This document shows, piece after piece, positions 1 through 57,510 of a DNA stretch of 57,510 nucleotides. Each line of letters starts with the position of its first letter. The stretch's first letter is position 1. Both the position numbers and the translations under genes were made by a program. The stretch is from positions 1-57,510 of the forward strand of contig CANKQY010000006.1 of NCBI GenBank assembly GCA_947485745.1. Reading direction: 5' to 3'. The stretch is from Bacteroidota bacterium (GTDB lineage Bacteria; Bacteroidota; Bacteroidia; UKL13-3). The notes beneath the pieces are model-generated. The model was not told the origin of the DNA, ran no database searches, and worked only from the letters and a program-made list of their open reading frames with translations.

Positions 1-166
1 GCTCACCATGACGTAGAGGTACAAATGAACATTTGTAAGCCTGGGTCGCGTTGAGCCCGTCAAACCAATAAAAAAAACCTTGGTCCACAACGTCATGGTG
101 AGCCTGTCGAACCACAACGTCATGGTGAGCCCGTCGAACCATAGCGTCATGGTGAGCCTGTCGAAC
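1..166. repeat. 27-bp tandem repeat array (GAGCCTGTCGAA family)
   Basis: Three tandem copies of a 27-bp unit start at about 91, 118 and 145 (cgtcatggtgagcctgtcga plus spacer); a degenerate copy lies near 47-66 and an inverted partial copy (gctcaccatgacg) opens the window. The last copy runs directly into the cyclophilin stop codon. The core GAGCCTGTCGAA also occurs in the array at 45.5-45.8 kb, so this is a dispersed genomic repeat family. No coding capacity is evident. Confidence 0.85.
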
Positions 167-603
167 TATTCTTCAGTAACAACCACCTTGGTCATCACAT
201 CTCCTTGACGGATATCATCTATCACATCTATACCATCAACAACTTTTCCAAAGCAGGTATGGTTGCGGTCTAAATGTGCGGTATTGTTTCTGCTATGGCA
301 AATAAAGAATTGTGAACCACCTGTATTTCTTCCAGCATGAGCCATTGACAGAACGCCACGGTCATGGTATTGATTTTCACCTGTTAACTCACAGTCGATT
401 TTATAACCCGGACCACCAGCGCCAGTGCCAGTTGGATCGCCACCTTGGATAACAAAATCAGGTAGTACTCGGTGAAAAGTTACGCCATCGTAAAAGCCTT
501 TTTTAGCTAAAGATAAAAAATTTGCAACTGTTTTTGGTGCATCTTTATCATAGAATTCAATTTTCATAACACCTTTGGCGGTGTGAATTTCTGCTTTACT
601 CAT
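166..603 (-). CDS. Peptidyl-prolyl cis-trans isomerase, cyclophilin type
   Basis: A single-domain cyclophilin of 145 aa that should catalyse proline cis-trans isomerisation during protein folding. The active-site block [13 protein letters not shown] is at residues 43-55 with catalytic Arg45, and the GGSQFFI block is at about 95-101. The canonical active-site Trp is replaced by His in LDRNHTCFG (His115), as in many bacterial short cyclophilins. There is no signal peptide or membrane segment, so it is probably cytoplasmic. It stands alone downstream of the ATP synthase operon, from which it is separated by a terminator hairpin. The stop codon touches a tandem repeat array. Family assignment is secure; the specific paralogue name (ppiA/ppiB) is not. 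Confidence 0.95.
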
Positions 604-632
604 TATTATTTTTGTTTAAGTGATAGTTGTTT

Positions 633-672
633 TAATAAAAAATGCCGATTCGCTAGTGCAAATCGGCATTTA
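633..672 (-). terminator. Intrinsic terminator of the ATP synthase operon
   Basis: On the minus strand an 11-bp perfect stem (AAATGCCGATT / AATCGGCATTT) with a 10-nt loop is followed by TTTATT. It lies between the atpG stop and the cyclophilin start, so it should end the atp transcript. Confidence 0.8.
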
Positions 673-690
673 AATTGGTTGTTATATAGA

Positions 691-1563
691 TTAAGAACCA
701 CTCAATGCAGCTGCACCACCCACAATTTCTGAAATCTCTGTTGTGATAGCACTCTGACGAGCACGGTTATATTCTAATTTCAAGGCTTTAATCAATTCAC
801 CAGCATTGTCTGTTGCTTTATCCATGGCAATCATACGAGCACCATGCTCTGAGGCAAATGAATCTAAGAGGCTTTTGAAAATTTGTGTTTTCAAAATTCT
901 AGGAATCAATGTCTCTAAAATCTCTGCTTTACCCGGCTCATAAATAAAATCATTCTTACTAGTATTCCCTACAACTGGCTTTGAAACAATTGGCAAGAAA
1001 GGTTCATTCACTAAAATTTGGGTTGCTGCATTTTTAAATTGGTTGTAAACCACTTCCACTTTATCAAATTTACCCGCTTTAAATTGGTTCAAAACGTACT
1101 CTCCAATTGCAAAACCTGTTTCAGCATTTAAGTGATGATAAGTATCTTTAAAATCAGGAATTATACTTAAGTCGGTTTTGGCATAAAATTCAAATGCTTT
1201 TCTACCAATAGCTAAGATGGTAACTTTTTTACCAGCATACTCCCCTTTTATTAAACTATTGGTTAGCTTGATAACATTGGCATTAAAACCTCCACACAAT
1301 CCCCTATCTGATGTAATTACAACAAGCAACACATTGCTTATAGGGCGGCGTTGGTGAAAAAACACTTTCAATGAATCTACATCCATCGAATCTGAAAGGT
1401 TAGCTAAAATACCATTCAATTTTTGAGCATAAGGTCTCATTTGAATGATGGCATTCTGTGCTTTTCTCAACTTAGTTGAACTCACCAGCTTCATAGCTTT
1501 AGTGATCTGTTGGGTTGAGCCTACAGAAGTAATACGAATTCGAACTTCTTTTAAATTAGCCAT
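691..1563 (-). CDS. atpG: F0F1 ATP synthase subunit gamma
   Basis: Central rotor stalk of F1, coupling c-ring rotation to conformational change in the alpha/beta hexamer. The 290-aa protein has both diagnostic ends: the N-terminal helix (IRITSVGSTQQITKAMKLVS) and the C-terminal helix (RQSAITTEISEIVGGAAAL). Length is normal for the family. It is the last gene of the operon, starting 24 bp after atpA and followed by a hairpin terminator. It acts at the cytoplasmic face of the inner membrane. No oddities are seen. Confidence 0.97.
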   Translation of the reverse strand: MANLKEVRIRITSVGSTQQITKAMKLVSSTKLRKAQNAIIQMRPYAQKLNGILANLSDSMDVDSLKVFFHQRRPISNVLLVVITSDRGLCGGFNANVIKLTNSLIKGEYAGKKVTILAIGRKAFEFYAKTDLSIIPDFKDTYHHLNAETGFAIGEYVLNQFKAGKFDKVEVVYNQFKNAATQILVNEPFLPIVSKPVVGNTSKNDFIYEPGKAEILETLIPRILKTQIFKSLLDSFASEHGARMIAMDKATDNAGELIKALKLEYNRARQSAITTEISEIVGGAAALSGS

Positions 1564-1587
1564 TTTTTAATATACCCTACCGGTTGA

Positions 1588-3168
1588 TTAAGCGCTATAT
1601 TTTGCAGTTAGGTCTTTAGCAACAGCCTCTAAAACGCTGGTTACATCATCTCCAATGCCACCTTTTTTAATGGCATCCAAAACTGCTTTGTGTTTATTTT
1701 CTAGGAAATTTAGGAACTCAGCTTCAAACTCACGAATTTTATTTACAGGTACTTTAGATAATAAACCTTTGGTTCCAAGATAAATAATTGCAGTTTGCTC
1801 TTCCACTCTTAGTGGTGAAAACTGACCTTGCTTCAAAATTTCTACGTTACGGGCACCTTTTGCCAATACAGATTTAGTAACAGCATCTAGGTCTGAACCA
1901 AACTTTGAAAAAGCTTCCAATTCGCGGTATTGTGCTTGGTCTAACTTTAAAGTACCAGCAACCTTTTTCATAGATTTAATCTGAGCATTACCACCCACAC
2001 GAGATACCGAGATACCCACGTTAATTGCGGGACGGATACCAGAGTTAAACAAGTTAGCCTCCAAAAATATCTGACCATCAGTAATAGAAATTACGTTAGT
2101 TGGAATATAAGCAGATACATCGCCAGCTTGTGTTTCAATAATTGGTAATGCTGTTAAAGAACCACCGCCTTTTACTAAATGTTTGATTGACGGCGGTAGG
2201 TCGTTCATTTGCTGAGCAATTGAATCGGTACCAATAATCTTTGCAGCTCTTTCTAGTAAACGACTATGCAAATAAAACACATCTCCGGGATATGCTTCAC
2301 GTCCTGGTGGTCTTCTAAGTAATAAAGAAACCTCACGGTAAGCAACTGCTTGCTTTGATAAATCATCATAGATAACTAAAGCTGGGCGGCCAGTATCGCG
2401 GATAAACTCACCAATTGCAGCACCCGCCATTGGAGCAAAGAATTGCATTGGAGCAGGATCTGAAGAAGTAGCAGAAACAATAACGGTATAAGCCATTGCA
2501 CCACGTTCTTCTAAAGTTTTTAATACTTGCGCAACAGTAGAAGCTTTCTGACCACAAGCTACGTATATGCAATATACAGGGTTACCTGCATCATAAAATT
2601 CTTTTTGATTGATAATGGTATCAATACAAACTGCAGTTTTACCAGTTTGGCGATCACCAATAACCAATTCGCGTTGACCACGACCAATAGGAATCATGGC
2701 ATCAATGGCCTTGATACCTGTTTGCAATGGTTCTTTTACTGGTTCGCGATAGATAACACCAGGAGCTTTGCGCTCTAAAGGCATTTCATATAATTCGCCA
2801 GCAATTGGGCCTTTACCATCTATTGGCTTGCCCAAAGTGTTAATAACACGACCCATCAATCCTTCTCCTACTTTAATAGAAGCGATACGACCAGTACGTT
2901 TTACTGTATCCCCTTCAATAATCTGCTCAGCAGAACCTAATAACACCGCTCCCACGTTGTCTTCCTCTAGGTTCAAAACAATGCCTTGCACACCATTTGC
3001 AAATTCAATCAGCTCACCCGACTGAACTTTAGTTAATCCATAGATACGTGCGATACCATCACCCACTTGGAGTACGGTTCCCACTTCTTCTAGTTCGGTC
3101 TCAGACTTAAAATTGCTTAATTGCTCTCTTATAATTGCTGATACCTCATCAGGCCTAATTTCTACCAT
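1588..3168 (-). CDS. atpA: F0F1 ATP synthase subunit alpha
   Basis: Non-catalytic nucleotide-binding subunit of F1 (526 aa). The Walker A motif GDRQTGKT is at residues 171-178, with the beta-barrel domain before it (about 25-95) and the C-terminal helical domain after it. The visitor motif of alpha subunits, [12 protein letters not shown], is present, as is the arginine-finger region ISVSRVGG. It lies 9 bp after atpH and 24 bp before atpG in one transcription unit. The catalytic beta subunit (atpD) is not in this window, so it must be encoded elsewhere. Confidence 0.98.
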
Positions 3169-3177
3169 AATGAAACG

Positions 3178-3729
3178 TTATTTTGAAATGTAAGTATTTA
3201 ATAATTTATGTTTTGCTTTCCTAAGCTTTCCAGAAATGCTGGCATCATAAAGTTTATCTTCCATCTGTATTATCAGACCTCCAATAATTTCAGTATCTAC
3301 CGTAGTTTCAAGGATTACTTTTTTACCAGTTTGTTTTTCAAGAAATGATTTTACCTCATCAATAACTTTGCTACTAACAGTAACAGCAGTTTTAACTTTT
3401 GCGGTGGTAATTTTATTGATAACATTATACTGCGCAATGAAAGCATTGGCAATATCCAGTAAATAATATTCGCGTTTTTTATCGATAACAATTTCGAAAA
3501 ATGAAATCGTAAGTTTATTAAAGGAAGCACCAAATATTTGTTTCAGGATGGTCAATTTCTTGTCGCCTTTAACAATTGGATTTCTAAACAAACTTTCCAA
3601 TGCGTGATTTTGTTCAATCGCAGCCTTGAACGCCAAAATATCGGCATTGATCGCCTCGAGCAAGTTTTGCTTAATCGAAAGATCGATCAGTGATTTGGCA
3701 TACCTGCCGGATACTCTTTGTTCAGACAT
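3178..3729 (-). CDS. atpH: F0F1 ATP synthase subunit delta
   Basis: Peripheral stalk subunit (OSCP family, 183 aa) linking subunit b to the top of F1. The N-terminal helical bundle begins with RVSGRYAKSLIDLS, the usual opening of the family, and the C-terminal part has the conserved DTEIIGGLIIQMEDKLYDASISGKL region. It is 1 bp after the atpF stop and 9 bp upstream of atpA, consistent with translational coupling. Length is typical. Confidence 0.95.
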   Translation of the reverse strand: MSEQRVSGRYAKSLIDLSIKQNLLEAINADILAFKAAIEQNHALESLFRNPIVKGDKKLTILKQIFGASFNKLTISFFEIVIDKKREYYLLDIANAFIAQYNVINKITTAKVKTAVTVSSKVIDEVKSFLEKQTGKKVILETTVDTEIIGGLIIQMEDKLYDASISGKLRKAKHKLLNTYISK

Positions 3730-3730
3730 G

Positions 3731-4225
3731 TTAATTTAAAGTGATTGATTTTAAATTTTCGTTTACGAAAGACTCTTGCTGAGCACGGTCCTCCATTTTC
3801 TTGCGCAAAACCTTTTCGGCTAAGTCAACCGAAAGCACAGCAACTTGAGTTTTCAACTCATTTAATGCTTTAATTTTGGCGGATTCAATAGATTCGTTGG
3901 CCTTGGCAATAATTTTTCGACCTTCTTCATCGGCAGATTTTTTTGCTTGGGCAATGATATTTTCTTTGATATCATTGGCTTCCTTCAGCATTAAATCGCG
4001 CTCAGCACGTGCTTGGTTCAAGAGTTTTTCGTTATCTGCCTTTAATGCACTCATTTGAACACGAGCTTCTTCAGCGGAATTCAAAGCATTATTGATTGAT
4101 TCTTCTCTCTCTCTAATCGAATTTAAGATAGGCTTCCAGGCAAATTTTGATAAGATAAACAATACGATACTAAACGTAATGGTCATCCAAAAAAGTAGTC
4201 CTAAACCAGGTTTTACTAATTCCAT
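3731..4225 (-). CDS. atpF: F0F1 ATP synthase subunit b
   Basis: Membrane-anchored peripheral stalk of 164 aa. A single N-terminal transmembrane helix (about residues 8-28, LFWMTITFSIVLFILSKFAW) is followed by a long charged amphipathic coiled-coil rich in Ala, Glu and Lys, as expected for a b-type dimer. It directly precedes atpH with a 1-bp gap. The 91-bp gap between it and atpE holds a strong inverted repeat. Only one b-type gene is present, so the stalk is probably a homodimer. Confidence 0.96.
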   Translation of the reverse strand: MELVKPGLGLLFWMTITFSIVLFILSKFAWKPILNSIREREESINNALNSAEEARVQMSALKADNEKLLNQARAERDLMLKEANDIKENIIAQAKKSADEEGRKIIAKANESIESAKIKALNELKTQVAVLSVDLAEKVLRKKMEDRAQQESFVNENLKSITLN

Positions 4226-4267
4226 GCTATTTTATTTTTAATGAATAATGGGTAATAGTGATACAAT

Positions 4268-4306
4268 AATTAGAACACAAAAGGTAAAACCCTCTGTGTT
4301 CTAATT
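4268..4306 (-). promoter_or_regulatory. Inverted repeat in the atpE-atpF spacer
   Basis: Perfect 12-bp arms (aattagaacaca at 4268-4279 and tgtgttctaatt at 4295-4306) enclose a 15-nt loop just downstream of the atpE stop. There is no T-tract after it in the direction of transcription, so a simple terminator is less likely than an mRNA-stabilising or partial-attenuation hairpin. Subunit c is needed in about ten copies, so a stoichiometry role is a reasonable inference. Confidence 0.6.
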
Positions 4307-4316
4307 GGTATTACGA

Positions 4317-4607
<291 letters not shown>

Positions 4608-5798
4608 TTAATGATGTTCTTCGTGAGCATGCTCTTCTACTGCTGAACCAAAATACAAAGCAGAAAGCAAAGTGAATACATAAGCTTGCAGGAATGCAAC
4701 AAGCAATTCAAGGAAATTCATAAAGGTTGTAAAGGCTACAGATAAAACTGAAACTCCTAAGCCCAAACTTGTGTTAATAGCACCAAAAATGAATATTAAA
4801 CTAAGGAATCCTAAAATGATAATATGGCCTGCTGTGATATTAGCGAACAAACGTATCATTAGTACAATTGGTTTGTTTAACATACCAATGATTTCAATTG
4901 GTATCAATAATATCCATAATCCTTTGGGAACTCCCGGTGGCATAAAAATATGACCCCAGTAGCTTTTATTACCGTTTACCGAAGTGATAACGAATGTAAA
5001 CAAAGCTAATACCATAGTAACTGCAATATTACCAGTTACATTGGCTCCACCCGGAAAAAATGGGATCAAACCGAATAAATTATTGATAAATATGAAAAAA
5101 AATATGGTTAATAAATATGGCAAGAACTTAGCATATTTGGGTCCAATGGAAGGTTTTGCTATTTCATCTCTGATGAAAATGATTAAAGTTTCAATCAAAT
5201 TGGCCAGACCTTTAGGCGCTTTACCTTTATTTTTATTATAACGATTGGCAACAGATAGCATGATCCAACACAAGAAAAATACTGAGATAAATAAACTCGC
5301 AACATTTTTAGTAATGGATAAATCATAAAATGAAGCTTCTTGGTTGATGCTGCCATCGGCATTTACTGCCACAATTTTACCTTCTTCTAATCTGTAACCT
5401 TCATAAGTTTCATGACCATGCTCAAATTTTGAGGAAAGAAAAGCCTTCACACCGGAATCATCCTTAATAATGATTGGAAGTGGAATAGAAATATGCGTAT
5501 GACCGATGGTTGCTATATGCCAATCATGCGCATCTGCAATATGTTCCATGATTAATTTACCTGCATCTAATTTTCCGTTTTCTGCTCCAACAACTTCATG
5601 TTTATTAGCATCATGTGCAGTAGCACCATGATTTTCTAACTGAGCGTGAGCACTTTCTGCAGCCAATGAATTAGTATCAACCTCTGCATGATGCTCCTGC
5701 CCTAAAACTGAATAACTGGTGTAGGCTACACAAATTAACAACAAAAATACCGGGATTAAATACTTGGAAATCTTTCTTTTATTTGGCTGCATGAACAA
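4608..5798 (-). CDS. atpB: F0F1 ATP synthase subunit a, with His-rich extensions
   Basis: Proton-channel subunit of F0. The membrane domain occupies the C-terminal two thirds and contains the essential arginine in LMIRLFANITAGH. At 396 aa it is much longer than the approximately 250-270 aa of proteobacterial subunit a: a signal-peptide-like helix (about residues 11-33) precedes an approximately 130-aa His/Asp/Glu-rich presumably periplasmic region, and the C-terminus ends in a second His-rich tail (EEHAHEEHH). Long N-terminal extensions are known in Bacteroidota subunit a. An alternative ATG exists two codons in. It starts 2 bp after the upstream membrane-protein gene. Confidence 0.95.
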   Translation of the reverse strand: MFMQPNKRKISKYLIPVFLLLICVAYTSYSVLGQEHHAEVDTNSLAAESAHAQLENHGATAHDANKHEVVGAENGKLDAGKLIMEHIADAHDWHIATIGHTHISIPLPIIIKDDSGVKAFLSSKFEHGHETYEGYRLEEGKIVAVNADGSINQEASFYDLSITKNVASLFISVFFLCWIMLSVANRYNKNKGKAPKGLANLIETLIIFIRDEIAKPSIGPKYAKFLPYLLTIFFFIFINNLFGLIPFFPGGANVTGNIAVTMVLALFTFVITSVNGNKSYWGHIFMPPGVPKGLWILLIPIEIIGMLNKPIVLMIRLFANITAGHIIILGFLSLIFIFGAINTSLGLGVSVLSVAFTTFMNFLELLVAFLQAYVFTLLSALYFGSAVEEHAHEEHH

Positions 5799-5800
5799 TG

Positions 5801-6223
5801 TTATTTCTTTGAATCGGGGCGCAAGTTAACAACTAGGTAATAAATTTCAAAAGCTGTGTAAAAGAAATATAATAAAAGATACACAACTACAAAGGATAAC
5901 TCGCGGATTGGTGAAAAAATTAGATAAATAAAAAGCGGGAAAATGGAAAAGATAAATCGTATTCCAATTGCACTGTAGGTTCTAGTTATAAATGTTTTAT
6001 TGTCTTTTGGCAACCCCGAATTGGTTATTTTATAAGTGAACAATGTGAGCATTAAAAAATAAACTAAGGCAATCCAAACAAAATTATTTAATAAAATACT
6101 ATTTTGAAATTGTTGAAAACAAAAAATCAAAACAGCCATCACCAAGGTGTAGATTGATAGGCTTAAATAAAATTTATTTTTAATTATTTTCAAAATTTTA
6201 CACTGTAAATAACTGTAAATCAA
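5801..6223 (-). CDS. Hypothetical four-helix membrane protein in the atp operon
   Basis: A 140-aa hydrophobic protein with about four predicted transmembrane segments and a short charged C-terminus (RPDSKK). I do not recognise a named family from sequence alone. Its position, between atpZ and atpB with only 2 bp before atpB, matches the place where AtpI-like assembly proteins sit in other bacteria, so a role in F0 assembly (for example c-ring insertion) is an inference. An 87-bp AT-rich gap separates it from atpZ. Confidence 0.75.
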   Translation of the reverse strand: MIYSYLQCKILKIIKNKFYLSLSIYTLVMAVLIFCFQQFQNSILLNNFVWIALVYFLMLTLFTYKITNSGLPKDNKTFITRTYSAIGIRFIFSIFPLFIYLIFSPIRELSFVVVYLLLYFFYTAFEIYYLVVNLRPDSKK

Positions 6224-6310
6224 TAGATAAATGTTCTTTTATCTAGAGACAATTATTTTTTTGGTGGCACAAAAGTACTCATTAATTTGAAATAATAAGT
6301 ACCAAATTAA

Positions 6311-6526
6311 TTATTTTTTAAGAAAATCTCTGATAGCCAGATATAAAGAAGCAAAAATAGAAAATAAAACTCCAATAAGGGTAAAAATGGGGAATTTAAA
6401 CTGAAAATATTCGTCGGTGTATTTTCCACCTAAACTACCTGCAACAATTACTACAATCATTTGAGCAGCTTGGGAGCTATACTTTAGCAGGTGGTTAGGC
6501 TGTGGCTTGTTCTCTGGTGGTTTCAC
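6311..6526 (-). CDS. atpZ: AtpZ/AtpI-family F0F1 accessory protein
   Basis: A 71-aa protein with two transmembrane helices separated by a short loop (GGKYTDEYFQFKFPIF), the pattern of the ATPase_gene1/AtpZ family that precedes ATP synthase operons and has been linked to ion supply or c-ring assembly. The only plausible start is a GTG at 6526-6524, which lies inside the end of the bactofilin gene (32-bp overlap), suggesting translational coupling. No in-frame ATG occurs before the first transmembrane helix. Confidence 0.8.
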   Translation of the reverse strand: MKPPENKPQPNHLLKYSSQAAQMIVVIVAGSLGGKYTDEYFQFKFPIFTLIGVLFSIFASLYLAIRDFLKK

Positions 6527-6956
6527 TTAAAACAGGGGCTTTAGTATCTAAGGGTTTGCCTATTTTACCATTTTTATAATCTCCAAGGCCAATTGCCACA
6601 CCTGTACTCATGGTACTTTTTCCATTGAACTCAGCACCAGCCTCAATTATTAACTTGTTACAAGAAATATCACCCATAATTTTTGCTGAAGCCTTAATTG
6701 TTAATAGCTCAGAAACAAAAATATTGCCAATTACGCTTCCTGAAACATCGCAATTAATGGCTTTAATATTTCCTTCAACATTGGCTGAGGTGCCTAATAC
6801 CAGTTTAGCTTTAACATCAATATTTCCTTTTAGGTTACCATCTATTCGTAAATCCCCTTCAGAACTTAAATCCCCTTGGATTCTAGTACCAGCATTTAAA
6901 ATATTAATCTCTTGCGGATTAAAGGTGTTGTTCTTAGAAGGTTTAAAAATTGCCAT
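6495..6956 (-). CDS. Bactofilin (polymer-forming cytoskeletal protein)
   Basis: A 153-aa bactofilin: a short disordered N-terminus, then a right-handed beta-helix core of repeated G-[DN]-[IL] turns (GTRIQGDLSSEGDLRIDGNLKGNI and following, about residues 23-115), and a flexible C-terminal tail. Bactofilins polymerise without nucleotide and scaffold envelope enzymes, often M23 peptidases. Here the neighbouring minus-strand gene encodes the membrane anchor of an M23-like protein, in line with that partnership. It is the first gene of the atp transcription unit and overlaps atpZ by 32 bp. Confidence 0.93.
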   Translation of the reverse strand: MAIFKPSKNNTFNPQEINILNAGTRIQGDLSSEGDLRIDGNLKGNIDVKAKLVLGTSANVEGNIKAINCDVSGSVIGNIFVSELLTIKASAKIMGDISCNKLIIEAGAEFNGKSTMSTGVAIGLGDYKNGKIGKPLDTKAPVLSETTREQATA

Positions 6957-7077
6957 ATTTCAATTTATTAATAATACTATCTATTAGGTTCTAGGAATCC
7001 TTCTTACCGAAATAAAAATTAAGGCAAGTAAGTTAATCCTGAGGCCTGCAAAAATTAAAAACATTTATCTATTGTAA

Positions 7078-7085
7078 CAAATGTA
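7078..7085 (-). promoter_or_regulatory. Candidate -7 box for the bactofilin-atp operon
   Basis: TACATTTG on the minus strand matches the Bacteroidota -7 consensus TAnnTTTG about 120 bp upstream of bactofilin. No convincing -33 TTTG is seen at the right distance, so support is limited. Confidence 0.4.
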
Positions 7086-7212
7086 CCAATTTTTTTAAAA
7101 TAATTGAATTCTTCTGCGAAATACTCCCAAGAATTCTAAATAAGCAGCATTTCAGCACTATTTAACAAATATTTATATTCAAAAGTACAGTAAATAACAT
7201 AAAAAAAATGCT

Positions 7213-7578
7213 TTAGGGAGCTTTTGATAGGCTATCATTTAAACCCTCACCACCATTAACTATATTAATAATATTCTTGTAATAGAGCTCTTTAGCAACC
7301 AAAGCCTGCTCCATTGAATCTGTTTTATACAATAATTCCTGTAAGTTTCGTTTGGTTTTTGAATCAGTATATCCCGGAACATATTCTCGCAAAGAAGTAT
7401 AAAAAATGAGGGTTATTATGAGAATTGCAAATAAAACAACGGCAGAACTAAAACCAATAAAAACGTTCATAGGAGTTAGTTTGAAAGAAAGTTTCTCCTC
7501 AAACGACTCATCATTGATTAGTACTAATTTGTATTTATACCGCAGCTTGTGAATTAATTTTTTCTTTGGCTGATCCAT
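7213..7578 (-). CDS. M23-peptidase-like membrane anchor lacking the catalytic domain
   Basis: A 121-aa protein with a basic cytoplasmic N-terminus (LRYKYKLVLINDESFEEKLSF), one transmembrane helix (about residues 38-62), the segment LREYVPGYTD and a short coiled-coil. This arrangement matches the N-terminal part of the Bacteroidota M23/LytM metallopeptidases (about 290 aa) that commonly lie beside bactofilin. The HxxxD and HxH peptidase motifs are absent and the 256 bp downstream encode no remnant in any frame I could follow. It may be a genuine short form or an eroded gene. It diverges from the sprE homologue. Confidence 0.7.
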   Translation of the reverse strand: MDQPKKKLIHKLRYKYKLVLINDESFEEKLSFKLTPMNVFIGFSSAVVLFAILIITLIFYTSLREYVPGYTDSKTKRNLQELLYKTDSMEQALVAKELYYKNIINIVNGGEGLNDSLSKAP

Positions 7579-7629
7579 AAGTATAGACGAATTAAAAAAG
7601 TTTTGGTTAAAATTGTACGATTAATAATT

Positions 7630-7637
7630 CAAAGATA
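7630..7637 (-). promoter_or_regulatory. Candidate -7 box upstream of the M23-like gene
   Basis: TATCTTTG on the minus strand is an exact TAnnTTTG match about 52 bp upstream of the ATG at 7578. The nearest TTG is 24 bp farther upstream, slightly longer than the usual spacing. Confidence 0.45.
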
Positions 7638-7656
7638 AGTAAATTCAACGTCTCCA

Positions 7657-10317
7657 TTGTACAAGAACCATAACATCTTATTTCCGATCCTTTTAGGTAC
7701 TATTTTAATATTTGCCTGTAGTCCTACCAAAGACAAATGGTTGAACCGAAATTTCCACACCCTCACTGGTCATTATAATGTTTATTTTAATGGTGAGCAA
7801 AAGCTGTTAAATGCAATTGCTCAAATTGAAAATAGCCATGTTAATAATTTTGATAGAGTTTTAGATATATTTCCATTAGGAACAACTGAAACAGCCAAAT
7901 CTGCAGGTAATATTATTGATGAAGCCATAAAGAAGTTTTCTAAAACAATTCAAATGCATGCCATTGGTTCGTTTACCGATGATTCCTATTTTGCCATGGG
8001 AAAATGCAGGTTTTACAAGCAAGATTATTTTAGCTCTATTGAAACATTTCAATACGTAATTGGAAAATATAAAAATGGCGAATACAACGATGCAAGCGCT
8101 TGTTGGATTGCTAGGAATTATGTTGGAATGAATAAACTAGGCGAGGCTGAAGCATTAATGGGTTTGCTCCTTGCAAAAAAAGATTTAAAAATGAACGATA
8201 TCGGCTTAATTTATGCTACAGCCGCTGATATCAATATTAAACAAGAAAAATATACTGCTGCACTCGACAATTTAAACCTTGCCTTAAAGGGGAAATTAAA
8301 GAAAGATCAAAAAATTAGGTACCATTATATATTGGGTCAACTTTGCCTATTAAGCAATCGCAAACCAGAAGCTAGCTATCATTTTAACAAGGTAATTTCA
8401 TATATTCCTCCATACGAATTCGCATTCAATGCCAATATTAGTCTTACCAGAATTTATGATGTGAACGACCTGCGGTCTATTAGAAAGGTGAAAAAGAATT
8501 TGAAAAAAATGGCTACAGATGAAAAAAATATTGATTATTTAGACCAAATTTATTTTGAATTAGGTAAGATAGATTTAGCTATAAAAAACTACCCTGAGGC
8601 CATTAACAACTTTAAAAAATCTGTAGCCTATAATAGTAAAAATAAGAATCAAAAAGGATTAAGCTATTATGAATTGGCCAAATTGTATTTCGATCAAAAA
8701 GAATTCAAAAATGCACAAGCATATTACGACAGTACCGTTCAAAACATTGACCAAAAAAACAAACAATACAATCAAATAAAAGAAATAAAAGTGGTTTTAT
8801 CTGATTTGATCAATAACTTACTTGTTTATGAAACAGAGGATTCATTGCAAAGGCTAGCCATGCTTAGTAAAGATGAAATTGATAGAAAAGTAACTGCTTG
8901 GAATATAGAAGAAAAAAGGAAACAAGATTTAATGGCTAAAGAGGCGAAGAAAAATGCAAAAGCAAAGTCAAGTGCTGCCAACAACATCAGTATCATTCCT
9001 ACTGGGCAAACTTCATTGCCTGGATCAGGCGATAATTCTTGGTATTTTTACAACACCAATTTAGTAAACACTGGTGCAGCAGAATTCTTTTCAAATAAAA
9101 AATGGGGCCAAAGACAAAATGAAGATTATTGGAGGTTTGCTGCTAAAGAAAAGTCAAGAGTTGAAACACCAAATTACATAAAAGATAGCCTAGCAAGTAA
9201 CAATGCTGCAAATGGAAAAAATGGTGTTGAAATTAAACCTGAACCTAATCAAGTTGCTTTGTCAGGAGATGCAGAAAAAGATAAATGGATCAAGAATATT
9301 CCATTAACTGTAGCTCAAAAAGAAAGGTCGAATCAAAGGATGTTGGAAGCTTTGCACAATCTTGGCATCATCTATTATTTGCGACTAAAAAATGCTGTAG
9401 AATCCAAAAAATATTTTGGTTTAATGCAAAGTAAATTCCCCCAAAGCGAATATGAACCTGAAGCATTATTTTATTTGTGCAGAAGCAATGCTGATTTAAA
9501 TAACAAACTTGTTGCAGAAGAAAACAAACAAAAATTAATAGCTAATTATCCTACCCACCCACTTAGTTTATTGCTGCAAAACAAAACAGTTCAATCATCT
9601 GAGAATACTAGTAATGAGGAACTACTAGCTGCTTATGAAAAAATGTATAACGCATATGCTATTGGCAATTATCAAGATGCAATGAATTTAAAATCTGAAA
9701 TAGACAAACGCTATCCTGGAAATAACTTAAAGCCTAAAATTGATTTATTATATGCATTCTGTATAGGCAAAACGCAAAACAAAGAAGCCTTTAAAAAAGC
9801 ATTAGAAGAAGTTAGTTCAACGCATAAAGGATTAGATGTTGCAAAAACAGCCGACGATTATTTGGAGATAATTAATAGACAAGATAAAAAAGTAGCCTTT
9901 GCAGGCAAAGATAGCAGTGTAACAGGGTTAGAATTTGACCTTGAAACCGAGACTCCTTTTTATTATGTTTTTGCTATAAAAGACAGTAAAATTGACCTAA
10001 CAGATTTTACTTCTCAGTATGCAAATTTCAATGAAGCCTATTCTGAAGAAAATAATTTAAAAGTCAATGCCATTATGAGTAATGAGGGATTTCAATTAAT
10101 TACTGTTCGCGAATTTCCTAATTATAAAAGTGCCTCTGATTATATAAAAACCTTGCAATCAACCGACTTTAAAAACAAAAAGTTAAAATATTCTTTGGTA
10201 ACACCAGAATATATTATCTCTACCAAAAACTTTAAAAAGGTGCTGAAAGAAAATAAAGTTGAAAAATTTGTTGAATTTTACAAAAACCAAGAAGAACAAC
10301 TTAAACCAAAAAAATGA
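7657..10317 (+). CDS. sprE: T9SS/gliding-associated TPR lipoprotein SprE (PorW)
   Basis: An 886-aa lipoprotein: hydrophobic signal sequence ending in a lipobox with Cys21 (LIFACS), then the family opening KDKWLNRNFHTLTGHYNVYFNGE, and tetratricopeptide repeats across roughly residues 80-380 and 550-700, with a low-complexity charged linker near 420-450. SprE/PorW is known to be needed for T9SS function, at the periplasmic side of the outer membrane. The start is a TTG at 7657; an in-frame stop lies at 7636 and no ATG precedes the lipobox. It overlaps the downstream PBP gene by 4 bp (ATGA), so the two are coupled. Confidence 0.85.
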   Translation: MYKNHNILFPILLGTILIFACSPTKDKWLNRNFHTLTGHYNVYFNGEQKLLNAIAQIENSHVNNFDRVLDIFPLGTTETAKSAGNIIDEAIKKFSKTIQMHAIGSFTDDSYFAMGKCRFYKQDYFSSIETFQYVIGKYKNGEYNDASACWIARNYVGMNKLGEAEALMGLLLAKKDLKMNDIGLIYATAADINIKQEKYTAALDNLNLALKGKLKKDQKIRYHYILGQLCLLSNRKPEASYHFNKVISYIPPYEFAFNANISLTRIYDVNDLRSIRKVKKNLKKMATDEKNIDYLDQIYFELGKIDLAIKNYPEAINNFKKSVAYNSKNKNQKGLSYYELAKLYFDQKEFKNAQAYYDSTVQNIDQKNKQYNQIKEIKVVLSDLINNLLVYETEDSLQRLAMLSKDEIDRKVTAWNIEEKRKQDLMAKEAKKNAKAKSSAANNISIIPTGQTSLPGSGDNSWYFYNTNLVNTGAAEFFSNKKWGQRQNEDYWRFAAKEKSRVETPNYIKDSLASNNAANGKNGVEIKPEPNQVALSGDAEKDKWIKNIPLTVAQKERSNQRMLEALHNLGIIYYLRLKNAVESKKYFGLMQSKFPQSEYEPEALFYLCRSNADLNNKLVAEENKQKLIANYPTHPLSLLLQNKTVQSSENTSNEELLAAYEKMYNAYAIGNYQDAMNLKSEIDKRYPGNNLKPKIDLLYAFCIGKTQNKEAFKKALEEVSSTHKGLDVAKTADDYLEIINRQDKKVAFAGKDSSVTGLEFDLETETPFYYVFAIKDSKIDLTDFTSQYANFNEAYSEENNLKVNAIMSNEGFQLITVREFPNYKSASDYIKTLQSTDFKNKKLKYSLVTPEYIISTKNFKKVLKENKVEKFVEFYKNQEEQLKPKK

Positions 10318-12521
10318 ACTGGAAAGATTACTTTTTTAAAAGCCCGTATTGGAAATTCATCAAATGGATTTGGGTAGGAGCCTTTGCGGGCCTATTCCTG
10401 CTAGCCTCATTGGTTACTGTAATTGCCATGGGTTGGTTTGGACAATTGCCACCAATTGAAGAATTAGAAAATCCTACCACTCAGCTTGCAAGTGAAATTT
10501 ATGCCGATGATGGCAGCATTTTAGGTAAGTACTATTTACAAAATAGAAGTAATGTAAACTATGAAGAGTTAAGTCCTCAACTTATTAATGCCCTTATTGC
10601 TACAGAAGACATTCGATTTTACGAACACAGTGGGATTGATAACAGTAGGCTTTTTACCATGATTTTGTATAATTTAATTGGAAAGCAACAAGGAGGCAGT
10701 ACCATTTCGCAACAGCTTGCAAAAAACTTATATCCTAGAAAACGTTTTAGAAGTATCGTAGACAAAGCAGTTACTAAAATTCAAGAATGGGTCACAGCCG
10801 TTTTAATTGAGCAACGCTATACCAAAGATGAAATACTCACCATGTATTTGAATACGGTTGAATTTGGGAGCAATTCATTTGGTATTGGAAGTGCTTCTAA
10901 AACTTTTTTCGGCAAAACACCTCAAGCACTCAATGCACAAGAATCTGCCTTATTGGTTGGCATGCTTAAAGCGCCAACATTATATAGCCCAATAAGAAAT
11001 CCTGCAAATGCTTTAAGAAGAAGAAATACCGTTTTGAACCAAATGGGAAAAGCAAATTTCATCAGCAGTGATTCTTGCACCATTATGAAATCGCAGCCTA
11101 TTGAACTCACTTTCCAAGAAGAAAGTCATAATGAAGGTTTGGCCACCTATTTTAGAGAGACCCTTCGAATTGAATTAATGGATTGGTGCGAAGAAAATGG
11201 TTACAACCTTTATAAAGATGGATTAAAAATTTATACAACCATCAACCCTACTATGCAGTTAATAGCAGAACAAACTGTGGAGGCTCAATTAAAAGAACAG
11301 CAAAAGAAATTCCTCGCACATTGGAAAGGAAGAGCCCCGTGGGGTGAATTCAAGGAGGTATTGGTTAGTGGCATGAAACGCAGTGATAGATACCGTATTG
11401 CAAAGGAGCTTAAAAAATCGGATGCTGAGATTCAACGTGAATTTAATACCCTAGTTAAAATGAGGGTATTCTCCTATACCAGAGGTGAAATTGATACCGT
11501 AATGACTCCAATGGACAGCATAAAATATTACAAATACTTTATGCAATGTGGCTTTATGAGTATGGATCCTCAAACAGGCAAAATTAAAGCTTGGGTTGGG
11601 GGTCAAAACTACAATTATTTTAAATACGACCATGTAAATTCATCGGCTAAAAGACAAGTAGGTTCAACCTTTAAGCCATTTGTTTATACTGTTGCAGTAG
11701 ACAATGGGTTTTCTCCATGCATGATGATTCCAGATAAACCTGTTAGTTTTGCAGGGTATCCAGATTATAACCCGGGCAATGCAGATACCAAGTATGATTT
11801 ACCTGAAATGACCATGTACAGAGGCTTGCAATTATCTATTAACTTGATTTGTTTAAATGTTTTGAAAATGCTTGGCGACGATGGTATTAAGAACGTAATT
11901 GAAATGGCGCACAAAATGGGCGTAACAAGCAAAATTGAACCCTACCCTTCCTCTGCATTGGGTACGGCGGATATTTCGGTTTATGAAATGGTAGGTGCCT
12001 TCTCAACATTTGCTAACAAAGGCGTTTGGATCAAACCGAATTACCTGAGCAGAATTGTAGATAAAAATGGCAATGTAATTTTTGAAAACCTGCCAATTAC
12101 ACAAGAAGCTTTAAGCGAACAAACAGCTTACGTGATGTGCAAAATGCTTGAGAAAGTTACCACCAATGGAACGGCTGCAAAAATTAAATATCAATATAAA
12201 ATTCCAGGTGCAGTGGGTGGCAAAACAGGTACTACCCAAAACTACAGTGATGGTTGGTTTATTGGTATTACACCTACTTTGGTTTCTGGTTGTTGGGTTG
12301 GATGGGAAGATAGAGCCATTCACTTTAGAACCATGGAACTTGGCTCGGGCTCTGCAATGGCTATGCCTATTTGGGCAAACTATATGCAAAAGGTTACCTC
12401 AACCCCAAATTTAATTCAAATAATCAATGAATGGACACCTCCTCAAAGTCCAATAAGTATAGAAATGGATTGTGCGAAATTTTCGAATGGGCAGGTTGAA
12501 AAGGAAGACTTTGTTGAGTAG
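10314..12521 (+). CDS. mrcA: Class A penicillin-binding protein 1A (glycosyltransferase/transpeptidase)
   Basis: Bifunctional peptidoglycan synthase of 735 aa. One N-terminal transmembrane helix (about 17-41) precedes the GT51 domain with ATEDIRFYEH (catalytic Glu98) and GGSTISQQLAKN (127-138). The transpeptidase domain carries the active-site serine in STFK (about residue 450), SIN (about 505) and KTGTT (about 637). Length and motif order are normal. It overlaps the sprE homologue by 4 bp, so cell-wall synthesis and a T9SS component are co-translated. Confidence 0.95.
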   Translation: MNWKDYFFKSPYWKFIKWIWVGAFAGLFLLASLVTVIAMGWFGQLPPIEELENPTTQLASEIYADDGSILGKYYLQNRSNVNYEELSPQLINALIATEDIRFYEHSGIDNSRLFTMILYNLIGKQQGGSTISQQLAKNLYPRKRFRSIVDKAVTKIQEWVTAVLIEQRYTKDEILTMYLNTVEFGSNSFGIGSASKTFFGKTPQALNAQESALLVGMLKAPTLYSPIRNPANALRRRNTVLNQMGKANFISSDSCTIMKSQPIELTFQEESHNEGLATYFRETLRIELMDWCEENGYNLYKDGLKIYTTINPTMQLIAEQTVEAQLKEQQKKFLAHWKGRAPWGEFKEVLVSGMKRSDRYRIAKELKKSDAEIQREFNTLVKMRVFSYTRGEIDTVMTPMDSIKYYKYFMQCGFMSMDPQTGKIKAWVGGQNYNYFKYDHVNSSAKRQVGSTFKPFVYTVAVDNGFSPCMMIPDKPVSFAGYPDYNPGNADTKYDLPEMTMYRGLQLSINLICLNVLKMLGDDGIKNVIEMAHKMGVTSKIEPYPSSALGTADISVYEMVGAFSTFANKGVWIKPNYLSRIVDKNGNVIFENLPITQEALSEQTAYVMCKMLEKVTTNGTAAKIKYQYKIPGAVGGKTGTTQNYSDGWFIGITPTLVSGCWVGWEDRAIHFRTMELGSGSAMAMPIWANYMQKVTSTPNLIQIINEWTPPQSPISIEMDCAKFSNGQVEKEDFVE

Positions 12522-12649
12522 ATTAAATTGGTTATTGAATATTAGACTTCCGTCTAAATTTTAAGATAATTTTATTGGAAATCAGCTAAATAAATATTAT
12601 CTTGCTTTATATTTTAGTTTAATTTCTACATGTTTATTTTATAAAACTC

Positions 12650-14518
12650 ATGAAAAAACTCTTGTCACTCAAATTTTTATTATTTCTTTTAGCACTTATT
12701 TGGTTCAGCAACAGCGGTGCTCAAAATCCTTGCAATGCCACTTGGACAAAACAAAAAGATCCAAATTCTGCCTTAAAATATTATTTCATGGCTAACTTAA
12801 ACGACACCAATTATAGATACATATGGACTTTTGGTGATGGAACGGGATCAGATGCTAGGGTTACCTTTCACACCTTTCCGCATACTGGTGCTTATATTGT
12901 TTGTTTAAAGGTGACCAAAAAAGATACAACTTGCACCCAAACCTTCTGCGATACGATTGTTTTTGGCTCGAACATAACTTGTAATGCAGCTTGGACAAAA
13001 CAAAAAGATCCTGCAATTACCTTGAAATATTATTTCTCGGCAACGCTAAACGATACCAATTATAGATACTTATGGACCTTTGGAGATGGAACAGGATCAG
13101 ATGCTAGGTTAACTTTCCGTAACTATGCACATACAGGTAAATATTATGTTTGTTTAAAGGTAATGAAGAAAGATTCTAGTTGCCAGCAAACAAAATGTGA
13201 TAGCATCAAGGTAGGTACAATTTGCACCGCATCTTTCACTAGAATTGCCAGCAATACTTTGGCTCGAACCTACAGTTTTGAAGCCAATACCAGTGATACT
13301 AATTATATTTACAAATATACATTTGGTGATGGGTCTGCAGCTACTTATGGTAGGTTCAAAACACATACTTATGCAAATAATGGCACTTATACTGTTTGCC
13401 TAACTGTAACAAGAAAGGATTCTAGTTGTGCAGAAACGCAATGCCAAACCATCAAAATTGATACACATTCTCCCTGCAATGCAAATTTTAATATTATTAA
13501 AAGTGATAGTATTGGATCAAATCCTCATTATGTAAGATTTGCAGACGTATCTCCAGGCACTCATACTAGATGTGTTTATAACTTTGGAGATGGAACTTCT
13601 TCCGACAATTGTAATCCAATTCATTACTTTGCTTCTTTGGATTCAAAAACTATTTGTTTAACCATATACAATATTAACAGCAACAAAGACACACTTTGTA
13701 AAAGCACCACTTGCAAAACCTTTAATACAGGCAATAATAAATCAATTACTTGCGTAGCTGTTTTTGATTATGAGCGCATTGGTACCAGTAGTAATTACCG
13801 TTTTATCAATCATTCACTTGGTAGTCCTTTACAATACCGTTGGGTATTTGATGGCGGAGCACCCGTTACTACCACTAATGCGGAGCATAATTTTGTAACA
13901 CCCGGCTTGCACCTTGCCTGCCTTTATGTTGTAAATACATTAGATACCAATTGCAGCAGTTCATTTTGTGTAAATATTTTATTTCCTGGAAATGTAACCC
14001 AACAACAATGTAATGCTGATTATTCATATACACCAGATGCCACAAACCCGGGCAATTTTGAATTCACTAGCTTTTCAGGTTCAGGTGTTATCAATAATTG
14101 GAATTTCGGAGATGGCTCATATAGCAACGATGAAAGTGGGCAACATACTTATTTGCAAAATGGCACCTATAGTGTTTGTTTAAGTGTATTAAATAGCATT
14201 GATTCTTGTTCGGATATGCATTGCGATTCTATTGTGGTGAGTAATGCAACTGGTGTAAAAACAAACCAGATATCCATTGGTTCAATTTATCCTATTCCAG
14301 TGGAACAGGTTTTACAAATAGATCTTCAAAGTAAAATTTCTCAGCCTGCTTGCTTGCGGTTAATAGATGTAACTGGTAAAATTATTTTTGAAGAAAACAC
14401 TCAACTACAAAAAGGTATTAACCCGTTAAAACTCGACATGGTGCAATATCCTCAAGGAATTTACTTATTGCAAATACAAAGTGGCAACGAGCAAATTGTT
14501 CGAAAGATTGTTAAATAA
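12650..14518 (+). CDS. Secreted PKD-repeat protein with T9SS type A sorting domain
   Basis: A 622-aa exported protein. Signal peptide at residues 1-25 (ends SGAQ), then six PKD-like beta-sandwich repeats of about 83 aa, each with an FGDG(T) or equivalent motif and conserved Cys pairs (CNATW, CNAAW, CTASF, CNANF, CVAVF, CNADY as repeat starts). Repeats 1 and 2 are near-duplicates. The last 80 residues (LIDVTGKIIFEE through IVRKIVK) form a type A sorting domain that would be removed on T9SS export, leaving the protein at the cell surface. No enzymatic domain is visible; an adhesive or structural role is an inference. Confidence 0.88.
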   Translation: MKKLLSLKFLLFLLALIWFSNSGAQNPCNATWTKQKDPNSALKYYFMANLNDTNYRYIWTFGDGTGSDARVTFHTFPHTGAYIVCLKVTKKDTTCTQTFCDTIVFGSNITCNAAWTKQKDPAITLKYYFSATLNDTNYRYLWTFGDGTGSDARLTFRNYAHTGKYYVCLKVMKKDSSCQQTKCDSIKVGTICTASFTRIASNTLARTYSFEANTSDTNYIYKYTFGDGSAATYGRFKTHTYANNGTYTVCLTVTRKDSSCAETQCQTIKIDTHSPCNANFNIIKSDSIGSNPHYVRFADVSPGTHTRCVYNFGDGTSSDNCNPIHYFASLDSKTICLTIYNINSNKDTLCKSTTCKTFNTGNNKSITCVAVFDYERIGTSSNYRFINHSLGSPLQYRWVFDGGAPVTTTNAEHNFVTPGLHLACLYVVNTLDTNCSSSFCVNILFPGNVTQQQCNADYSYTPDATNPGNFEFTSFSGSGVINNWNFGDGSYSNDESGQHTYLQNGTYSVCLSVLNSIDSCSDMHCDSIVVSNATGVKTNQISIGSIYPIPVEQVLQIDLQSKISQPACLRLIDVTGKIIFEENTQLQKGINPLKLDMVQYPQGIYLLQIQSGNEQIVRKIVK

Positions 14519-14537
14519 CTAAGATATAATATTTTAA

Positions 14538-14568
14538 AAACTGAGTCAAAATGACTCAGTTTTTTTTG
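14538..14568 (+). terminator. Intrinsic terminator after the PKD protein
   Basis: A perfect 11-bp stem (aaactgagtca / tgactcagttt) with an AAA loop runs into a run of eight or more T, immediately after the PKD gene. Confidence 0.93.
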
Positions 14569-14656
14569 TTTAATTTTAAAGTAAAACGTTATTTTTTTAT
14601 GTTTTTACCATTTTTTCTAAATTTGATTATATTGCCCTACAAATTAGTTTAAATCT

Positions 14657-16249
14657 ATGTCAAGTTTCTTTTATACCAAATCATTACAAGATCTTTTAAA
14701 GCACCACGATGGGTCGCAATTAAAACGCACACTTACCGCGGCCAATTTGGTTGCCTTAGGAGTGGGAGCAATTATAGGTGCAGGCCTTTTTGTTAGAACC
14801 GCGGCAGCCTCAGCAGAAGCAGCAGGTGCAGCGGTTACTATGAGTTTTATAGTAGCGGCAGTTGGCTGTGCATTTGCTGGTATTTGTTATGCAGAATTTG
14901 CGGCAATGATTCCAATTGCAGGAAGTGCCTATGCATACTCTTACGTTACAATGGGAGAGTTAATGGCATGGATTATTGGCTGGGCTTTAATTATGGAATA
15001 TGCCTTAGGAGCGGCAACGGTAGCAATTGCTTGGAGCGAATATTTAAATAACCTGCTTGGAGGGGTCATACCTTATGAATGGTGCCACTCACCCTTTGAA
15101 ACCTTAAAGAAAGTAGTTGACCAAAGTAGCATAGACCAATTAATTGCAAGCAATGCAGATTTAACGCATCATTTAAAGAATGGCGAATTATTTATAACAG
15201 AGGAAGTTTATGAAAATTTAGGCAGTGCCCAACAAGGTTTGGTTCAAGTGACTCATGGATTTATCAATGCACCAGCATTAATAATTTTATTGGCACTTAC
15301 TTTATTGCTCATTAAAGGAACCCAAGAATCGGCTATGGTTAATACCATTATTGTATTTATAAAAGTTGCCATCGTTTTGCTTTTTATTGTTTTAGGATGG
15401 CAGTTTATTAAACCAGAAAACCACACACCATTTATGATACCAGAAGGAACATTGGGGCATGAAGGATTCTTTAAACATGGCTGGGGCGGTGTATTAGGTG
15501 GAGCTGCAATTGTGTTCTTTGCTTTCATTGGATTTGATGCAGTAAGTACCGCTGCCCAGGAGGCAAAAAATCCTAAACGCGATATGCCAATTGGAATCTT
15601 GGGATCATTGGTTATTTGTACCATACTTTATATTTTATTCGGACACGTTTTAACAGGTGTTGCAAATTGGCAAGAATTTAAAACAGCTGGAAAAGAGGCC
15701 TCAGTAATTTATGCTATTCAAACTTACATGAAAGGCTATGAATGGCTTGGAACTAGTGTTACTGTTGCTATTTTGGCAGGTTTTTCTTCGGTAATTTTGG
15801 TGATGTTGATGGGGCAAAGTAGGGTATTTTTTAGTATGAGTAAAGATGGTTTACTACCAAAAGCTTTCAGCGAATTACATCCAAAATTCAAAACTCCTTA
15901 TAAAGCAAATTGGATATTATTAATATTTGTAGGTGCATTTGCTGCATTTATTCCAGGCTCCGTTGCAGGTGATTTAACCAGCTTTGGAACGCTGTTTGCA
16001 TTTGTTCTGGTTTGCCTTGGTATTATTATTATGCGTAAGAAGGAACCTACTATGGAACGTCCATTCAAAACGCCATTAGTTCCGTTGGTTCCTATTCTTG
16101 GGATGGTAATTTGTTTGGCAATGATCATTAGTTTGCCATTGCCTACCTTATTAAGTGCTGGAATTTGGTTGGTTTTAGGCTTGCTAATATACTTTGGCTA
16201 TTCTGCAAATCATGCCCGCAAAATGCGTGAGAACTTAACCAAGTATTAA
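14657..16249 (+). CDS. APC-family amino-acid permease (cationic amino-acid transporter-like)
   Basis: Inner-membrane amino-acid transporter of 530 aa with about 12-14 transmembrane segments. The first helix has the APC signature GVGAIIGAGLFV (about residues 36-47), and the downstream helix contains the family block FFAFIGFDAVSTAAQEAKNP near residue 290. The N-terminal cytoplasmic stretch and the overall length match the CAT (SLC7A1-like) subgroup rather than short bacterial APC members; substrate specificity cannot be read from sequence. It is a single-gene unit between a terminator and a convergent esterase gene. Confidence 0.92.
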   Translation: MSSFFYTKSLQDLLKHHDGSQLKRTLTAANLVALGVGAIIGAGLFVRTAAASAEAAGAAVTMSFIVAAVGCAFAGICYAEFAAMIPIAGSAYAYSYVTMGELMAWIIGWALIMEYALGAATVAIAWSEYLNNLLGGVIPYEWCHSPFETLKKVVDQSSIDQLIASNADLTHHLKNGELFITEEVYENLGSAQQGLVQVTHGFINAPALIILLALTLLLIKGTQESAMVNTIIVFIKVAIVLLFIVLGWQFIKPENHTPFMIPEGTLGHEGFFKHGWGGVLGGAAIVFFAFIGFDAVSTAAQEAKNPKRDMPIGILGSLVICTILYILFGHVLTGVANWQEFKTAGKEASVIYAIQTYMKGYEWLGTSVTVAILAGFSSVILVMLMGQSRVFFSMSKDGLLPKAFSELHPKFKTPYKANWILLIFVGAFAAFIPGSVAGDLTSFGTLFAFVLVCLGIIIMRKKEPTMERPFKTPLVPLVPILGMVICLAMIISLPLPTLLSAGIWLVLGLLIYFGYSANHARKMRENLTKY

Positions 16250-16289
16250 CTACAAGGAGAAATCAATACCTACAAAAGGTTTTTATGCA

Positions 16290-17207
16290 TTAAGGTTGAA
16301 GCAAAAATCTGAGTGGAATGGCTGCTCTTTTGCGCCAGGCTATTTCATTATGAGGTTCACCAGGAAAACTTAAACTCATAAAATCTTTGGGGGGTTCATA
16401 ACCACTTTCTCTGCATAAACTATCCATGTATAATTGGTAGGGTTCATACCAAGCATCTAAGGTGCTTGTTCCATGATCAAAGTACAATTTATGCTGTTTA
16501 GGATTTGGCAAATGTCGAGCAAAATAATTTATGTACGACTGAGCTATGCTTGCATTATTTTCTTTTAAACTAACAGGCCAATGGGTGGAAATACATGCAA
16601 CACCTTTTAATTGATCAGAACGTTTGCATAAGGCATACAAAGAAATTAATCCTCCCATGCTTGATCCCATCATAAAGGTGTTTTTCATTTCTGGCTTGGT
16701 GGGGAATGTACTATCTATTATGGGTTTGAGCTCATCAAAAATAAATGACAAATAAATATTTGCCAAAGTACTACCCCCTCTCTCTCTTGCTAGTTTACTT
16801 TTATTTAAACTATCTAACTTTTTAAATGCATCTTCAGGATTGTATTCTAGGAATCTTTTTGGCGAGTTCCATATACCCACCACAATGGTTCGTTTGATAA
16901 TGTTATTCCTCATCAAACTATCCATTATTTCATCAATACCCCATTCCATGCCGCCAAATGAATTACCGGGTAAAAATAAGTTTTGACCATCATGCATGTA
17001 GAGCACCGCATACCGGGTTTTTCCAGATGAATCAAAATCATGAGGAACCCAAACATCCACATTTCTTGGATCAAGCCATTGGCCCTTTACCTTCTCAAAA
17101 CGAAACAACCTTCCCTTTAGGTTTATATCCATTATTTCCTTTTGAGCACTTAGGTTTAAACACAACAAAAGGCAAATTGGCAAAAACAACATCCTAGTCT
17201 TAATCAT
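16290..17207 (-). CDS. Secreted esterase (esterase D / PF00756 family)
   Basis: Alpha/beta hydrolase with a signal peptide and about 305 aa when started at the ATG at 17207 (MIKTRMLFLP...); the ORF-track start 15 codons earlier would bury the signal peptide. The family block YAVLYMHDGQNLF is at the start of the hydrolase domain and the nucleophile Ser sits in MGSSMGGLISL. A later GEPHNEIAW segment probably supplies the catalytic His. It lacks the N-terminal carbohydrate-binding-like domain and the T9SS tail of its paralogue at 42.0-43.5 kb. It follows recO by a short gap. Substrate is unknown; feruloyl or acyl esters are typical of the family. Confidence 0.82.
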   Translation of the reverse strand: MIKTRMLFLPICLLLCLNLSAQKEIMDINLKGRLFRFEKVKGQWLDPRNVDVWVPHDFDSSGKTRYAVLYMHDGQNLFLPGNSFGGMEWGIDEIMDSLMRNNIIKRTIVVGIWNSPKRFLEYNPEDAFKKLDSLNKSKLARERGGSTLANIYLSFIFDELKPIIDSTFPTKPEMKNTFMMGSSMGGLISLYALCKRSDQLKGVACISTHWPVSLKENNASIAQSYINYFARHLPNPKQHKLYFDHGTSTLDAWYEPYQLYMDSLCRESGYEPPKDFMSLSFPGEPHNEIAWRKRAAIPLRFLLQP

Positions 17208-17255
17208 TCTCACAATCAAAAATTTGTTTCTATTATTTAAACAAAAATACAATTA

Positions 17256-17984
17256 TTAATTTAACACCTCATGTAAAACCGCAGGTGATTTTAGTTCACT
17301 AAATAGCATCAAGTGTAATTGGTAATACCGAATCATTTTATTCAACAATTCTCTGCGCAAATTGGCAGGTAATTCTACCAATTGAATCTCTTCAAAATTC
17401 ATGTCAATAAACTGAGCCAAAACCCCTGCCAATGGCTCTCTGCAATAATCACTCGCATTTGGCGCATCTGCAACAAATAGGCCTTCTTGCAAACTAAACA
17501 CGGGTGTGTCCAAACCATAATTAGCTTTAGGAAAAAAGCCCAAATATTTGCTTAATTGTACCATAAAATACACGGGGAAATTGCGCAAAGACCCTTGCGT
17601 TAAATCGGCTATTTGAACCGAATGAAATAAGAACCCAAACATTTGTGCATCAATTTGATCTTCTTCTCTTAAACTTTTGGTAAGCAATTCGGCCATAAAT
17701 AATGCTAAGGTACTTTTATGCAGTTCGAAATGAAGATGATTTAAAACAGGGATGCATCTCAATTCTTTAATTCGTTGCAAATTTTTATTCTGCTGGTGAT
17801 AAACCTCTAATTCTAGTAATGACAGTGGCAACAAATGAGATGGTTTAATTGCACCCTTTTTCCCCTTAACGCCATTGATTAAATAGCTTTGCATGCCAAA
17901 TAAATCGGTATAGCATTTTAGCACTACACTGTTCTCTGAATAATTGATTGTATTAAGCACAATGCCGCGGCATTTCTGAAGCAT
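17256..17984 (-). CDS. recO: DNA repair protein RecO
   Basis: A 242-aa RecO, mediator of RecA loading onto SSB-coated DNA in the RecF pathway. The N-terminal OB-fold opens with CRGIVLNTINYSENSVVLKCYT and continues with the GKKGAIKPSHLLPLSLLELE block; the helical C-terminal domain follows. Length is typical. It is 11 bp downstream of the small winged-helix-like gene and co-oriented with the glycosyltransferase cluster, but there is no obvious functional link to those genes. Confidence 0.93.
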   Translation of the reverse strand: MLQKCRGIVLNTINYSENSVVLKCYTDLFGMQSYLINGVKGKKGAIKPSHLLPLSLLELEVYHQQNKNLQRIKELRCIPVLNHLHFELHKSTLALFMAELLTKSLREEDQIDAQMFGFLFHSVQIADLTQGSLRNFPVYFMVQLSKYLGFFPKANYGLDTPVFSLQEGLFVADAPNASDYCREPLAGVLAQFIDMNFEEIQLVELPANLRRELLNKMIRYYQLHLMLFSELKSPAVLHEVLN

Positions 17985-17995
17985 AGTATTAAAAT

Positions 17996-18268
17996 TTACC
18001 TTGAGTTATGCGCCAACAAGCCTTCTTTGGTTGCCAAATAGGAAAATGCACGCATGTTATCTGTATCATAAATAAAGCTGCGCCTATAATCACCAAATTC
18101 CTCCTCCCATTTCATCACAGAAACCATTTTTTTATGGATCAAAGTTTTAAGTGCATCTGCAACCACATTAGGGGGATAAGATACTTCCTCTAAAATTTTA
18201 TCGAATGGTTCAACAAAATACAGGCAGTTTAAAATATCAAACTCCAAATCATCTATTTCTGGTATCAT
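17996..18268 (-). CDS. Small winged-helix-like protein of unknown function
   Basis: Starting at the ATG at 18268, which forms an ATGA overlap with the glycosyltransferase stop, this is a 90-aa protein; the longer ORF-track start is not needed. The helical pattern (FDILNCLYFVEPF, then VVADALKTLIHKKMVSVM, then a short beta-like stretch) resembles a winged-helix fold, and the end (ATKEGLLAHN) resembles the wing and final helix of MarR/ArsR-like proteins. No named family recognised. The 4-bp overlap argues for tight co-expression with the glycosyltransferase rather than with recO. Confidence 0.7.
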   Translation of the reverse strand: MIPEIDDLEFDILNCLYFVEPFDKILEEVSYPPNVVADALKTLIHKKMVSVMKWEEEFGDYRRSFIYDTDNMRAFSYLATKEGLLAHNSR

Positions 18269-19398
18269 TTTAATTCTCTCTCCTTCCAAGTATAAGTGTT
18301 TACATTAGCCCAAATACCAATAATAATAACATATAAAATATGAAATGGCTGAACCAATGGCATCAATAAAAGTAATTGTTTACGTTTAAAAAAGTGTAAG
18401 ATAGATCCCAATATCAATCCTTCTGCAAACATTTTTATCAAAAGTTGGGTCAAACCTACCTGCCAAAATCCTTCATAAAAAATGCTCATAATAACATTTA
18501 ATAACATGCTTAAATTAAAGAAATAAGCCCCAACCAAAATGGCAGTAATATGGCGTTCTTCATACTTTGTACTCTTTGAAACCCACCGACGCCTTTGTTG
18601 GGTTAATTGCTCCATACTTCCATTAGGTGAAGTATAAACAATTGCCCTTTCATCTTTTAAAAAATACACATCATCAGGATATTTTTTAAAAATCTTGTGC
18701 AACAAAAACTCATCATCGCCACTGGCAACATGTTCATTATTTAAATACCCCCCAACTTCATTAAAAGCATCCTTGGTAAAAATTAAATTGGCCGCACTAC
18801 ACATATTGGGATTCTTTAATTGTATAGCAGCTCCTCCAATGCCTACTAAACCGGCAAACTCCAAAGATTGAAACTTTTCAAACATGGTGGCTGCATGAAA
18901 GAAAACTGGCGCATATATCATTTTTACTGATTTCTGTTGAACAAAACTGTCCAGGCTACTTAACCATAAATTACCTCGCGTGCAATCTGCATCGGTAAGC
19001 ACTATCAAATCGAAATTGGCTATTGAAATACCCGCCGTTATTGCATTTTTTTTACCCGAAAAACCTGCCAATTCCGCGTCTATTAACCGAATATTTATGA
19101 TAGGATTGGAGGCAATTATCTCTTCTACAATTTTTGCTGTTTTATCATTTGAATGATCATTTATAACAATGATTTCAAAAAGCGAAGATGGGTAATTTTG
19201 TTGAATGATAGATCCTAAACAATTTTGGATTGAAGCTTCCTCGTTTCTCGCTGCAACTAAAATACTAAAAGCTATTTTTGGTTCAAACAAAACACTTGCT
19301 TTTTGTTTAGGGATGAGTAACCAACCCATATAATAAAAAATAATGAGGCAGGCATATCCTATTGCTAAAATATAACAAGAAATTTCCCAAATACTCAT
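18265..19398 (-). CDS. Family 2 glycosyltransferase, membrane-bound
   Basis: A 377-aa GT2 enzyme. An N-terminal transmembrane helix (about 5-30) precedes the GT-A domain: ILVAARNEEASIQNCL, the nucleotide-binding DHSNDKT, the metal-binding DADC motif, GDDEF as catalytic region and QQRRRW as the acceptor/processive-type motif. Three to four C-terminal transmembrane helices follow. It overlaps the flippase-like gene upstream and the small gene downstream by 4 bp each, so the three form one unit. A role in building a lipid-linked glycan or glycolipid is an inference from that pairing. Confidence 0.9.
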   Translation of the reverse strand: MSIWEISCYILAIGYACLIIFYYMGWLLIPKQKASVLFEPKIAFSILVAARNEEASIQNCLGSIIQQNYPSSLFEIIVINDHSNDKTAKIVEEIIASNPIINIRLIDAELAGFSGKKNAITAGISIANFDLIVLTDADCTRGNLWLSSLDSFVQQKSVKMIYAPVFFHAATMFEKFQSLEFAGLVGIGGAAIQLKNPNMCSAANLIFTKDAFNEVGGYLNNEHVASGDDEFLLHKIFKKYPDDVYFLKDERAIVYTSPNGSMEQLTQQRRRWVSKSTKYEERHITAILVGAYFFNLSMLLNVIMSIFYEGFWQVGLTQLLIKMFAEGLILGSILHFFKRKQLLLLMPLVQPFHILYVIIIGIWANVNTYTWKERELK

Positions 19399-20339
19399 GA
19401 CCGAACCTTATAAATAAAATACATGCCCAATATAGCGGGAAACAACATGTTTACTATCCACAAACAATATGCAGCAAGTAAAATTCCTTCTTGGTTCATA
19501 CTATATAAACTAAAAAACATCAAAGCAGTTGCCCCGCGCAAGCCTATTTCTAATAGCAGAAATGAAGGCACTACCGACTGAACACAAAATGTGGCGATGA
19601 TACAAGCCAAAGCAGAAAAAAAATCAATATCAACTTTAAAAAACCGCAGCAACAAATAATATTGGGTTAAAAAAACAGTGTAACGCAGAAACGACAACAA
19701 TAATAATAAGCCCAATTCTTGGCGATTATAGGCACCAAAAACATTTACATATTGTTCAAACCTTACAAACCATGTAAGCTTTTTTATTTTGTTGTAAACT
19801 AAACTTAGATTTAAGTACACCAAAATCAACAGAAAAATAATTCCATAACCCAAAGGCAATAAATACCGGTAGCCCAAGAGTTGCTCACTAAAAAACGATA
19901 AAGAGAAAAGTCCAAAAAACAAGGTAATAATAACTTGAGCAGTATGACCAATTACAGCAACCAATGAACCTTTAATCTTATTTAGCACCTCCAAATGAAT
20001 CACTCTTCCTGCAAAATCTCCAATTTGATTTGGGGTAATAACACTCAGAGTAACGCCAGATAGGATGGCTTTTATGGCAGTTTTATAATCAATAGGTTCA
20101 TATTTTTGAATGAGCAATTTCCATTTCAATGCCTCTATACCCCAATTAAAAATGAGCAAAAATGAGGCTACAAGCAACCAATAAATTGACCCAATTTGCT
20201 GTTTGAGCTCAAAGCGTTGAAAAAGCGAATTGATATGATAAGCGTAAATTAATTTGTAAAAAATAAATACCGTTAGTACCAGTACTAAAACATTTTTCGC
20301 AATTTTAATTGCTTTTTGATATTGGGTTGTTTGAAACAA
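19395..20339 (-). CDS. Flippase-like / lysylphosphatidylglycerol synthase TM-domain protein
   Basis: A 314-aa polytopic membrane protein of the UPF0104/LPG_synthase_TM (YbhN-like) family, with about eight helices. The characteristic motif TLSVITPNQIGDFAGR lies near residues 95-110. The soluble synthase domain of MprF is absent, so it cannot aminoacylate lipids by itself; a lipid-translocation or glycolipid role is more likely. It overlaps the GT2 gene by 4 bp and diverges from ruvC across a 62-bp spacer. Confidence 0.82.
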   Translation of the reverse strand: MFQTTQYQKAIKIAKNVLVLVLTVFIFYKLIYAYHINSLFQRFELKQQIGSIYWLLVASFLLIFNWGIEALKWKLLIQKYEPIDYKTAIKAILSGVTLSVITPNQIGDFAGRVIHLEVLNKIKGSLVAVIGHTAQVIITLFFGLFSLSFFSEQLLGYRYLLPLGYGIIFLLILVYLNLSLVYNKIKKLTWFVRFEQYVNVFGAYNRQELGLLLLLSFLRYTVFLTQYYLLLRFFKVDIDFFSALACIIATFCVQSVVPSFLLLEIGLRGATALMFFSLYSMNQEGILLAAYCLWIVNMLFPAILGMYFIYKVRS

Positions 20340-20361
20340 AGGTTAGCATTAACTATGTTTG
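20330..20361 (+). promoter_or_regulatory. ruvC promoter
   Basis: TTTG (20330-20333), 20-bp spacer, TATGTTTG (20354-20361): an exact match to the Bacteroidota -33/-7 consensus. It would give a leader of about 35 nt before the ruvC TTG start. The -33 box lies over the first codons of the divergent flippase gene. Confidence 0.75.
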
Positions 20362-20401
20362 ACAAAATAACGCATACATTCACCGTAAACCAAATGAGAT
20401 T

Positions 20402-21010
20402 TTGACAGAAAGCAAATCCATACAAGAAAGAATCATCCTTGGCATAGATCCAGGCACTACGGTTATGGGGTATGGCGTTATCCAAACCACAGGAAAAAAG
20501 GCAGTTGTACTTAGCTTGGGTGTTCTTAAACTGGATAAATATGATGACTATGCGCTAAAATTAAAAAAGATATTTGAGCGCACAGTTGGGCTAATTGATG
20601 AATACCACCCAGATGAACTAGCTATTGAGGCACCCTTTTATGGCAAAAATGTACAAAGTATGCTCAAATTAGGCAGGGCTCAAGGAGTAGCAATTGCAGC
20701 CGCTATGAGCAGAGAATTAGCTGTGGTGGAATATGCGCCTAAAAAAATAAAATTGGCCGTTACAGGTAATGGAAATGCTTCAAAAGACCAAGTTGCTGCC
20801 AGCTTAATGCAACAACTAAAATTTGAATACAATAATGAATACTCTGATGCAACAGATGGCTTAGCGGCAGCTTATTGCCATTTTATGCAAAAGAGTTTAA
20901 AGATACCAGCATTAGAAAGTAAAGGGAAAAGCAAAATTCCTAGCAAGAAAAAAAACTCCTCATGGGAAGCTTTTGTTACACAAAATCCAACTAAAATAAA
21001 GAAAAAATAG
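20402..21010 (+). CDS. ruvC: Crossover junction endodeoxyribonuclease RuvC
   Basis: Holliday-junction resolvase with the four acidic catalytic residues visible: Asp16 in GIDPGTTVMGYG, Glu76 in IEAPFYGKN, and Asp149/Asp152 in SDATDGLAAAY. The start is a TTG at 20402; the nearby ATG at 20394 is out of frame. At 202 aa it is longer than most RuvC proteins because of a Lys/Ser-rich C-terminal tail of about 35 residues ending IKKK. RuvA and RuvB are not in this window. It ends 4 bp from the convergent HIT gene. Confidence 0.95.
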   Translation: MTESKSIQERIILGIDPGTTVMGYGVIQTTGKKAVVLSLGVLKLDKYDDYALKLKKIFERTVGLIDEYHPDELAIEAPFYGKNVQSMLKLGRAQGVAIAAAMSRELAVVEYAPKKIKLAVTGNGNASKDQVAASLMQQLKFEYNNEYSDATDGLAAAYCHFMQKSLKIPALESKGKSKIPSKKKNSSWEAFVTQNPTKIKKK

Positions 21011-21014
21011 CTCG

Positions 21015-21413
21015 TTATTTTGGCAATTGCAGCGCTATTTCATCGGCAATGGCTGCCATTTCTTCATTAGTAAACACCAACTTTGGGTTGGCAAAATTCA
21101 TCTCTTCCAAATTAGAAAATGGTATCAAATGAATGTGCGCATGCGGCACTTCTAATCCCATCACACACACGCCAACTCGTATACAAGGCACTGCTTTTTT
21201 AATACCCTCGGCAACTATCTTAGAAAATAAATGTAATCCAGCAAATTCGGTTTGATCCAAATCAAAAATGTAATCAACTTCCTTTTTAGGGATGACTAAA
21301 GTGTGCCCTTTGGTAAGTGGACGTATATCTAGAAAGGCTAAAAATTCAGAAGTTTCTGCAACTTTAAAACAAGGTATTTCTCCATTGATTATTTTGGTAA
21401 AAATACTTGGCAT
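21015..21413 (-). CDS. HIT-family (HINT-like) nucleotide hydrolase
   Basis: A 132-aa histidine-triad protein: PHAHIHLIPF (His91, His93, His95) preceded by GLEVP, and the N-terminal SIFTKIINGEIPCFKV typical of Hint/HinT proteins, which hydrolyse nucleoside phosphoramidates and related adenylylated compounds. Only the first of the usual zinc-binding Cys/His positions is suggested. It is 3 bp downstream of greA, which implies a shared transcript. Confidence 0.93.
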   Translation of the reverse strand: MPSIFTKIINGEIPCFKVAETSEFLAFLDIRPLTKGHTLVIPKKEVDYIFDLDQTEFAGLHLFSKIVAEGIKKAVPCIRVGVCVMGLEVPHAHIHLIPFSNLEEMNFANPKLVFTNEEMAAIADEIALQLPK

Positions 21414-21416
21414 AAA

Positions 21417-21890
21417 TTATAAGGTTATTTCTAAAACTTCCAATTTGATTTGACCTGCAGGCACCATCACATCACAAAACTCCCCTACTTTTTTATTCAT
21501 CAAACCCAGTCCAATAGGCGATTTAAAGGATATCTTACCCGACTTAAGGTCTGCTTCTTTTTCATTAACCAAAGTGTACCAGATTTCTTTTTTTGAATTG
21601 TGATTGAGTACACGCACCCTTGTAAGCATCATTACCTTGCTAGTATTTAATTTGGTTTCATCAATGATTCTTGAAACAGAAACTAAATTTTCCATTTTTG
21701 AAATCTTCGCTTCCAATAAACCTTGATCTTCTTTGGCTGCATGGTATTCTGCATTTTCACTTAAATCTCCTTTATCTCTTGCATCGGCAATTTGCTTAGT
21801 TATAAAAGGACGTTGAACCTTTTTAAGATCGTTTAATTCGGCTTTCAATTTCTCTAAACCTTCTTTGGTTACAAAATTAATATCTGACAT
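21417..21890 (-). CDS. greA: Transcription elongation factor GreA
   Basis: A 157-aa GreA that stimulates transcript cleavage by backtracked RNA polymerase. The N-terminal coiled-coil has the conserved tip region (IADARDKGDLSENAEYHAAKEDQ, about residues 33-55) with its acidic Asp/Glu pair, and the C-terminal FKBP-like domain has the SPIGLGLMNKKVGE block. Length is typical. It precedes the HIT gene by 3 bp. Upstream there is a hairpin that could be either the end of the PorV unit or part of the greA leader. Confidence 0.96.
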   Translation of the reverse strand: MSDINFVTKEGLEKLKAELNDLKKVQRPFITKQIADARDKGDLSENAEYHAAKEDQGLLEAKISKMENLVSVSRIIDETKLNTSKVMMLTRVRVLNHNSKKEIWYTLVNEKEADLKSGKISFKSPIGLGLMNKKVGEFCDVMVPAGQIKLEVLEITL

Positions 21891-21916
21891 AAAATTCGAT
21901 TTTGTTATAGTGATAT

Positions 21917-21954
21917 AAAATAAAAGAAACGTTTAGCACGAGGCCAAACGTTCC
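21917..21954 (-). terminator. Terminator between porV-family gene and greA
   Basis: On the minus strand, GGAACGTTTGGC pairs over 12 bp (two G-U) with GCTAAACGTTTC around a 5-nt loop (CTCGT) and is followed by TTTTATTTT. It should end the receptor/secreted-protein/PorV transcript. A TATATTTG box just upstream (21966-21973) leaves open that it also lies in the greA leader. Confidence 0.8.
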
Positions 21955-21980
21955 TTAATTAGTTTCAAATATAGTAATTT

Positions 21981-23111
21981 TTATCCCTTTTTACCTCCTA
22001 CGGTTAACCTTATTCCCAAGGTATGCATTCCATTAAAAATACGAGTTGGCGCATAAGAATAATCAATTGCCATTGCTGTACCATTTTTAGATATTGGCAA
22101 CTGAAAAGTTACACCAGTCCATAACCCATAAATGGGATCTAGGTATTGAGGATCACTCATGTTTTTGCTGAATGGTTGCGCATCATTGGTGTAGTTATAA
22201 GCAACTCTCAACATGGCCATTTCTTTGTAAGCGTATTCAAACCCTAAGCCATAAACATTAGATTGAAAGGCATTATAATTAAAGTTAAATGAACCTGTTA
22301 AACGGTGGAAATAAGTATCAGCTGATTTGTCTAAGCGCATATCATAACCTAAACCGATATTTACTAGAGTAGGTAAATTAAATTTATCGCCAGCGAAATA
22401 AGCTTTTCTATCTGCACCAGTAGCCGCATTAATAGAACGGAAAGAAAGTCCAGGACCAGAATACGTTAAATCTGGACCAATGTTTCTCATAGAAATACCT
22501 ATTCTAAAATCTTCCTTTTTAATCTTATTGCTTTGTTTCTTTGGGTTCAAAGAAGTTTGGTATTGAATACCAAAATCAAAGGCCACACCGGTGGCTTTTA
22601 CGTCTTGTAAACCCTCAGAAATAATTCTCAATAAAAATCCACCAGTAATACTATTTGAGAATTTTTTTGCATAAGCAGCACCAACGTTTAACACAACAGG
22701 ACTAAAAGTTGGCAAGGTGCCGTTAGGGTTATCAAAGGTTGTAATTGGAATACTTCCAAAATCCCATGAAGCAAAACCCAAACCAATAACTCCACCATCG
22801 CCATTTTCACCTAATACTTGGGAAAATCCAAAGTTATTTATGTTTACACCTGCGCCTTGCAAATAACTCATTCTTGAGAAAACCACCTCGGTTTTTTTAG
22901 AGTAAGCTAATCCTGCTATATTTAAATTAAAGGCTTCAATTCCTCTTACTGATGCAGTGTTTGTTCCTCCGTATCCAGAACTTCTGGCATAAGGATTAAC
23001 ATTTAATTGTGTTACCCCAGCTCCACCAGAACGCTCTGGATTGCCCGCGTAGGAATTACCTGCCAACGCTAGCATCCCAAGTAAACCAAATTTTATAATA
23101 TCTTTCTTCAT
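21981..23111 (-). CDS. PorV/PorQ-family outer-membrane protein
   Basis: A 376-aa outer-membrane beta-barrel with signal peptide (residues 1-22, NSYAG). The N-terminal mature part (LNVNPYARSSGYGGTNTASVRGIEAFNLNIAGLAY) matches the region where PorV proteins carry their conserved asymmetry motif (DARAGGMGDA in classical PorV), and the rest is FadL-like strands (for example VIGLGFASWDFGSIPI). PorV shuttles T9SS cargo to the attachment complex. It is not next to porU, so it may be a dedicated paralogue for the large secreted protein encoded 35 bp upstream. Whether it is the genome's main PorV cannot be told here. Confidence 0.78.
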   Translation of the reverse strand: MKKDIIKFGLLGMLALAGNSYAGNPERSGGAGVTQLNVNPYARSSGYGGTNTASVRGIEAFNLNIAGLAYSKKTEVVFSRMSYLQGAGVNINNFGFSQVLGENGDGGVIGLGFASWDFGSIPITTFDNPNGTLPTFSPVVLNVGAAYAKKFSNSITGGFLLRIISEGLQDVKATGVAFDFGIQYQTSLNPKKQSNKIKKEDFRIGISMRNIGPDLTYSGPGLSFRSINAATGADRKAYFAGDKFNLPTLVNIGLGYDMRLDKSADTYFHRLTGSFNFNYNAFQSNVYGLGFEYAYKEMAMLRVAYNYTNDAQPFSKNMSDPQYLDPIYGLWTGVTFQLPISKNGTAMAIDYSYAPTRIFNGMHTLGIRLTVGGKKG

Positions 23112-23146
23112 TTTAATATGATTTCAAAGTTTGAGTGAATATTAAT

Positions 23147-26100
23147 TTAGAATGTATCAAAATCGGCAGGACGAATAATCCCAAACCATTTAACAACTCT
23201 TTCTCCAATTCCGTCTGCATAAATATGAACCAAATAAACTCCACTTGCAATTGGCACTTTAGCATCATTTTTCAAATCCCAATCCAAATAGGTATTTACA
23301 TCATCATCCTTCTTAATTCTTCTAACCAAAAATCCACTTTGGGTATAGATTGAAATAACACATTTTTGGGGAAGGTTAATGATTTTAACGCGTTGATCCA
23401 ATTGATTACCTGGATCTTCATATCCAGCATACGCATAATAAGGATTTGGTGAAACAGCTACCATATCGAGGGCAGTTTTACCAGCCTGCTTCTCACCTAT
23501 AGTTGGCGAAATGCCCGTTGTAGAGAAAGAATATAATGGTAATCCTTTATTCAAAATAGTATCAGTGGCAGATAAATTTAAGCTAGCATAAGGACGTTTC
23601 ACGTTGATGTTAATCCTAACGTCGCAAGGGATACCTCCATTAGTTGTGTTATCACCTAAGAATGTTTTTGGCGAAACCAAAGTCATACTCACCCACATAG
23701 CCTGAGAATATAATTTACGCATATTCAAAGTAACACTCTGCACTGCCTCAATTTTGTTAAGCAAATCAGTATAGCTAACACCTTCATCATAACGAGGTCC
23801 GGCATATTGAATCGGACCTGTAGGGCTTGTACGGAAATCTTTAGAGCCCATTACGTAGATGTGGTGCTTACCTCCAAATATATAATTTAACCCACCTAAA
23901 GTTCCCGAAACCAATGTGCTAGTAGGATTCCAAATCATATCCGCTCCATTTTCTAACGGCAATGAAGAGTCTTCAGCAAACATGATGTTTAAGCGCTCTC
24001 CAGTTTCCTTATTAATTGCGTAACCAGGGAACCAACCTTTTCCAAAGCCATCGCCATCTGGTTTACCATCTTTGCCAACTGAAGGAGATTTTCTTCTTTG
24101 CATTTTTATAGCTCCACCAATATTTAATGATGTATTTTCTCCCGCTTCAATTACTACGCATCTCGACCAATATCTCTTATCTGGTGTAATGAATACAGAA
24201 ACACTTCTTAAGTCTGTTAAAGGATTGTCTGTTGAATATCCTCCAGTACCTGCAGACCAAGCTGGACCATAAGTTGGGGTTGGGGTTATAACCCTTGCGC
24301 ACAATGAATAAGGAGCCCAAGTTCCATCTATCACCTTGTTATATTGCCTTCTAGGATCAATTGGTGACTTATTGGCATCTGCAAAATCATGCTCGTAAGG
24401 ATTTGCAAAATTTGGTGTGCCTGTATTACCGGCTCTAATCCAATTAAAAGGCACCTGGGATCCAATCTCATCTGGAACTCCTACTAACCACCTATTATTC
24501 GGATTACTGAATTCAATGGATGATGAAATATAACCATTTGCATCATCCGTTTCATTTGTAGGATCACCAGGAGCTATAGGTTGATTAATATTAACGCTCA
24601 AGCCCATATCTTCAAATACTTGCTCGTTTGGTGTACCAATGGTTTTTTCACTAAATGCTACCTGAACACAATTTGCTGTACCAGAATACCTATACTTATT
24701 CGAATTTACAGTTACAAACTCATTTGCATATTGTACCGTGTCATATGGCGTTAAATCTGAAGCATCAATAATTTTTATTTTTACATAACCATCCAATAAC
24801 CTGTAGGATGAATTATTCTTAAAATCAGCTATGGTTGTTGGTTTAATATTTTCCAATATCCAAATAGTGCTGTCTTTTGTTAAGCTATCTCTTTTTACAG
24901 TTGATTTAGAATTATCAATTAATTTTAATTCAAAGTCTGCTTTTGGAACCTTAAAGGGATCTATTACCTTAATGATAACCGGACCCTTAGATTTCTCATA
25001 AGTAGGTGTTGGAACAAAATAAGGAGCTATTAAAGCTTTTTCAATTGTAGCTTGAGACAAAGTAATTGCGTTTCCACCATTTCCAATACCTTCTAATTTG
25101 GTAATTTCTGGTCCATCACCCCAGGCAGCGTTTAATACGGTTCCTTGCTGATGAGGAGTAGCTTTGTGTGGTATTCCTGTCCAAACTGCAATTGCCGTTC
25201 CGTCTATCATTTTACGACCTGCCAAATATTGAGTAGCTTCATCTACGCAATTGGTAGCACTGGCATAAGCAACTAGGTAGAAATAATAACTCTGGAAGTT
25301 AACCAATGATTGATCCGATAATTTTGAAAATACGTCCTTGCTAATTTTAAAACTATGAATAATGCCTTTATCACTGCCATTAACCATAATCTTTTTAACA
25401 CTGCCAAGGTCCGCATCGTTTACAATATTTACAATCTTTGAATTTCCATCCTGAACATCACACTGAGCAATTTCAACTGCCTCGTCTAAATTATATAAAT
25501 TACTTGGCGCAGAGTTTTTCTTTAATTGAAATATTTGATACCCTTGAAATTTATATTTAGTTTTACTTGAACACAAACCTGCAGATGAATCCGAATAATT
25601 CTCGGTAACATTGTAATTTACTATGTTAAGTATAATTTCTTGATCCAATTCAACTATTTCTAACTTTGGAACCCTAGGTCCATCAACTATATTAAAGTTA
25701 TTTTTGTATAGCACATAAGCTTTATCAGATGCTTCTTTTAACAAATTGAATGATCCGGTTGCACCTCCGGTGGTACCCCTTGCCCATACAACAGCTACAG
25801 TTACTTGATTTTTTGATCCTGGTAACAAACTAAATGAACCTGCAGTTTGTAAAAACCTTCTATCCCCAGGGTTATTTCCAGCGATTCTTTCTGTCCAATC
25901 TGCTCTACCAGATGGGTCTGTTTTTCCAGGAAACATAAAGCTAGCAGTATCAGAACCTCCTCTACCATTGCCTCCATAAGAAATATTTAAACCATCTTTC
26001 CATCTTCCATTCAAGTAATTCCAGTAATGCTCTGGTCTACTTGGATTTCCTGTTACCGAAAAGTCGTTGTTATAATACACAAACTTGGTTAGGCCAATTT

Positions 26101-27142
26101 CTGAGGTATCATTTCCAACAATTCTTTGTGGTCCTTCAAAAAAATTCACACCAACACTAGGTGGGTTCAAACCGTAACCCAAAATACCCTCATCATTGTC
26201 ATCACCATTATAACATATACCCAAATTTCTTTTCACATCACACTCCACATAATCATCCGAATAATTACCCAAGTCGGCATCTACCCATTGACCAAACACA
26301 CAGCTATCAATTGTTTCGGAACTACGGTTAAAAATAGTAGTTCTATAAAATGTCATGTTATTAATTTCATCGTTGGTAGCGTAAGCAAAACTTTGGGTAT
26401 GTAATTCCAATCCAATAGGCAAACCCTCAGTTTCTGAGTGAATATTTCCTTTGTCATTATAAATGGTAAATAACATCATATCTGGGATATTAGTTATTAC
26501 GTTTTGGTCAAAGGTTGGAAAGTCTCCATCTGTAGTTTGATAATCTCCATCGTTATTACTATCATAAAAAGGAGCTAGGAATGCTGCTTCACCGAGCACC
26601 TTATCGCCATTTCCAGGCCAAGTCTTAATTGCCTCAATTGGATTTGCTTTGTCATCATTACTTTGAAACTCTTCAATTTCAGCTAAGGTTACTTTCCAAA
26701 TTTTATCATAATACTTGCACCTGTCGGCAGAAATAGAAGCATTTGCAATTTGTAAAGCACCTGGGTAATAATCACTACCACTTTGGCGATAAGTTTGTGC
26801 CGCAATCTTCAAGTTACCTTGAGTAATTCCACCAATCCACAATGCACCAGAAAATAGCGAGTGCTTTTTAGTTTGGCCAGTTTCTACTTTTGGAATTTCG
26901 TAACGTGCATTTTGCAAATTCCACCACATATCACCACCGTTTAAAATAACGGTACGTACATTGTTTAAATCCAAATCTTTTTGTTGGGTAGCTTGAGCAC
27001 ATCCAGCTCCTTTTTTTAATAAGGTTGATTTAGCAGTTTTTTGCAAACCAATATTCTCCTCTGCAAAACCTTGAAAGCCTATTAAAACTAAGCTTATTGC
27101 AAGAAAAGTGTATTTCAAAAAATAATTATTTTTCTTTTTCAT
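23147..27142 (-). CDS. Giant secreted protein with T9SS-like C-terminal domain
   Basis: A 1331-aa protein with signal peptide (about 1-27). The N-terminal region has the family block NVRTVILNGGDMWWNL and GALWIGG (62-105), followed by AAQTYRQSGSDYYPG (114-128). A Ca-binding-like, dockerin-type loop (FYDSNNDGDYQTTDGDFP, 192-209) follows. The last 90 residues contain the SPNPYYAY and the PIASGVYLVHIYADG pattern of a T9SS sorting domain, but end in WFGIIRPADFDTF rather than the usual basic tail. Related proteins occur widely in Bacteroidota without assigned function. It sits between a TonB-dependent receptor and a PorV-family gene on one transcript. Confidence 0.85.
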   Translation of the reverse strand: MKKKNNYFLKYTFLAISLVLIGFQGFAEENIGLQKTAKSTLLKKGAGCAQATQQKDLDLNNVRTVILNGGDMWWNLQNARYEIPKVETGQTKKHSLFSGALWIGGITQGNLKIAAQTYRQSGSDYYPGALQIANASISADRCKYYDKIWKVTLAEIEEFQSNDDKANPIEAIKTWPGNGDKVLGEAAFLAPFYDSNNDGDYQTTDGDFPTFDQNVITNIPDMMLFTIYNDKGNIHSETEGLPIGLELHTQSFAYATNDEINNMTFYRTTIFNRSSETIDSCVFGQWVDADLGNYSDDYVECDVKRNLGICYNGDDNDEGILGYGLNPPSVGVNFFEGPQRIVGNDTSEIGLTKFVYYNNDFSVTGNPSRPEHYWNYLNGRWKDGLNISYGGNGRGGSDTASFMFPGKTDPSGRADWTERIAGNNPGDRRFLQTAGSFSLLPGSKNQVTVAVVWARGTTGGATGSFNLLKEASDKAYVLYKNNFNIVDGPRVPKLEIVELDQEIILNIVNYNVTENYSDSSAGLCSSKTKYKFQGYQIFQLKKNSAPSNLYNLDEAVEIAQCDVQDGNSKIVNIVNDADLGSVKKIMVNGSDKGIIHSFKISKDVFSKLSDQSLVNFQSYYFYLVAYASATNCVDEATQYLAGRKMIDGTAIAVWTGIPHKATPHQQGTVLNAAWGDGPEITKLEGIGNGGNAITLSQATIEKALIAPYFVPTPTYEKSKGPVIIKVIDPFKVPKADFELKLIDNSKSTVKRDSLTKDSTIWILENIKPTTIADFKNNSSYRLLDGYVKIKIIDASDLTPYDTVQYANEFVTVNSNKYRYSGTANCVQVAFSEKTIGTPNEQVFEDMGLSVNINQPIAPGDPTNETDDANGYISSSIEFSNPNNRWLVGVPDEIGSQVPFNWIRAGNTGTPNFANPYEHDFADANKSPIDPRRQYNKVIDGTWAPYSLCARVITPTPTYGPAWSAGTGGYSTDNPLTDLRSVSVFITPDKRYWSRCVVIEAGENTSLNIGGAIKMQRRKSPSVGKDGKPDGDGFGKGWFPGYAINKETGERLNIMFAEDSSLPLENGADMIWNPTSTLVSGTLGGLNYIFGGKHHIYVMGSKDFRTSPTGPIQYAGPRYDEGVSYTDLLNKIEAVQSVTLNMRKLYSQAMWVSMTLVSPKTFLGDNTTNGGIPCDVRININVKRPYASLNLSATDTILNKGLPLYSFSTTGISPTIGEKQAGKTALDMVAVSPNPYYAYAGYEDPGNQLDQRVKIINLPQKCVISIYTQSGFLVRRIKKDDDVNTYLDWDLKNDAKVPIASGVYLVHIYADGIGERVVKWFGIIRPADFDTF

Positions 27143-27175
27143 TGTCGTTTTCTTTAATAAAGTAATTAAATTAAT

Positions 27176-30100
27176 CTAGAAATATAAGGCCATTCCTAAA
27201 CGTACAATTCTTGGTGGAGCAAACCTATCTGGATTGATCATTCTCAAATTGTATAGGTCAATGTATGATTGCTGATTGGTTGCAACTTCTTTTTGTTCCT
27301 GTGAAGCCGGGGAGGCTAAGAAACCATCGTTGTATGCAGAACCAGTATACCTATATACCGAAGTAACATTAGCTGTATTTAATAAGTTTTGAACCATTAT
27401 GAATGCACGTAATCTATACATGGTGGTGCTTCCATCAATTTTCTTTTTCTTGAAAATAAAGTTTTTGTCAACGTTTAAATCTAAATTAAACTGTGCTGGC
27501 AAATTTGCTCCGTTTGGCGTTCCTTTAATCGGGCTTCTTACCACAACACCAGATTGAACACCTCCAGGAGTTGGGTTCAAATCTTGGGTGTAAGGGCGAC
27601 CAGAATAAGCAGTAAATGCTAAATTGAAACCGGCATTTTCAAAAATCTTTTTACCGTTTACAATCGGGCCATTATAATCTTTTCCTTCTTTGTAATGGTA
27701 ATCAAAAATAGTTTTTAAGGTATGGCGTGTGTCAAAATCCATTGGTGTTAGCGTACGTAATGACGGCAAACCAACTGAGATTAATGCCGCACTGGTATTT
27801 GGATTGGAACCAGTACCATCAGCAAACATCAACTGATAATTAGCTGTAATAGTAACATTACCTAAATCTCTTACTGTATATTCTAAACCAATACTTTTTA
27901 CAGTTGAAAAGTCTAAATTACCATAGGTGGTATAATCATTTGGCCACGACTGCACATATTGATACAATTGCGTCATATTTCTAATTTCACTGTAAGAAGC
28001 AATAATTGCCAAAGCTGCATCTTGACCAATTTGCTGACGGAAACCAATTTCATAATCCGTTTTGGTTTGCATTTTCAAATCAGGATTTGCAATGGCAGAA
28101 CCTTGGCGATTTTGCAAAAAGAAATAGTCATCAATTTGTCCAACGTTTGCATTAGGTCTTTGAGCCAAGATATCATAAGTACCAAAAAATTGCGAGGTAG
28201 TTGATATTGGGAATGAGAACCAAATACGTGGCAATAATTTAAGGTCGGGCTTGTAATCTGTAAAAGAGGCCGAAGTTGGTAAATTAGGATTTTTAGGATC
28301 AACTAAAATTGGTGTATTCCTATTTGTTTTTGCTTCTGATTTAATTTGAGATGGGTCGGTTATAGGGTTGCCATTTTTATCATACCATTTGGTTCCATCG
28401 CGGTAACCATAAATCTTTGATCCTGATAACCCAGCAGTTTGTTGATTTGCATCTTTATCTATATAAGGAATAAATTTATCTCCAATGGTAGTTGGTATAT
28501 TTGAAGGATCGATACCCATAGTTCCGGCTCTTACCTCCCCAACTGTATATACTGGCACAACTGAATAAGGATCTTTCAATACAGGTTGGTTTGCATCAAA
28601 ACGCTCCAAACGAACACCCACCCTTACAATTAAATCTTTGAAAACAAACTTATCCTGAACCCAAGCCGCAAAATAAGTTGGCTGATAAGCCGGCAAAGCA
28701 CGCTTAGTTGGATCATTCAAGAAATCATCAATAGTAGAACGCTTCCTTTGAACTTTACCCAAATGGTTGTATCCAGAATAACTTACAAATGAACTACCAT
28801 TGTTTAACAATTCACCTGCATTAAACATATCCAAAGAATAATCTGTAGGCTTGTAAGAGTTCACATCTAAAAAAGAATATTGGTCAATTGGTTTACCATA
28901 GGCATCTACCGCACCTTGGGCCATTAATTTGTCACGTAAATTCTTGTCGAAATTTGTTTGATCATTTATTACTATTTTTCTTTTAAAATTTACGGTATCA
29001 GAAAATACACCATTCTCATCAAATTTTAACTCATAATTACCACTATCCAATCCGGAAAACTGGCGATTGACATTTAAACGCATTAAACTCCATAGGCCAG
29101 TAGCGCCTAAACCATAATTTCTTCTAAATTGTTGTTCAAGGTTTAAGCCAACCTGAAATTCATGTTTTGCTTTAGGATTGCTTTTTGGTGCAACACTAAA
29201 CTCACTTTGAACATACAAATTGAATGTTTCTGATAAACTTTTGCTATACCCAGCTTGTTGCTGCCCAACATTACCCCACATATTTGAGTATATTCCATTG
29301 GGTGCATCACCATTAATTAATCCTCCAACCTGACGAACAGCGCCAGGATTTCTTAATGCATTTGAGCCAAAATAATCGTAAACAGCTTTGGTGTAATTAC
29401 CGCGTGTTTGATTTGCATTATCGGCTTGGTCATAAGTATAAAGGGTATCTCGGTATCCAACATGACGGTAATAGTCATTTAAATAAAGTGGATTGTTTTT
29501 ATCGCCTCCTATATAAAAGGTATCTTGAGCTTGATTAAAACCTTTAATAACACGGCTATATACAGGGGCAGTATAAGTTGTAAACTTTCCGATGTAACCA
29601 TAATCAAAAAAATCTCTTTGGAAATCTGCATCCATGGATTCGCCAAAGCCTCTTTCATAAGATAACCTTACGGTATAATAGGCATTACTGATATTTGATG
29701 CTTTTTTATTTGCTTCTTCATCCTTTTTATCAGACTTAAATGTTTGTGTAAATTGAAAATAGGTTCTTGCAGTATATCCTCTTGAAAAACCGTTTTTCTC
29801 AGGTCCAAGCAATGAATGAAAAGTATTATTTCCCCTACCTTGATTGTAATTACCATAATATCCCATGCGCACATTGATATTATTGGTTGGTTGAAAATTG
29901 AAGTTACCATTTATGTCCACATTGGTGCTATAAACATTCTGGCGAACGTTGATTTTTTGAAGGTCGTTGGCAGTAATGTATTCAGCTGCTGGAAACAATG
30001 TTCCCAATGCTCCTGGCACCAAAGGCTTTTCCTTAATTTCCTTTAATTTATCATCATTTACTTTGTATAAATCTATTACAGAAATACTTTTTCCATAGGT

Positions 30101-30961
30101 AAGTGAGCCAGATAATAGAAAACCTAATAATACTTTCTCCTCGTTGCCTCTACCTTTATTAATGGTTTTAATAGGACCAGAAACATATCCTTGAAATTGG
30201 TTGTATTGGCTATTGTCTAAATAGCCTGTAAAAGGTGAGGCGCTGGTAAATTCAAAGCCTCTAGAAAAGTTTTTAGTTGGAGCTTTGGTTGTGATACTAA
30301 TGGCACCACCCACAAAGTCGCCATATTGTGCTGGCGTACCTCCTGTGATTACTTGAATTTGATCAATGGCATTGGCAGGAATATTGGTAGCACCAGCTTG
30401 AACGCGAACCCCATCAATATAATAGGCTGTACCATCGGCACGCGCACCTCTAAAGTTAGGAGTTGCACCATTTCTACCTTCAACACCTAAAGATAAACCA
30501 GCAATACTATTCACACTCCTGGTTCCCAGTGCAAGTATTTCCTTATTGGTAACAACGTTTCCTTTAACCCCACCTGGATCAACCAACTGCTTTTTGAAGG
30601 TAACTACATATTCCTTTAAAGTAGTACCATCAGTTGATGGTTCCATGCTAAAGTTTACAAAACGATCCTCCTCTGGCGCAACATTAATTCCTTTAATAAC
30701 AGAATTGCCGTAACCAACAAAAGAAGCATACAGATCATATTCTCCAGGTTGTAAGGTTTTAATTACATAACCTCCCTCATCATCTGTAAGCGCGGTAGCC
30801 TTAGTTACACCATTTAATTTAATGGTAATACTCACATAATCCATGGCTTTCTTGGTTTTGGCATCTTTAATTGTACCACGTATGGTACCCATGCCCGATT
30901 GAGCGTGTAGCACAAATTGAAAGCCAAAAAGAACAGCTAATAGTATGTATATTTTCTTCAT
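27176..30961 (-). CDS. TonB-dependent receptor with carboxypeptidase-regulatory-like domain
   Basis: Outer-membrane TonB-dependent receptor of 1261 aa. Signal peptide at 1-20; a CarboxypepD_reg-like domain at 25-108 (TIRGTIKDAKTKKAMDYVSI, FVGYGNSVIKG); a plug domain at about 130-228 (NGATPNFRGARADGTAYYIDGVRV, ITGGTPAQYGDFVGGAISI); then a beta-barrel ending PRIVRLGMALYF with the aromatic terminal residue typical of outer-membrane proteins. It is larger than most SusC-type receptors and has no SusD partner. The downstream genes are a giant exported protein and a PorV-like protein. Substrate is unknown. Confidence 0.9.
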   Translation of the reverse strand: MKKIYILLAVLFGFQFVLHAQSGMGTIRGTIKDAKTKKAMDYVSITIKLNGVTKATALTDDEGGYVIKTLQPGEYDLYASFVGYGNSVIKGINVAPEEDRFVNFSMEPSTDGTTLKEYVVTFKKQLVDPGGVKGNVVTNKEILALGTRSVNSIAGLSLGVEGRNGATPNFRGARADGTAYYIDGVRVQAGATNIPANAIDQIQVITGGTPAQYGDFVGGAISITTKAPTKNFSRGFEFTSASPFTGYLDNSQYNQFQGYVSGPIKTINKGRGNEEKVLLGFLLSGSLTYGKSISVIDLYKVNDDKLKEIKEKPLVPGALGTLFPAAEYITANDLQKINVRQNVYSTNVDINGNFNFQPTNNINVRMGYYGNYNQGRGNNTFHSLLGPEKNGFSRGYTARTYFQFTQTFKSDKKDEEANKKASNISNAYYTVRLSYERGFGESMDADFQRDFFDYGYIGKFTTYTAPVYSRVIKGFNQAQDTFYIGGDKNNPLYLNDYYRHVGYRDTLYTYDQADNANQTRGNYTKAVYDYFGSNALRNPGAVRQVGGLINGDAPNGIYSNMWGNVGQQQAGYSKSLSETFNLYVQSEFSVAPKSNPKAKHEFQVGLNLEQQFRRNYGLGATGLWSLMRLNVNRQFSGLDSGNYELKFDENGVFSDTVNFKRKIVINDQTNFDKNLRDKLMAQGAVDAYGKPIDQYSFLDVNSYKPTDYSLDMFNAGELLNNGSSFVSYSGYNHLGKVQRKRSTIDDFLNDPTKRALPAYQPTYFAAWVQDKFVFKDLIVRVGVRLERFDANQPVLKDPYSVVPVYTVGEVRAGTMGIDPSNIPTTIGDKFIPYIDKDANQQTAGLSGSKIYGYRDGTKWYDKNGNPITDPSQIKSEAKTNRNTPILVDPKNPNLPTSASFTDYKPDLKLLPRIWFSFPISTTSQFFGTYDILAQRPNANVGQIDDYFFLQNRQGSAIANPDLKMQTKTDYEIGFRQQIGQDAALAIIASYSEIRNMTQLYQYVQSWPNDYTTYGNLDFSTVKSIGLEYTVRDLGNVTITANYQLMFADGTGSNPNTSAALISVGLPSLRTLTPMDFDTRHTLKTIFDYHYKEGKDYNGPIVNGKKIFENAGFNLAFTAYSGRPYTQDLNPTPGGVQSGVVVRSPIKGTPNGANLPAQFNLDLNVDKNFIFKKKKIDGSTTMYRLRAFIMVQNLLNTANVTSVYRYTGSAYNDGFLASPASQEQKEVATNQQSYIDLYNLRMINPDRFAPPRIVRLGMALYF

Positions 30962-31057
30962 TTACGCAGAATTAACAATTTTATAACAATATTTAAGAGC
31001 GGTAAATTAAGTAAGTAAATTTGAAATTAACAATATGTATTTACCAAATAACCTCAA

Positions 31058-32029
31058 TTATTCACCTTTTTCAATAAAAGTCAGCACTTTATCTAACAAA
31101 ATTCTAGAAATTTTAAAATAACTTTCTTTTGTCCATCCACCAATATGAGGGGTTAAAAGCACATTTTCTCCGCTTACCAAATAGGCAAATACCTCTTTTT
31201 CCTCCTCATTTAGGCTCTCCAAATCTTCATTTTCTAAAACATCCAATGCACATCCAAGCACTTTTTTTCTTTGCAATCCTGCCATTAAATGAATTGTTTT
31301 AACCACCTTTCCCCTACTTAAATTAAGCAAATAAAATGGCTTCTTAAAACGCTCAATTTTGGTTTGCTCCAAATAGTAAATGGTTTCTTTGGTAAGTGGC
31401 ACATGAAACGACAAAATATCTGCCTCTTCATATATTTCTTCCCAAGTACTTTCTTTTACAAAATCATTCCCAAAATTCTTCAAATAAGGATCATGTGCCA
31501 AAACTTTAACACCTAGTCCTGAGAGTTTTTTAGCAAAAGCACTACCAGTATTTCCAAAGCCAATAATGGCCACAGTTTTACCCGCAAGCTCTGTGCCTCT
31601 ATTCTCCTCTCTTAACCAAACCTTATTTTTAACCTGGTTGTTTGCCCTACCTAAAAAATTAAGCATCATGAGCAATAACCCTAGCGCATGCTCCCCTACT
31701 GCATCTGCATTGGCCTCACCTGCATTGATGCATTTTATCCCCTTCGTTTGAGCATAATCTAAATCTATGTTGTCTAAACCTGCTCCTGCTCTAGCAATTA
31801 ATTTTAGGTTCGAACCAACATTAATTAATGCGGCATCTACTTGAGTTTTGGCTCTTATAACAAGAATATCCTGTTCTGGCAAATGCGCTAATATATCGGC
31901 CCTAGTTGCGTTTGGTAAATAAAGAACGTGGTGTCCAACTTCACTCAACTCTTGTGGCAACAATTCATGAACATCGTCTACAATTAAGATATTCAAGCCC
32001 CTAACTGCGCTGCTTAAGTTGTCGTTCAT
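31058..32029 (-). CDS. D-isomer-specific 2-hydroxyacid dehydrogenase (3-phosphoglycerate dehydrogenase-like)
   Basis: A 323-aa NAD-dependent dehydrogenase with the Rossmann motif GFGNTGSAFAKKL and the cofactor-proximal Asp in AHDPY. The catalytic Arg is in LNLSRGKVV, and the His in LTPHIGG; INAGEANADAVGEHALGLL supports the 3-phosphoglycerate-dehydrogenase branch. There is no C-terminal ACT domain. SerA-type serine synthesis is possible, but other 2-hydroxyacids cannot be excluded. It follows mgtE by 39 bp in a likely rsmA-mgtE transcript; no serC or serB is adjacent. Confidence 0.85.
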   Translation of the reverse strand: MNDNLSSAVRGLNILIVDDVHELLPQELSEVGHHVLYLPNATRADILAHLPEQDILVIRAKTQVDAALINVGSNLKLIARAGAGLDNIDLDYAQTKGIKCINAGEANADAVGEHALGLLLMMLNFLGRANNQVKNKVWLREENRGTELAGKTVAIIGFGNTGSAFAKKLSGLGVKVLAHDPYLKNFGNDFVKESTWEEIYEEADILSFHVPLTKETIYYLEQTKIERFKKPFYLLNLSRGKVVKTIHLMAGLQRKKVLGCALDVLENEDLESLNEEEKEVFAYLVSGENVLLTPHIGGWTKESYFKISRILLDKVLTFIEKGE

Positions 32030-32068
32030 TTTAATAGTAATATTTTTTTTACAAAAGGTTGCACCACT

Positions 32069-33430
32069 TTATAAAGTTGTATATAACATTCTCCCCACCG
32101 AGAAATAAATAACTATTCCAAGAAGGTCGTTGCTGGTTGTTATAAACGGACCAGTAGCTATGGCAGGGTCTATTTTTATTTGGTTCAAAAACATAGGTAT
32201 AAAGGTGCCAAATATGGATGCAAAAATTATAACCGTTATCAACGCAATACTAACTGTAATAGCTAATTCATAGGAATGGTAAAAGGCCAAATTATAGGCC
32301 AATATTAAGCTAGAACAAATAATTCCGTTGATCAATGCCACCCGTATTTCTTTTAAAATTTTCTGTCCAATATTTTTTGTACCCAAAGTATCATTTGCCA
32401 AACCTTGCACCACAATTGCCGAAGATTGCACCCCAACATTGCCGCCCATTGCCGCTATCAAAGGAATAAAAAAAGCCATCTCCGGATGTATCATAATTTG
32501 ATTTTCATATACACCCAAAATTCTTGAGCTTGCTATCCCGCCTAATAAGCCAATCAACAACCAAGGCAAACGCGCCCTTGACAATACCCATACTTTATCT
32601 GTGGCGTCCACATCCGCAGTAATACCACTCATTAATTGATAGTCTTCGTCGGCCTCTTCTTTAATTAAATCTACCACATCATCCACTGTAATTCTTCCAA
32701 CCAAACGCCCCAATGGATCAACCACCGGTAGCACCACCAAATCATACTTTTTAGTGGTATTGGCCACCTCAATTATTTTGGTAGAGGTAGATACAGAAAT
32801 AACTGTTTTATTATATACATCGGCTAAATGCGCTTTTGGTTCGGCCAGAATTAAATTTTTTAAAGTTATGATCCCAACCAAACGCTCCATTTCATCTATT
32901 ACATAAACCACATAAATGCTATCAACATTCTCGGCTTGCGTTCTAATTTCTTCAATGCACTGTTTAACCGTCCAATTTAAATTAGCCTTCACCAATTCTA
33001 CAGCCATTAAGCTTCCTGCTGTTTCTTCTTCATAGCTAATTAGGCTCAACAAGCTACTGGCATACTCAATATCTTGTAACTGCCCAATTACTTCTTCCTT
33101 AACCGAATTAGGAAAATGATTCAGCACATAAGCCGCATCATCACTGTCCATGTTTTCTAAAAACTCATTGGCAATTTCGAAGGGACTATAAGTTGATAAA
33201 AATGATTCACGCGTTTGATCATCCATTTCCACCAAAACCTTTACAATGGTAATTTTATCCAAAGTATTCATCACAATCCTTGCTTCGTCATTTTCTAAAC
33301 GATCAATAACCATTGCAATATCCTGTGGATACATATTTTCTAATTGCGCACGCAAATTTTCAGTTTCATTCTGGCTGAACCAATTTCGAAACTGTTTTAT
33401 TAAGGCATTGTCAACTTGTAGCTTTTCCAT
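32069..33430 (-). CDS. mgtE: Magnesium transporter MgtE
   Basis: A 453-aa MgtE: N-terminal helical superhelix domain (about 1-130), tandem CBS domains (about 135-260), and a five-helix membrane channel (about 285-453) with the conserved PLIAAMGGNVGVQSSAIVVQGLA segment. The cytoplasmic domains normally sense intracellular Mg and gate the pore. It overlaps rsmA by one base (TAATG), so translation is coupled. Confidence 0.95.
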   Translation of the reverse strand: MEKLQVDNALIKQFRNWFSQNETENLRAQLENMYPQDIAMVIDRLENDEARIVMNTLDKITIVKVLVEMDDQTRESFLSTYSPFEIANEFLENMDSDDAAYVLNHFPNSVKEEVIGQLQDIEYASSLLSLISYEEETAGSLMAVELVKANLNWTVKQCIEEIRTQAENVDSIYVVYVIDEMERLVGIITLKNLILAEPKAHLADVYNKTVISVSTSTKIIEVANTTKKYDLVVLPVVDPLGRLVGRITVDDVVDLIKEEADEDYQLMSGITADVDATDKVWVLSRARLPWLLIGLLGGIASSRILGVYENQIMIHPEMAFFIPLIAAMGGNVGVQSSAIVVQGLANDTLGTKNIGQKILKEIRVALINGIICSSLILAYNLAFYHSYELAITVSIALITVIIFASIFGTFIPMFLNQIKIDPAIATGPFITTSNDLLGIVIYFSVGRMLYTTL

Positions 33431-34206
33431 TATTTTTTACTAGCTATTAAATTAGTGAGTTCAATAAATTTGGCTATACTTAATTCTTCCGCACGTTTGC
33501 TGGCAAATTCTCCTAACTCCTCATCGTTCAGGCCAAAAGTTGATAGGGCATTGCGCAGTTTCTTTCTTCTTTGATTGAATGCTGTTTTCACAACCGTTCT
33601 CAACATTTTTTCATCACAACCTAATTCGCCTTCTTTTCTGGTTAACCTAATTACCCCCGATTTAACTTTTGGCGGAGGGGTAAATACATGCTCATGCACG
33701 GTAAACAAATATTCAACATGATAAAATGCTTGGGTTATAACCGACATAATTCCATATTCCTTACCACCATGCGTGGCGCCAATTCTTTCGGCTACTTCCT
33801 TTTGAAACATGCCCACCATAAAAGGTATCACACTTCGGTGTTCCAAAATATGAAATACAATTTGAGAAGAAATATTATAAGGAAAATTTCCAATAATGGC
33901 TATAGATTCTGGGTACCTTTGGGTAAAATCAATGGCCAAAAAGTCTTCATTCAACAAGCGCTGACTCAATTGTGGGTAGGTAGCCATCAAATAAGTAACC
34001 GATTCGGAATCTACCTCAGTGGCCCAAGTTACCAGACCTTTTTCTGCCAATAAAAATTGGGTAAGCACGCCCATACCCGGCCCCACTTCCAATACTTGTC
34101 CGCTAGGATACACATCTACCAAGGCCTGCACAATATTGCCAGCTATGTTTTGGTCGTTTAAAAAATGTTGTCCTAGGTGCTTCTTGGCCCTTACGGTTTG
34201 TGTCAT
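33430..34206 (-). CDS. rsmA: 16S rRNA (adenine1518-N6/adenine1519-N6)-dimethyltransferase
   Basis: KsgA/RsmA, 258 aa, dimethylates two adenines at the 3' end of 16S rRNA during 30S assembly. Start MTQTVRAKKHLGQHFLNDQNIA; SAM motif I VLEVGPGMGVLT (about 39-50); catalytic motif IV GNFPYNISS, which is the family NLPYN with Phe in place of Leu. Length is normal. It is first in the rsmA-mgtE-dehydrogenase unit. Confidence 0.96.
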   Translation of the reverse strand: MTQTVRAKKHLGQHFLNDQNIAGNIVQALVDVYPSGQVLEVGPGMGVLTQFLLAEKGLVTWATEVDSESVTYLMATYPQLSQRLLNEDFLAIDFTQRYPESIAIIGNFPYNISSQIVFHILEHRSVIPFMVGMFQKEVAERIGATHGGKEYGIMSVITQAFYHVEYLFTVHEHVFTPPPKVKSGVIRLTRKEGELGCDEKMLRTVVKTAFNQRRKKLRNALSTFGLNDEELGEFASKRAEELSIAKFIELTNLIASKK

Positions 34207-34364
34207 ACTTGCAAATAGAATGTATTTGGTGGAGAAATGAAAAAAAACAATCCTGAGATTTTCTTTTTTATAAAATAACAGGCCTTATTTTGGCAACATC
34301 AAATACAGCAAATTAGGAAATAATTATTAAAAATTACCTCATTATTAGCCTTTTTCATCATTTC

Positions 34365-34412
34365 TTAATTCTGAATTCTTTCCTATTGTTCGGAATAAGA
34401 ATTCAGAATTAA
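34365..34412. repeat. Long inverted repeat, AATTCTGAATTC family
   Basis: Perfect 16-bp arms (ttaattctgaattctt at 34365-34380, aagaattcagaattaa at 34397-34412) with a 16-nt centre, in the 265-bp divergent spacer between rsmA and the M17 aminopeptidase. The same palindromic core recurs at 41899 and 55301. Confidence 0.8.
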
Positions 34413-34471
34413 TACCTTAATATTGCCAACAAGAATTTATACAACCCTAAATTCATTACCAATATACATAC

Positions 34472-35911
34472 ATGAGCATTCAAATAATTTCGCAAGGCAA
34501 GGCTAGCAAAGACCAATCGCAACTTTTTTTAATTAGCAAAAAAGATAAACTAGTCAGTTTTGGCTTTTCAAAAGAGGAACAAACCTATATGCAGAAAAAG
34601 CAAAAAGCAGGCGACTCCTATGTTTTATTAAATAGGTTCAGCCAGTTGGTTTTTGTGCAGTTTACCGAAGATTGGGAAAAGAAAAAAACCGCAGAGCAAT
34701 TAGAAAATTACCGCAATTTGGGTAATAAAATTTGTTCGGCTTTGAATGCCCATCAATACCAAGATGTGTTTTTAGATGCCACTCAAAATACAACTGAAGT
34801 GCTAGCTGTTGCTGAAGGGTTAGCTTTGAGTAACTACCAGTTTTTGAAATACAAATCGGATCAGAAAAAAGCACATACCTTACAAAAAATTGCCGTTGCC
34901 ATTGATGCAAAAGCTAAAAAACAATTAAGCGATTTGCAAACATTAGTAAATGCAGTTTATAAAGCCAGAACATGGGTAAATGAACCACAATCTTATTTAG
35001 ATGCAGTGGTTTTTGCTAAAGAAATGAAAGCATTTGCCACAAGTGCTGGTGTTAGTTGTGAGGTTTTAAATAAGAAACAAATTGAAGCCCTAAAAATGGG
35101 TGGTTTGTTAGCTGTAAATAAAGGAAGCATTACGCCTCCAACATTTACCATACTAGAATACAAACCTAAAAATGCTAAGAACAAAAAGCCATTGGTTTTG
35201 GTAGGCAAAGGTGTTGTTTATGATACTGGCGGTTTGAGTCTAAAGCCTACGCCAAACTCAATGGATACCATGAAATGTGACATGGGTGGTGGCGCCGCGG
35301 TGGCAAGTGCCATTGTTGCCATTGCACAAGCACAATTGCCTTATCATGTGATAGCATTAATTCCTGCAACCGATAACAGACCAGGCGGAAATGCCTATAC
35401 ACCCGGTGATGTAGTTACCATGTTCGACGGCCAAACAGTAGAGGTATTGAACACAGATGCAGAAGGCAGAATGCTGTTAGGTGATGCTTTGGCTTATGCC
35501 AAAAAATATTCACCTTCATTGGTATTAGACTTTGCAACCCTTACAGGTGCAGCCGCTGCGGCCATTGGTTCTTTTGGAACGGTTTGCATGGGTACGGCAG
35601 ATGAATCAACTAAAGCTGCTTTAAAAGAGGCTGGCAATACCGTGCACGAACGTTTGGTTGAATTTCCTTTTTGGGATGATTATGCCAAACTCATCAACAG
35701 CGATTTGGCCGACATGAAAAATATTGGTGGTCCGGTTGGAGGTGCCATTACCGCTGGTAAGTTCCTAGAAAAATTTACCGATTACCCTTGGATGCATTTT
35801 GATATTGCTGGTCCGGCCTACTTAAATTCCGCCGATAGCTACAGAGGCAAACACGGCACAGGCGTTGGCGTTAGGTTGATTGTTGAATTTGTAAAACAAT
35901 TGAGCAAATAA
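34472..35911 (+). CDS. Leucyl aminopeptidase family protein (M17)
   Basis: A 479-aa cytoplasmic aminopeptidase of the M17 family, releasing N-terminal residues from peptides with two metal ions. The N-terminal domain is variable; the catalytic domain has GKGVVYDTGGLSLKP and MDTMKCDMGGGAAV (metal and catalytic Lys/Asp region) and the signature NTDAEGRMLLGDAL (NTDAEGR is invariant in M17). It is 25 bp upstream of pdxA, so possibly one transcript. Confidence 0.94.
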   Translation: MSIQIISQGKASKDQSQLFLISKKDKLVSFGFSKEEQTYMQKKQKAGDSYVLLNRFSQLVFVQFTEDWEKKKTAEQLENYRNLGNKICSALNAHQYQDVFLDATQNTTEVLAVAEGLALSNYQFLKYKSDQKKAHTLQKIAVAIDAKAKKQLSDLQTLVNAVYKARTWVNEPQSYLDAVVFAKEMKAFATSAGVSCEVLNKKQIEALKMGGLLAVNKGSITPPTFTILEYKPKNAKNKKPLVLVGKGVVYDTGGLSLKPTPNSMDTMKCDMGGGAAVASAIVAIAQAQLPYHVIALIPATDNRPGGNAYTPGDVVTMFDGQTVEVLNTDAEGRMLLGDALAYAKKYSPSLVLDFATLTGAAAAAIGSFGTVCMGTADESTKAALKEAGNTVHERLVEFPFWDDYAKLINSDLADMKNIGGPVGGAITAGKFLEKFTDYPWMHFDIAGPAYLNSADSYRGKHGTGVGVRLIVEFVKQLSK

Positions 35912-35936
35912 ATTGCTTTAAAATAATAAAACTCAC

Positions 35937-37004
35937 ATGAGCAAACTTCCTATAATAGGCATTACAATGGGCGATATGAACAGCATTGCCACTGAGGTAA
36001 TCATAAAAGCATTGGCCGACAGCAGAATCAATGAGTATTGCGTTCCCGTTGTTTATGGCTCCCCAAAAGTAATCTCCTATTGGAAAAAAGTGATTGGGAT
36101 GCCCGATTTCCAGTTAAATATCATCAAATCTTTGGATCAAATAAACCACAAACGCTCCAATATTTTGGTTTGCTGGGAAGAAGATGTGGAGATAAAACCA
36201 GGAGAAGCAACAGAACTGGCAGGTAAGTACGCTTTTAAATCTTTGGAAGCTGCCACAAAGGATGCAGTTGCTGGTAAAATTGATGCAATAGTTACTGCAC
36301 CTTTAAATAAGAATACTGTAAACACAGCGGCATTGCCATTTGTAGGGCATACCGAATACCTTGCCCAGCAAGCAGGATCAAGTCACTTAATGGTTTTAAG
36401 CTCAGATGATTTGAAAGTGGCATTGGTAACAGGTCATATCCCAGTAAAAGACGTGGCAGCAGCATTGAGCATTGAAGGAATTCAGAAAAAAATAAAATTA
36501 TTAAACGAAAGCCTCAAAAAGGATTTTGGGATTGTAAAGCCCAGAATTGCTGTGCTTTCTTTGAATCCACATGCGGGAGACAACGGACTTTTGGGTTCGG
36601 AAGAAAAAGACATCATTATTCCAGCGGTAGAAAAAGCCAAAAATGAAAACCAAATTTTGGCCTTCGGACCATACCCAGCTGATGGCTTTTTTGGTTCAGA
36701 CCAATACAAAAAATTTGATGGCATTTTGGCCATGTACCACGATCAAGGCTTGGTGCCCTTTAAATACAGCTCCTTTGATTCTGGCGTAAACTTTACAGCT
36801 GGGCTGCCTTTTGTAAGAACCTCACCCGACCATGGAACGGCTTATGCCATAGTAGGTAAAAACGTTGCCAGCGAACAATCTATGCGCAATGCCATATTTT
36901 TGGCAATCGACATTTGGGAACAACGCAACCATTTTGCCGAAATGACCCAAAACCCACTTCCAATGAATATGGGAAAAAGGGAAAGGTTCAGGATAGATTT
37001 CTAA
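35937..37004 (+). CDS. pdxA: 4-hydroxythreonine-4-phosphate dehydrogenase PdxA
   Basis: Vitamin B6 synthesis enzyme (DXP-dependent branch), 355 aa. The three metal-binding histidines are visible in GHTEYLAQ, TGHIPVKDV and YHDQGLVPFK, along with the conserved PADGFFGS block. The N-terminal glycine loop, normally GDPAGIGPE, reads GDMNSIATE here, an unusual substitution of glycine and proline. Ending KRERFRIDF, its length is typical. It is 25 bp downstream of the aminopeptidase gene. Confidence 0.94.
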   Translation: MSKLPIIGITMGDMNSIATEVIIKALADSRINEYCVPVVYGSPKVISYWKKVIGMPDFQLNIIKSLDQINHKRSNILVCWEEDVEIKPGEATELAGKYAFKSLEAATKDAVAGKIDAIVTAPLNKNTVNTAALPFVGHTEYLAQQAGSSHLMVLSSDDLKVALVTGHIPVKDVAAALSIEGIQKKIKLLNESLKKDFGIVKPRIAVLSLNPHAGDNGLLGSEEKDIIIPAVEKAKNENQILAFGPYPADGFFGSDQYKKFDGILAMYHDQGLVPFKYSSFDSGVNFTAGLPFVRTSPDHGTAYAIVGKNVASEQSMRNAIFLAIDIWEQRNHFAEMTQNPLPMNMGKRERFRIDF

Positions 37005-37091
37005 AAAATAACTATTTCTAGGTAAATTAAGGCATTTGGAGGTGCAATTCTTAATTTAGTACATTGATTTTCAAGTAATTTTCAAAAAAGA

Positions 37092-37122
37092 TTGAGATTT
37101 TTATCTTCAATCATTATCTTTG
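37092..37122 (+). promoter_or_regulatory. Promoter of the DUF177-rpmF-fatty-acid cluster
   Basis: TTG (37092-37094), 20-bp spacer and TATCTTTG (37115-37122) match the Bacteroidota consensus. The ATG at 37135 is only about 12 nt past the -7 box, so the leader would be very short. This also rules out the ORF-track TTG start at 37120, which overlaps the box. Confidence 0.72.
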
Positions 37123-37134
37123 CGAGCTATAATA

Positions 37135-37704
37135 ATGGGAACGAGGTCAAAAGAATATCTGATTGAGTTCAATAAGCTTAAAATGGGGCTTAATGAATTC
37201 AATTTTACATTAAACGATCAATTTCTTGCTGGCTTCGACTATTCGCCAGTAGAACATTGTGAGGTGGATGTTGATTTAAAATTGATAAAAACAGAGAATA
37301 TCTATGATCTGAGTTTTGATTTTAAAGGAATTTCAAGGGTAGCTTGCGACACTTGTGCGGAGGACATTGACATGCCAATTAAACAAAAATTTGGTTTGGT
37401 AATGAAACTCAGTGAAGCAAATAATTTTGATGATACCGAGATTATTTACATTGCACGCACCGAAATTGAGTTCGACCTAAAGCAGTATTTGTATGAGAGC
37501 CTTTTATTGGCGCTTCCGCAAAAAAAGACGTGCGATGGGCTGTCTGAACCAAAACCTTGTAATGAAGAAGTTTTGAGCAGGCTGGTACATGTAGAAAATA
37601 TTGAAGATGACGAGGATATTGAAAACGATGAAAATGAGGATGAGAATGGTGAAAATGGAAGCGATGATCCTCGTTGGAATAAATTAAAAGATTTACTAAA
37701 CTAA
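37135..37704 (+). CDS. DUF177 (YceD-family) protein
   Basis: A 189-aa YceD/DUF177 protein, the usual partner of rpmF in bacteria; YceD-type proteins have been linked to 23S rRNA maturation. Two Cys pairs, VACDTCAED and KKTCDG...KPCNEE, could bind a metal. The C-terminus is a strongly acidic tail (about 25 residues of Glu/Asp/Asn). The start chosen is the ATG at 37135 (MGTRSKEY) because the earlier TTG lies within the promoter. It is 21 bp upstream of rpmF. Confidence 0.88.
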   Translation: MGTRSKEYLIEFNKLKMGLNEFNFTLNDQFLAGFDYSPVEHCEVDVDLKLIKTENIYDLSFDFKGISRVACDTCAEDIDMPIKQKFGLVMKLSEANNFDDTEIIYIARTEIEFDLKQYLYESLLLALPQKKTCDGLSEPKPCNEEVLSRLVHVENIEDDEDIENDENEDENGENGSDDPRWNKLKDLLN

Positions 37705-37710
37705 AAAAAT

Positions 37711-37716
37711 AAGGAG
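37711..37716 (+). promoter_or_regulatory. Strong Shine-Dalgarno before rpmF
   Basis: AAGGAG lies 9 nt before the rpmF ATG. This stands out because few genes in the window show a Shine-Dalgarno sequence. Confidence 0.75.
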
Positions 37717-37725
37717 ATATATAAA

Positions 37726-37911
37726 ATGCCTAATCCAAAACGTAAGATTTCTAATTCTAGACGCGATAAGCGCAGAACACATTACAAAGGAGCTAATCCA
37801 ACAATTTCTGTAGATGCAACTTCAGGAGAAACTCATTTGCGCCACCGCGTAACCCCAAATGGTTACTACAAAGGCAAATTGGCCTTTCCTGATATGCAGA
37901 AAGATATTTAA
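37726..37911 (+). CDS. rpmF: 50S ribosomal protein L32
   Basis: A 61-aa L32: [22 protein letters not shown] followed by [11 protein letters not shown]. The Cys pairs of the zinc-binding form are absent, so this is the Cys-free type. It sits in the widespread DUF177-rpmF-plsX-fabH order, coupling ribosome and lipid synthesis genes. A strong Shine-Dalgarno precedes it. Confidence 0.97.
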
Positions 37912-37938
37912 TTCTTTTTCCTCCCTAACTCCAACAAT

Positions 37939-38898
37939 ATGAAAATTGGTTTTGATATCATGGGGGGCGATTTTGCTCCCAAGGAAGCTATTGCCGGAGC
38001 TGTAATTGCTAAAAAGGAATTTGGGGAAAGCGTTACTATCGTATTAATTGGTGATAAGGAATTAGCCATTCAGCATTTGGAGAACGAGGGAGCTAATTTA
38101 GCCGATTTTGAAATAGTTCATACTACAGAAATCATTGGTATGAGTGAACATCCAACTAAGGCAATTTCCCAAAAGAAAGATTCGAGTATTTCGGTTGGTT
38201 TTGGTTTGCTAGCAAGAAAAAAAATTGATGCTTTTGTAGGTGCAGGAAATACGGGTGCCATGCTAGTAGGCGCTATGTTCTCAGTAAAACCTATTGAAGG
38301 AGTAATTAGACCCTGCGTAACCGCTCTTGTGCCAAAGGCCAAAGGGGGTGTTGGTTTGATCCTAGATGTTGGCGCAAATGCAGATTGTAAGCCAGATGTG
38401 CTTTATCAATTTGGCATACTTGGATCACTTTTATTGCAACATGTATACAAAAAAGCTGATCCAAAAGTAGGCTTACTGAGCATTGGTGAAGAAAAAGAAA
38501 AAGGTAATTTAGTAACCATTTCTGCCCATCAAATTATGGAAGATACCAACCAATTTCATTTCATAGGAAATGTTGAAGGCAGGGATATTATCTCCGATAA
38601 AGTGGATGTAGTTGTATGCGATGGCTTCACAGGAAATATAGTATTAAAGGCATTGGAATCAATGTACTTTGTGCTCAGAAAACGTGGAATCACCGACGAT
38701 TACTTAGAAAGTTTTAATTATGAAAATTTTGGAGGCACTCCCATCCTTGGTGTTAATGCTCCAGTGATAATTGGACATGGAATCTCAAATGCCAAAGCCT
38801 TCAAGAACATGTTGTTATCTGCCCGTGATGTGGTTGATTCTAAATTAATAGAAATCATACACGATGCATTTCAAAACCTTGTTCCTCCCTCACAATAA
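37939..38898 (+). CDS. plsX: Phosphate acyltransferase PlsX
   Basis: Peripheral-membrane enzyme that makes acyl-phosphate from acyl-ACP for phospholipid synthesis; 319 aa. The start [18 protein letters not shown] and the segment [12 protein letters not shown], plus [15 protein letters not shown] near residue 230, are diagnostic. It lies 27 bp after rpmF and overlaps fabH by one base (TAATG), suggesting translational coupling. Length is typical. Confidence 0.96.
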
Positions 38899-39905
38899 TG
38901 ACAAAAATTACCGCAGCTATTACAGCAATCCATGGCTATGTGCCAAAAGATTTGTTGACCAATAAGGACCTAGAATTATTGGTAGATACCACAGATGAGT
39001 GGATAACTAGCAGAACTGGAATCAAAGAACGACATATCCTAAAAGGCGAAGGTCTGGGAACATCAGATATGGCCGTAGAAGCGGTAAATGGCTTATTGAA
39101 AAAACGTGGCATTTCTGCCGAGGAAATTGACTTAATTATTTTTGCTACTATTACCCCAGATATGGTATTCCCATCATCTGCGTGCATCTTAGCAGATAAA
39201 ATTGGTGCTAAAAATGCCTTTGCTTATGATTTAATGGCAGCTTGTTCTGGCTTTTTGTTTTCACTAGAAACAGCTTCAAGCTTTATAGAATCTGGCAAAT
39301 ACAAAAAAGTACTCGTGGTGGGTGGCGATAAAATGTCGGCTATCATTGATTACACAGATAGAAATACTTGCATTATATTTGGAGATGGTTGTGGAGCAGT
39401 TTTGCTTGAACCAAACGAAGAAGGATTAGGAATCATTGACGCAGTATTGAAATCGGATGGTTCTGGCCGTCATTTCTTGCATCAAAAAGCGGGAGGATCA
39501 GTAAAACCACCTACTCATGCAACTATTGATGCCAGAGAGCATTTTGTTTACCAAGATGGTAAATCGGTTTTCAAGTTTGCCGTAACCAATATGGCCGATG
39601 TTTCGGCTCAAATAATGGAACGCAATAATTTAACTGCCGACGATATTGACTGGCTAGTGCCACACCAAGCCAATCTGAGAATAATTGATGCAACAGCCGA
39701 AAGAATGGGCTTGAGCAAGGAAAAAGTAATGATAAATATAGATCATTATGGAAATACCACCAATGGAACATTGCCCCTCTGTTTGTGGGAATGGGAAAGC
39801 AGGTTAAAAAAAGGTGATAATTTAGTATTAGCAGCCTTTGGTGGCGGATTTACTTGGGGTGCCATTTACCTTAAATGGGCTTATGATGGCTCTGAGGTAA
39901 AGTAA
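38898..39905 (+). CDS. fabH: 3-oxoacyl-[ACP] synthase III
   Basis: Initiates fatty-acid synthesis by condensing acyl-CoA with malonyl-ACP. The 335-aa protein has the nucleophilic Cys in [11 protein letters not shown], the His in [10 protein letters not shown], and the Asn in [14 protein letters not shown]. The N-terminal [11 protein letters not shown] block supports KASIII. The first base of its ATG is the last base of the plsX stop. The Asn motif is NTTNGT instead of the common NTSAAS, a modest variation. Confidence 0.96.
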
Positions 39906-39928
39906 TTTTGCATTTTTTATAAAAACAC

Positions 39929-39958
39929 TTTGCCAAAGCATTTTTTTAGATAAATTTG
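39929..39958 (+). promoter_or_regulatory. Promoter upstream of accB
   Basis: TTTG (39929-39932), 18-bp spacer and TAAATTTG (39951-39958) match the Bacteroidota consensus, in the 75-bp gap before accB. This implies accBC can be transcribed separately from plsX-fabH. Confidence 0.7.
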
Positions 39959-39980
39959 AGTATATAATTACGCATACATT

Positions 39981-40445
39981 ATGGAATTAAAAGAAATAAA
40001 AGAACTAATCAAACTTGTGTCAGAAGCTGGGGTTTCTGAAGTAGAAGTTGAACGTGGCGATTTTAAAATTGCCATTAAGAAAGTAGATGGCAGAACGATG
40101 GTGATTAATCAAACTCCGCAATACATTGCTCAAGCGCCTGCCCCAGTAATGAGTTCAGCACCAACAGGGGTAGCAGTAGTTACAGAAACTCCAGCTGCTA
40201 GTAATTTTATTACGGTAAAATCTCCAATGATTGGAACCTACTATAAATCTTCATCTCCAGACAAAGCTCCTTTCTTGCAAGTTGGCGATGAAATTAAGCC
40301 AGGCCAGGTTTTATGTATCATTGAAGCCATGAAATTATTCAATGAAATTGAGTCGGAAATCTCTGGTAGAATTGTAAAAATATTGGTTGAAAATGCTTCT
40401 CCAGTTGAATACGATCAACCATTGTTTTTGGTTGAACCCAAATAA
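39981..40445 (+). CDS. accB: Acetyl-CoA carboxylase biotin carboxyl carrier protein
   Basis: A 154-aa BCCP. The N-terminal part is helical and links through an Ala/Pro-rich segment (APAPVMSSAPTG) to the C-terminal biotinyl domain, with the biotinylated lysine in IIEAMKLFNEIE. It delivers carboxybiotin to the carboxyltransferase, whose subunits are not in this window. It is 64 bp upstream of accC, and a promoter-like sequence precedes it. Confidence 0.97.
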   Translation: MELKEIKELIKLVSEAGVSEVEVERGDFKIAIKKVDGRTMVINQTPQYIAQAPAPVMSSAPTGVAVVTETPAASNFITVKSPMIGTYYKSSSPDKAPFLQVGDEIKPGQVLCIIEAMKLFNEIESEISGRIVKILVENASPVEYDQPLFLVEPK

Positions 40446-40509
40446 TTTGAGTCACAATAAATAATCTATTGTAACTTATTTTCTAGGTCTTTAAAAACTC
40501 AATTTTCAC

Positions 40510-41856
40510 ATGTTCAAAAAAATACTCATAGCTAATAGAGGAGAGATTGCGTTAAGGATAATTCGTACTGCGCGCGAAATGGGAATTAAAACTGTTGCAG
40601 TTTATTCAACTGCTGATAGAGATAGTTTACATGTTAGGTTTGCAGATGAAGCCGTTTGTATTGGGCCTCCGCCTTCTTCTCAATCATACTTAAGTATTCA
40701 AAATATTATTGCTGCTGCAGAAATTACCAATGCGGATGCCATACACCCTGGTTATGGCTTTCTTTCAGAGAATGCAAAATTCTCCCAAGTTTGCCGCGAT
40801 CATGGTATTAAATTCATCGGCGCTAGTCCAGAAATGATCAATAAGATGGGTGATAAGGCCAATGCAAAAGATACCATGAAAAAGGCTGGGGTTCCTGTAG
40901 TACCTGGTTCTGATGGACTTATCGCTAGTGCAGCTGAAGGCATAGAATTAGCCAAAACCATTGGATACCCTGTTATCATTAAAGCAACTGCTGGTGGTGG
41001 TGGACGAGGTATGCGTATCATTTGGAAAGACGAAGAATTTGAAAAGAACTGGGACAGTGCCAAACAAGAATCTGCCGCTGCCTTTGGTAATGATGGTATC
41101 TACATGGAAAAATATGTAGAAGAACCTCGCCACATAGAAATTCAATTGGCAGGAGATCAATACGGAAAAGTATGTCACCTATCAGAACGCGATTGCTCTA
41201 TACAACGTCGTCACCAGAAATTAGTAGAAGAAAGTCCTTCTCCATTCATGACGGACGAGTTGCGCGAAAAAATGGGTAATGCTGCCATTGCTGGTGCCAC
41301 TTCCATTGGATATGAAGGTCTGGGAACCATCGAATTCTTGGTCGACAAACACCGTAACTTCTACTTTATGGAAATGAATACCCGTATTCAGGTAGAACAT
41401 CCAGTTACAGAAGAAGTAATCAATTTCGATTTGGTAAAAGAGCAAATATTAATTGCAGCTGGCGTGCCAATTAGTGGAAGAAATTATTACCCTACCCGCC
41501 ACTCAATTGAGGTACGTATCAATGCAGAAGATCCATACAATAATTTCCGTCCTACTCCAGGTAGAATCGACTACTTGCACAAGCCAGGTGGGCACGGAGT
41601 GCGCGTTGATACGCATATATACGCTGGTTATACTATTCCTAGTAATTATGATAGCATGATTGCCAAAATGATTGTAACAGCTCAAACCAGAGAAGAAGCA
41701 ATTATTAAAATGGAACGTGCCTTAGGTGAATTTATCATTGAAGGACCAGGTTTAAAAACCACCATTCCACTTCAAATGAAATTGATGCAAAACGAGGATT
41801 TCAAAAAAGGCAATTTCACCACTGCTTTTATGAATACTTTTGATATTAACGCATAG
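40510..41856 (+). CDS. accC: Acetyl-CoA carboxylase biotin carboxylase subunit
   Basis: ATP-grasp enzyme that carboxylates the biotin on AccB; 448 aa. N-terminal domain [18 protein letters not shown], glycine-rich ATP loop [12 protein letters not shown], and the catalytic [14 protein letters not shown] block near residue 290. Length is standard. It ends the fatty-acid cluster. A short AATTC palindrome lies 43 bp downstream, but no strong terminator was seen. Confidence 0.97.
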
Positions 41857-41898
41857 GTATGAATTATGAGGTATGAGTTATAAATTTAATTAAGACCT

Positions 41899-41916
41899 AA
41901 TTCAGAATTCTGAATT
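41899..41916. repeat. 18-bp palindrome, AATTCTGAATTC family
   Basis: aattcagaattctgaatt is a perfect palindrome in the 178-bp spacer after accC. It resembles the inverted repeats at 34365 and 55301. Confidence 0.65.
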
Positions 41917-42034
41917 TCTTTATTTTCGTTACCGCTTATCTCTTCCCGCTCATAGCGCTTTTAAGTGAATGAAGTAGCAATCTTAATTTTGGATTTTTTT
42001 TGTTGAAATAAAAATTATAACAATCCAAACATGG

Positions 42035-43453
42035 CTACTTATGAAGAACCATTAATTTCTTGGTAATTTTAGAACGGCCAAAATCAAACTCCACATAATA
42101 AGTGCCATTTTCAAAACCACTTACATCCAATTTATAATAGCTTGCATTTACCTCAGCTGTAAATACTTCTTTTCCATTATCGGTAAGCACTTTAATTTTA
42201 TTAAATGGCCATGTTTTAATTTCAGTATAGTCGGAAGCCGGGTTAGGAACCAAGTTTGTATTTCTATTTAACCTACCCTCAAACTCTTTTAAATTTGCAG
42301 GGTTCACATCATTGAATAAATATTGATAAGCCTGAGCAAATTCACGTTTCCAATACCATTCACTATGCGCACCATCGGCATGTATAATTACTGAGGAATT
42401 GTATGCTAAAAATCCTTTGCGCCTAAGCATATCATCATATTTATTGATGTTACTTACCATAGTAGCACTTTCATTTGAACCAGCAACATAATAGGCCAAA
42501 ATTCCAGGATCGATTGCAGCCTTTTGAGCAAAATCGTATAATGAATCACTGATATACAAAGCAGGTGAAAATAAACCTACTTTACCAAATACCTGTGGAT
42601 TTGATAAAGCAGCGAATAGCGAAATATTAGCCCCTAAAGAACTTCCTGCTATAGCAGTGTGCTTTGGATCGGAGTAGGTTCTATAAACAGAATCAATAAA
42701 TGGCTTCAAGGTTTGAGCCAAAAAATTTACATACGCTTTACCCTCTCCACTTCCATATTGAGGGTGCCCGTAAGGACTATATTCATTGATACGCTTTACC
42801 CCACCATTATCAATACCTACTATTATACACCCCAAATCACCTGATTTTTCTAATTTCACCAACGATTCATCTACGCCCCATTCGCCAGAAAAAGAGGTTT
42901 TGGCATCAAACAAATTCTGCCCGTCTTGCATGTACATCACAGGATATCTTTTGGTGGTTGTATTTTTGTAATCAGATGGCAGATAAATCCATACTCTCCT
43001 GCTCCTATTTAACTGAGGCATGTAAAATGAATTGGAGATTATTGAAACATTGTTAAGCGCTGTAGAACCTGTATCTGCCGGACTATTCAGCAAATCTATC
43101 CATCCCGCAATATTGTTTTCAATGCTTAAATTTGCACTATAGGTAAAAGTTCTATTGGCAATATTTGCGCCAGCACTAGTTGATTCAACTTTTGGCCAAC
43201 TACCCCGAGTAAATTTATATTGGGCTTCACCATTTCTGCTTGGCAAGGTAATAGTATAGCTTGAGCCTGTTTTAACAAGTTTATACGTCGCATCACCTGG
43301 GTTCCAATTATTGAAATCCCCTGCAATATAAATATCATCTGAAATTGGCGTATTGGCTGGTAAATTATTAACAGTAATGGTAACTTGTGCAAATGAAACC
43401 TGCATGAATAATGACATAAAAACAAGTTGAAACCCTAATAATTTATTTTTCAT
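42035..43453 (-). CDS. Secreted esterase with N-terminal CBM48/E-set-like domain and T9SS tail
   Basis: A 472-aa exported multidomain protein. Signal peptide at 1-22; an N-terminal immunoglobulin-like domain of carbohydrate-binding type (IYIAGDFNNWNPGDATYKL, YKFTRGSW); an esterase D-like alpha/beta hydrolase with RYPVMYMQDGQNLF, the nucleophile in AGSSLGANISL and a probable catalytic His in HADGAHSEWYW; and a C-terminal T9SS sorting domain (NPASDYTEI to ITKKLMVLHK). It is a paralogue of the esterase at 16.3-17.2 kb, with extra domains. Carbohydrate-ester hydrolysis on the cell surface is an inference. It diverges from the redoxin gene. Confidence 0.86.
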   Translation of the reverse strand: MKNKLLGFQLVFMSLFMQVSFAQVTITVNNLPANTPISDDIYIAGDFNNWNPGDATYKLVKTGSSYTITLPSRNGEAQYKFTRGSWPKVESTSAGANIANRTFTYSANLSIENNIAGWIDLLNSPADTGSTALNNVSIISNSFYMPQLNRSRRVWIYLPSDYKNTTTKRYPVMYMQDGQNLFDAKTSFSGEWGVDESLVKLEKSGDLGCIIVGIDNGGVKRINEYSPYGHPQYGSGEGKAYVNFLAQTLKPFIDSVYRTYSDPKHTAIAGSSLGANISLFAALSNPQVFGKVGLFSPALYISDSLYDFAQKAAIDPGILAYYVAGSNESATMVSNINKYDDMLRRKGFLAYNSSVIIHADGAHSEWYWKREFAQAYQYLFNDVNPANLKEFEGRLNRNTNLVPNPASDYTEIKTWPFNKIKVLTDNGKEVFTAEVNASYYKLDVSGFENGTYYVEFDFGRSKITKKLMVLHK

Positions 43454-43511
43454 TTAGCTAACATTTGAATTTATTACGAACTTAAGCATTACATTCCTAT
43501 TTTTGCCTTTC

Positions 43512-44066
43512 ATGCAAGCAATATTATTGTTTATTCAACTCTTTCTTATCAGCGCATCCAATCCGCTTGAGAAGATTCCCTTAACAGATTTAATGGGCAA
43601 ACTAACCTATATTCAATTAAGCGCGGCAAGCAAAGGAACAGTCATTTATTTCCTGTCTCCAGAATGTCCTTTATGCCAGAGCTATTCCTTAACCATCAAA
43701 GAAATTGAAATAGCTTATTCAAAAAAAGGATTTCAATTTTATGCCATTATTCCTGGAAAAGAATTTACAAAAAACGAGGTAATTATTTTTAAAAATAAAT
43801 ATAAACTATCAGCGCTTCCATTTCTGTTTGATCCAAACCTAGCGTTAGCAAAATATACCAAAGCAAGCATTACTCCTGAAGTGTTTGTTTATGCGCCATC
43901 AGGGCAAAAAGTATACAATGGCAGAATCGACAACTGGGCCTATGAACTGAGCAAAAAAAGAACAGTAATAACTGAAAATGACCTCAGAAATGTTCTTAAA
44001 AAATTGGATCAAAACGTTTCCATAAAACCTTACCAAACCAAAGCAGTAGGATGTTTTATCAATTAA
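43512..44066 (+). CDS. Exported redoxin (thioredoxin-fold) protein
   Basis: A thioredoxin-like protein of about 184 aa started at the ATG at 43512 (signal peptide MQAILLFIQLFLISASN); the ORF-track TTG is 3 codons earlier. A CPLC redox motif lies in YFLSPECPLCQSY. The rest follows an AhpC/TlpA-like fold, ending KAVGCFIN. Redoxin modules of this kind are often fused to or followed by a cytochrome c / copper-monooxygenase module in other bacteria; here they are adjacent genes overlapping by 16 bp. A TATTTTTG -7 box at 43498 would make the mRNA nearly leaderless. Confidence 0.82.
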   Translation: MQAILLFIQLFLISASNPLEKIPLTDLMGKLTYIQLSAASKGTVIYFLSPECPLCQSYSLTIKEIEIAYSKKGFQFYAIIPGKEFTKNEVIIFKNKYKLSALPFLFDPNLALAKYTKASITPEVFVYAPSGQKVYNGRIDNWAYELSKKRTVITENDLRNVLKKLDQNVSIKPYQTKAVGCFIN

Positions 44067-45415
44067 GTAAAATAACCTTATTCGCATGCTTATTAGCAAT
44101 GCTTGCATGTAATAACAACTCCAATATTCCTAAGGAAGACGAAGCTGTTTTATTTGCAGAACACATAGCTCCTATAATCTATACCAATTGCAGCAAATGC
44201 CATAGCCAAGATGGTGCTGCTCCATTTCCACTTTTGAGTTTCCAAGACATTGCCAGCAAGGCTAAATTGGTGGCCTATGTTACAGAAAAAAGGTTAATGC
44301 CACCATGGCCTGCCGACCCAACATACACGCACTTTGCCAATGAAACGTATCTAAGCGCTGAACAAATACAATTAATCCAAAGATGGGCTGCAGGCAATTG
44401 TTTACCCGGCGACACTGCCTCCTTGGTTCAGCCCGAAAATTTATTAAAATCATTGAATTTAGGGAAGCCCGACCTAATAGTAAAAATGCCAAAACCTATC
44501 AAGGTTCCAGGCAATAATACCGATTTGTTTATGGTGGTAAAAGTACCTTTTGAATTGCCACAAGATACCTTCATCAAAGCCATTGAATTTGTGCCTGGAA
44601 AAAAGCGTTTGGTACACCACATGAATGCGCATATCATTCAGTTTGAACCTAACAAAAAATCCAATTTATGGAGCGGTCAATTTGCCGTGAACCAAGATCA
44701 AACAAAGAGTGAAACCATACACAAAGAGCTCAATTTATTGAACGACGATGGCAGCTATGCACCCATGACACCTTCTGTTTGCAATTACTTACCAGGCTCT
44801 CAATTTAGTTTGTATCCTGAGGAAATTGGTGGTTATAAAATTGGCAAAAAGAATGCATTTTACTTAAACGACATGCATTTTGGTCCAAGTGCAATTGACG
44901 AAGTTGATAGCTCTTATTTTAAAATTTACTATGCAGACAAGGCTCCAAAAAGGCCAGTGGCAGAATTCCAAATTGGCACCTTAGGATTGGCTCCAGTTGA
45001 GCCTAAACTAATTGTTCCAGCTAGAGAAGTAAAGAAGTTTACCATTGATTTTCGAGTGCCAGCCGACATCTCAATTCTAACCATTGTGCCACATATGCAC
45101 CTCATTGGCAAAACCTATTTAGCCTATGCCATTAAACCAAGCGGAGATACCATTCGCTTAATACGCATCAACAATTGGGACTTTAGGTGGCAATATTTCT
45201 ATCAACCCAAAACACTCCTAAAAATCCCAAGAGGCTCGGTTATTCATGTAGAAGGAACATTTGATAATACCGCCAATAACCCCAACAACCCATTTAGTCC
45301 GCCAAGGGAAATTGCAGAAAAAAATGGCAGCATGAAAACTACGGATGAAATGTTTCAGCTTATTGTCACGTACTTGCCTTGGCAGAATGGGGATGAGCAG
45401 ATTTCGCAGGAATAG
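44051..45415 (+). CDS. Cytochrome c / PHM-like copper monooxygenase lipoprotein
   Basis: A 454-aa putative lipoprotein (Cys20, AMLACN). A cytochrome c-type heme site CSKCH (47-51), with a candidate distal Met83 in RLMPPW, precedes a domain that keeps the copper-ligand set of peptidylglycine/dopamine monooxygenases: His189-His190 in LVHHM, His276 in NDMHFGP, His348/His350 in PHMHLIG and Met434 in TDEMFQL, in the same order as the CuH and CuM ligands of PHM. It overlaps the upstream redoxin gene by 16 bp. Oxidation or hydroxylation of an unknown substrate is a reasonable inference. Confidence 0.82.
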   Translation: MFYQLSKITLFACLLAMLACNNNSNIPKEDEAVLFAEHIAPIIYTNCSKCHSQDGAAPFPLLSFQDIASKAKLVAYVTEKRLMPPWPADPTYTHFANETYLSAEQIQLIQRWAAGNCLPGDTASLVQPENLLKSLNLGKPDLIVKMPKPIKVPGNNTDLFMVVKVPFELPQDTFIKAIEFVPGKKRLVHHMNAHIIQFEPNKKSNLWSGQFAVNQDQTKSETIHKELNLLNDDGSYAPMTPSVCNYLPGSQFSLYPEEIGGYKIGKKNAFYLNDMHFGPSAIDEVDSSYFKIYYADKAPKRPVAEFQIGTLGLAPVEPKLIVPAREVKKFTIDFRVPADISILTIVPHMHLIGKTYLAYAIKPSGDTIRLIRINNWDFRWQYFYQPKTLLKIPRGSVIHVEGTFDNTANNPNNPFSPPREIAEKNGSMKTTDEMFQLIVTYLPWQNGDEQISQE

Positions 45416-45420
45416 CTTAT

Positions 45421-45455
45421 GGCTTCTGGCAGCTGGCTTCTAGCTGCTGGCAATA
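45421..45455. repeat. Dispersed GGCTTCTGGC-type repeat
   Basis: Short imperfect repeats of (a)tggcttctggcagctggc type just after the monooxygenase stop. Related elements, some inverted, lie at 45873-45957 and 47954-48104. No coding sense. Confidence 0.6.
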
Positions 45456-45503
45456 GCAGGTCATTGCTTGTACATCGTACGTCACCCTGAGCCTGCCGAA
45501 GGG

Positions 45504-45633
45504 CGGTCACCCTGAGCCTATTACCGGTAACTGAGCTTGTCGAAGTACGGTCACCCTGAGCCTATTACCGGTCACTGAGCCTGTCGAAGTGCGGTCACTG
45601 AGCCTATTACCGGTCACTGAGCCTGTCGAAGTG
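45504..45633. repeat. 44-bp tandem repeats (forward-oriented)
   Basis: Units start at 45504, 45548 and 45592 (44, 44 and 42 bp), each cggtcaccctgagcctatta ccggt(c/a)actgagc(c/t)tgtcgaagt(g/a). They share GAGCCTGTCGAAG with the array at the window start. The spacers are conserved within units, so this is not a CRISPR array. Confidence 0.9.
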
Positions 45634-45690
45634 TTGTGCGGGAGTGCAGAAATTTATCTGTTAAGGAATAGCTGGTGCTTTCATTGAAGC

Positions 45691-45800
45691 AGGCTTCGAC
45701 AAGCTCAGCCACCGGTTATTCGACAAGCTCAGCCATCGGTGCTTCGACAAGCTCAGCCGCCGGTTATTCGACAAGCTCGGACACCGGTTATTCCATAAGC
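45691..45800. repeat. 24-bp tandem repeats in reverse orientation
   Basis: Units ttcgacaagctcagccaccg plus gtta begin at 45695, 45719, 45743, 45767 and a degenerate one at 45791: an exact 24-bp period. They are reverse complements of the GAGCTTGTCGAA core in the forward array, so the two arrays could pair. The surrounding 548-bp spacer (45416-45963) holds no gene. Confidence 0.9.
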
Positions 45801-45872
45801 TAAAACACCCATCAAATAATATTCAACAGGCGTTTGGTTCAAACCGAAAAATTAACGAGAGAATAGAAAAAA

Positions 45873-45957
45873 GCTGCTTGCCTCTGGCTTCTGGCTGCAG
45901 GCAATAAGAAATAAAATATTTATAATTTTGCCAGAAGCTAGAGGCTACAAGCCAGTT
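45873..45957. repeat. Inverted GGCTTCTGGC-type repeats
   Basis: Two opposed copies, ctgcttgcctctggcttctg (45873) and the near-complementary gccagaagctagaggctaca (45931), flank an AT-rich centre and end just before the bacilliredoxin stop. They may act as a transcript-ending hairpin. Confidence 0.6.
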
Positions 45958-45963
45958 GCATTT

Positions 45964-46383
45964 TTAACAATATTCTTCGAAAGCTGCTTTCAAGTTTTGT
46001 GAAATCATTTCAGCGCTGCGTCCTTCAATGTTGTGGCGTTCGATGAAATGTACCAAATTGCCATCTTTAAATAAGGCTATGGCAGGAGATGATGGAGGAT
46101 AAGGCAAAGTGAACTCGCGGGCTCTGGCAACAGCGTCTGCTTCTTGGCCTGCAAATACAGTTAATAATTCGCTTGGCTTTTTTACAGTAGTGTTAATAGC
46201 ATCAATAACACCCGGGCGACAAGTACCAGCGGCACAACCGCAAACACTGTTGAATACCAATAATTGAGTACCTTGTTTGCTGTTCATGGCGTTTTCAACT
46301 TCAGTAGCATTCATCAAAGAAGTAAAACCTACGGTTTCTAATTGTTGTCTCATTGGAGCAACCAACATTTCTGGATATGGCAT
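45964..46383 (-). CDS. BrxA/BrxB-family bacilliredoxin
   Basis: A 139-aa protein of the YphP/YqiW (DUF1094) family. The active-site CGC motif lies in NSVCGCAAGTCRPG (about residues 45-58), with the characteristic N-terminus MPYPEMLVAPMRQQL. Family members reduce mixed disulfides with bacillithiol in organisms that make it; in Bacteroidota the thiol partner is an inference. It is a single gene separated from ahcY by a 194-bp divergent spacer. Confidence 0.9.
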   Translation of the reverse strand: MPYPEMLVAPMRQQLETVGFTSLMNATEVENAMNSKQGTQLLVFNSVCGCAAGTCRPGVIDAINTTVKKPSELLTVFAGQEADAVARAREFTLPYPPSSPAIALFKDGNLVHFIERHNIEGRSAEMISQNLKAAFEEYC

Positions 46384-46542
46384 AGTATTATTTTAATTAA
46401 ATTTAGAAATACAAAAGTGGACTATTTTTATTGTAATCTCAAGAACTAAACCAAAACAGACAAATCTGCATAATTGGCAGTATAACAATGAAAAATACAA
46501 AAAGTTTACCTAAAATAAATTTTTAAATAGGATTCTTAAGCC

Positions 46543-46550
46543 TACATTTG
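46543..46550 (+). promoter_or_regulatory. Candidate -7 box for ahcY
   Basis: TACATTTG, an exact TAnnTTTG match, lies 28 bp before the ahcY ATG. The -33 region lacks a clear TTG. Confidence 0.5.
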
Positions 46551-46577
46551 CAAACTTAATTTTATTTAAACTACTAT

Positions 46578-47891
46578 ATGTCAGACGCAAAAAGTGCTCT
46601 ATCCTACAAAGTAAAGGATATTACCCTAGCAGAATGGGGAAGAAAAGAAATCCGTTTAGCCGAGGCAGAGATGCCAGGTTTGATGACCATCCGCAAAGAA
46701 TATGGCGATGCGCAACCTTTAAAAGGTGCTCGTATTGCTGGTTGTTTACACATGACCATCCAAACTGCAGTATTAATTGAAACCTTAAAGCATTTAGGTG
46801 CAGAGGTTACTTGGAGTTCTTGCAATATATTCTCAACCCAAGATCATGCTGCTGCTGCTATTGCTGCTGCAGGTACTCCAGTTTTTGCTTGGAAAGGCCA
46901 AAACGAAGAAGAATTTGATTGGTGTATTGAGCAAACTTTGAAAGCATTTGAAGGTGGCAAGCCTTTGAACATGATTTTAGATGATGGTGGAGATTTAACC
47001 AACATGGTTTTTGATCGTTACCCAGAATTAACAGCTGAAATTAAAGGTTTATCTGAAGAAACAACTACTGGCGTTCACCGCTTGTATGAGCGCATGAAAA
47101 AGGGAACTTTGGTTGTGCCAGCTATCAATGTAAACGATTCGGTTACTAAATCTAAATTTGATAACAAATACGGATGTAAAGAATCTTTGGTAGATGCAAT
47201 CAGAAGAGCTACAGACATTATGATGGCTGGTAAAGTGGCTGTTGTTGCTGGTTACGGTGATGTTGGAAAAGGTTCAGCAGAATCTTTGCGTGGTGCTGGT
47301 GCGCGTGTTTTGGTGACAGAAATTGATCCAATTTGTGCATTACAAGCTGCAATGGATGGTTTTGAAGTAGTAACAATGGAAGAAGCTTGCAAGCGTGCAA
47401 ACATTTTCGTAACAGCTACAGGAAACTTGAAAATTATTACTGAGCGTCATTTCAGAGCAATGCGCGATAAATCTATCGTATGTAATATTGGTCACTTCGA
47501 CAACGAAATTGACATGGCTTGGTTAAACGGTAATTATGGTTCAACCAAAAACACCTTGAAACCACAAGTTGATATTTATGATATTGATGGAAATGATATC
47601 ATCGTATTGGCAGAAGGACGTTTAGTGAACTTAGGTTGTGCTATGGGGCACCCAAGTTTTGTAATGAGTAATTCATTCTCGAACCAAACTTTGGCTCAAA
47701 TAGAATTGTGGAACCACAGTGCTAATTATGAGAACAAAGTATACGTTCTTCCTAAACATTTAGATGAGAAAGTTGCCTATTTACACTTAGCACATATTGG
47801 TGCTACTTTAACTGTACTAGAAAACGAACAAGCAGATTATATCGGCGTAAAGGTTGAAGGACCATTTAAAGCTGAGATGTACAGGTACTAA
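46578..47891 (+). CDS. ahcY: Adenosylhomocysteinase
   Basis: Hydrolyses S-adenosylhomocysteine to adenosine and homocysteine, in the methyl cycle; 437 aa. Substrate site [11 protein letters not shown]-binding motif [11 protein letters not shown] (about residues 220-230), and the C-terminal MYRY of the family. Catalytic Lys/His residues are in the region [16 protein letters not shown]. Length is typical. It is followed by an exceptional 56-bp palindromic terminator. Confidence 0.98.
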
Positions 47892-47896
47892 TTCTG

Positions 47897-47952
47897 AACA
47901 TGAATAAATAAAAAAAGCCAGGCTAGCCTGGCTTTTTTTATTTATTCATGTT
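47897..47952. terminator. 56-bp perfect palindrome, bidirectional terminator
   Basis: Two 28-nt half-sites are exact reverse complements, centred at 47924/47925: the stem includes GCCAGGCT/AGCCTGGC flanked by seven A and seven T, then taaataagt-like arms (tttattcatgtt). It can form the same structure on both strands and would terminate ahcY on the plus strand and the thioredoxin gene on the minus strand. Confidence 0.92.
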
Positions 47953-47953
47953 T

Positions 47954-48104
47954 GCCATTGGCTTTTGGCTATTAGCCTTTGGCAGTATTGATTAAATGGC
48001 TGTTTGTTCCATAGCAACTTGAAACCACCTAGCTATAGGCATGTAGCAATTGGCTTAAAGCTAAAGGCTAGCAGCCAAAGACTAACGGCCAACAGCTGAA
48101 GGCC
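47954..48104. repeat. Dispersed TTGGCTATTAGCC repeat cluster
   Basis: A first copy (gccattggcttttggctatt onward, 47954-47983) and an extended cluster (cctagctataggcatgtagc at 48028 to aacagctgaaggcc at 48104) of near-palindromic short repeats occupy most of the 220-bp gap between ahcY and the thioredoxin gene. Confidence 0.65.
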
Positions 48105-48111
48105 TTCTTCC

Positions 48112-48579
48112 TTACTTCGCGTCTGCAATTACCTTATCTAGTATTTGAAGAAAGGATGCGGCATCATGGTAACCGGCATCTATCATCAATGATTTCTTTT
48201 GCGGATCAATGAAATAGGTGGTTGGAAAACCAGTGCTTTCACCTCTGCTTAATTGTGCAAAGAAATCTCTGGCAGTGAAGGTTTGTCCGTCTATATCGTA
48301 GGTTAAATCTCTGAGCTCAGGATTAAATTTTATGACCACAAAATGCTTGTTCAATTTTTTAATTACCTCTGCATTTGAATAAGTATCCCTATCCATCTTT
48401 TTGCACCAACCACACCAATCTGTATAAGCATCTACCAATACAATTTTCTTTTCTTTAATGGCAGCTGGGTAGCCTTCATTCCACTTATACCATTTTAATT
48501 CATCTGCTTTTGGCTTGGTAAATGAACTCAAAAAAATGAATCCCAATACCATGATAAAAATATTTCTCATTTGCTTCAA
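48112..48579 (-). CDS. Periplasmic thioredoxin-fold protein
   Basis: A 155-aa exported thioredoxin_7-type protein: signal peptide (about 1-24), then YTDWCGWCKKMD with the WCGWCK active site (about residues 58-63) and a cis-Pro region in TGFPTTYFID. It probably acts as a disulfide reductase or isomerase in the envelope. It is transcribed toward ahcY and ends in a shared palindromic terminator region. Nothing adjacent indicates a dedicated partner. Confidence 0.85.
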   Translation of the reverse strand: MKQMRNIFIMVLGFIFLSSFTKPKADELKWYKWNEGYPAAIKEKKIVLVDAYTDWCGWCKKMDRDTYSNAEVIKKLNKHFVVIKFNPELRDLTYDIDGQTFTARDFFAQLSRGESTGFPTTYFIDPQKKSLMIDAGYHDAASFLQILDKVIADAK

Positions 48580-48835
48580 TTTATTGATAATCTACAATAA
48601 TTATTCCATCCTTTTTTAAATGCGTGTTTTGGTTCAGCCCGAAAACTTATAGATTTGATTGCTAATATATTAAAAAACTATTTTGCAAAAAAGTTTTTAG
48701 CCATTATTGATTGAAATCAATGCACTCGAAAGGGCGCGTATTGCATGATAGAATCCACATTTGTACTTTTTGCACTTTTTTAAAAATTCTTAGGATATAT
48801 TCAAAATACTTATTTTCGTTGCTCAATTTTGCCCT

Positions 48836-50857
48836 ATGCTAATTTTTAATAAAAAACAATACAGCAACGAACTGCTAATTTCCTTATACGAGGCCTTAGT
48901 TAAGCCGAGAATGATTGAGGAGAAAATGCTCATACTTCTTCGTCAGGGTAAGGTAAGCAAGTGGTTTAGCGGCATTGGCCAGGAAGCAATTAGTGTGGGT
49001 TTGGTTCAAGCATTACATGCAGATGAGTATATTTTGCCATTGCATAGAAACTTGGGTGTATTTACAGGAAGAAAAATTCCATTTGCCAAATTATTCTCGC
49101 AATGGCAGGGCAATATGAATGGTTTTTCTAAAGGCAGGGAACGATCTTTTCACTTTGGCACCAATGAATACCATATTGTTGGGATGATTTCTCAATTGGG
49201 TGCCATGTTAGGTGTAGCCGACGGGATTGCATTGGCGAACATACTCAAGGGCGAAAAAAAGGTCACTGTTGTATTCAGTGGAGATGGTGGTGCAAGTGAA
49301 GGGGATTTCCATGAAGCATTGAATACTGCTGCAGTTTGGAGTTTACCGGTTATATTTTTAATTGAAAACAATGGCTATGGTTTGTCTACCCCATCTAATG
49401 AGCAATTCAAATTTAAAAGCTTTACAGATAAAGGCGTAGGTTATGGAATGGAGGCTTATAGTATTGATGGTAATAATATTTTAGACGTTTATGATACCAT
49501 TAATAACCTGAGTGAATCTATCCGCAATAACCCAAGACCAGTGATATTGGAGTGCATGACATTTAGGATGCGCGGACATGAAGAAGCCTCTGGAACTAAA
49601 TATGTACCTCAAGAATTGTTTGAAATTTGGGGCAAAAAAGACCCGGTGAGTAATTATGAAAATTACCTTTTAAATGAAGGAATTCTTACGCAAGAAAAAA
49701 TTGCTGGTATAAGGGAAATCATCAAAAAAGAAATTGATGAAGGTATTGAAACGGTAGAAAATGAAGCAGATATTATTCCTAATACTGCCTTTGAACTAAA
49801 CGACATATACATGCCAGCTAGTGTGGCAGATTCGGTTGCAAATTACCATGAATTGCAACATGTAGTTGTTAAGCCTGCAAGTGAGAATAAAAGCAGGAAA
49901 CGTTATGTAGATGCAATAAGCGACGGACTTAGACAGGCTATGGAAAAACATCCTGAGCTAGTTTTGATGGGACAAGACATTGCAGATTATGGAGGTGTAT
50001 TTAAAATTACCCAAGGCTTTTTGGAACAATTTGGTAAAGGAAGGGTGCGCAATACTCCATTATGCGAATCGGCTATACTTGGCGCAGGCTATGGGCTTGC
50101 CATAAAAGGCATGAAAGCGATGGTAGAAATGCAATTTGCAGATTTTGTGAGTGTTGGGTTCAACCAAATTGTAAATAATTTGGCAAAGAGTTATTACCGC
50201 TGGGGACAAAATGCAGATGTGGTGGTGCGCATGCCAACCGGCGCAGGTGTGGGTGCCGGACCATTCCATTCGCAGAGTAATGAGGCATGGTTTTTCCACG
50301 TACCTGGATTAAAAATTGTTTATCCTGCTAGTCCGGCCGATGCCAAAGGATTGCTTATTGCAGCCATTAATGACCCAAATCCAGTGTTGTTTTTTGAACA
50401 CAAAGTACTTTATAGAATGGTTGAATTGGAAGAAGAAGTATATGATGATTATTATATGCTAGATCTCCATAAAGCGAGATTGGTTCAGGCAGGAAATGAA
50501 ATAAGTATTATTACTTATGGAGCCGGAGTGCACTGGGCCAAAGCTTATGTAAAAGAGCAAGGCATAGATGCCGAAATTATAGATTTACGTTGTTTATTGC
50601 CATGGGATAAGGAAACTGTTGAGGCAAGTGTGAAGAAAACAGGAAAGGCTATTGTATTACATGAAGATACCTTAACAGGCGGTATAGGAGCAGAAATTGC
50701 AGCACATATTGCAGAGCATTGCTTTAGCTTTTTGGATGCACCTGTTAAACGCGTTGGAAGCTTAGATACACCTGTTCCTTTTAACATGGACCTGGAGCAA
50801 AATTTTCTGCCAAAAGAACGTTTCAAATCAGCCTTACAGGAGCTTTTGAGGTTTTAA
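48836..50857 (+). CDS. Fused alpha-beta 2-oxoacid dehydrogenase E1
   Basis: A 673-aa ThDP enzyme fusing the alpha and beta subunits of E1. The alpha half (about 1-310) has the ThDP-binding GDGGASEGDFHEALN...ENN motif, and the beta half (about 350-673) starts with SRKRYVDAISDGLRQAMEKHPELVLMGQDI. It resembles branched-chain/pyruvate dehydrogenase E1 of Bacteroidota. E2 and E3 are not adjacent; the true substrate is uncertain. A TATTTTCG element 25 bp upstream approximates a -7 box. Confidence 0.92.
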   Translation: MLIFNKKQYSNELLISLYEALVKPRMIEEKMLILLRQGKVSKWFSGIGQEAISVGLVQALHADEYILPLHRNLGVFTGRKIPFAKLFSQWQGNMNGFSKGRERSFHFGTNEYHIVGMISQLGAMLGVADGIALANILKGEKKVTVVFSGDGGASEGDFHEALNTAAVWSLPVIFLIENNGYGLSTPSNEQFKFKSFTDKGVGYGMEAYSIDGNNILDVYDTINNLSESIRNNPRPVILECMTFRMRGHEEASGTKYVPQELFEIWGKKDPVSNYENYLLNEGILTQEKIAGIREIIKKEIDEGIETVENEADIIPNTAFELNDIYMPASVADSVANYHELQHVVVKPASENKSRKRYVDAISDGLRQAMEKHPELVLMGQDIADYGGVFKITQGFLEQFGKGRVRNTPLCESAILGAGYGLAIKGMKAMVEMQFADFVSVGFNQIVNNLAKSYYRWGQNADVVVRMPTGAGVGAGPFHSQSNEAWFFHVPGLKIVYPASPADAKGLLIAAINDPNPVLFFEHKVLYRMVELEEEVYDDYYMLDLHKARLVQAGNEISIITYGAGVHWAKAYVKEQGIDAEIIDLRCLLPWDKETVEASVKKTGKAIVLHEDTLTGGIGAEIAAHIAEHCFSFLDAPVKRVGSLDTPVPFNMDLEQNFLPKERFKSALQELLRF

Positions 50858-50958
50858 AGATTATTTTTTTACACAAAGCAACTAAGGAACAATTTTTAAA
50901 AAAATATTTTTTTTAAATACTTTTTTTTTATTGCTTTGGTATTAATAACCCTAAAAAA

Positions 50959-51040
50959 AAATAGTTGCTTTGTTTCGTGGTAGTAAAAACCTTTCATAAA
51001 AAACAAATAGTTGCTTTGTTTCTTTGTAGTAAAAACCATC
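50959..51040. repeat. Direct repeats, AATAGTTGCTTTGTTTC family
   Basis: Two copies of about 36 bp, aaatagttgctttgtttcgt ggtagtaaaaacc and the same with cttt, at about 50959-50994 and 51005-51040; a related inverted piece (cacaaagcaactaagg) lies at 50871-50886. They fill the 183-bp gap between E1 and the hydrolase and explain the false ORF at 50896-51156. Confidence 0.8.
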
Positions 51041-51934
51041 CTACTTAACGATAAATTTATATAGTGTTTCGTTATAGTTTTGGAAGCCGAAGGTGGTGGG
51101 CACCTGCCCGTGGTCTGCGCCTTCAATGCGATGCGCTTCTTTGTAATTACCCCCATGATTTTTATAGACTACCTCGCCATGAGTTTTGATACCTAAGAAA
51201 TTATCTTGGGTACCATGTATCCAACAAAAATCTTGCTTTACTTTCTTTATTTCTTCGGCATTATCTATCTTTAAATTTGTGGTATAAGAAGCAGGCACAT
51301 TGAGACCGGCACCATCAGCGCTCATTACAGCTGCGCTGGCAAAAGGAGCCTCAAGTATTAATTTATGCGGCCTCATGCTGCGAGGGTTTGCGCTTAATTC
51401 TGTTGCCGCAGAAGTACCCATGCTAAAACCATAAATTATCAATCTTTGATCACTTAAGCCTTTACTTTTTAACCATTGCATAGCTGCATCGGCATCGTTG
51501 TATAATCCTTCTTCGGAACTAGGACCATCACTTAAACCATAACCTCTGTAATCAATCATTAGCACACCAAAACGATGCTTACCACCAGTATGTGCAATAA
51601 GCTTGGCACGTTGCCAATAGAAGTCCATGTGCCATTTATTTCCATGGCAATATAAAATAACAGTATCAGTTGCAATTCGGTTCAAATCGCCAATATAAAT
51701 GCCATAAATTTTATAGGATTTAGTATCGCCATTTCCTTTCGAATCCATTGTAAATTGATACATCATACTATCTTGAATTTTATAAGATGCATCCAATTTA
51801 AAATCTTGCTCGCCGGTATAATTGTCCCACTTGTATTCGGTAATCTTTTCGCTAACATTAAACAAATTACTATCTAAGCGCAAACAGGAGGTAAATAGCA
51901 ACAAAAATGAAGTAAAAAACAATACTTTATACAT
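51041..51934 (-). CDS. Alpha/beta-hydrolase lipoprotein (BEM46/ABHD13-like)
   Basis: Started at the ATG at 51934 (MYKVLFFTSFLLLFTSC, with a lipobox Cys), this is a 297-aa lipoprotein hydrolase. The ORF-track start, 27 codons earlier, would translate part of a dispersed repeat. It has CHGNKWHM, the nucleophile Ser in YGFSMGTSAA, an Asp in HGTQDNFLG and the catalytic His in EGADHGQ. Substrate unknown. It follows the 222-aa lipoprotein gene by about 80 bp in the same direction. Confidence 0.82.
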   Translation of the reverse strand: MYKVLFFTSFLLLFTSCLRLDSNLFNVSEKITEYKWDNYTGEQDFKLDASYKIQDSMMYQFTMDSKGNGDTKSYKIYGIYIGDLNRIATDTVILYCHGNKWHMDFYWQRAKLIAHTGGKHRFGVLMIDYRGYGLSDGPSSEEGLYNDADAAMQWLKSKGLSDQRLIIYGFSMGTSAATELSANPRSMRPHKLILEAPFASAAVMSADGAGLNVPASYTTNLKIDNAEEIKKVKQDFCWIHGTQDNFLGIKTHGEVVYKNHGGNYKEAHRIEGADHGQVPTTFGFQNYNETLYKFIVK

Positions 51935-52015
51935 TGAAACCTTAAAGAAAATACCAATTAAAAAAAACACTCTGTGCCTCAGTGACTCGGTGGCAAATTG
52001 AATTCTCTTAATCAT

Positions 52016-52684
52016 TTAAAACCTCCTTATAAATTGAAAATAAACACCAATAGCACCTTTGTGATTTGGCCCTAAATAATCAACCACATTCGGTTGATTT
52101 TTTACACCTGGTGCTACCCATTTTGATTCGACACCATATATCCATTTTTTTGGCGAATATTGAAATCCAATTTGAGGACTCATGAACCAATTTTTAGATT
52201 GTTCTTCCCCGTGTGGGCGTATTCCGCTTAATTCAAACCAATTACATAAACCTAAATAAAGCAATTTGTTTGAACCAAACTCTTTATGCAAATTCAAATC
52301 TAATTGGGGCCATAATTTTGCTTTCCACTCCCACCTATCCAATGCAAAATTGATAGCTGGGTTGGCACTTAAACCGAGTTTATTTTTGGGATTATGCCAA
52401 AGCTCTCTACAAATTCCTATATCCGTTTGAAAGACACCATAGCTCAATGCAGTAAGGTGCAATGAACCAAATACGGTGGTTTTCTCGCTCATTCCTTTGG
52501 CATAAAATGCACTGGTGTAAGGTATAAAAATAGGCAAGCCCCCGAAATTAATTAATGGTCCACCAATATTAGCCCCTACAGCCTGCTCCCCTTTAGCAAG
52601 TGGCTTTATGATCCTCGAAGGAGCACAGGCAATAAGCAAACTCATTGTTACAATTAAAAGAAATGAACTTCGTATTTGTACCAT
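52016..52684 (-). CDS. Small lipoprotein, possibly outer-membrane barrel
   Basis: A 222-aa lipoprotein with lipobox LLIAC and Cys20 after a short signal sequence. The mature part is rich in alternating aromatic and polar residues (PIFIPYTSAFYAKG, WEWKAKLWPQLDLNL) and ends in IGVYFQFIRRF, with a terminal Phe, which suggests a small beta-barrel or beta-sandwich at the outer membrane. I do not recognise a named family. It lies upstream of the alpha/beta hydrolase gene, and co-expression is likely. Confidence 0.72.
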   Translation of the reverse strand: MVQIRSSFLLIVTMSLLIACAPSRIIKPLAKGEQAVGANIGGPLINFGGLPIFIPYTSAFYAKGMSEKTTVFGSLHLTALSYGVFQTDIGICRELWHNPKNKLGLSANPAINFALDRWEWKAKLWPQLDLNLHKEFGSNKLLYLGLCNWFELSGIRPHGEEQSKNWFMSPQIGFQYSPKKWIYGVESKWVAPGVKNQPNVVDYLGPNHKGAIGVYFQFIRRF

Positions 52685-52766
52685 AACCTATATTTATGAA
52701 ATGCAATTTAGCATTAAATTCCTAAAACAGTATTTTTAGCCTATTTTCGTATTGAACCAAAATTAA

Positions 52767-53258
52767 ATGAATAACAACGATATTATACGCAGGCTTAGAT
52801 ACGCATTTGATTACAATGATGCCAAAATGGTAGAAATTTTTGCGCATGCAGGATTTAAAGTTTCAAAGGAACAAATAAATGATTGGCTAAAAAAGGAAGA
52901 TGATTTAGCATACCAGGACATAGTAGACTTACAATTGGCTATTTTTTTAAATGGATTTATCATAGAAAAAAGAGGTAAGAAGGAAGGCGAACTGCCAAAG
53001 CCCGAAAAAAGTTTGAACAACAATGCAATCTTAAGAAAATTAAAAATTGCCCTTAACCTCAAAGATGATGATATCTTGGCTATTTTAAAACTAGCCGATT
53101 TTCAATTTGGCAAACATGAGCTTAGCGCCTTATTTCGTAAGCCAGACCAAGACCAATATAGACCATGCAAAGACCAAATACTCAGAAACTTTTTACAAGG
53201 ATTGCAATTAAAATTTAGGCCAGAAAAAAAAACGCCGAGTGCAATTGAAAAAATGTAG
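52767..53258 (+). CDS. yehS: DUF1456 (YehS-like) protein
   Basis: A 163-aa cytoplasmic protein consisting of two DUF1456 modules, about residues 4-68 and 84-152: NDIIRRLRYAFDYND... and NAILRKLKIALNLKDDDIL. Each has the FLNGFI/FLQGL ending of the family, and the linker has EKRGKKEGELP. No catalytic motif is visible. YehS-type proteins are uncharacterised but often near DNA-replication or repair genes; here no such link is visible. A TATTTTCG element precedes it. Confidence 0.85.
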   Translation: MNNNDIIRRLRYAFDYNDAKMVEIFAHAGFKVSKEQINDWLKKEDDLAYQDIVDLQLAIFLNGFIIEKRGKKEGELPKPEKSLNNNAILRKLKIALNLKDDDILAILKLADFQFGKHELSALFRKPDQDQYRPCKDQILRNFLQGLQLKFRPEKKTPSAIEKM

Positions 53259-53304
53259 ATTAAGAAAACAAAACAACAATACCAAATTGTTAGCTGCTAA
53301 ATTT

Positions 53305-53371
53305 GACCCCTTCGGGGTCACATGTTTGTAGCAGGATAATTAGTCTATAAACATGCGACCCCGAAGGGGTC
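53305..53371. repeat. Nested inverted repeat, GACCCCTTCGGGGTC
   Basis: Arms of 23 nt (53305-53327 and 53349-53371) pair with one mismatch, and each arm itself contains a GACCCC/GGGGTC hairpin. It lies between yehS and the PepSY-like gene, and could form a cruciform or two stem-loops. Confidence 0.85.
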
Positions 53372-53476
53372 GAACAATAATTAAATAGATACTACAACAA
53401 AACTTCAATAGAACTTAATAATAAATCGAACCAATCCTTAAGTTATTCATTATCTTCCTTAATAATTATTTTTATC

Positions 53477-53905
53477 ATGAAAAACTTGGTATTATTAGTA
53501 GCATTTGCATTGGTTTCGAATTTGGTATTTGCCCAAAAGAAACAAAAAATAGAGGTGCCAACTGAAGTTAAAAAAGCATTTGCAACAAGGTTTACTGATG
53601 CAAAAGTTGAGGAATGGCAGAAGGAAGGTGATTATTATGAAGCAGAATTTGAGTTAAACAATATAGAACAATCCGTTTTAATAGATGCCAAAGGCGATAT
53701 ATTGGAGGTTGAAGAAGAAATAAAAGTTAAGCAGTTACCTAGCGCAATATTTACTTATGTAGCTAAGAATTATCCCAAACAAAAAATCAAGGAAGCAGCT
53801 AAAATCACCAATGCGGCTGGCATTATTAGCTATGAAGCAGAAATTAAAAGTAAGGACTTGTTATTTGATGCTGCTGGAAACTTTTTGAAAGAAGACAAAT
53901 TATAA
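53477..53905 (+). CDS. Exported PepSY-like (DUF2874) protein
   Basis: A 142-aa protein with a signal peptide (about 1-19, VFAQ) and two tandem beta-alpha-beta PepSY-like modules (EVKKAFATRFTDAKVEEWQKEG and AIFTYVAKNYPKQKIKEAAKI), as in the PF11396 proteins common in Bacteroidota. Such modules are thought to bind or inhibit periplasmic proteins, but no target is indicated. Single-gene unit 46 bp before the photolyase gene. Confidence 0.82.
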   Translation: MKNLVLLVAFALVSNLVFAQKKQKIEVPTEVKKAFATRFTDAKVEEWQKEGDYYEAEFELNNIEQSVLIDAKGDILEVEEEIKVKQLPSAIFTYVAKNYPKQKIKEAAKITNAAGIISYEAEIKSKDLLFDAAGNFLKEDKL

Positions 53906-53950
53906 TTGGTTCACTAAAAACAATAAGCCTACTTTTTGAGTTTTCTAATC

Positions 53951-55303
53951 ATGCAAATAAAATCTGTTATTTTTTGGTTTAGGCGTGATTTAAGGCTAAA
54001 CGACAATGCTGGATTATACCATGCTTTGAAATCTGGTTTTCAAGTAATGCCAATTTTTATTTTCGACCAAGATATCTTGGATAAAATTGAAGATAAAACC
54101 GACTTAAGGGTCAACTTCATTCACCAACAAATTGAGCAATTAAATACTGATTTATTAGCGCTTGGTTCAGGCCTAATGGTTAAATATGGCAAGCCATTGG
54201 AGGTTTTTCAGCACTTATTGTTGAACCAAACCGTTGAGGCAATTTACACCAACCATGATTATGAACCTTACGCCATTAATAGAGACCAAAACATTGCTGA
54301 TTTTTTATTGACAAAAGGCGCAAAATTCCATTCATTTAAAGACCAATGTATTTTTGAAAAAGACGAGGTTACCAAAGACGATGGGAAGCCCTATACAGTA
54401 TTCACTCCCTATTCAAAAAAATGGAAAGCAAAGTTAGCTGGCCAAGAAAATTGGAGTTTATCAAATGAGCATATTGCCCAATCTTATTTTATTAAATCTT
54501 ACCATACAGAAAAATATTTCACCAATTTTATTCAAAAATTTCTGTTTGAACCCATACCCAGTTTACAGGCAATGGGATTTGAAAAAGTTGAATTTGAATT
54601 CCCTAAAAAGGAAGTGGCAAGTGGTATTATAAAAAACTATACTGAACAAAGAAATTTCCCCGCAAAGCCCGGTACTAGCCATTTAGGCATACACTTTAGG
54701 TTTGGCACTATTAGCATTAGGGAAAAAGCAAGGAAAGCATTTTCATTGAACGAAACATTTTTAAACGAATTGATTTGGCGCGATTTTTACATGCAAATAT
54801 TGTATCACTTTCCTCATGTGGTAACAGGACCATTTAGACCAGAATACGAAAAAATAATATGGCGTAATAATGAGGTAGAATTTGAAAAATTTTGTGCAGG
54901 AAAAACTGGTTATCCAATTGTAGATGCCGGCATGCGCGAACTTAACACAACTGGTTTTATGCACAACAGAGTTCGCATGATTGTTGCCAGTTTTTTAACC
55001 AAACATTTGTTGATAGATTGGAGATGGGGAGAAGCCTACTTTGCCAATAAATTATTAGATTTTGATTTGAGTGCAAATAACGGAGGATGGCAATGGGCAG
55101 CAGGATGTGGCACAGATGCAGCTCCCTATTTTAGGGTATTTAATCCAACGCTTCAAACAGAAAAATTCGATAAACAATTGGCATACGTAAAAAAATGGGT
55201 ACCAGAGTTTGGTTCGAACCAATACACTGCACCAATAGTAGTGCATGATTTTGCTAGAAAAAGATGTTTAGAGGCTTATAAATCAGCACTCAGCCAAAAA
55301 TAA
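53951..55303 (+). CDS. phrB: Deoxyribodipyrimidine photolyase
   Basis: Blue-light DNA repair enzyme. The start chosen is the ATG at 53951 (MQIKSVIFWFRRDLRLNDN); the ORF-track TTG five codons earlier is less likely. The N-terminal antenna-cofactor domain is followed by a helical FAD domain with LIWRDFYMQIL and the FAD-binding NNGGWQWAAGCGTDAAPYFRVFNP near residue 380. At about 450 aa it is a class I CPD photolyase/cryptochrome by pattern; (6-4) activity cannot be excluded. It ends in a long AATTC inverted repeat. Confidence 0.93.
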   Translation: MQIKSVIFWFRRDLRLNDNAGLYHALKSGFQVMPIFIFDQDILDKIEDKTDLRVNFIHQQIEQLNTDLLALGSGLMVKYGKPLEVFQHLLLNQTVEAIYTNHDYEPYAINRDQNIADFLLTKGAKFHSFKDQCIFEKDEVTKDDGKPYTVFTPYSKKWKAKLAGQENWSLSNEHIAQSYFIKSYHTEKYFTNFIQKFLFEPIPSLQAMGFEKVEFEFPKKEVASGIIKNYTEQRNFPAKPGTSHLGIHFRFGTISIREKARKAFSLNETFLNELIWRDFYMQILYHFPHVVTGPFRPEYEKIIWRNNEVEFEKFCAGKTGYPIVDAGMRELNTTGFMHNRVRMIVASFLTKHLLIDWRWGEAYFANKLLDFDLSANNGGWQWAAGCGTDAAPYFRVFNPTLQTEKFDKQLAYVKKWVPEFGSNQYTAPIVVHDFARKRCLEAYKSALSQK

Positions 55304-55334
55304 TTCTGAATTCAGAATTTTGAATTCAGAATTA
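55301..55334 (+). terminator. Inverted repeat over the photolyase stop codon
   Basis: 13-bp perfect arms (taattctgaattc at 55301-55313, gaattcagaatta at 55322-55334) with an 8-nt centre begin at the stop codon itself and are followed by TTTGCTTTTTAATTTT. It resembles the repeats at 34365 and 41899; the terminator role is likely but not certain. Confidence 0.6.
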
Positions 55335-55450
55335 TTTGCTTTTTAATTTTAATTGATTAGTATTGCATACACAATCAACTCCCCCCAAGGATTTATCAGT
55401 AATTAAAAACAAGCCAAACTCCGGTTGATTGATTTATTTAAATCATTTAC

Positions 55451-57238
55451 ATGCACGATCTTACTTCGTTAACATCCATGCTCGTTTCAGAGCTAAAAGA
55501 AATTGCAAAAAATCACAGTGTCAACACAACTGGATTAGACAAACAAGGACTTATTTCGGCCATTATTCAAAACCAATCTGGCAACCCTGCTCCAGCAGAA
55601 GAAGATGGTTCAGCAATTAAGAAAAGAGGTCGCCCAAGGGTTGCCAAAGGCACCATTATTGATGAGCCAATTGTTCATGGTAAGGCGAAAGAAAAAATTA
55701 CTCAAAAGGTAATGGCATTATCACCAATTGTTGAAACCAATGCGCCGGTTGTAGAAAACAATGTACCCATTGTTGAAGAAATAAAAATAGTAGAACCAAT
55801 CATCCAAAATCCTTCTTTTGAAGCTCCGGTAGTTGTTTTGAACCCAATTGTTCCTACCAATACGGAAATTCAACCTGAAAAACGCCCAAATCATCCCAAC
55901 CCTAATCAAAATCAAGATAGGAAGGATAAATGGCGCAATGACAGAAATGACCGCAATGATAATAGAGGTGAAAGGGACGACAGAGGTGAACAAAGGCCTC
56001 AAGATAGAAACGACAATAACCGCAATCAACAAAATCAGCAAAACCAACAGCCAAGGCCACCAAGACCAGAGAATGGTAATAACAACCAAGAGCGCCAACC
56101 AGAAAGAACATCCTACCAAGAATTAGAAGCATTAGTAAGTTCGGAAGGTGTATTAGAAATGATGGCAGATGGTTATGGCTTCTTGCGTTCTTCAGATTAT
56201 AACTACATGCCTTCTCCGGATGATATTTATGTATCACCATCCCAAATAAAACTATTCGGATTAAAAACAGGCGACACTACTTTTGGCACGGTTCGTCCGC
56301 CAAAGGAAGGTGAAAAATATTTTGCCTTGGTTAAAGTAGAATCTATTAATGGAAGAATACCCTCAGAGGTTCGCGACCGTGTTGCCTTTGAACATTTAAC
56401 ACCACTTTTCCCTGATGAAAAATTAAGATTAGCAGATAATTCAAGCAATTATTCAACACGTATAATTGATCTTTTAGCACCTATAGGAAAAGGTCAGCGT
56501 GGCTTAATTGTGGCACAACCTAAAACAGGTAAAACAATTTTACTAAAAGACATTGCCAATGCCATTGCCAAAAATCATCCTGAAGTATATTTATTGATTT
56601 TATTGATTGATGAAAGACCAGAAGAGGTTACAGATATGCAGCGTAGTGTGCGCGCAGAAGTGGTGGCTTCTACCTTTGACGAACCTGCCGAAAAGCATGT
56701 AAAATTAGCCAATATTGTTTTAGAAAAAGCCAAGCGTTTGGTTGAATGTGGTCATGATGTGGTGATACTACTAGATTCTATTACACGCATGGCTAGGGCA
56801 TTTAATACTGCGCAGCCAGCCTCTGGAAAAATACTTTCGGGTGGTGTTGATGCCAACGCATTGCACAAGCCAAAAAGATTCTTTGGTGCAGCCCGTAAAA
56901 TTGAAGATGGCGGATCATTAACCATCATTGCAACTGCCCTTACTGAAACAGGTTCAAAAATGGATGAGGTAATTTTTGAAGAATTTAAAGGAACAGGAAA
57001 CATGGAATTGCAATTGGATAGAAAGTTAGCCAACAAACGCATTTTCCCTGCAATAGACATTGTTTCATCAAGTACTAGAAGAGATGACTTATTACTCGAA
57101 AAAACCGCCTTACAGCGCATTTGGGTGCTCAGAAATCACTTAGCAGATATGAACCCTGAAGAGGCCATGGATGTAATGTTAAAAAACATGCGCTCAACGA
57201 AGAACAACGAAGAGTTTTTGGCCTCGATGAACGGGTAA
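55451..57238 (+). CDS. rho: Transcription termination factor Rho, long-N-terminus type
   Basis: RNA-dependent hexameric helicase that ends transcription; 595 aa. A Rho_N-like domain (about 3-40) is followed by an AT-hook-like [11 protein letters not shown] (57-67), a roughly 125-residue disordered Pro/Val then Asn/Arg/Gln-rich region (about 95-220), the cold-shock-like RNA-binding domain (about 226-300) and the ATPase with Walker A QPKTGKT (about 356-362). Extended disordered N-termini are known in Bacteroidota Rho. The insert makes it larger than the 420-aa E. coli enzyme. A 34-bp palindromic terminator follows. Confidence 0.96.
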
Positions 57239-57291
57239 AGAGGGAGACTTGGAAAAGGGGAAACTTGGAGAAGAGGTGAGAAAATATAAAG

Positions 57292-57325
57292 CATAAAAAA
57301 AGTGGGCTAGCCCACTTTTTTTATG
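57292..57325. terminator. 34-bp palindromic bidirectional terminator after rho
   Basis: Two 17-nt half-sites (cataaaaaaagtgggct and its exact reverse complement) centred at 57308/57309 form a 7-bp GC-rich stem with flanking A7/T7 tracts. Structurally like the one after ahcY. Confidence 0.92.
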
Positions 57326-57372
57326 TCTCGTATATAATTTGTTTTCTTCTTCTCCACATCTTCCCTTTAAAC

Positions 57373-57510
57373 ATAATTTCGTTTCCATCCCGGGTGAGGG
57401 CGAAATATTTTTCGCCCCTACGATAAATCACATAATCTCCACATCACCAAATCTCCCCTTCAAAAATAATTTCCTTTCCATCCCGGGTGAGGGCGAAATA
57501 TTTTTCGCCC
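57373..57510. repeat. Direct repeats containing a GGGCGAAA hairpin
   Basis: Copy A (57373-57418) and copy B (57466-57510, running into the window end) differ by one base: ataatttcgtttccatcccg ggtgagggcgaaatatttttcgccc. Each contains the hairpin gggcgaaa-tatt-tttcgccc. Copy B may continue beyond the window. Confidence 0.85.

Follow-up and report, generated by a model that had tools for sequence, protein, structure and literature searches.

What is the function of a gene unit that joins a TonB-dependent receptor (TBDT) to a very large exported protein and a PorV-type barrel? Three such genes lie one behind the other on the minus strand of the window, that is, the whole 57,510-nucleotide stretch of Bacteroidota DNA analysed here, in the order TBDT, 1331-aa exported protein, PorV/PorQ-family outer-membrane barrel. 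A first-pass annotation had described three minus-strand genes separated by 33 and 35 bp, and the coordinates of the open reading frames agree. Below, we refer to the exported protein as the giant, to the barrel as PorVx, and to the three together as the trio. With a probability of nearly 0.6 in our estimate, the trio constitutes a single outer-membrane TBDT importer, whose T9SS-delivered surface 'lid' would be moored on a dedicated PorV-type barrel. The features of the locus are as follows:

27176..30961, minus strand: first gene, TonB-dependent receptor, 1261 aa; signal peptide, carboxypeptidase-regulatory-like extension, plug, barrel ending in Phe
23147..27142, minus strand: second gene, the giant, exported protein of 1331 aa; signal peptide with no lipobox at its end
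24833..27079, minus strand: N-terminal half of the giant, residues 22-770, beta-rich (AlphaFold, Foldseek)
23150..24661, minus strand: C-terminal half of the giant, residues 828-1331, C-terminal domain (CTD) included (AlphaFold, Foldseek)
23150..23449, minus strand: T9SS-type CTD of the giant, approximately residues 1232-1331; W-D/N motif of uncleaved CTDs, conserved end KWFGxxRPxDxxTF
21981..23111, minus strand: third gene, PorVx, PorV/PorQ-family outer-membrane barrel of 376 aa; conserved mature N-terminus GNxxRxGxxGxxxLxxNPxARS
21924..21956, minus strand: putative intrinsic terminator 3′ of the barrel gene; stem of 14 pairs, then T-rich sequence
21417-21890, minus strand: greA, downstream neighbour in conserved order
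21015-21413, minus strand: HIT-family gene, downstream neighbour in conserved order

The first protein carries the CarboxypepD_reg and Plug domains of Pfam (Plug E 8e-10), which identify it as a TonB-dependent receptor; the PF00593 barrel was matched in three of five receptor orthologues, but not in the window receptor itself. No match to the SusC/RagA model TIGR04056 (cut-off 368 bits) was obtained for the window receptor, and two receptors of more distant trios (see below) reach 66-74 bits against this model, from their N-termini only. Receptor orthologues of other families align over their full length (634-735 bits), the next paralogue in the window's own genome scores 94 bits through its N-terminal part only, and a sequence search of the PDB with the receptor found nothing.

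At the other end of the unit, greA and the HIT-family gene probably lie outside the function of the trio. A terminator had been placed between them and the barrel gene (at 21917-21954, as closing the unit): a 14-pair stem with T-rich sequence 3′ of it is indeed present at 21956-21924 of the minus strand, but terminator-like sites are no commoner in the real sequence than in shuffles, and a terminator 3′ of the PorVx gene is plausible, not proven. Elsewhere in the window, an ordinary T9SS cargo is encoded at 12650-14518 (plus strand): it contains PKD repeats and a T9SS sorting domain that is clearly of type A (E 2e-11). A further protein, of 472 aa and encoded at 42035-43453 (minus strand), also carries a type A CTD, with a low score of 28 bits.

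Conservation of the trio

Relatives of the giant occur in 91 of 98 genomes; in nearly every family sampled, the best-matching loci hold receptor, giant, barrel, greA and HIT gene in succession. At all 51 loci of Bacteroidia families with three complete genes, the trio is consecutive, on one strand and in the order TBDT-giant-barrel, with intergenic gaps of -140 to 164 bp, the negative values resulting partly from the choice of the longest open reading frame. A collection of named genomes, whose loci come from MAGs labelled Chitinophagales, Flavobacteriales, Bacteroidales, among others, yielded the full trio at 67 of the best 80 loci; the other 13 comprise eight loci cut by contig ends and five stand-alone giants. 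With a further 20 of 20 loci outside Bacteroidia (see below), the three families show a conserved order in Bacteroidota, and the objection that they might rarely be adjacent in other genomes did not hold: the trio is conserved in order across most Bacteroidota lineages sampled, and not by chance.

Do the three families also come and go together? Strong matches to the C-terminal half of the giant (E <=1e-80) were found in about 197 of 247 Bacteroidia genomes; SprA is present in 240 of these 247, which makes co-occurrence with the T9SS a weak test. Searching 20 genomes with a PorVx profile, we found distant paralogues only (best E 1e-18 or weaker) in the 14 that lack a strong giant match and PorVx in the four that have a giant, the remaining two being genomes with PorVx and a weak giant match, at a contig end. 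The receptor orthologue, sought in four giant-less genomes, gave a best score of 42 bits. Across these searches, the three families are co-present and co-absent.

Within Bacteroidia, conserved order alone is no proof of a complex, because greA and the HIT gene have been kept adjoining equally well. This neighbourhood speaks for an inherited operon of separate, co-expressed outer-membrane proteins that form no single complex. Of the alternatives to an importer we deem this the least probable, since in other classes the trio stays intact without a greA neighbour and exists in many paralogous copies per genome. There, in many genomes of other Bacteroidota classes, a profile of the C-terminal half of the giant detects between one and at least 13 proteins each, mostly via the CTD alone, with no more than 13 candidates scored in a genome. 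Twenty such loci were chosen solely by their match to the giant C-terminus and read in six frames; receptor, CTD protein and PorV-family barrel followed each other in this order and on one strand at 20 of 20, and the N-terminal profile of the giant matched 18 of the 20 as well (E 2e-54 to 1e-169). These other trios, in their different surroundings, rule out a module restricted to the vicinity of greA.

Second giants follow a pattern of their own. Where a genome encodes two giants, one belongs to a trio and the other stands alone, or else the genes form a receptor-giant-barrel-giant array; co-duplication of all three genes was not seen in Bacteroidia, the second giants standing alone. Stand-alone giants with the same C-terminal end and no adjoining receptor or barrel lie at loci L212, L214, L215, L217, L219, L221, L223, L077 and L097, and the genomes that bear stand-alone giants also carry the trio, where checked. 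At L226 (genome G166, contig C40), the order is receptor-giant-barrel-giant-greA, with a tandem second giant and neither a second receptor nor a second barrel.

Giants without a receptor would fit a structural or adhesive surface protein, which receptor and barrel only help to place and through which nothing is imported. The giant is, moreover, large and beta-rich, and adhesins are often exported by the T9SS (PMC9143113). Such a role leaves it unexplained, however, that a specific, full-length receptor orthologue is conserved with the giant and that even outside Bacteroidia the receptor gene still comes before that of the giant. We judge an adhesin improbable, if less so than an inherited operon, and return to the TBDT importer with a moored lid after considering how the giant may be held at the cell surface.

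The C-terminus of the giant and its PorV-type barrel

Is the giant an ordinary T9SS cargo? Pfam returned no match for the 1331-aa protein, and hence neither SusD/RagB (PF07980) nor a sortase domain, and the sequence at the end of its signal peptide lacks a lipobox. The C-terminus of the giant aligns with the final part of the PorZ model (E 7e-6); against the type A CTD model TIGR04183 it scores 13.2 bits, below the 23-bit cut-off. Among 35 giant relatives, the PorZ model was matched in 35, TIGR04183 in 26 and the PorU model in 14 (E <=0.01). AlphaFold was run on each half of the giant separately, from alignments of orthologues. For the C-terminal half (mean pLDDT 77.8), the best PDB match by Foldseek was PorZ (E 1.3e-7), with further matches to the CTDs of RemZ (TM 0.75 by target length) and NucA (0.68), both of them CTDs seen in SprA-PorV complexes, and to PorU. 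As modelled, the giant C-terminus has the fold of a T9SS CTD, an Ig-like beta-sandwich, which agrees with the earlier description of a large protein with a T9SS-like C-terminal domain. The giant also has a C-terminal extension past the usual CTD end, and this extension is strictly kept.

Not all such domains are removed at the surface: the CTD of PorU stays on PorV and that of PorZ on PorQ, and cognate PorV-like barrels have been proposed to shield CTDs from cleavage (PMC10202324). Uncleaved CTDs are longer and have an extra hairpin in common (PMC11285876). We ran a profile of the giant CTD on the CTDs of PorU, PorZ, PorU2 and cargo; as the first 30 cargo CTDs were the most consensus-like, 20 low-scoring cargo CTDs were added as a fairer control. 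Among 51 CTDs of the window's own genome, PorU took rank 1, PorU2 rank 2 and PorZ rank 3. The motif W[DN][GLM] is present in 57 of 58 giants and 16 of 16 PorU, PorZ and PorU2 proteins, as compared to one of 48 cargo CTDs, and its wider form, W[DNR][GLMAC], in all 20 distant CTD proteins. Profile rank and motif place the giant CTD not with those of ordinary cargo but in one group with the CTDs of PorU, PorZ and PorU2, which are uncleaved and barrel-bound. The giant as an ordinary cleaved cargo is disfavoured by this CTD class.

The first-pass annotation had called the PorV-like protein a carrier. This word is probably wrong: the CTDs that the giant CTD resembles, those of PorU and PorZ, do not leave their respective barrels, and by analogy PorVx would more likely serve as a lasting dock than as a shuttle. 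Alternatively, the PorU/PorZ-like CTD of the giant could reflect ancestry and not retention.

What kind of barrel, then, is PorVx? It matches the PorV/PorQ family model NF033709 with 118.4 bits, above the cut-off of 90, but reaches only 52.1 bits against the PorV equivalog NF033710, far below the cut-off of 250, and 50.3 bits against PorQ (NF033711, cut-off 220); no match to PorV2 (NF052325, cut-off 325) was listed. The same genome holds six PorV-family matches: according to NCBIfam, the canonical PorV (479 bits), adjoining porU on contig C16, PorQ (328 bits, contig C72) and PorV2 (431 bits, contig C60); an unnamed group on contig C27; PorVx itself; and a weak match on contig C51. Because of the canonical porU-porV pair on C16, PorVx is not the general PorV of the genome, and that role was ruled out. 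As had been claimed, the PorV-like protein is a separate paralogue that does not adjoin porU, and the objection that it might be the sole general PorV did not hold. In a maximum-likelihood tree, PorVx and the barrels of distant trios form one clade (98/97), with PorV, PorQ and PorV2 each in separate clades. Eighteen of the 20 distant-trio barrels fall into the PorVx clade; those of two loci, L337 and L338, group with the C27 barrels. The T9SS of this genome comprises SprA, PorU, PorV, PorQ, PorV2 and PorZ, accompanied by about 110 type A CTD matches.

Could barrel and giant instead be an accessory T9SS attachment or sorting complex, with the receptor energising or recycling components for secretion and no role in feeding? 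The CTD class just described, with PorU, PorZ and PorU2 as its nearest relatives, and the descent of PorVx from the same family as PorV would both suit such a module, as would the fact that the sampled Bacteroidia have one copy each, next to housekeeping genes. A precedent for the gene pair also exists: in four genomes (G067, contig C7; G086, C10; G178, C1; G252, C17), PorV2 lies beside genes of about 1700 codons with a PorZ-tail CTD, which we take as PorU2. NCBI models already name PorU2 and PorV2; none names PorVx or the giant. Yet in other classes a genome may hold several such CTD proteins, or as many as 13 and more, which suits many ligands better than a secretion component; two loci (L337 and L338) lie among carbohydrate genes, and the T9SS works without the trio in many SprA-positive genomes. 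We therefore regard a secretion module as unlikely, albeit the likeliest of the three alternatives weighed here.

A candidate importer and its relation to known systems

How might a TBDT importer with a barrel-moored lid operate? The giant would be exported by the Sec pathway and then by the T9SS, would keep its CTD and would remain docked on PorVx at the surface, as PorU does on PorV and PorZ on PorQ. In contact with the TBDT, over or beside it, the giant would capture a ligand for import by the receptor; for some copies at least, this ligand is probably glycan-like. The trio would be a counterpart of SusCD, in which a T9SS protein and a barrel replace the SusD lipoprotein. We favour this reading because of the conserved gene order, the joint presence and absence of the three families, the CTD class, the separate barrel clade, the T9SS of the genome, the carbohydrate loci and the SusD counts taken together; contact between the proteins, retention of the CTD, import and ligand are inferred.

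As to the carbohydrate loci, the neighbours of L337 encode two proteins with GH16 domains and a pair of MFS transporters, of which one is a sugar transporter; next to L338 lie a LacI-type regulator and an alpha-amylase-domain protein. At the other distant loci, judged from their open reading frames alone, no carbohydrate context was seen. SusD proteins (PF07980) number 6-41 in six Bacteroidia that lack the module; of the genomes checked that carry the trio, one has 7 and the others 0-3. Over 35 genomes, SusD counts and CTD-protein copies are negatively correlated (Spearman -0.59), a relation confounded by phylogeny and by the choice of genomes. The N-terminal half of the giant (mean pLDDT 84.1, beta-rich) resembles the beta-supersandwich regions of GH116, GH94 and GH15 in a partial and weak match (Foldseek E ~1e-6, TM only 0.24), a hint, and no more, that its modelled fold is of a carbohydrate type; a PDB sequence search with this half found nothing. 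Counting against an importer are the weakness of that match, the housekeeping genes that surround the window trio, and the giants that stand alone without receptor or barrel.

Cysteines at residues 48, 142 and 301 of the giant are invariant across 37 orthologues. The window's own genome also encodes a contig-cut protein (L010:1-1803, contig C109), whose later part resembles giant residues 57-261 at 38% identity and whose preceding N-terminal region differs from the giant.

The trio is reminiscent of SusC-SusD in several respects: a TBDT gene lies directly 5′ of a gene for a surface protein, the receptor bears a carboxypeptidase-regulatory-like extension, and some genomes hold many paralogous copies, some of these among carbohydrate genes. 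In contrast, the window receptor has no SusC match, the giant is not a SusD, has no lipobox and carries a T9SS CTD instead, and the trio adds a PorV-type barrel as its third member. A plain SusCD pair was ruled out by the missing SusC and SusD matches.

Similarly, PorU-PorV, PorZ-PorQ and PorU2-PorV2 each combine, like the giant and PorVx, an exported protein of the uncleaved CTD class with a PorV-family barrel, and porU-porV and porU2-porV2 are likewise adjacent genes. The giant differs from PorU, PorZ and PorU2 in that no sortase domain was matched in it and that it is not a PorZ, PorVx falls outside the clades of PorV, PorQ and PorV2, and a TonB receptor is the constant partner of the trio. 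A third parallel is offered by type B CTD proteins, which are anchored uncleaved by dedicated FadL-type PorP/SprF barrels (PMC9143113, PMC10202324); in SprB-SprF and PG1035-PorP, too, a T9SS protein is clustered with its own FadL-type barrel. Here, however, the giant CTD is closer to type A, the barrel is of the PorV family, and a TonB receptor is added. The components of the trio are thus known families, and their union is not described in the literature searched: as the first-pass annotation had supposed, no published function for the arrangement was found, the open-access papers searched containing no description of it, nor of PorU2 or PorV2.

More tentatively, and at somewhat less than even odds, the trio may represent a class of TonB-driven importers that spans the phylum alongside SusCD, each with a CTD-retaining T9SS lid and a dedicated PorV-type barrel. 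The class would have multiplied in some of the classes in which SusD proteins are few or absent, whereas many Bacteroidia would retain a single core copy. If this were so, a single machine would unite nutrient uptake with T9SS secretion, and beside SusD there would be a second principle for a lid. It would explain why several PorV paralogues are kept in these genomes and would make the proposal that cognate PorV-like barrels protect CTDs (PMC10202324) directly testable. A large set of unnamed exported proteins of about 1000-1300 aa, of which a genome may hold at least 13, would gain a function class, and lineages with few or no SusD proteins would gain candidate uptake systems.

A second cluster of similar shape, with a PorV-family barrel of the C27 group, lies at L312:3810-13977 (genome G252, contig C19). 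It comprises a T9SS protein with a W-motif CTD, a T9SS cargo, a probable lipoprotein, a TonB receptor, the barrel and a protein resembling NHL-repeat lipoproteins; counterparts are scattered in the window's genome (L012:6764-9021 and L016:1756-3894).

Follow-up and report, generated by a model that had tools for sequence, protein, structure and literature searches.

A redoxin gene overlapping the gene of a predicted heme c and PHM/DBH-fold two-copper protein, a conserved and widespread pair in Bacteroidota

The window analysed here, a stretch of 57,510 nucleotides from a Bacteroidota genome, carries on its forward strand two overlapping genes, the first encoding a redoxin and the second a 454-aa protein in which a heme c domain is combined with one resembling peptidylglycine hydroxylase (PHM) and dopamine beta-hydroxylase (DBH). 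The redoxin open reading frame runs from a TTG codon over positions 43503-44066, and an in-frame ATG at 43512 gives a protein of 184 aa (43512..44066) with a CPLC active site at 43665..43676 (C52 and C55 in the 184-aa numbering, C55 and C58 when counted from the TTG). The copper/heme gene occupies 44051..45415 and shares 16 bp with the redoxin frame, its ATG start sitting within the GGA TGT codons (44049..44054) that encode the invariant Gly-Cys in the redoxin's C-terminal GC-x-I end. The same in-frame nesting of the ATG in the Gly-Cys codons recurs in 29 of the 54 loci that have an upstream redoxin, which is consistent with translational coupling of the two genes. A first-pass annotation of this DNA had reported the 16-bp overlap, the CPLC motif and a KAVGCFIN C-terminus of the redoxin, all of which are borne out by the translations, as is every residue number that it gave for the second protein (CxxCH at 47-51, HH at 189-190, H276, H348/H350 and M434).

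The 454-aa protein is a probable lipoprotein, with a signal-like helix at residues 2-19 in the predicted model and a probable lipidation site at Cys20 (44108..44110) that is present in 80 of 83 close homologues. Its heme c domain covers residues ~35-115 and contains the CSKCH motif at residues 47-51 (44189..44203) and, about 30 residues past it, Met83 within LMPPWPADP (44297..44299), a residue that the first-pass annotation had missed and that, judged by class I cytochromes c, is probably the axial heme ligand. The copper domain, residues ~140-454, is predicted to consist of two domains and holds the candidate ligands of two copper sites: H189 and H190 (44615..44620) with H276 (44876..44878) for CuH, and H348-M-H350 (45092..45100) with M434 in TTDEMFQ (45350..45352) for CuM. 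Beyond the ligands, Q381 lies in WDFRWQYFY (45191..45193).

On the opposite strand and divergent from the pair lies a gene (42035-43453) for a putative esterase of PF00756, whose N-terminus is glycogen-binding-like and which ends in a T9SS tail. Genes for related esterases stand next to the copper gene at loci L002, L003, L012, L014, L022 and L023, and more distant ones at L055, L061 and L184; the neighbouring esterase is a possible hint to the substrate. Past the copper gene, positions 45482-45810 hold clustered short repeats, whose copies are 36-48 nt long, with spacings of 42-44 and 24 nt, mutually inverted and built on CTGAGC..GTCGAAG. Farther along, both on the reverse strand, are genes for a bacilliredoxin-like protein (45964-46383, Pfam Disulph_isomer at 195 bits) and for a thioredoxin-like protein with CGWC (48112-48579), whose synteny is seen in close relatives of the window only. 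When neighbourhoods were surveyed, the redoxin alone was linked to the copper gene beyond close relatives; the synteny of the fatty-acid/biotin carboxylase genes and of a bacilliredoxin-SAHH pair belongs to the window's own group.

Conservation of the heme and copper residues is complete. In a non-redundant set of 83 close homologues, C47, C50, H51, M83, H189, H190, H276, H348 and H350 are present in all, and M434 in 82, the exception being one truncated sequence row, whereas the histidines at positions 38, 94, 194, 224 and 399 vary. The pattern extends across Bacteroidota in a set of 112 homologues, made up of these 83 and 29 more, partly close relatives and otherwise paralogues and fusions with identities as low as ~25%: the heme motif, M83 and all five copper histidines are found in 112 of 112, and M434 and Q381 in all 111 sequences that reach them. 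Invariant heme and copper residues beside variable histidines elsewhere are beyond chance, and the earlier proposal that the metal ligands are complete, and not lost at random, thus holds. Further invariant residues of a would-be pocket are the WDFxWQ stretch, the DN at 405-406 and E433. The only cysteines past the signal peptide outside the heme motif, C117 and C244, are both unconserved.

The relation to PHM and DBH became visible through fold comparison only. Searches of PDB chains with the single sequence returned nothing meaningful, the PDB profile search likewise, and there was no match in NCBIfam. In Pfam the window protein falls below the cut-offs for PF03712, Cu2_monoox_C (18.9 bits against 23), and Cytochrome_CBB3 (15.7 bits against 27), and the N-terminal domain, PF01082, was not detected in it. 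Its relatives are more readily recognised: Cu2_monoox_C is present in 65 of 66 members and Cytochrome_CBB3 in 40 of 66, both at E < 0.01, and PF03712 exceeds its cut-off in some, for example in the fusion L163 at 32 bits. The AlphaFold2 model of the protein, built with 66 sequences, has a pLDDT of 88.4 and a pTM of 0.80, and a Foldseek search of the PDB with this model placed human DBH (4zel) first, at E 1.6e-13, 19% identity and probability 1.00, followed by about 28 structures of rat PHM at E 1e-12 to 1e-9, likewise with probability 1.00. The predicted fold is accordingly the two-domain beta fold of the PHM type, with a TM score of up to 0.62 to the target.

A profile alignment to rat PHM, whose sequence we confirmed against PDB chains, matches H189 and H190 with H107 and H108, H276 with H172, H348 and H350 with H242 and H244, Q381 with Q272, and M434 with M314, the last lying in SSDEMCN in PHM. 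This alignment is weak (E ~1e-3), so that the register leans also on the order of the ligands and on their conservation, and the pairing of H189 and H190 is its least independent part, as the aligned run was trimmed to begin just before these two histidines; here too order and invariance carry part of the weight. Taken with the invariance in 112 homologues, the alignment places a three-histidine CuH site and a CuM site of two histidines and one methionine in the order and register of PHM, and the earlier assignment of these residues as ligands of a two-copper monooxygenase is supported by the predicted fold and register. We regard the metal sites of the copper/heme protein as well supported, and from sequence and model the protein would be expected to bind the metals.

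The likeness is one of fold and metal sites and does not extend to the substrate anchors. In PHM, R240, N316 and Y318, positions that we checked in the PDB sequence, hold the peptidyl-glycine substrate. Their counterparts here are V346, Q436 and I438, most homologues likewise have residues other than Arg, Asn and Tyr at these positions, and the conserved disulfides of PHM are absent from the window protein. For these reasons we rejected an identity as a peptidylglycine hydroxylase or peptide-amidating enzyme, and the protein, PHM/DBH-like as it is in fold and metal sites, should not be given that name. Thus it shares with PHM the fold, the six copper ligands in register and a counterpart of Q272, and differs from it in the anchor positions, the missing disulfides, the undetected PF01082 and the added heme c domain. 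DBH, although the best fold match, contains a DOMON domain and takes its electrons from ascorbate, whereas the window protein has an N-terminal heme c domain and is bacterial and probably a lipoprotein. The absence of the PHM anchor residues, along with the lack of a known substrate, would also suit an envelope protein for copper storage or electron transfer that merely retains the metal sites and is not an enzyme, but a complete and invariant CuM site including its Met, with the second-shell Q381 and the invariant pocket residues, exceeds what storage needs, and we think such a role very improbable.

The redoxin has a hydrophobic N-terminus and is probably exported. Its AlphaFold2 model (pLDDT 90.2) has the thioredoxin/peroxiredoxin fold, with 3u5r, 2ywi and 2cvb as the best Foldseek matches at probability 1.00, and profile matches to the same three structures, at 2e-21 to 5e-18, extend through the C-terminal GC-x-I; the Pfam Redoxin score lies just under the cut-off, at 25.7 bits against 26.6. 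Fold, CP motif and GC-x-I tail together assign the protein to a GC-x-I peroxiredoxin-like family. The three structures differ from it in having a single active-site Cys (CPFV/CPYV) and in having been solved as separate proteins, whereas the window redoxin has CPLC and is coupled to the copper/heme gene. Across 50 non-redundant homologues the first Cys of the CPxC motif is kept in 49, with one gap, the second in 41, with Ser in 8, and the Cys of the C-terminal GC in all 50. Since the first Cys and the tail Cys are retained and the second CPxC Cys is not, the essential pair would be the former two, as in those peroxiredoxins whose resolving Cys is C-terminal, and the C-terminal Cys of 2ywi has been named as resolving in a study of a related domain (PMC3091736).

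Such a protein might instead be a maturation factor for the same enzyme, delivering copper in the manner of Sco or reducing the apo-CxxCH in the manner of ResA, and have no part in turnover or protection. ResA structures do occur among its Foldseek matches, it is translated first and coupled to its partner, it is dispensable in many loci, and the CxxCH contains the sole conserved target cysteines in the partner. Yet a Sco copper chaperone would show CxxxC and a distal His, and here the CPLC is a CxxC and the redoxin alignment contains no conserved His. ResA-type chemistry also requires the second CPxC Cys, but 8 of 50 homologues and three of three single-chain fusions (see below) have lost it and kept the C-terminal Cys. 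Furthermore, the genome encodes cytochrome c assembly genes and three Sco-family matches elsewhere than at this locus, so that there is less need for a dedicated maturation factor, and on balance we consider maturation unlikely. Service to a conserved disulfide of the copper domain was likewise considered and rejected, as 20 of 59 copper proteins linked to a redoxin lack any Cys beyond the heme motif.

How firmly the two genes belong together was assessed in a tree of 110 rows, for which the sampling was uneven, the first 80 loci being the best matches, so that the proportions hold for this sample only. A redoxin gene lies directly upstream on the same strand in 54 rows, downstream or divergent in 3 and fused in 2 (L144 and L163); a di-heme CCP_MauG gene lies directly upstream in 6, neither gene is found within 2.5 kb in 40, and 5 are at contig edges. 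The upstream-redoxin state changes 13 times on the tree, yet deep branches repeatedly show the association, T9SS-tailed forms such as L184 among them. The cytochrome c-PHM protein itself has matches in 129 of 296 genomes sampled from the class, at E < 1e-20 with a fusion as query. None of the plasmid records yielded a homologue. Longer paralogues of ~520-550 aa (L140, L147, L154, L171, L172, L180 and L184) have apparent C-terminal T9SS tails, Pfam-confirmed in L140, by which they are probably surface-attached or secreted, and L180 has two cytochrome c-PHM paralogues in tandem. Partial downstream copies that hold the C-terminus of the copper protein only (L022 9937-10116 and G008:C2 ~78873-80572) are apparently decayed tandem duplicates.

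The first-pass annotation had mentioned single-chain fusions of the redoxin, cytochrome c and PHM modules and had described the window pair as a split version of them. Such fusions do exist in Bacteroidota: in addition to L144 and L163, which form one clade on long branches, a third, L183, comes from a different family and lies outside the 110-row tree. No fusion was found among the first 80 genome loci. Two further candidates were discarded, L069 because its upstream part is an unrelated reading frame, and L140, an open frame of 685 aa with the T9SS tail, because the additional N-terminal stretch is something other than a redoxin. All three fusions have the module order of the window pair, redoxin-cytochrome c-PHM, in one polypeptide, keep every ligand and carry the GC-(I/V) motif in the linker; their redoxin active site reads CPMV/CPIV, so that the second CPxC Cys is absent and the first Cys and the GC-(I/V) Cys are kept. 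The direction implied by the word split, however, is probably reversed, as separate genes are much more frequent than fusions among the sampled loci (54 against 3) and spread more widely over the tree, which is unrooted.

The order of modules in the fusions, with the Cys of GC-(I/V) in the linker adjoining the heme domain, and the conserved pairing of the two genes could also mean that the redoxin feeds electrons directly, from a periplasmic thiol reductant through the redoxin to heme c and on to CuH. A transfer from a two-electron thiol to a one-electron heme would be unusual, though, and at ~40% of loci no redoxin is close by. Among 27 genomes that lack an adjacent redoxin, a strong match (>100 bits) occurs elsewhere in only about 7; in most, the GC-x-I redoxins are all distant ones, and in a few no full-tailed one is present. 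Direct feeding by the redoxin therefore strikes us as doubtful. The redoxin-free loci, together with the CCP/MauG gene in another clade, indicate that the redoxin is favoured but dispensable.

In that clade of paralogues (L141 and L148-L152) the same heme-copper protein keeps all its ligands, and its partner is a ~640-aa CCP_MauG protein, not a redoxin. The CCP_MauG gene precedes the cytochrome c-PHM paralogue, in the usual place of the redoxin, in L141 (1852-5134), L148 (1803-5049), L149 (214-3467), L150 (325-3190), L151 (277-3523) and L152 (361-3166); in L149 its CCP_MauG domain scores 149 bits, and the N-terminal half of the partner has no assigned domain. MauG-like enzymes can modify Trp too, and W380, in the WDFxWQ stretch of the copper protein, is an invariant Trp. 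The partner is hence either a redoxin or, in this sister clade, a di-heme protein of the CCP/MauG family, both types coming from peroxide-reacting families. This shared trait would also fit a PHM-like domain that is an H2O2-using peroxygenase, or a peroxide or copper sensor, with the alternating partners tuning the supply of peroxide. PHM and DBH, however, use O2 and a reductant, a heme c domain for electron entry suits the supply of reductant better, and the partners would remove peroxide and not supply it, and we give this peroxide-driven alternative little credence.

The reading that we favour, with moderate confidence, is that the two genes specify an exported redox enzyme, a periplasmic two-copper monooxygenase fed by heme c, together with a peroxiredoxin-like protein dedicated to it, whose task is to deal with peroxide or to keep the monooxygenase reduced. 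As all metal-binding residues are kept in the relatives, the enzyme is probably a bacterial oxygen-activating one supplied by heme and not by vitamin C. In this scheme, drawn by analogy with the animal enzymes, the lipoprotein would unite a PHM/DBH-fold monooxygenase and heme c in one chain; electrons would enter at a His/Met heme (C47, C50, H51 and M83) that takes the place of ascorbate, pass to CuH (H189, H190 and H276), and be consumed at CuM (H348, H350 and M434), where O2 would be activated for the hydroxylation of a C-H bond, presumably in a substrate other than peptidyl-glycine. The redoxin would be a translationally coupled accessory of the GC-x-I peroxiredoxin-like family, acting through its first and C-terminal Cys, and would most likely clear peroxide from uncoupled turnover or hold the copper/heme protein reduced. 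Peroxide handling or protection fits best with the lack of a conserved thiol target in the partner, the pairing of the first Cys with the tail Cys and the di-heme peroxidase-family alternative partner; with ~40% of loci having no redoxin, this role is suggested by analogy, as are the electron path and the O2 chemistry.

The gene pair is a real, well conserved and widespread variant of the known PHM/DBH enzymes. Work on PHM and DBH has dealt almost exclusively with the animal enzymes, for which ascorbate is the electron source and in which the crossing of the electron between the two coppers is a long-standing question. We found no paper on bacterial cytochrome c-PHM proteins in the open-access literature, subscription journals being mostly outside the search, and the protein may have automatically assigned names in public databases. 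More tentatively, the family may represent a widespread bacterial branch of PHM/DBH with built-in heme c instead of ascorbate, interchangeable peroxide-handling partners (a redoxin in cis or trans, or a di-heme peroxidase) and a new substrate; as a relative independent of ascorbate, it might shed light on the origin of the animal enzymes. The alternation of partners between a redoxin, a fused redoxin and a di-heme CCP/MauG protein constitutes a direct genetic test of the purpose of the redoxin. A compact bacterial heme-wired form would offer a spectroscopic handle on electron entry, give insight into a form that works without ascorbate, and add a new set of bacterial oxidations.
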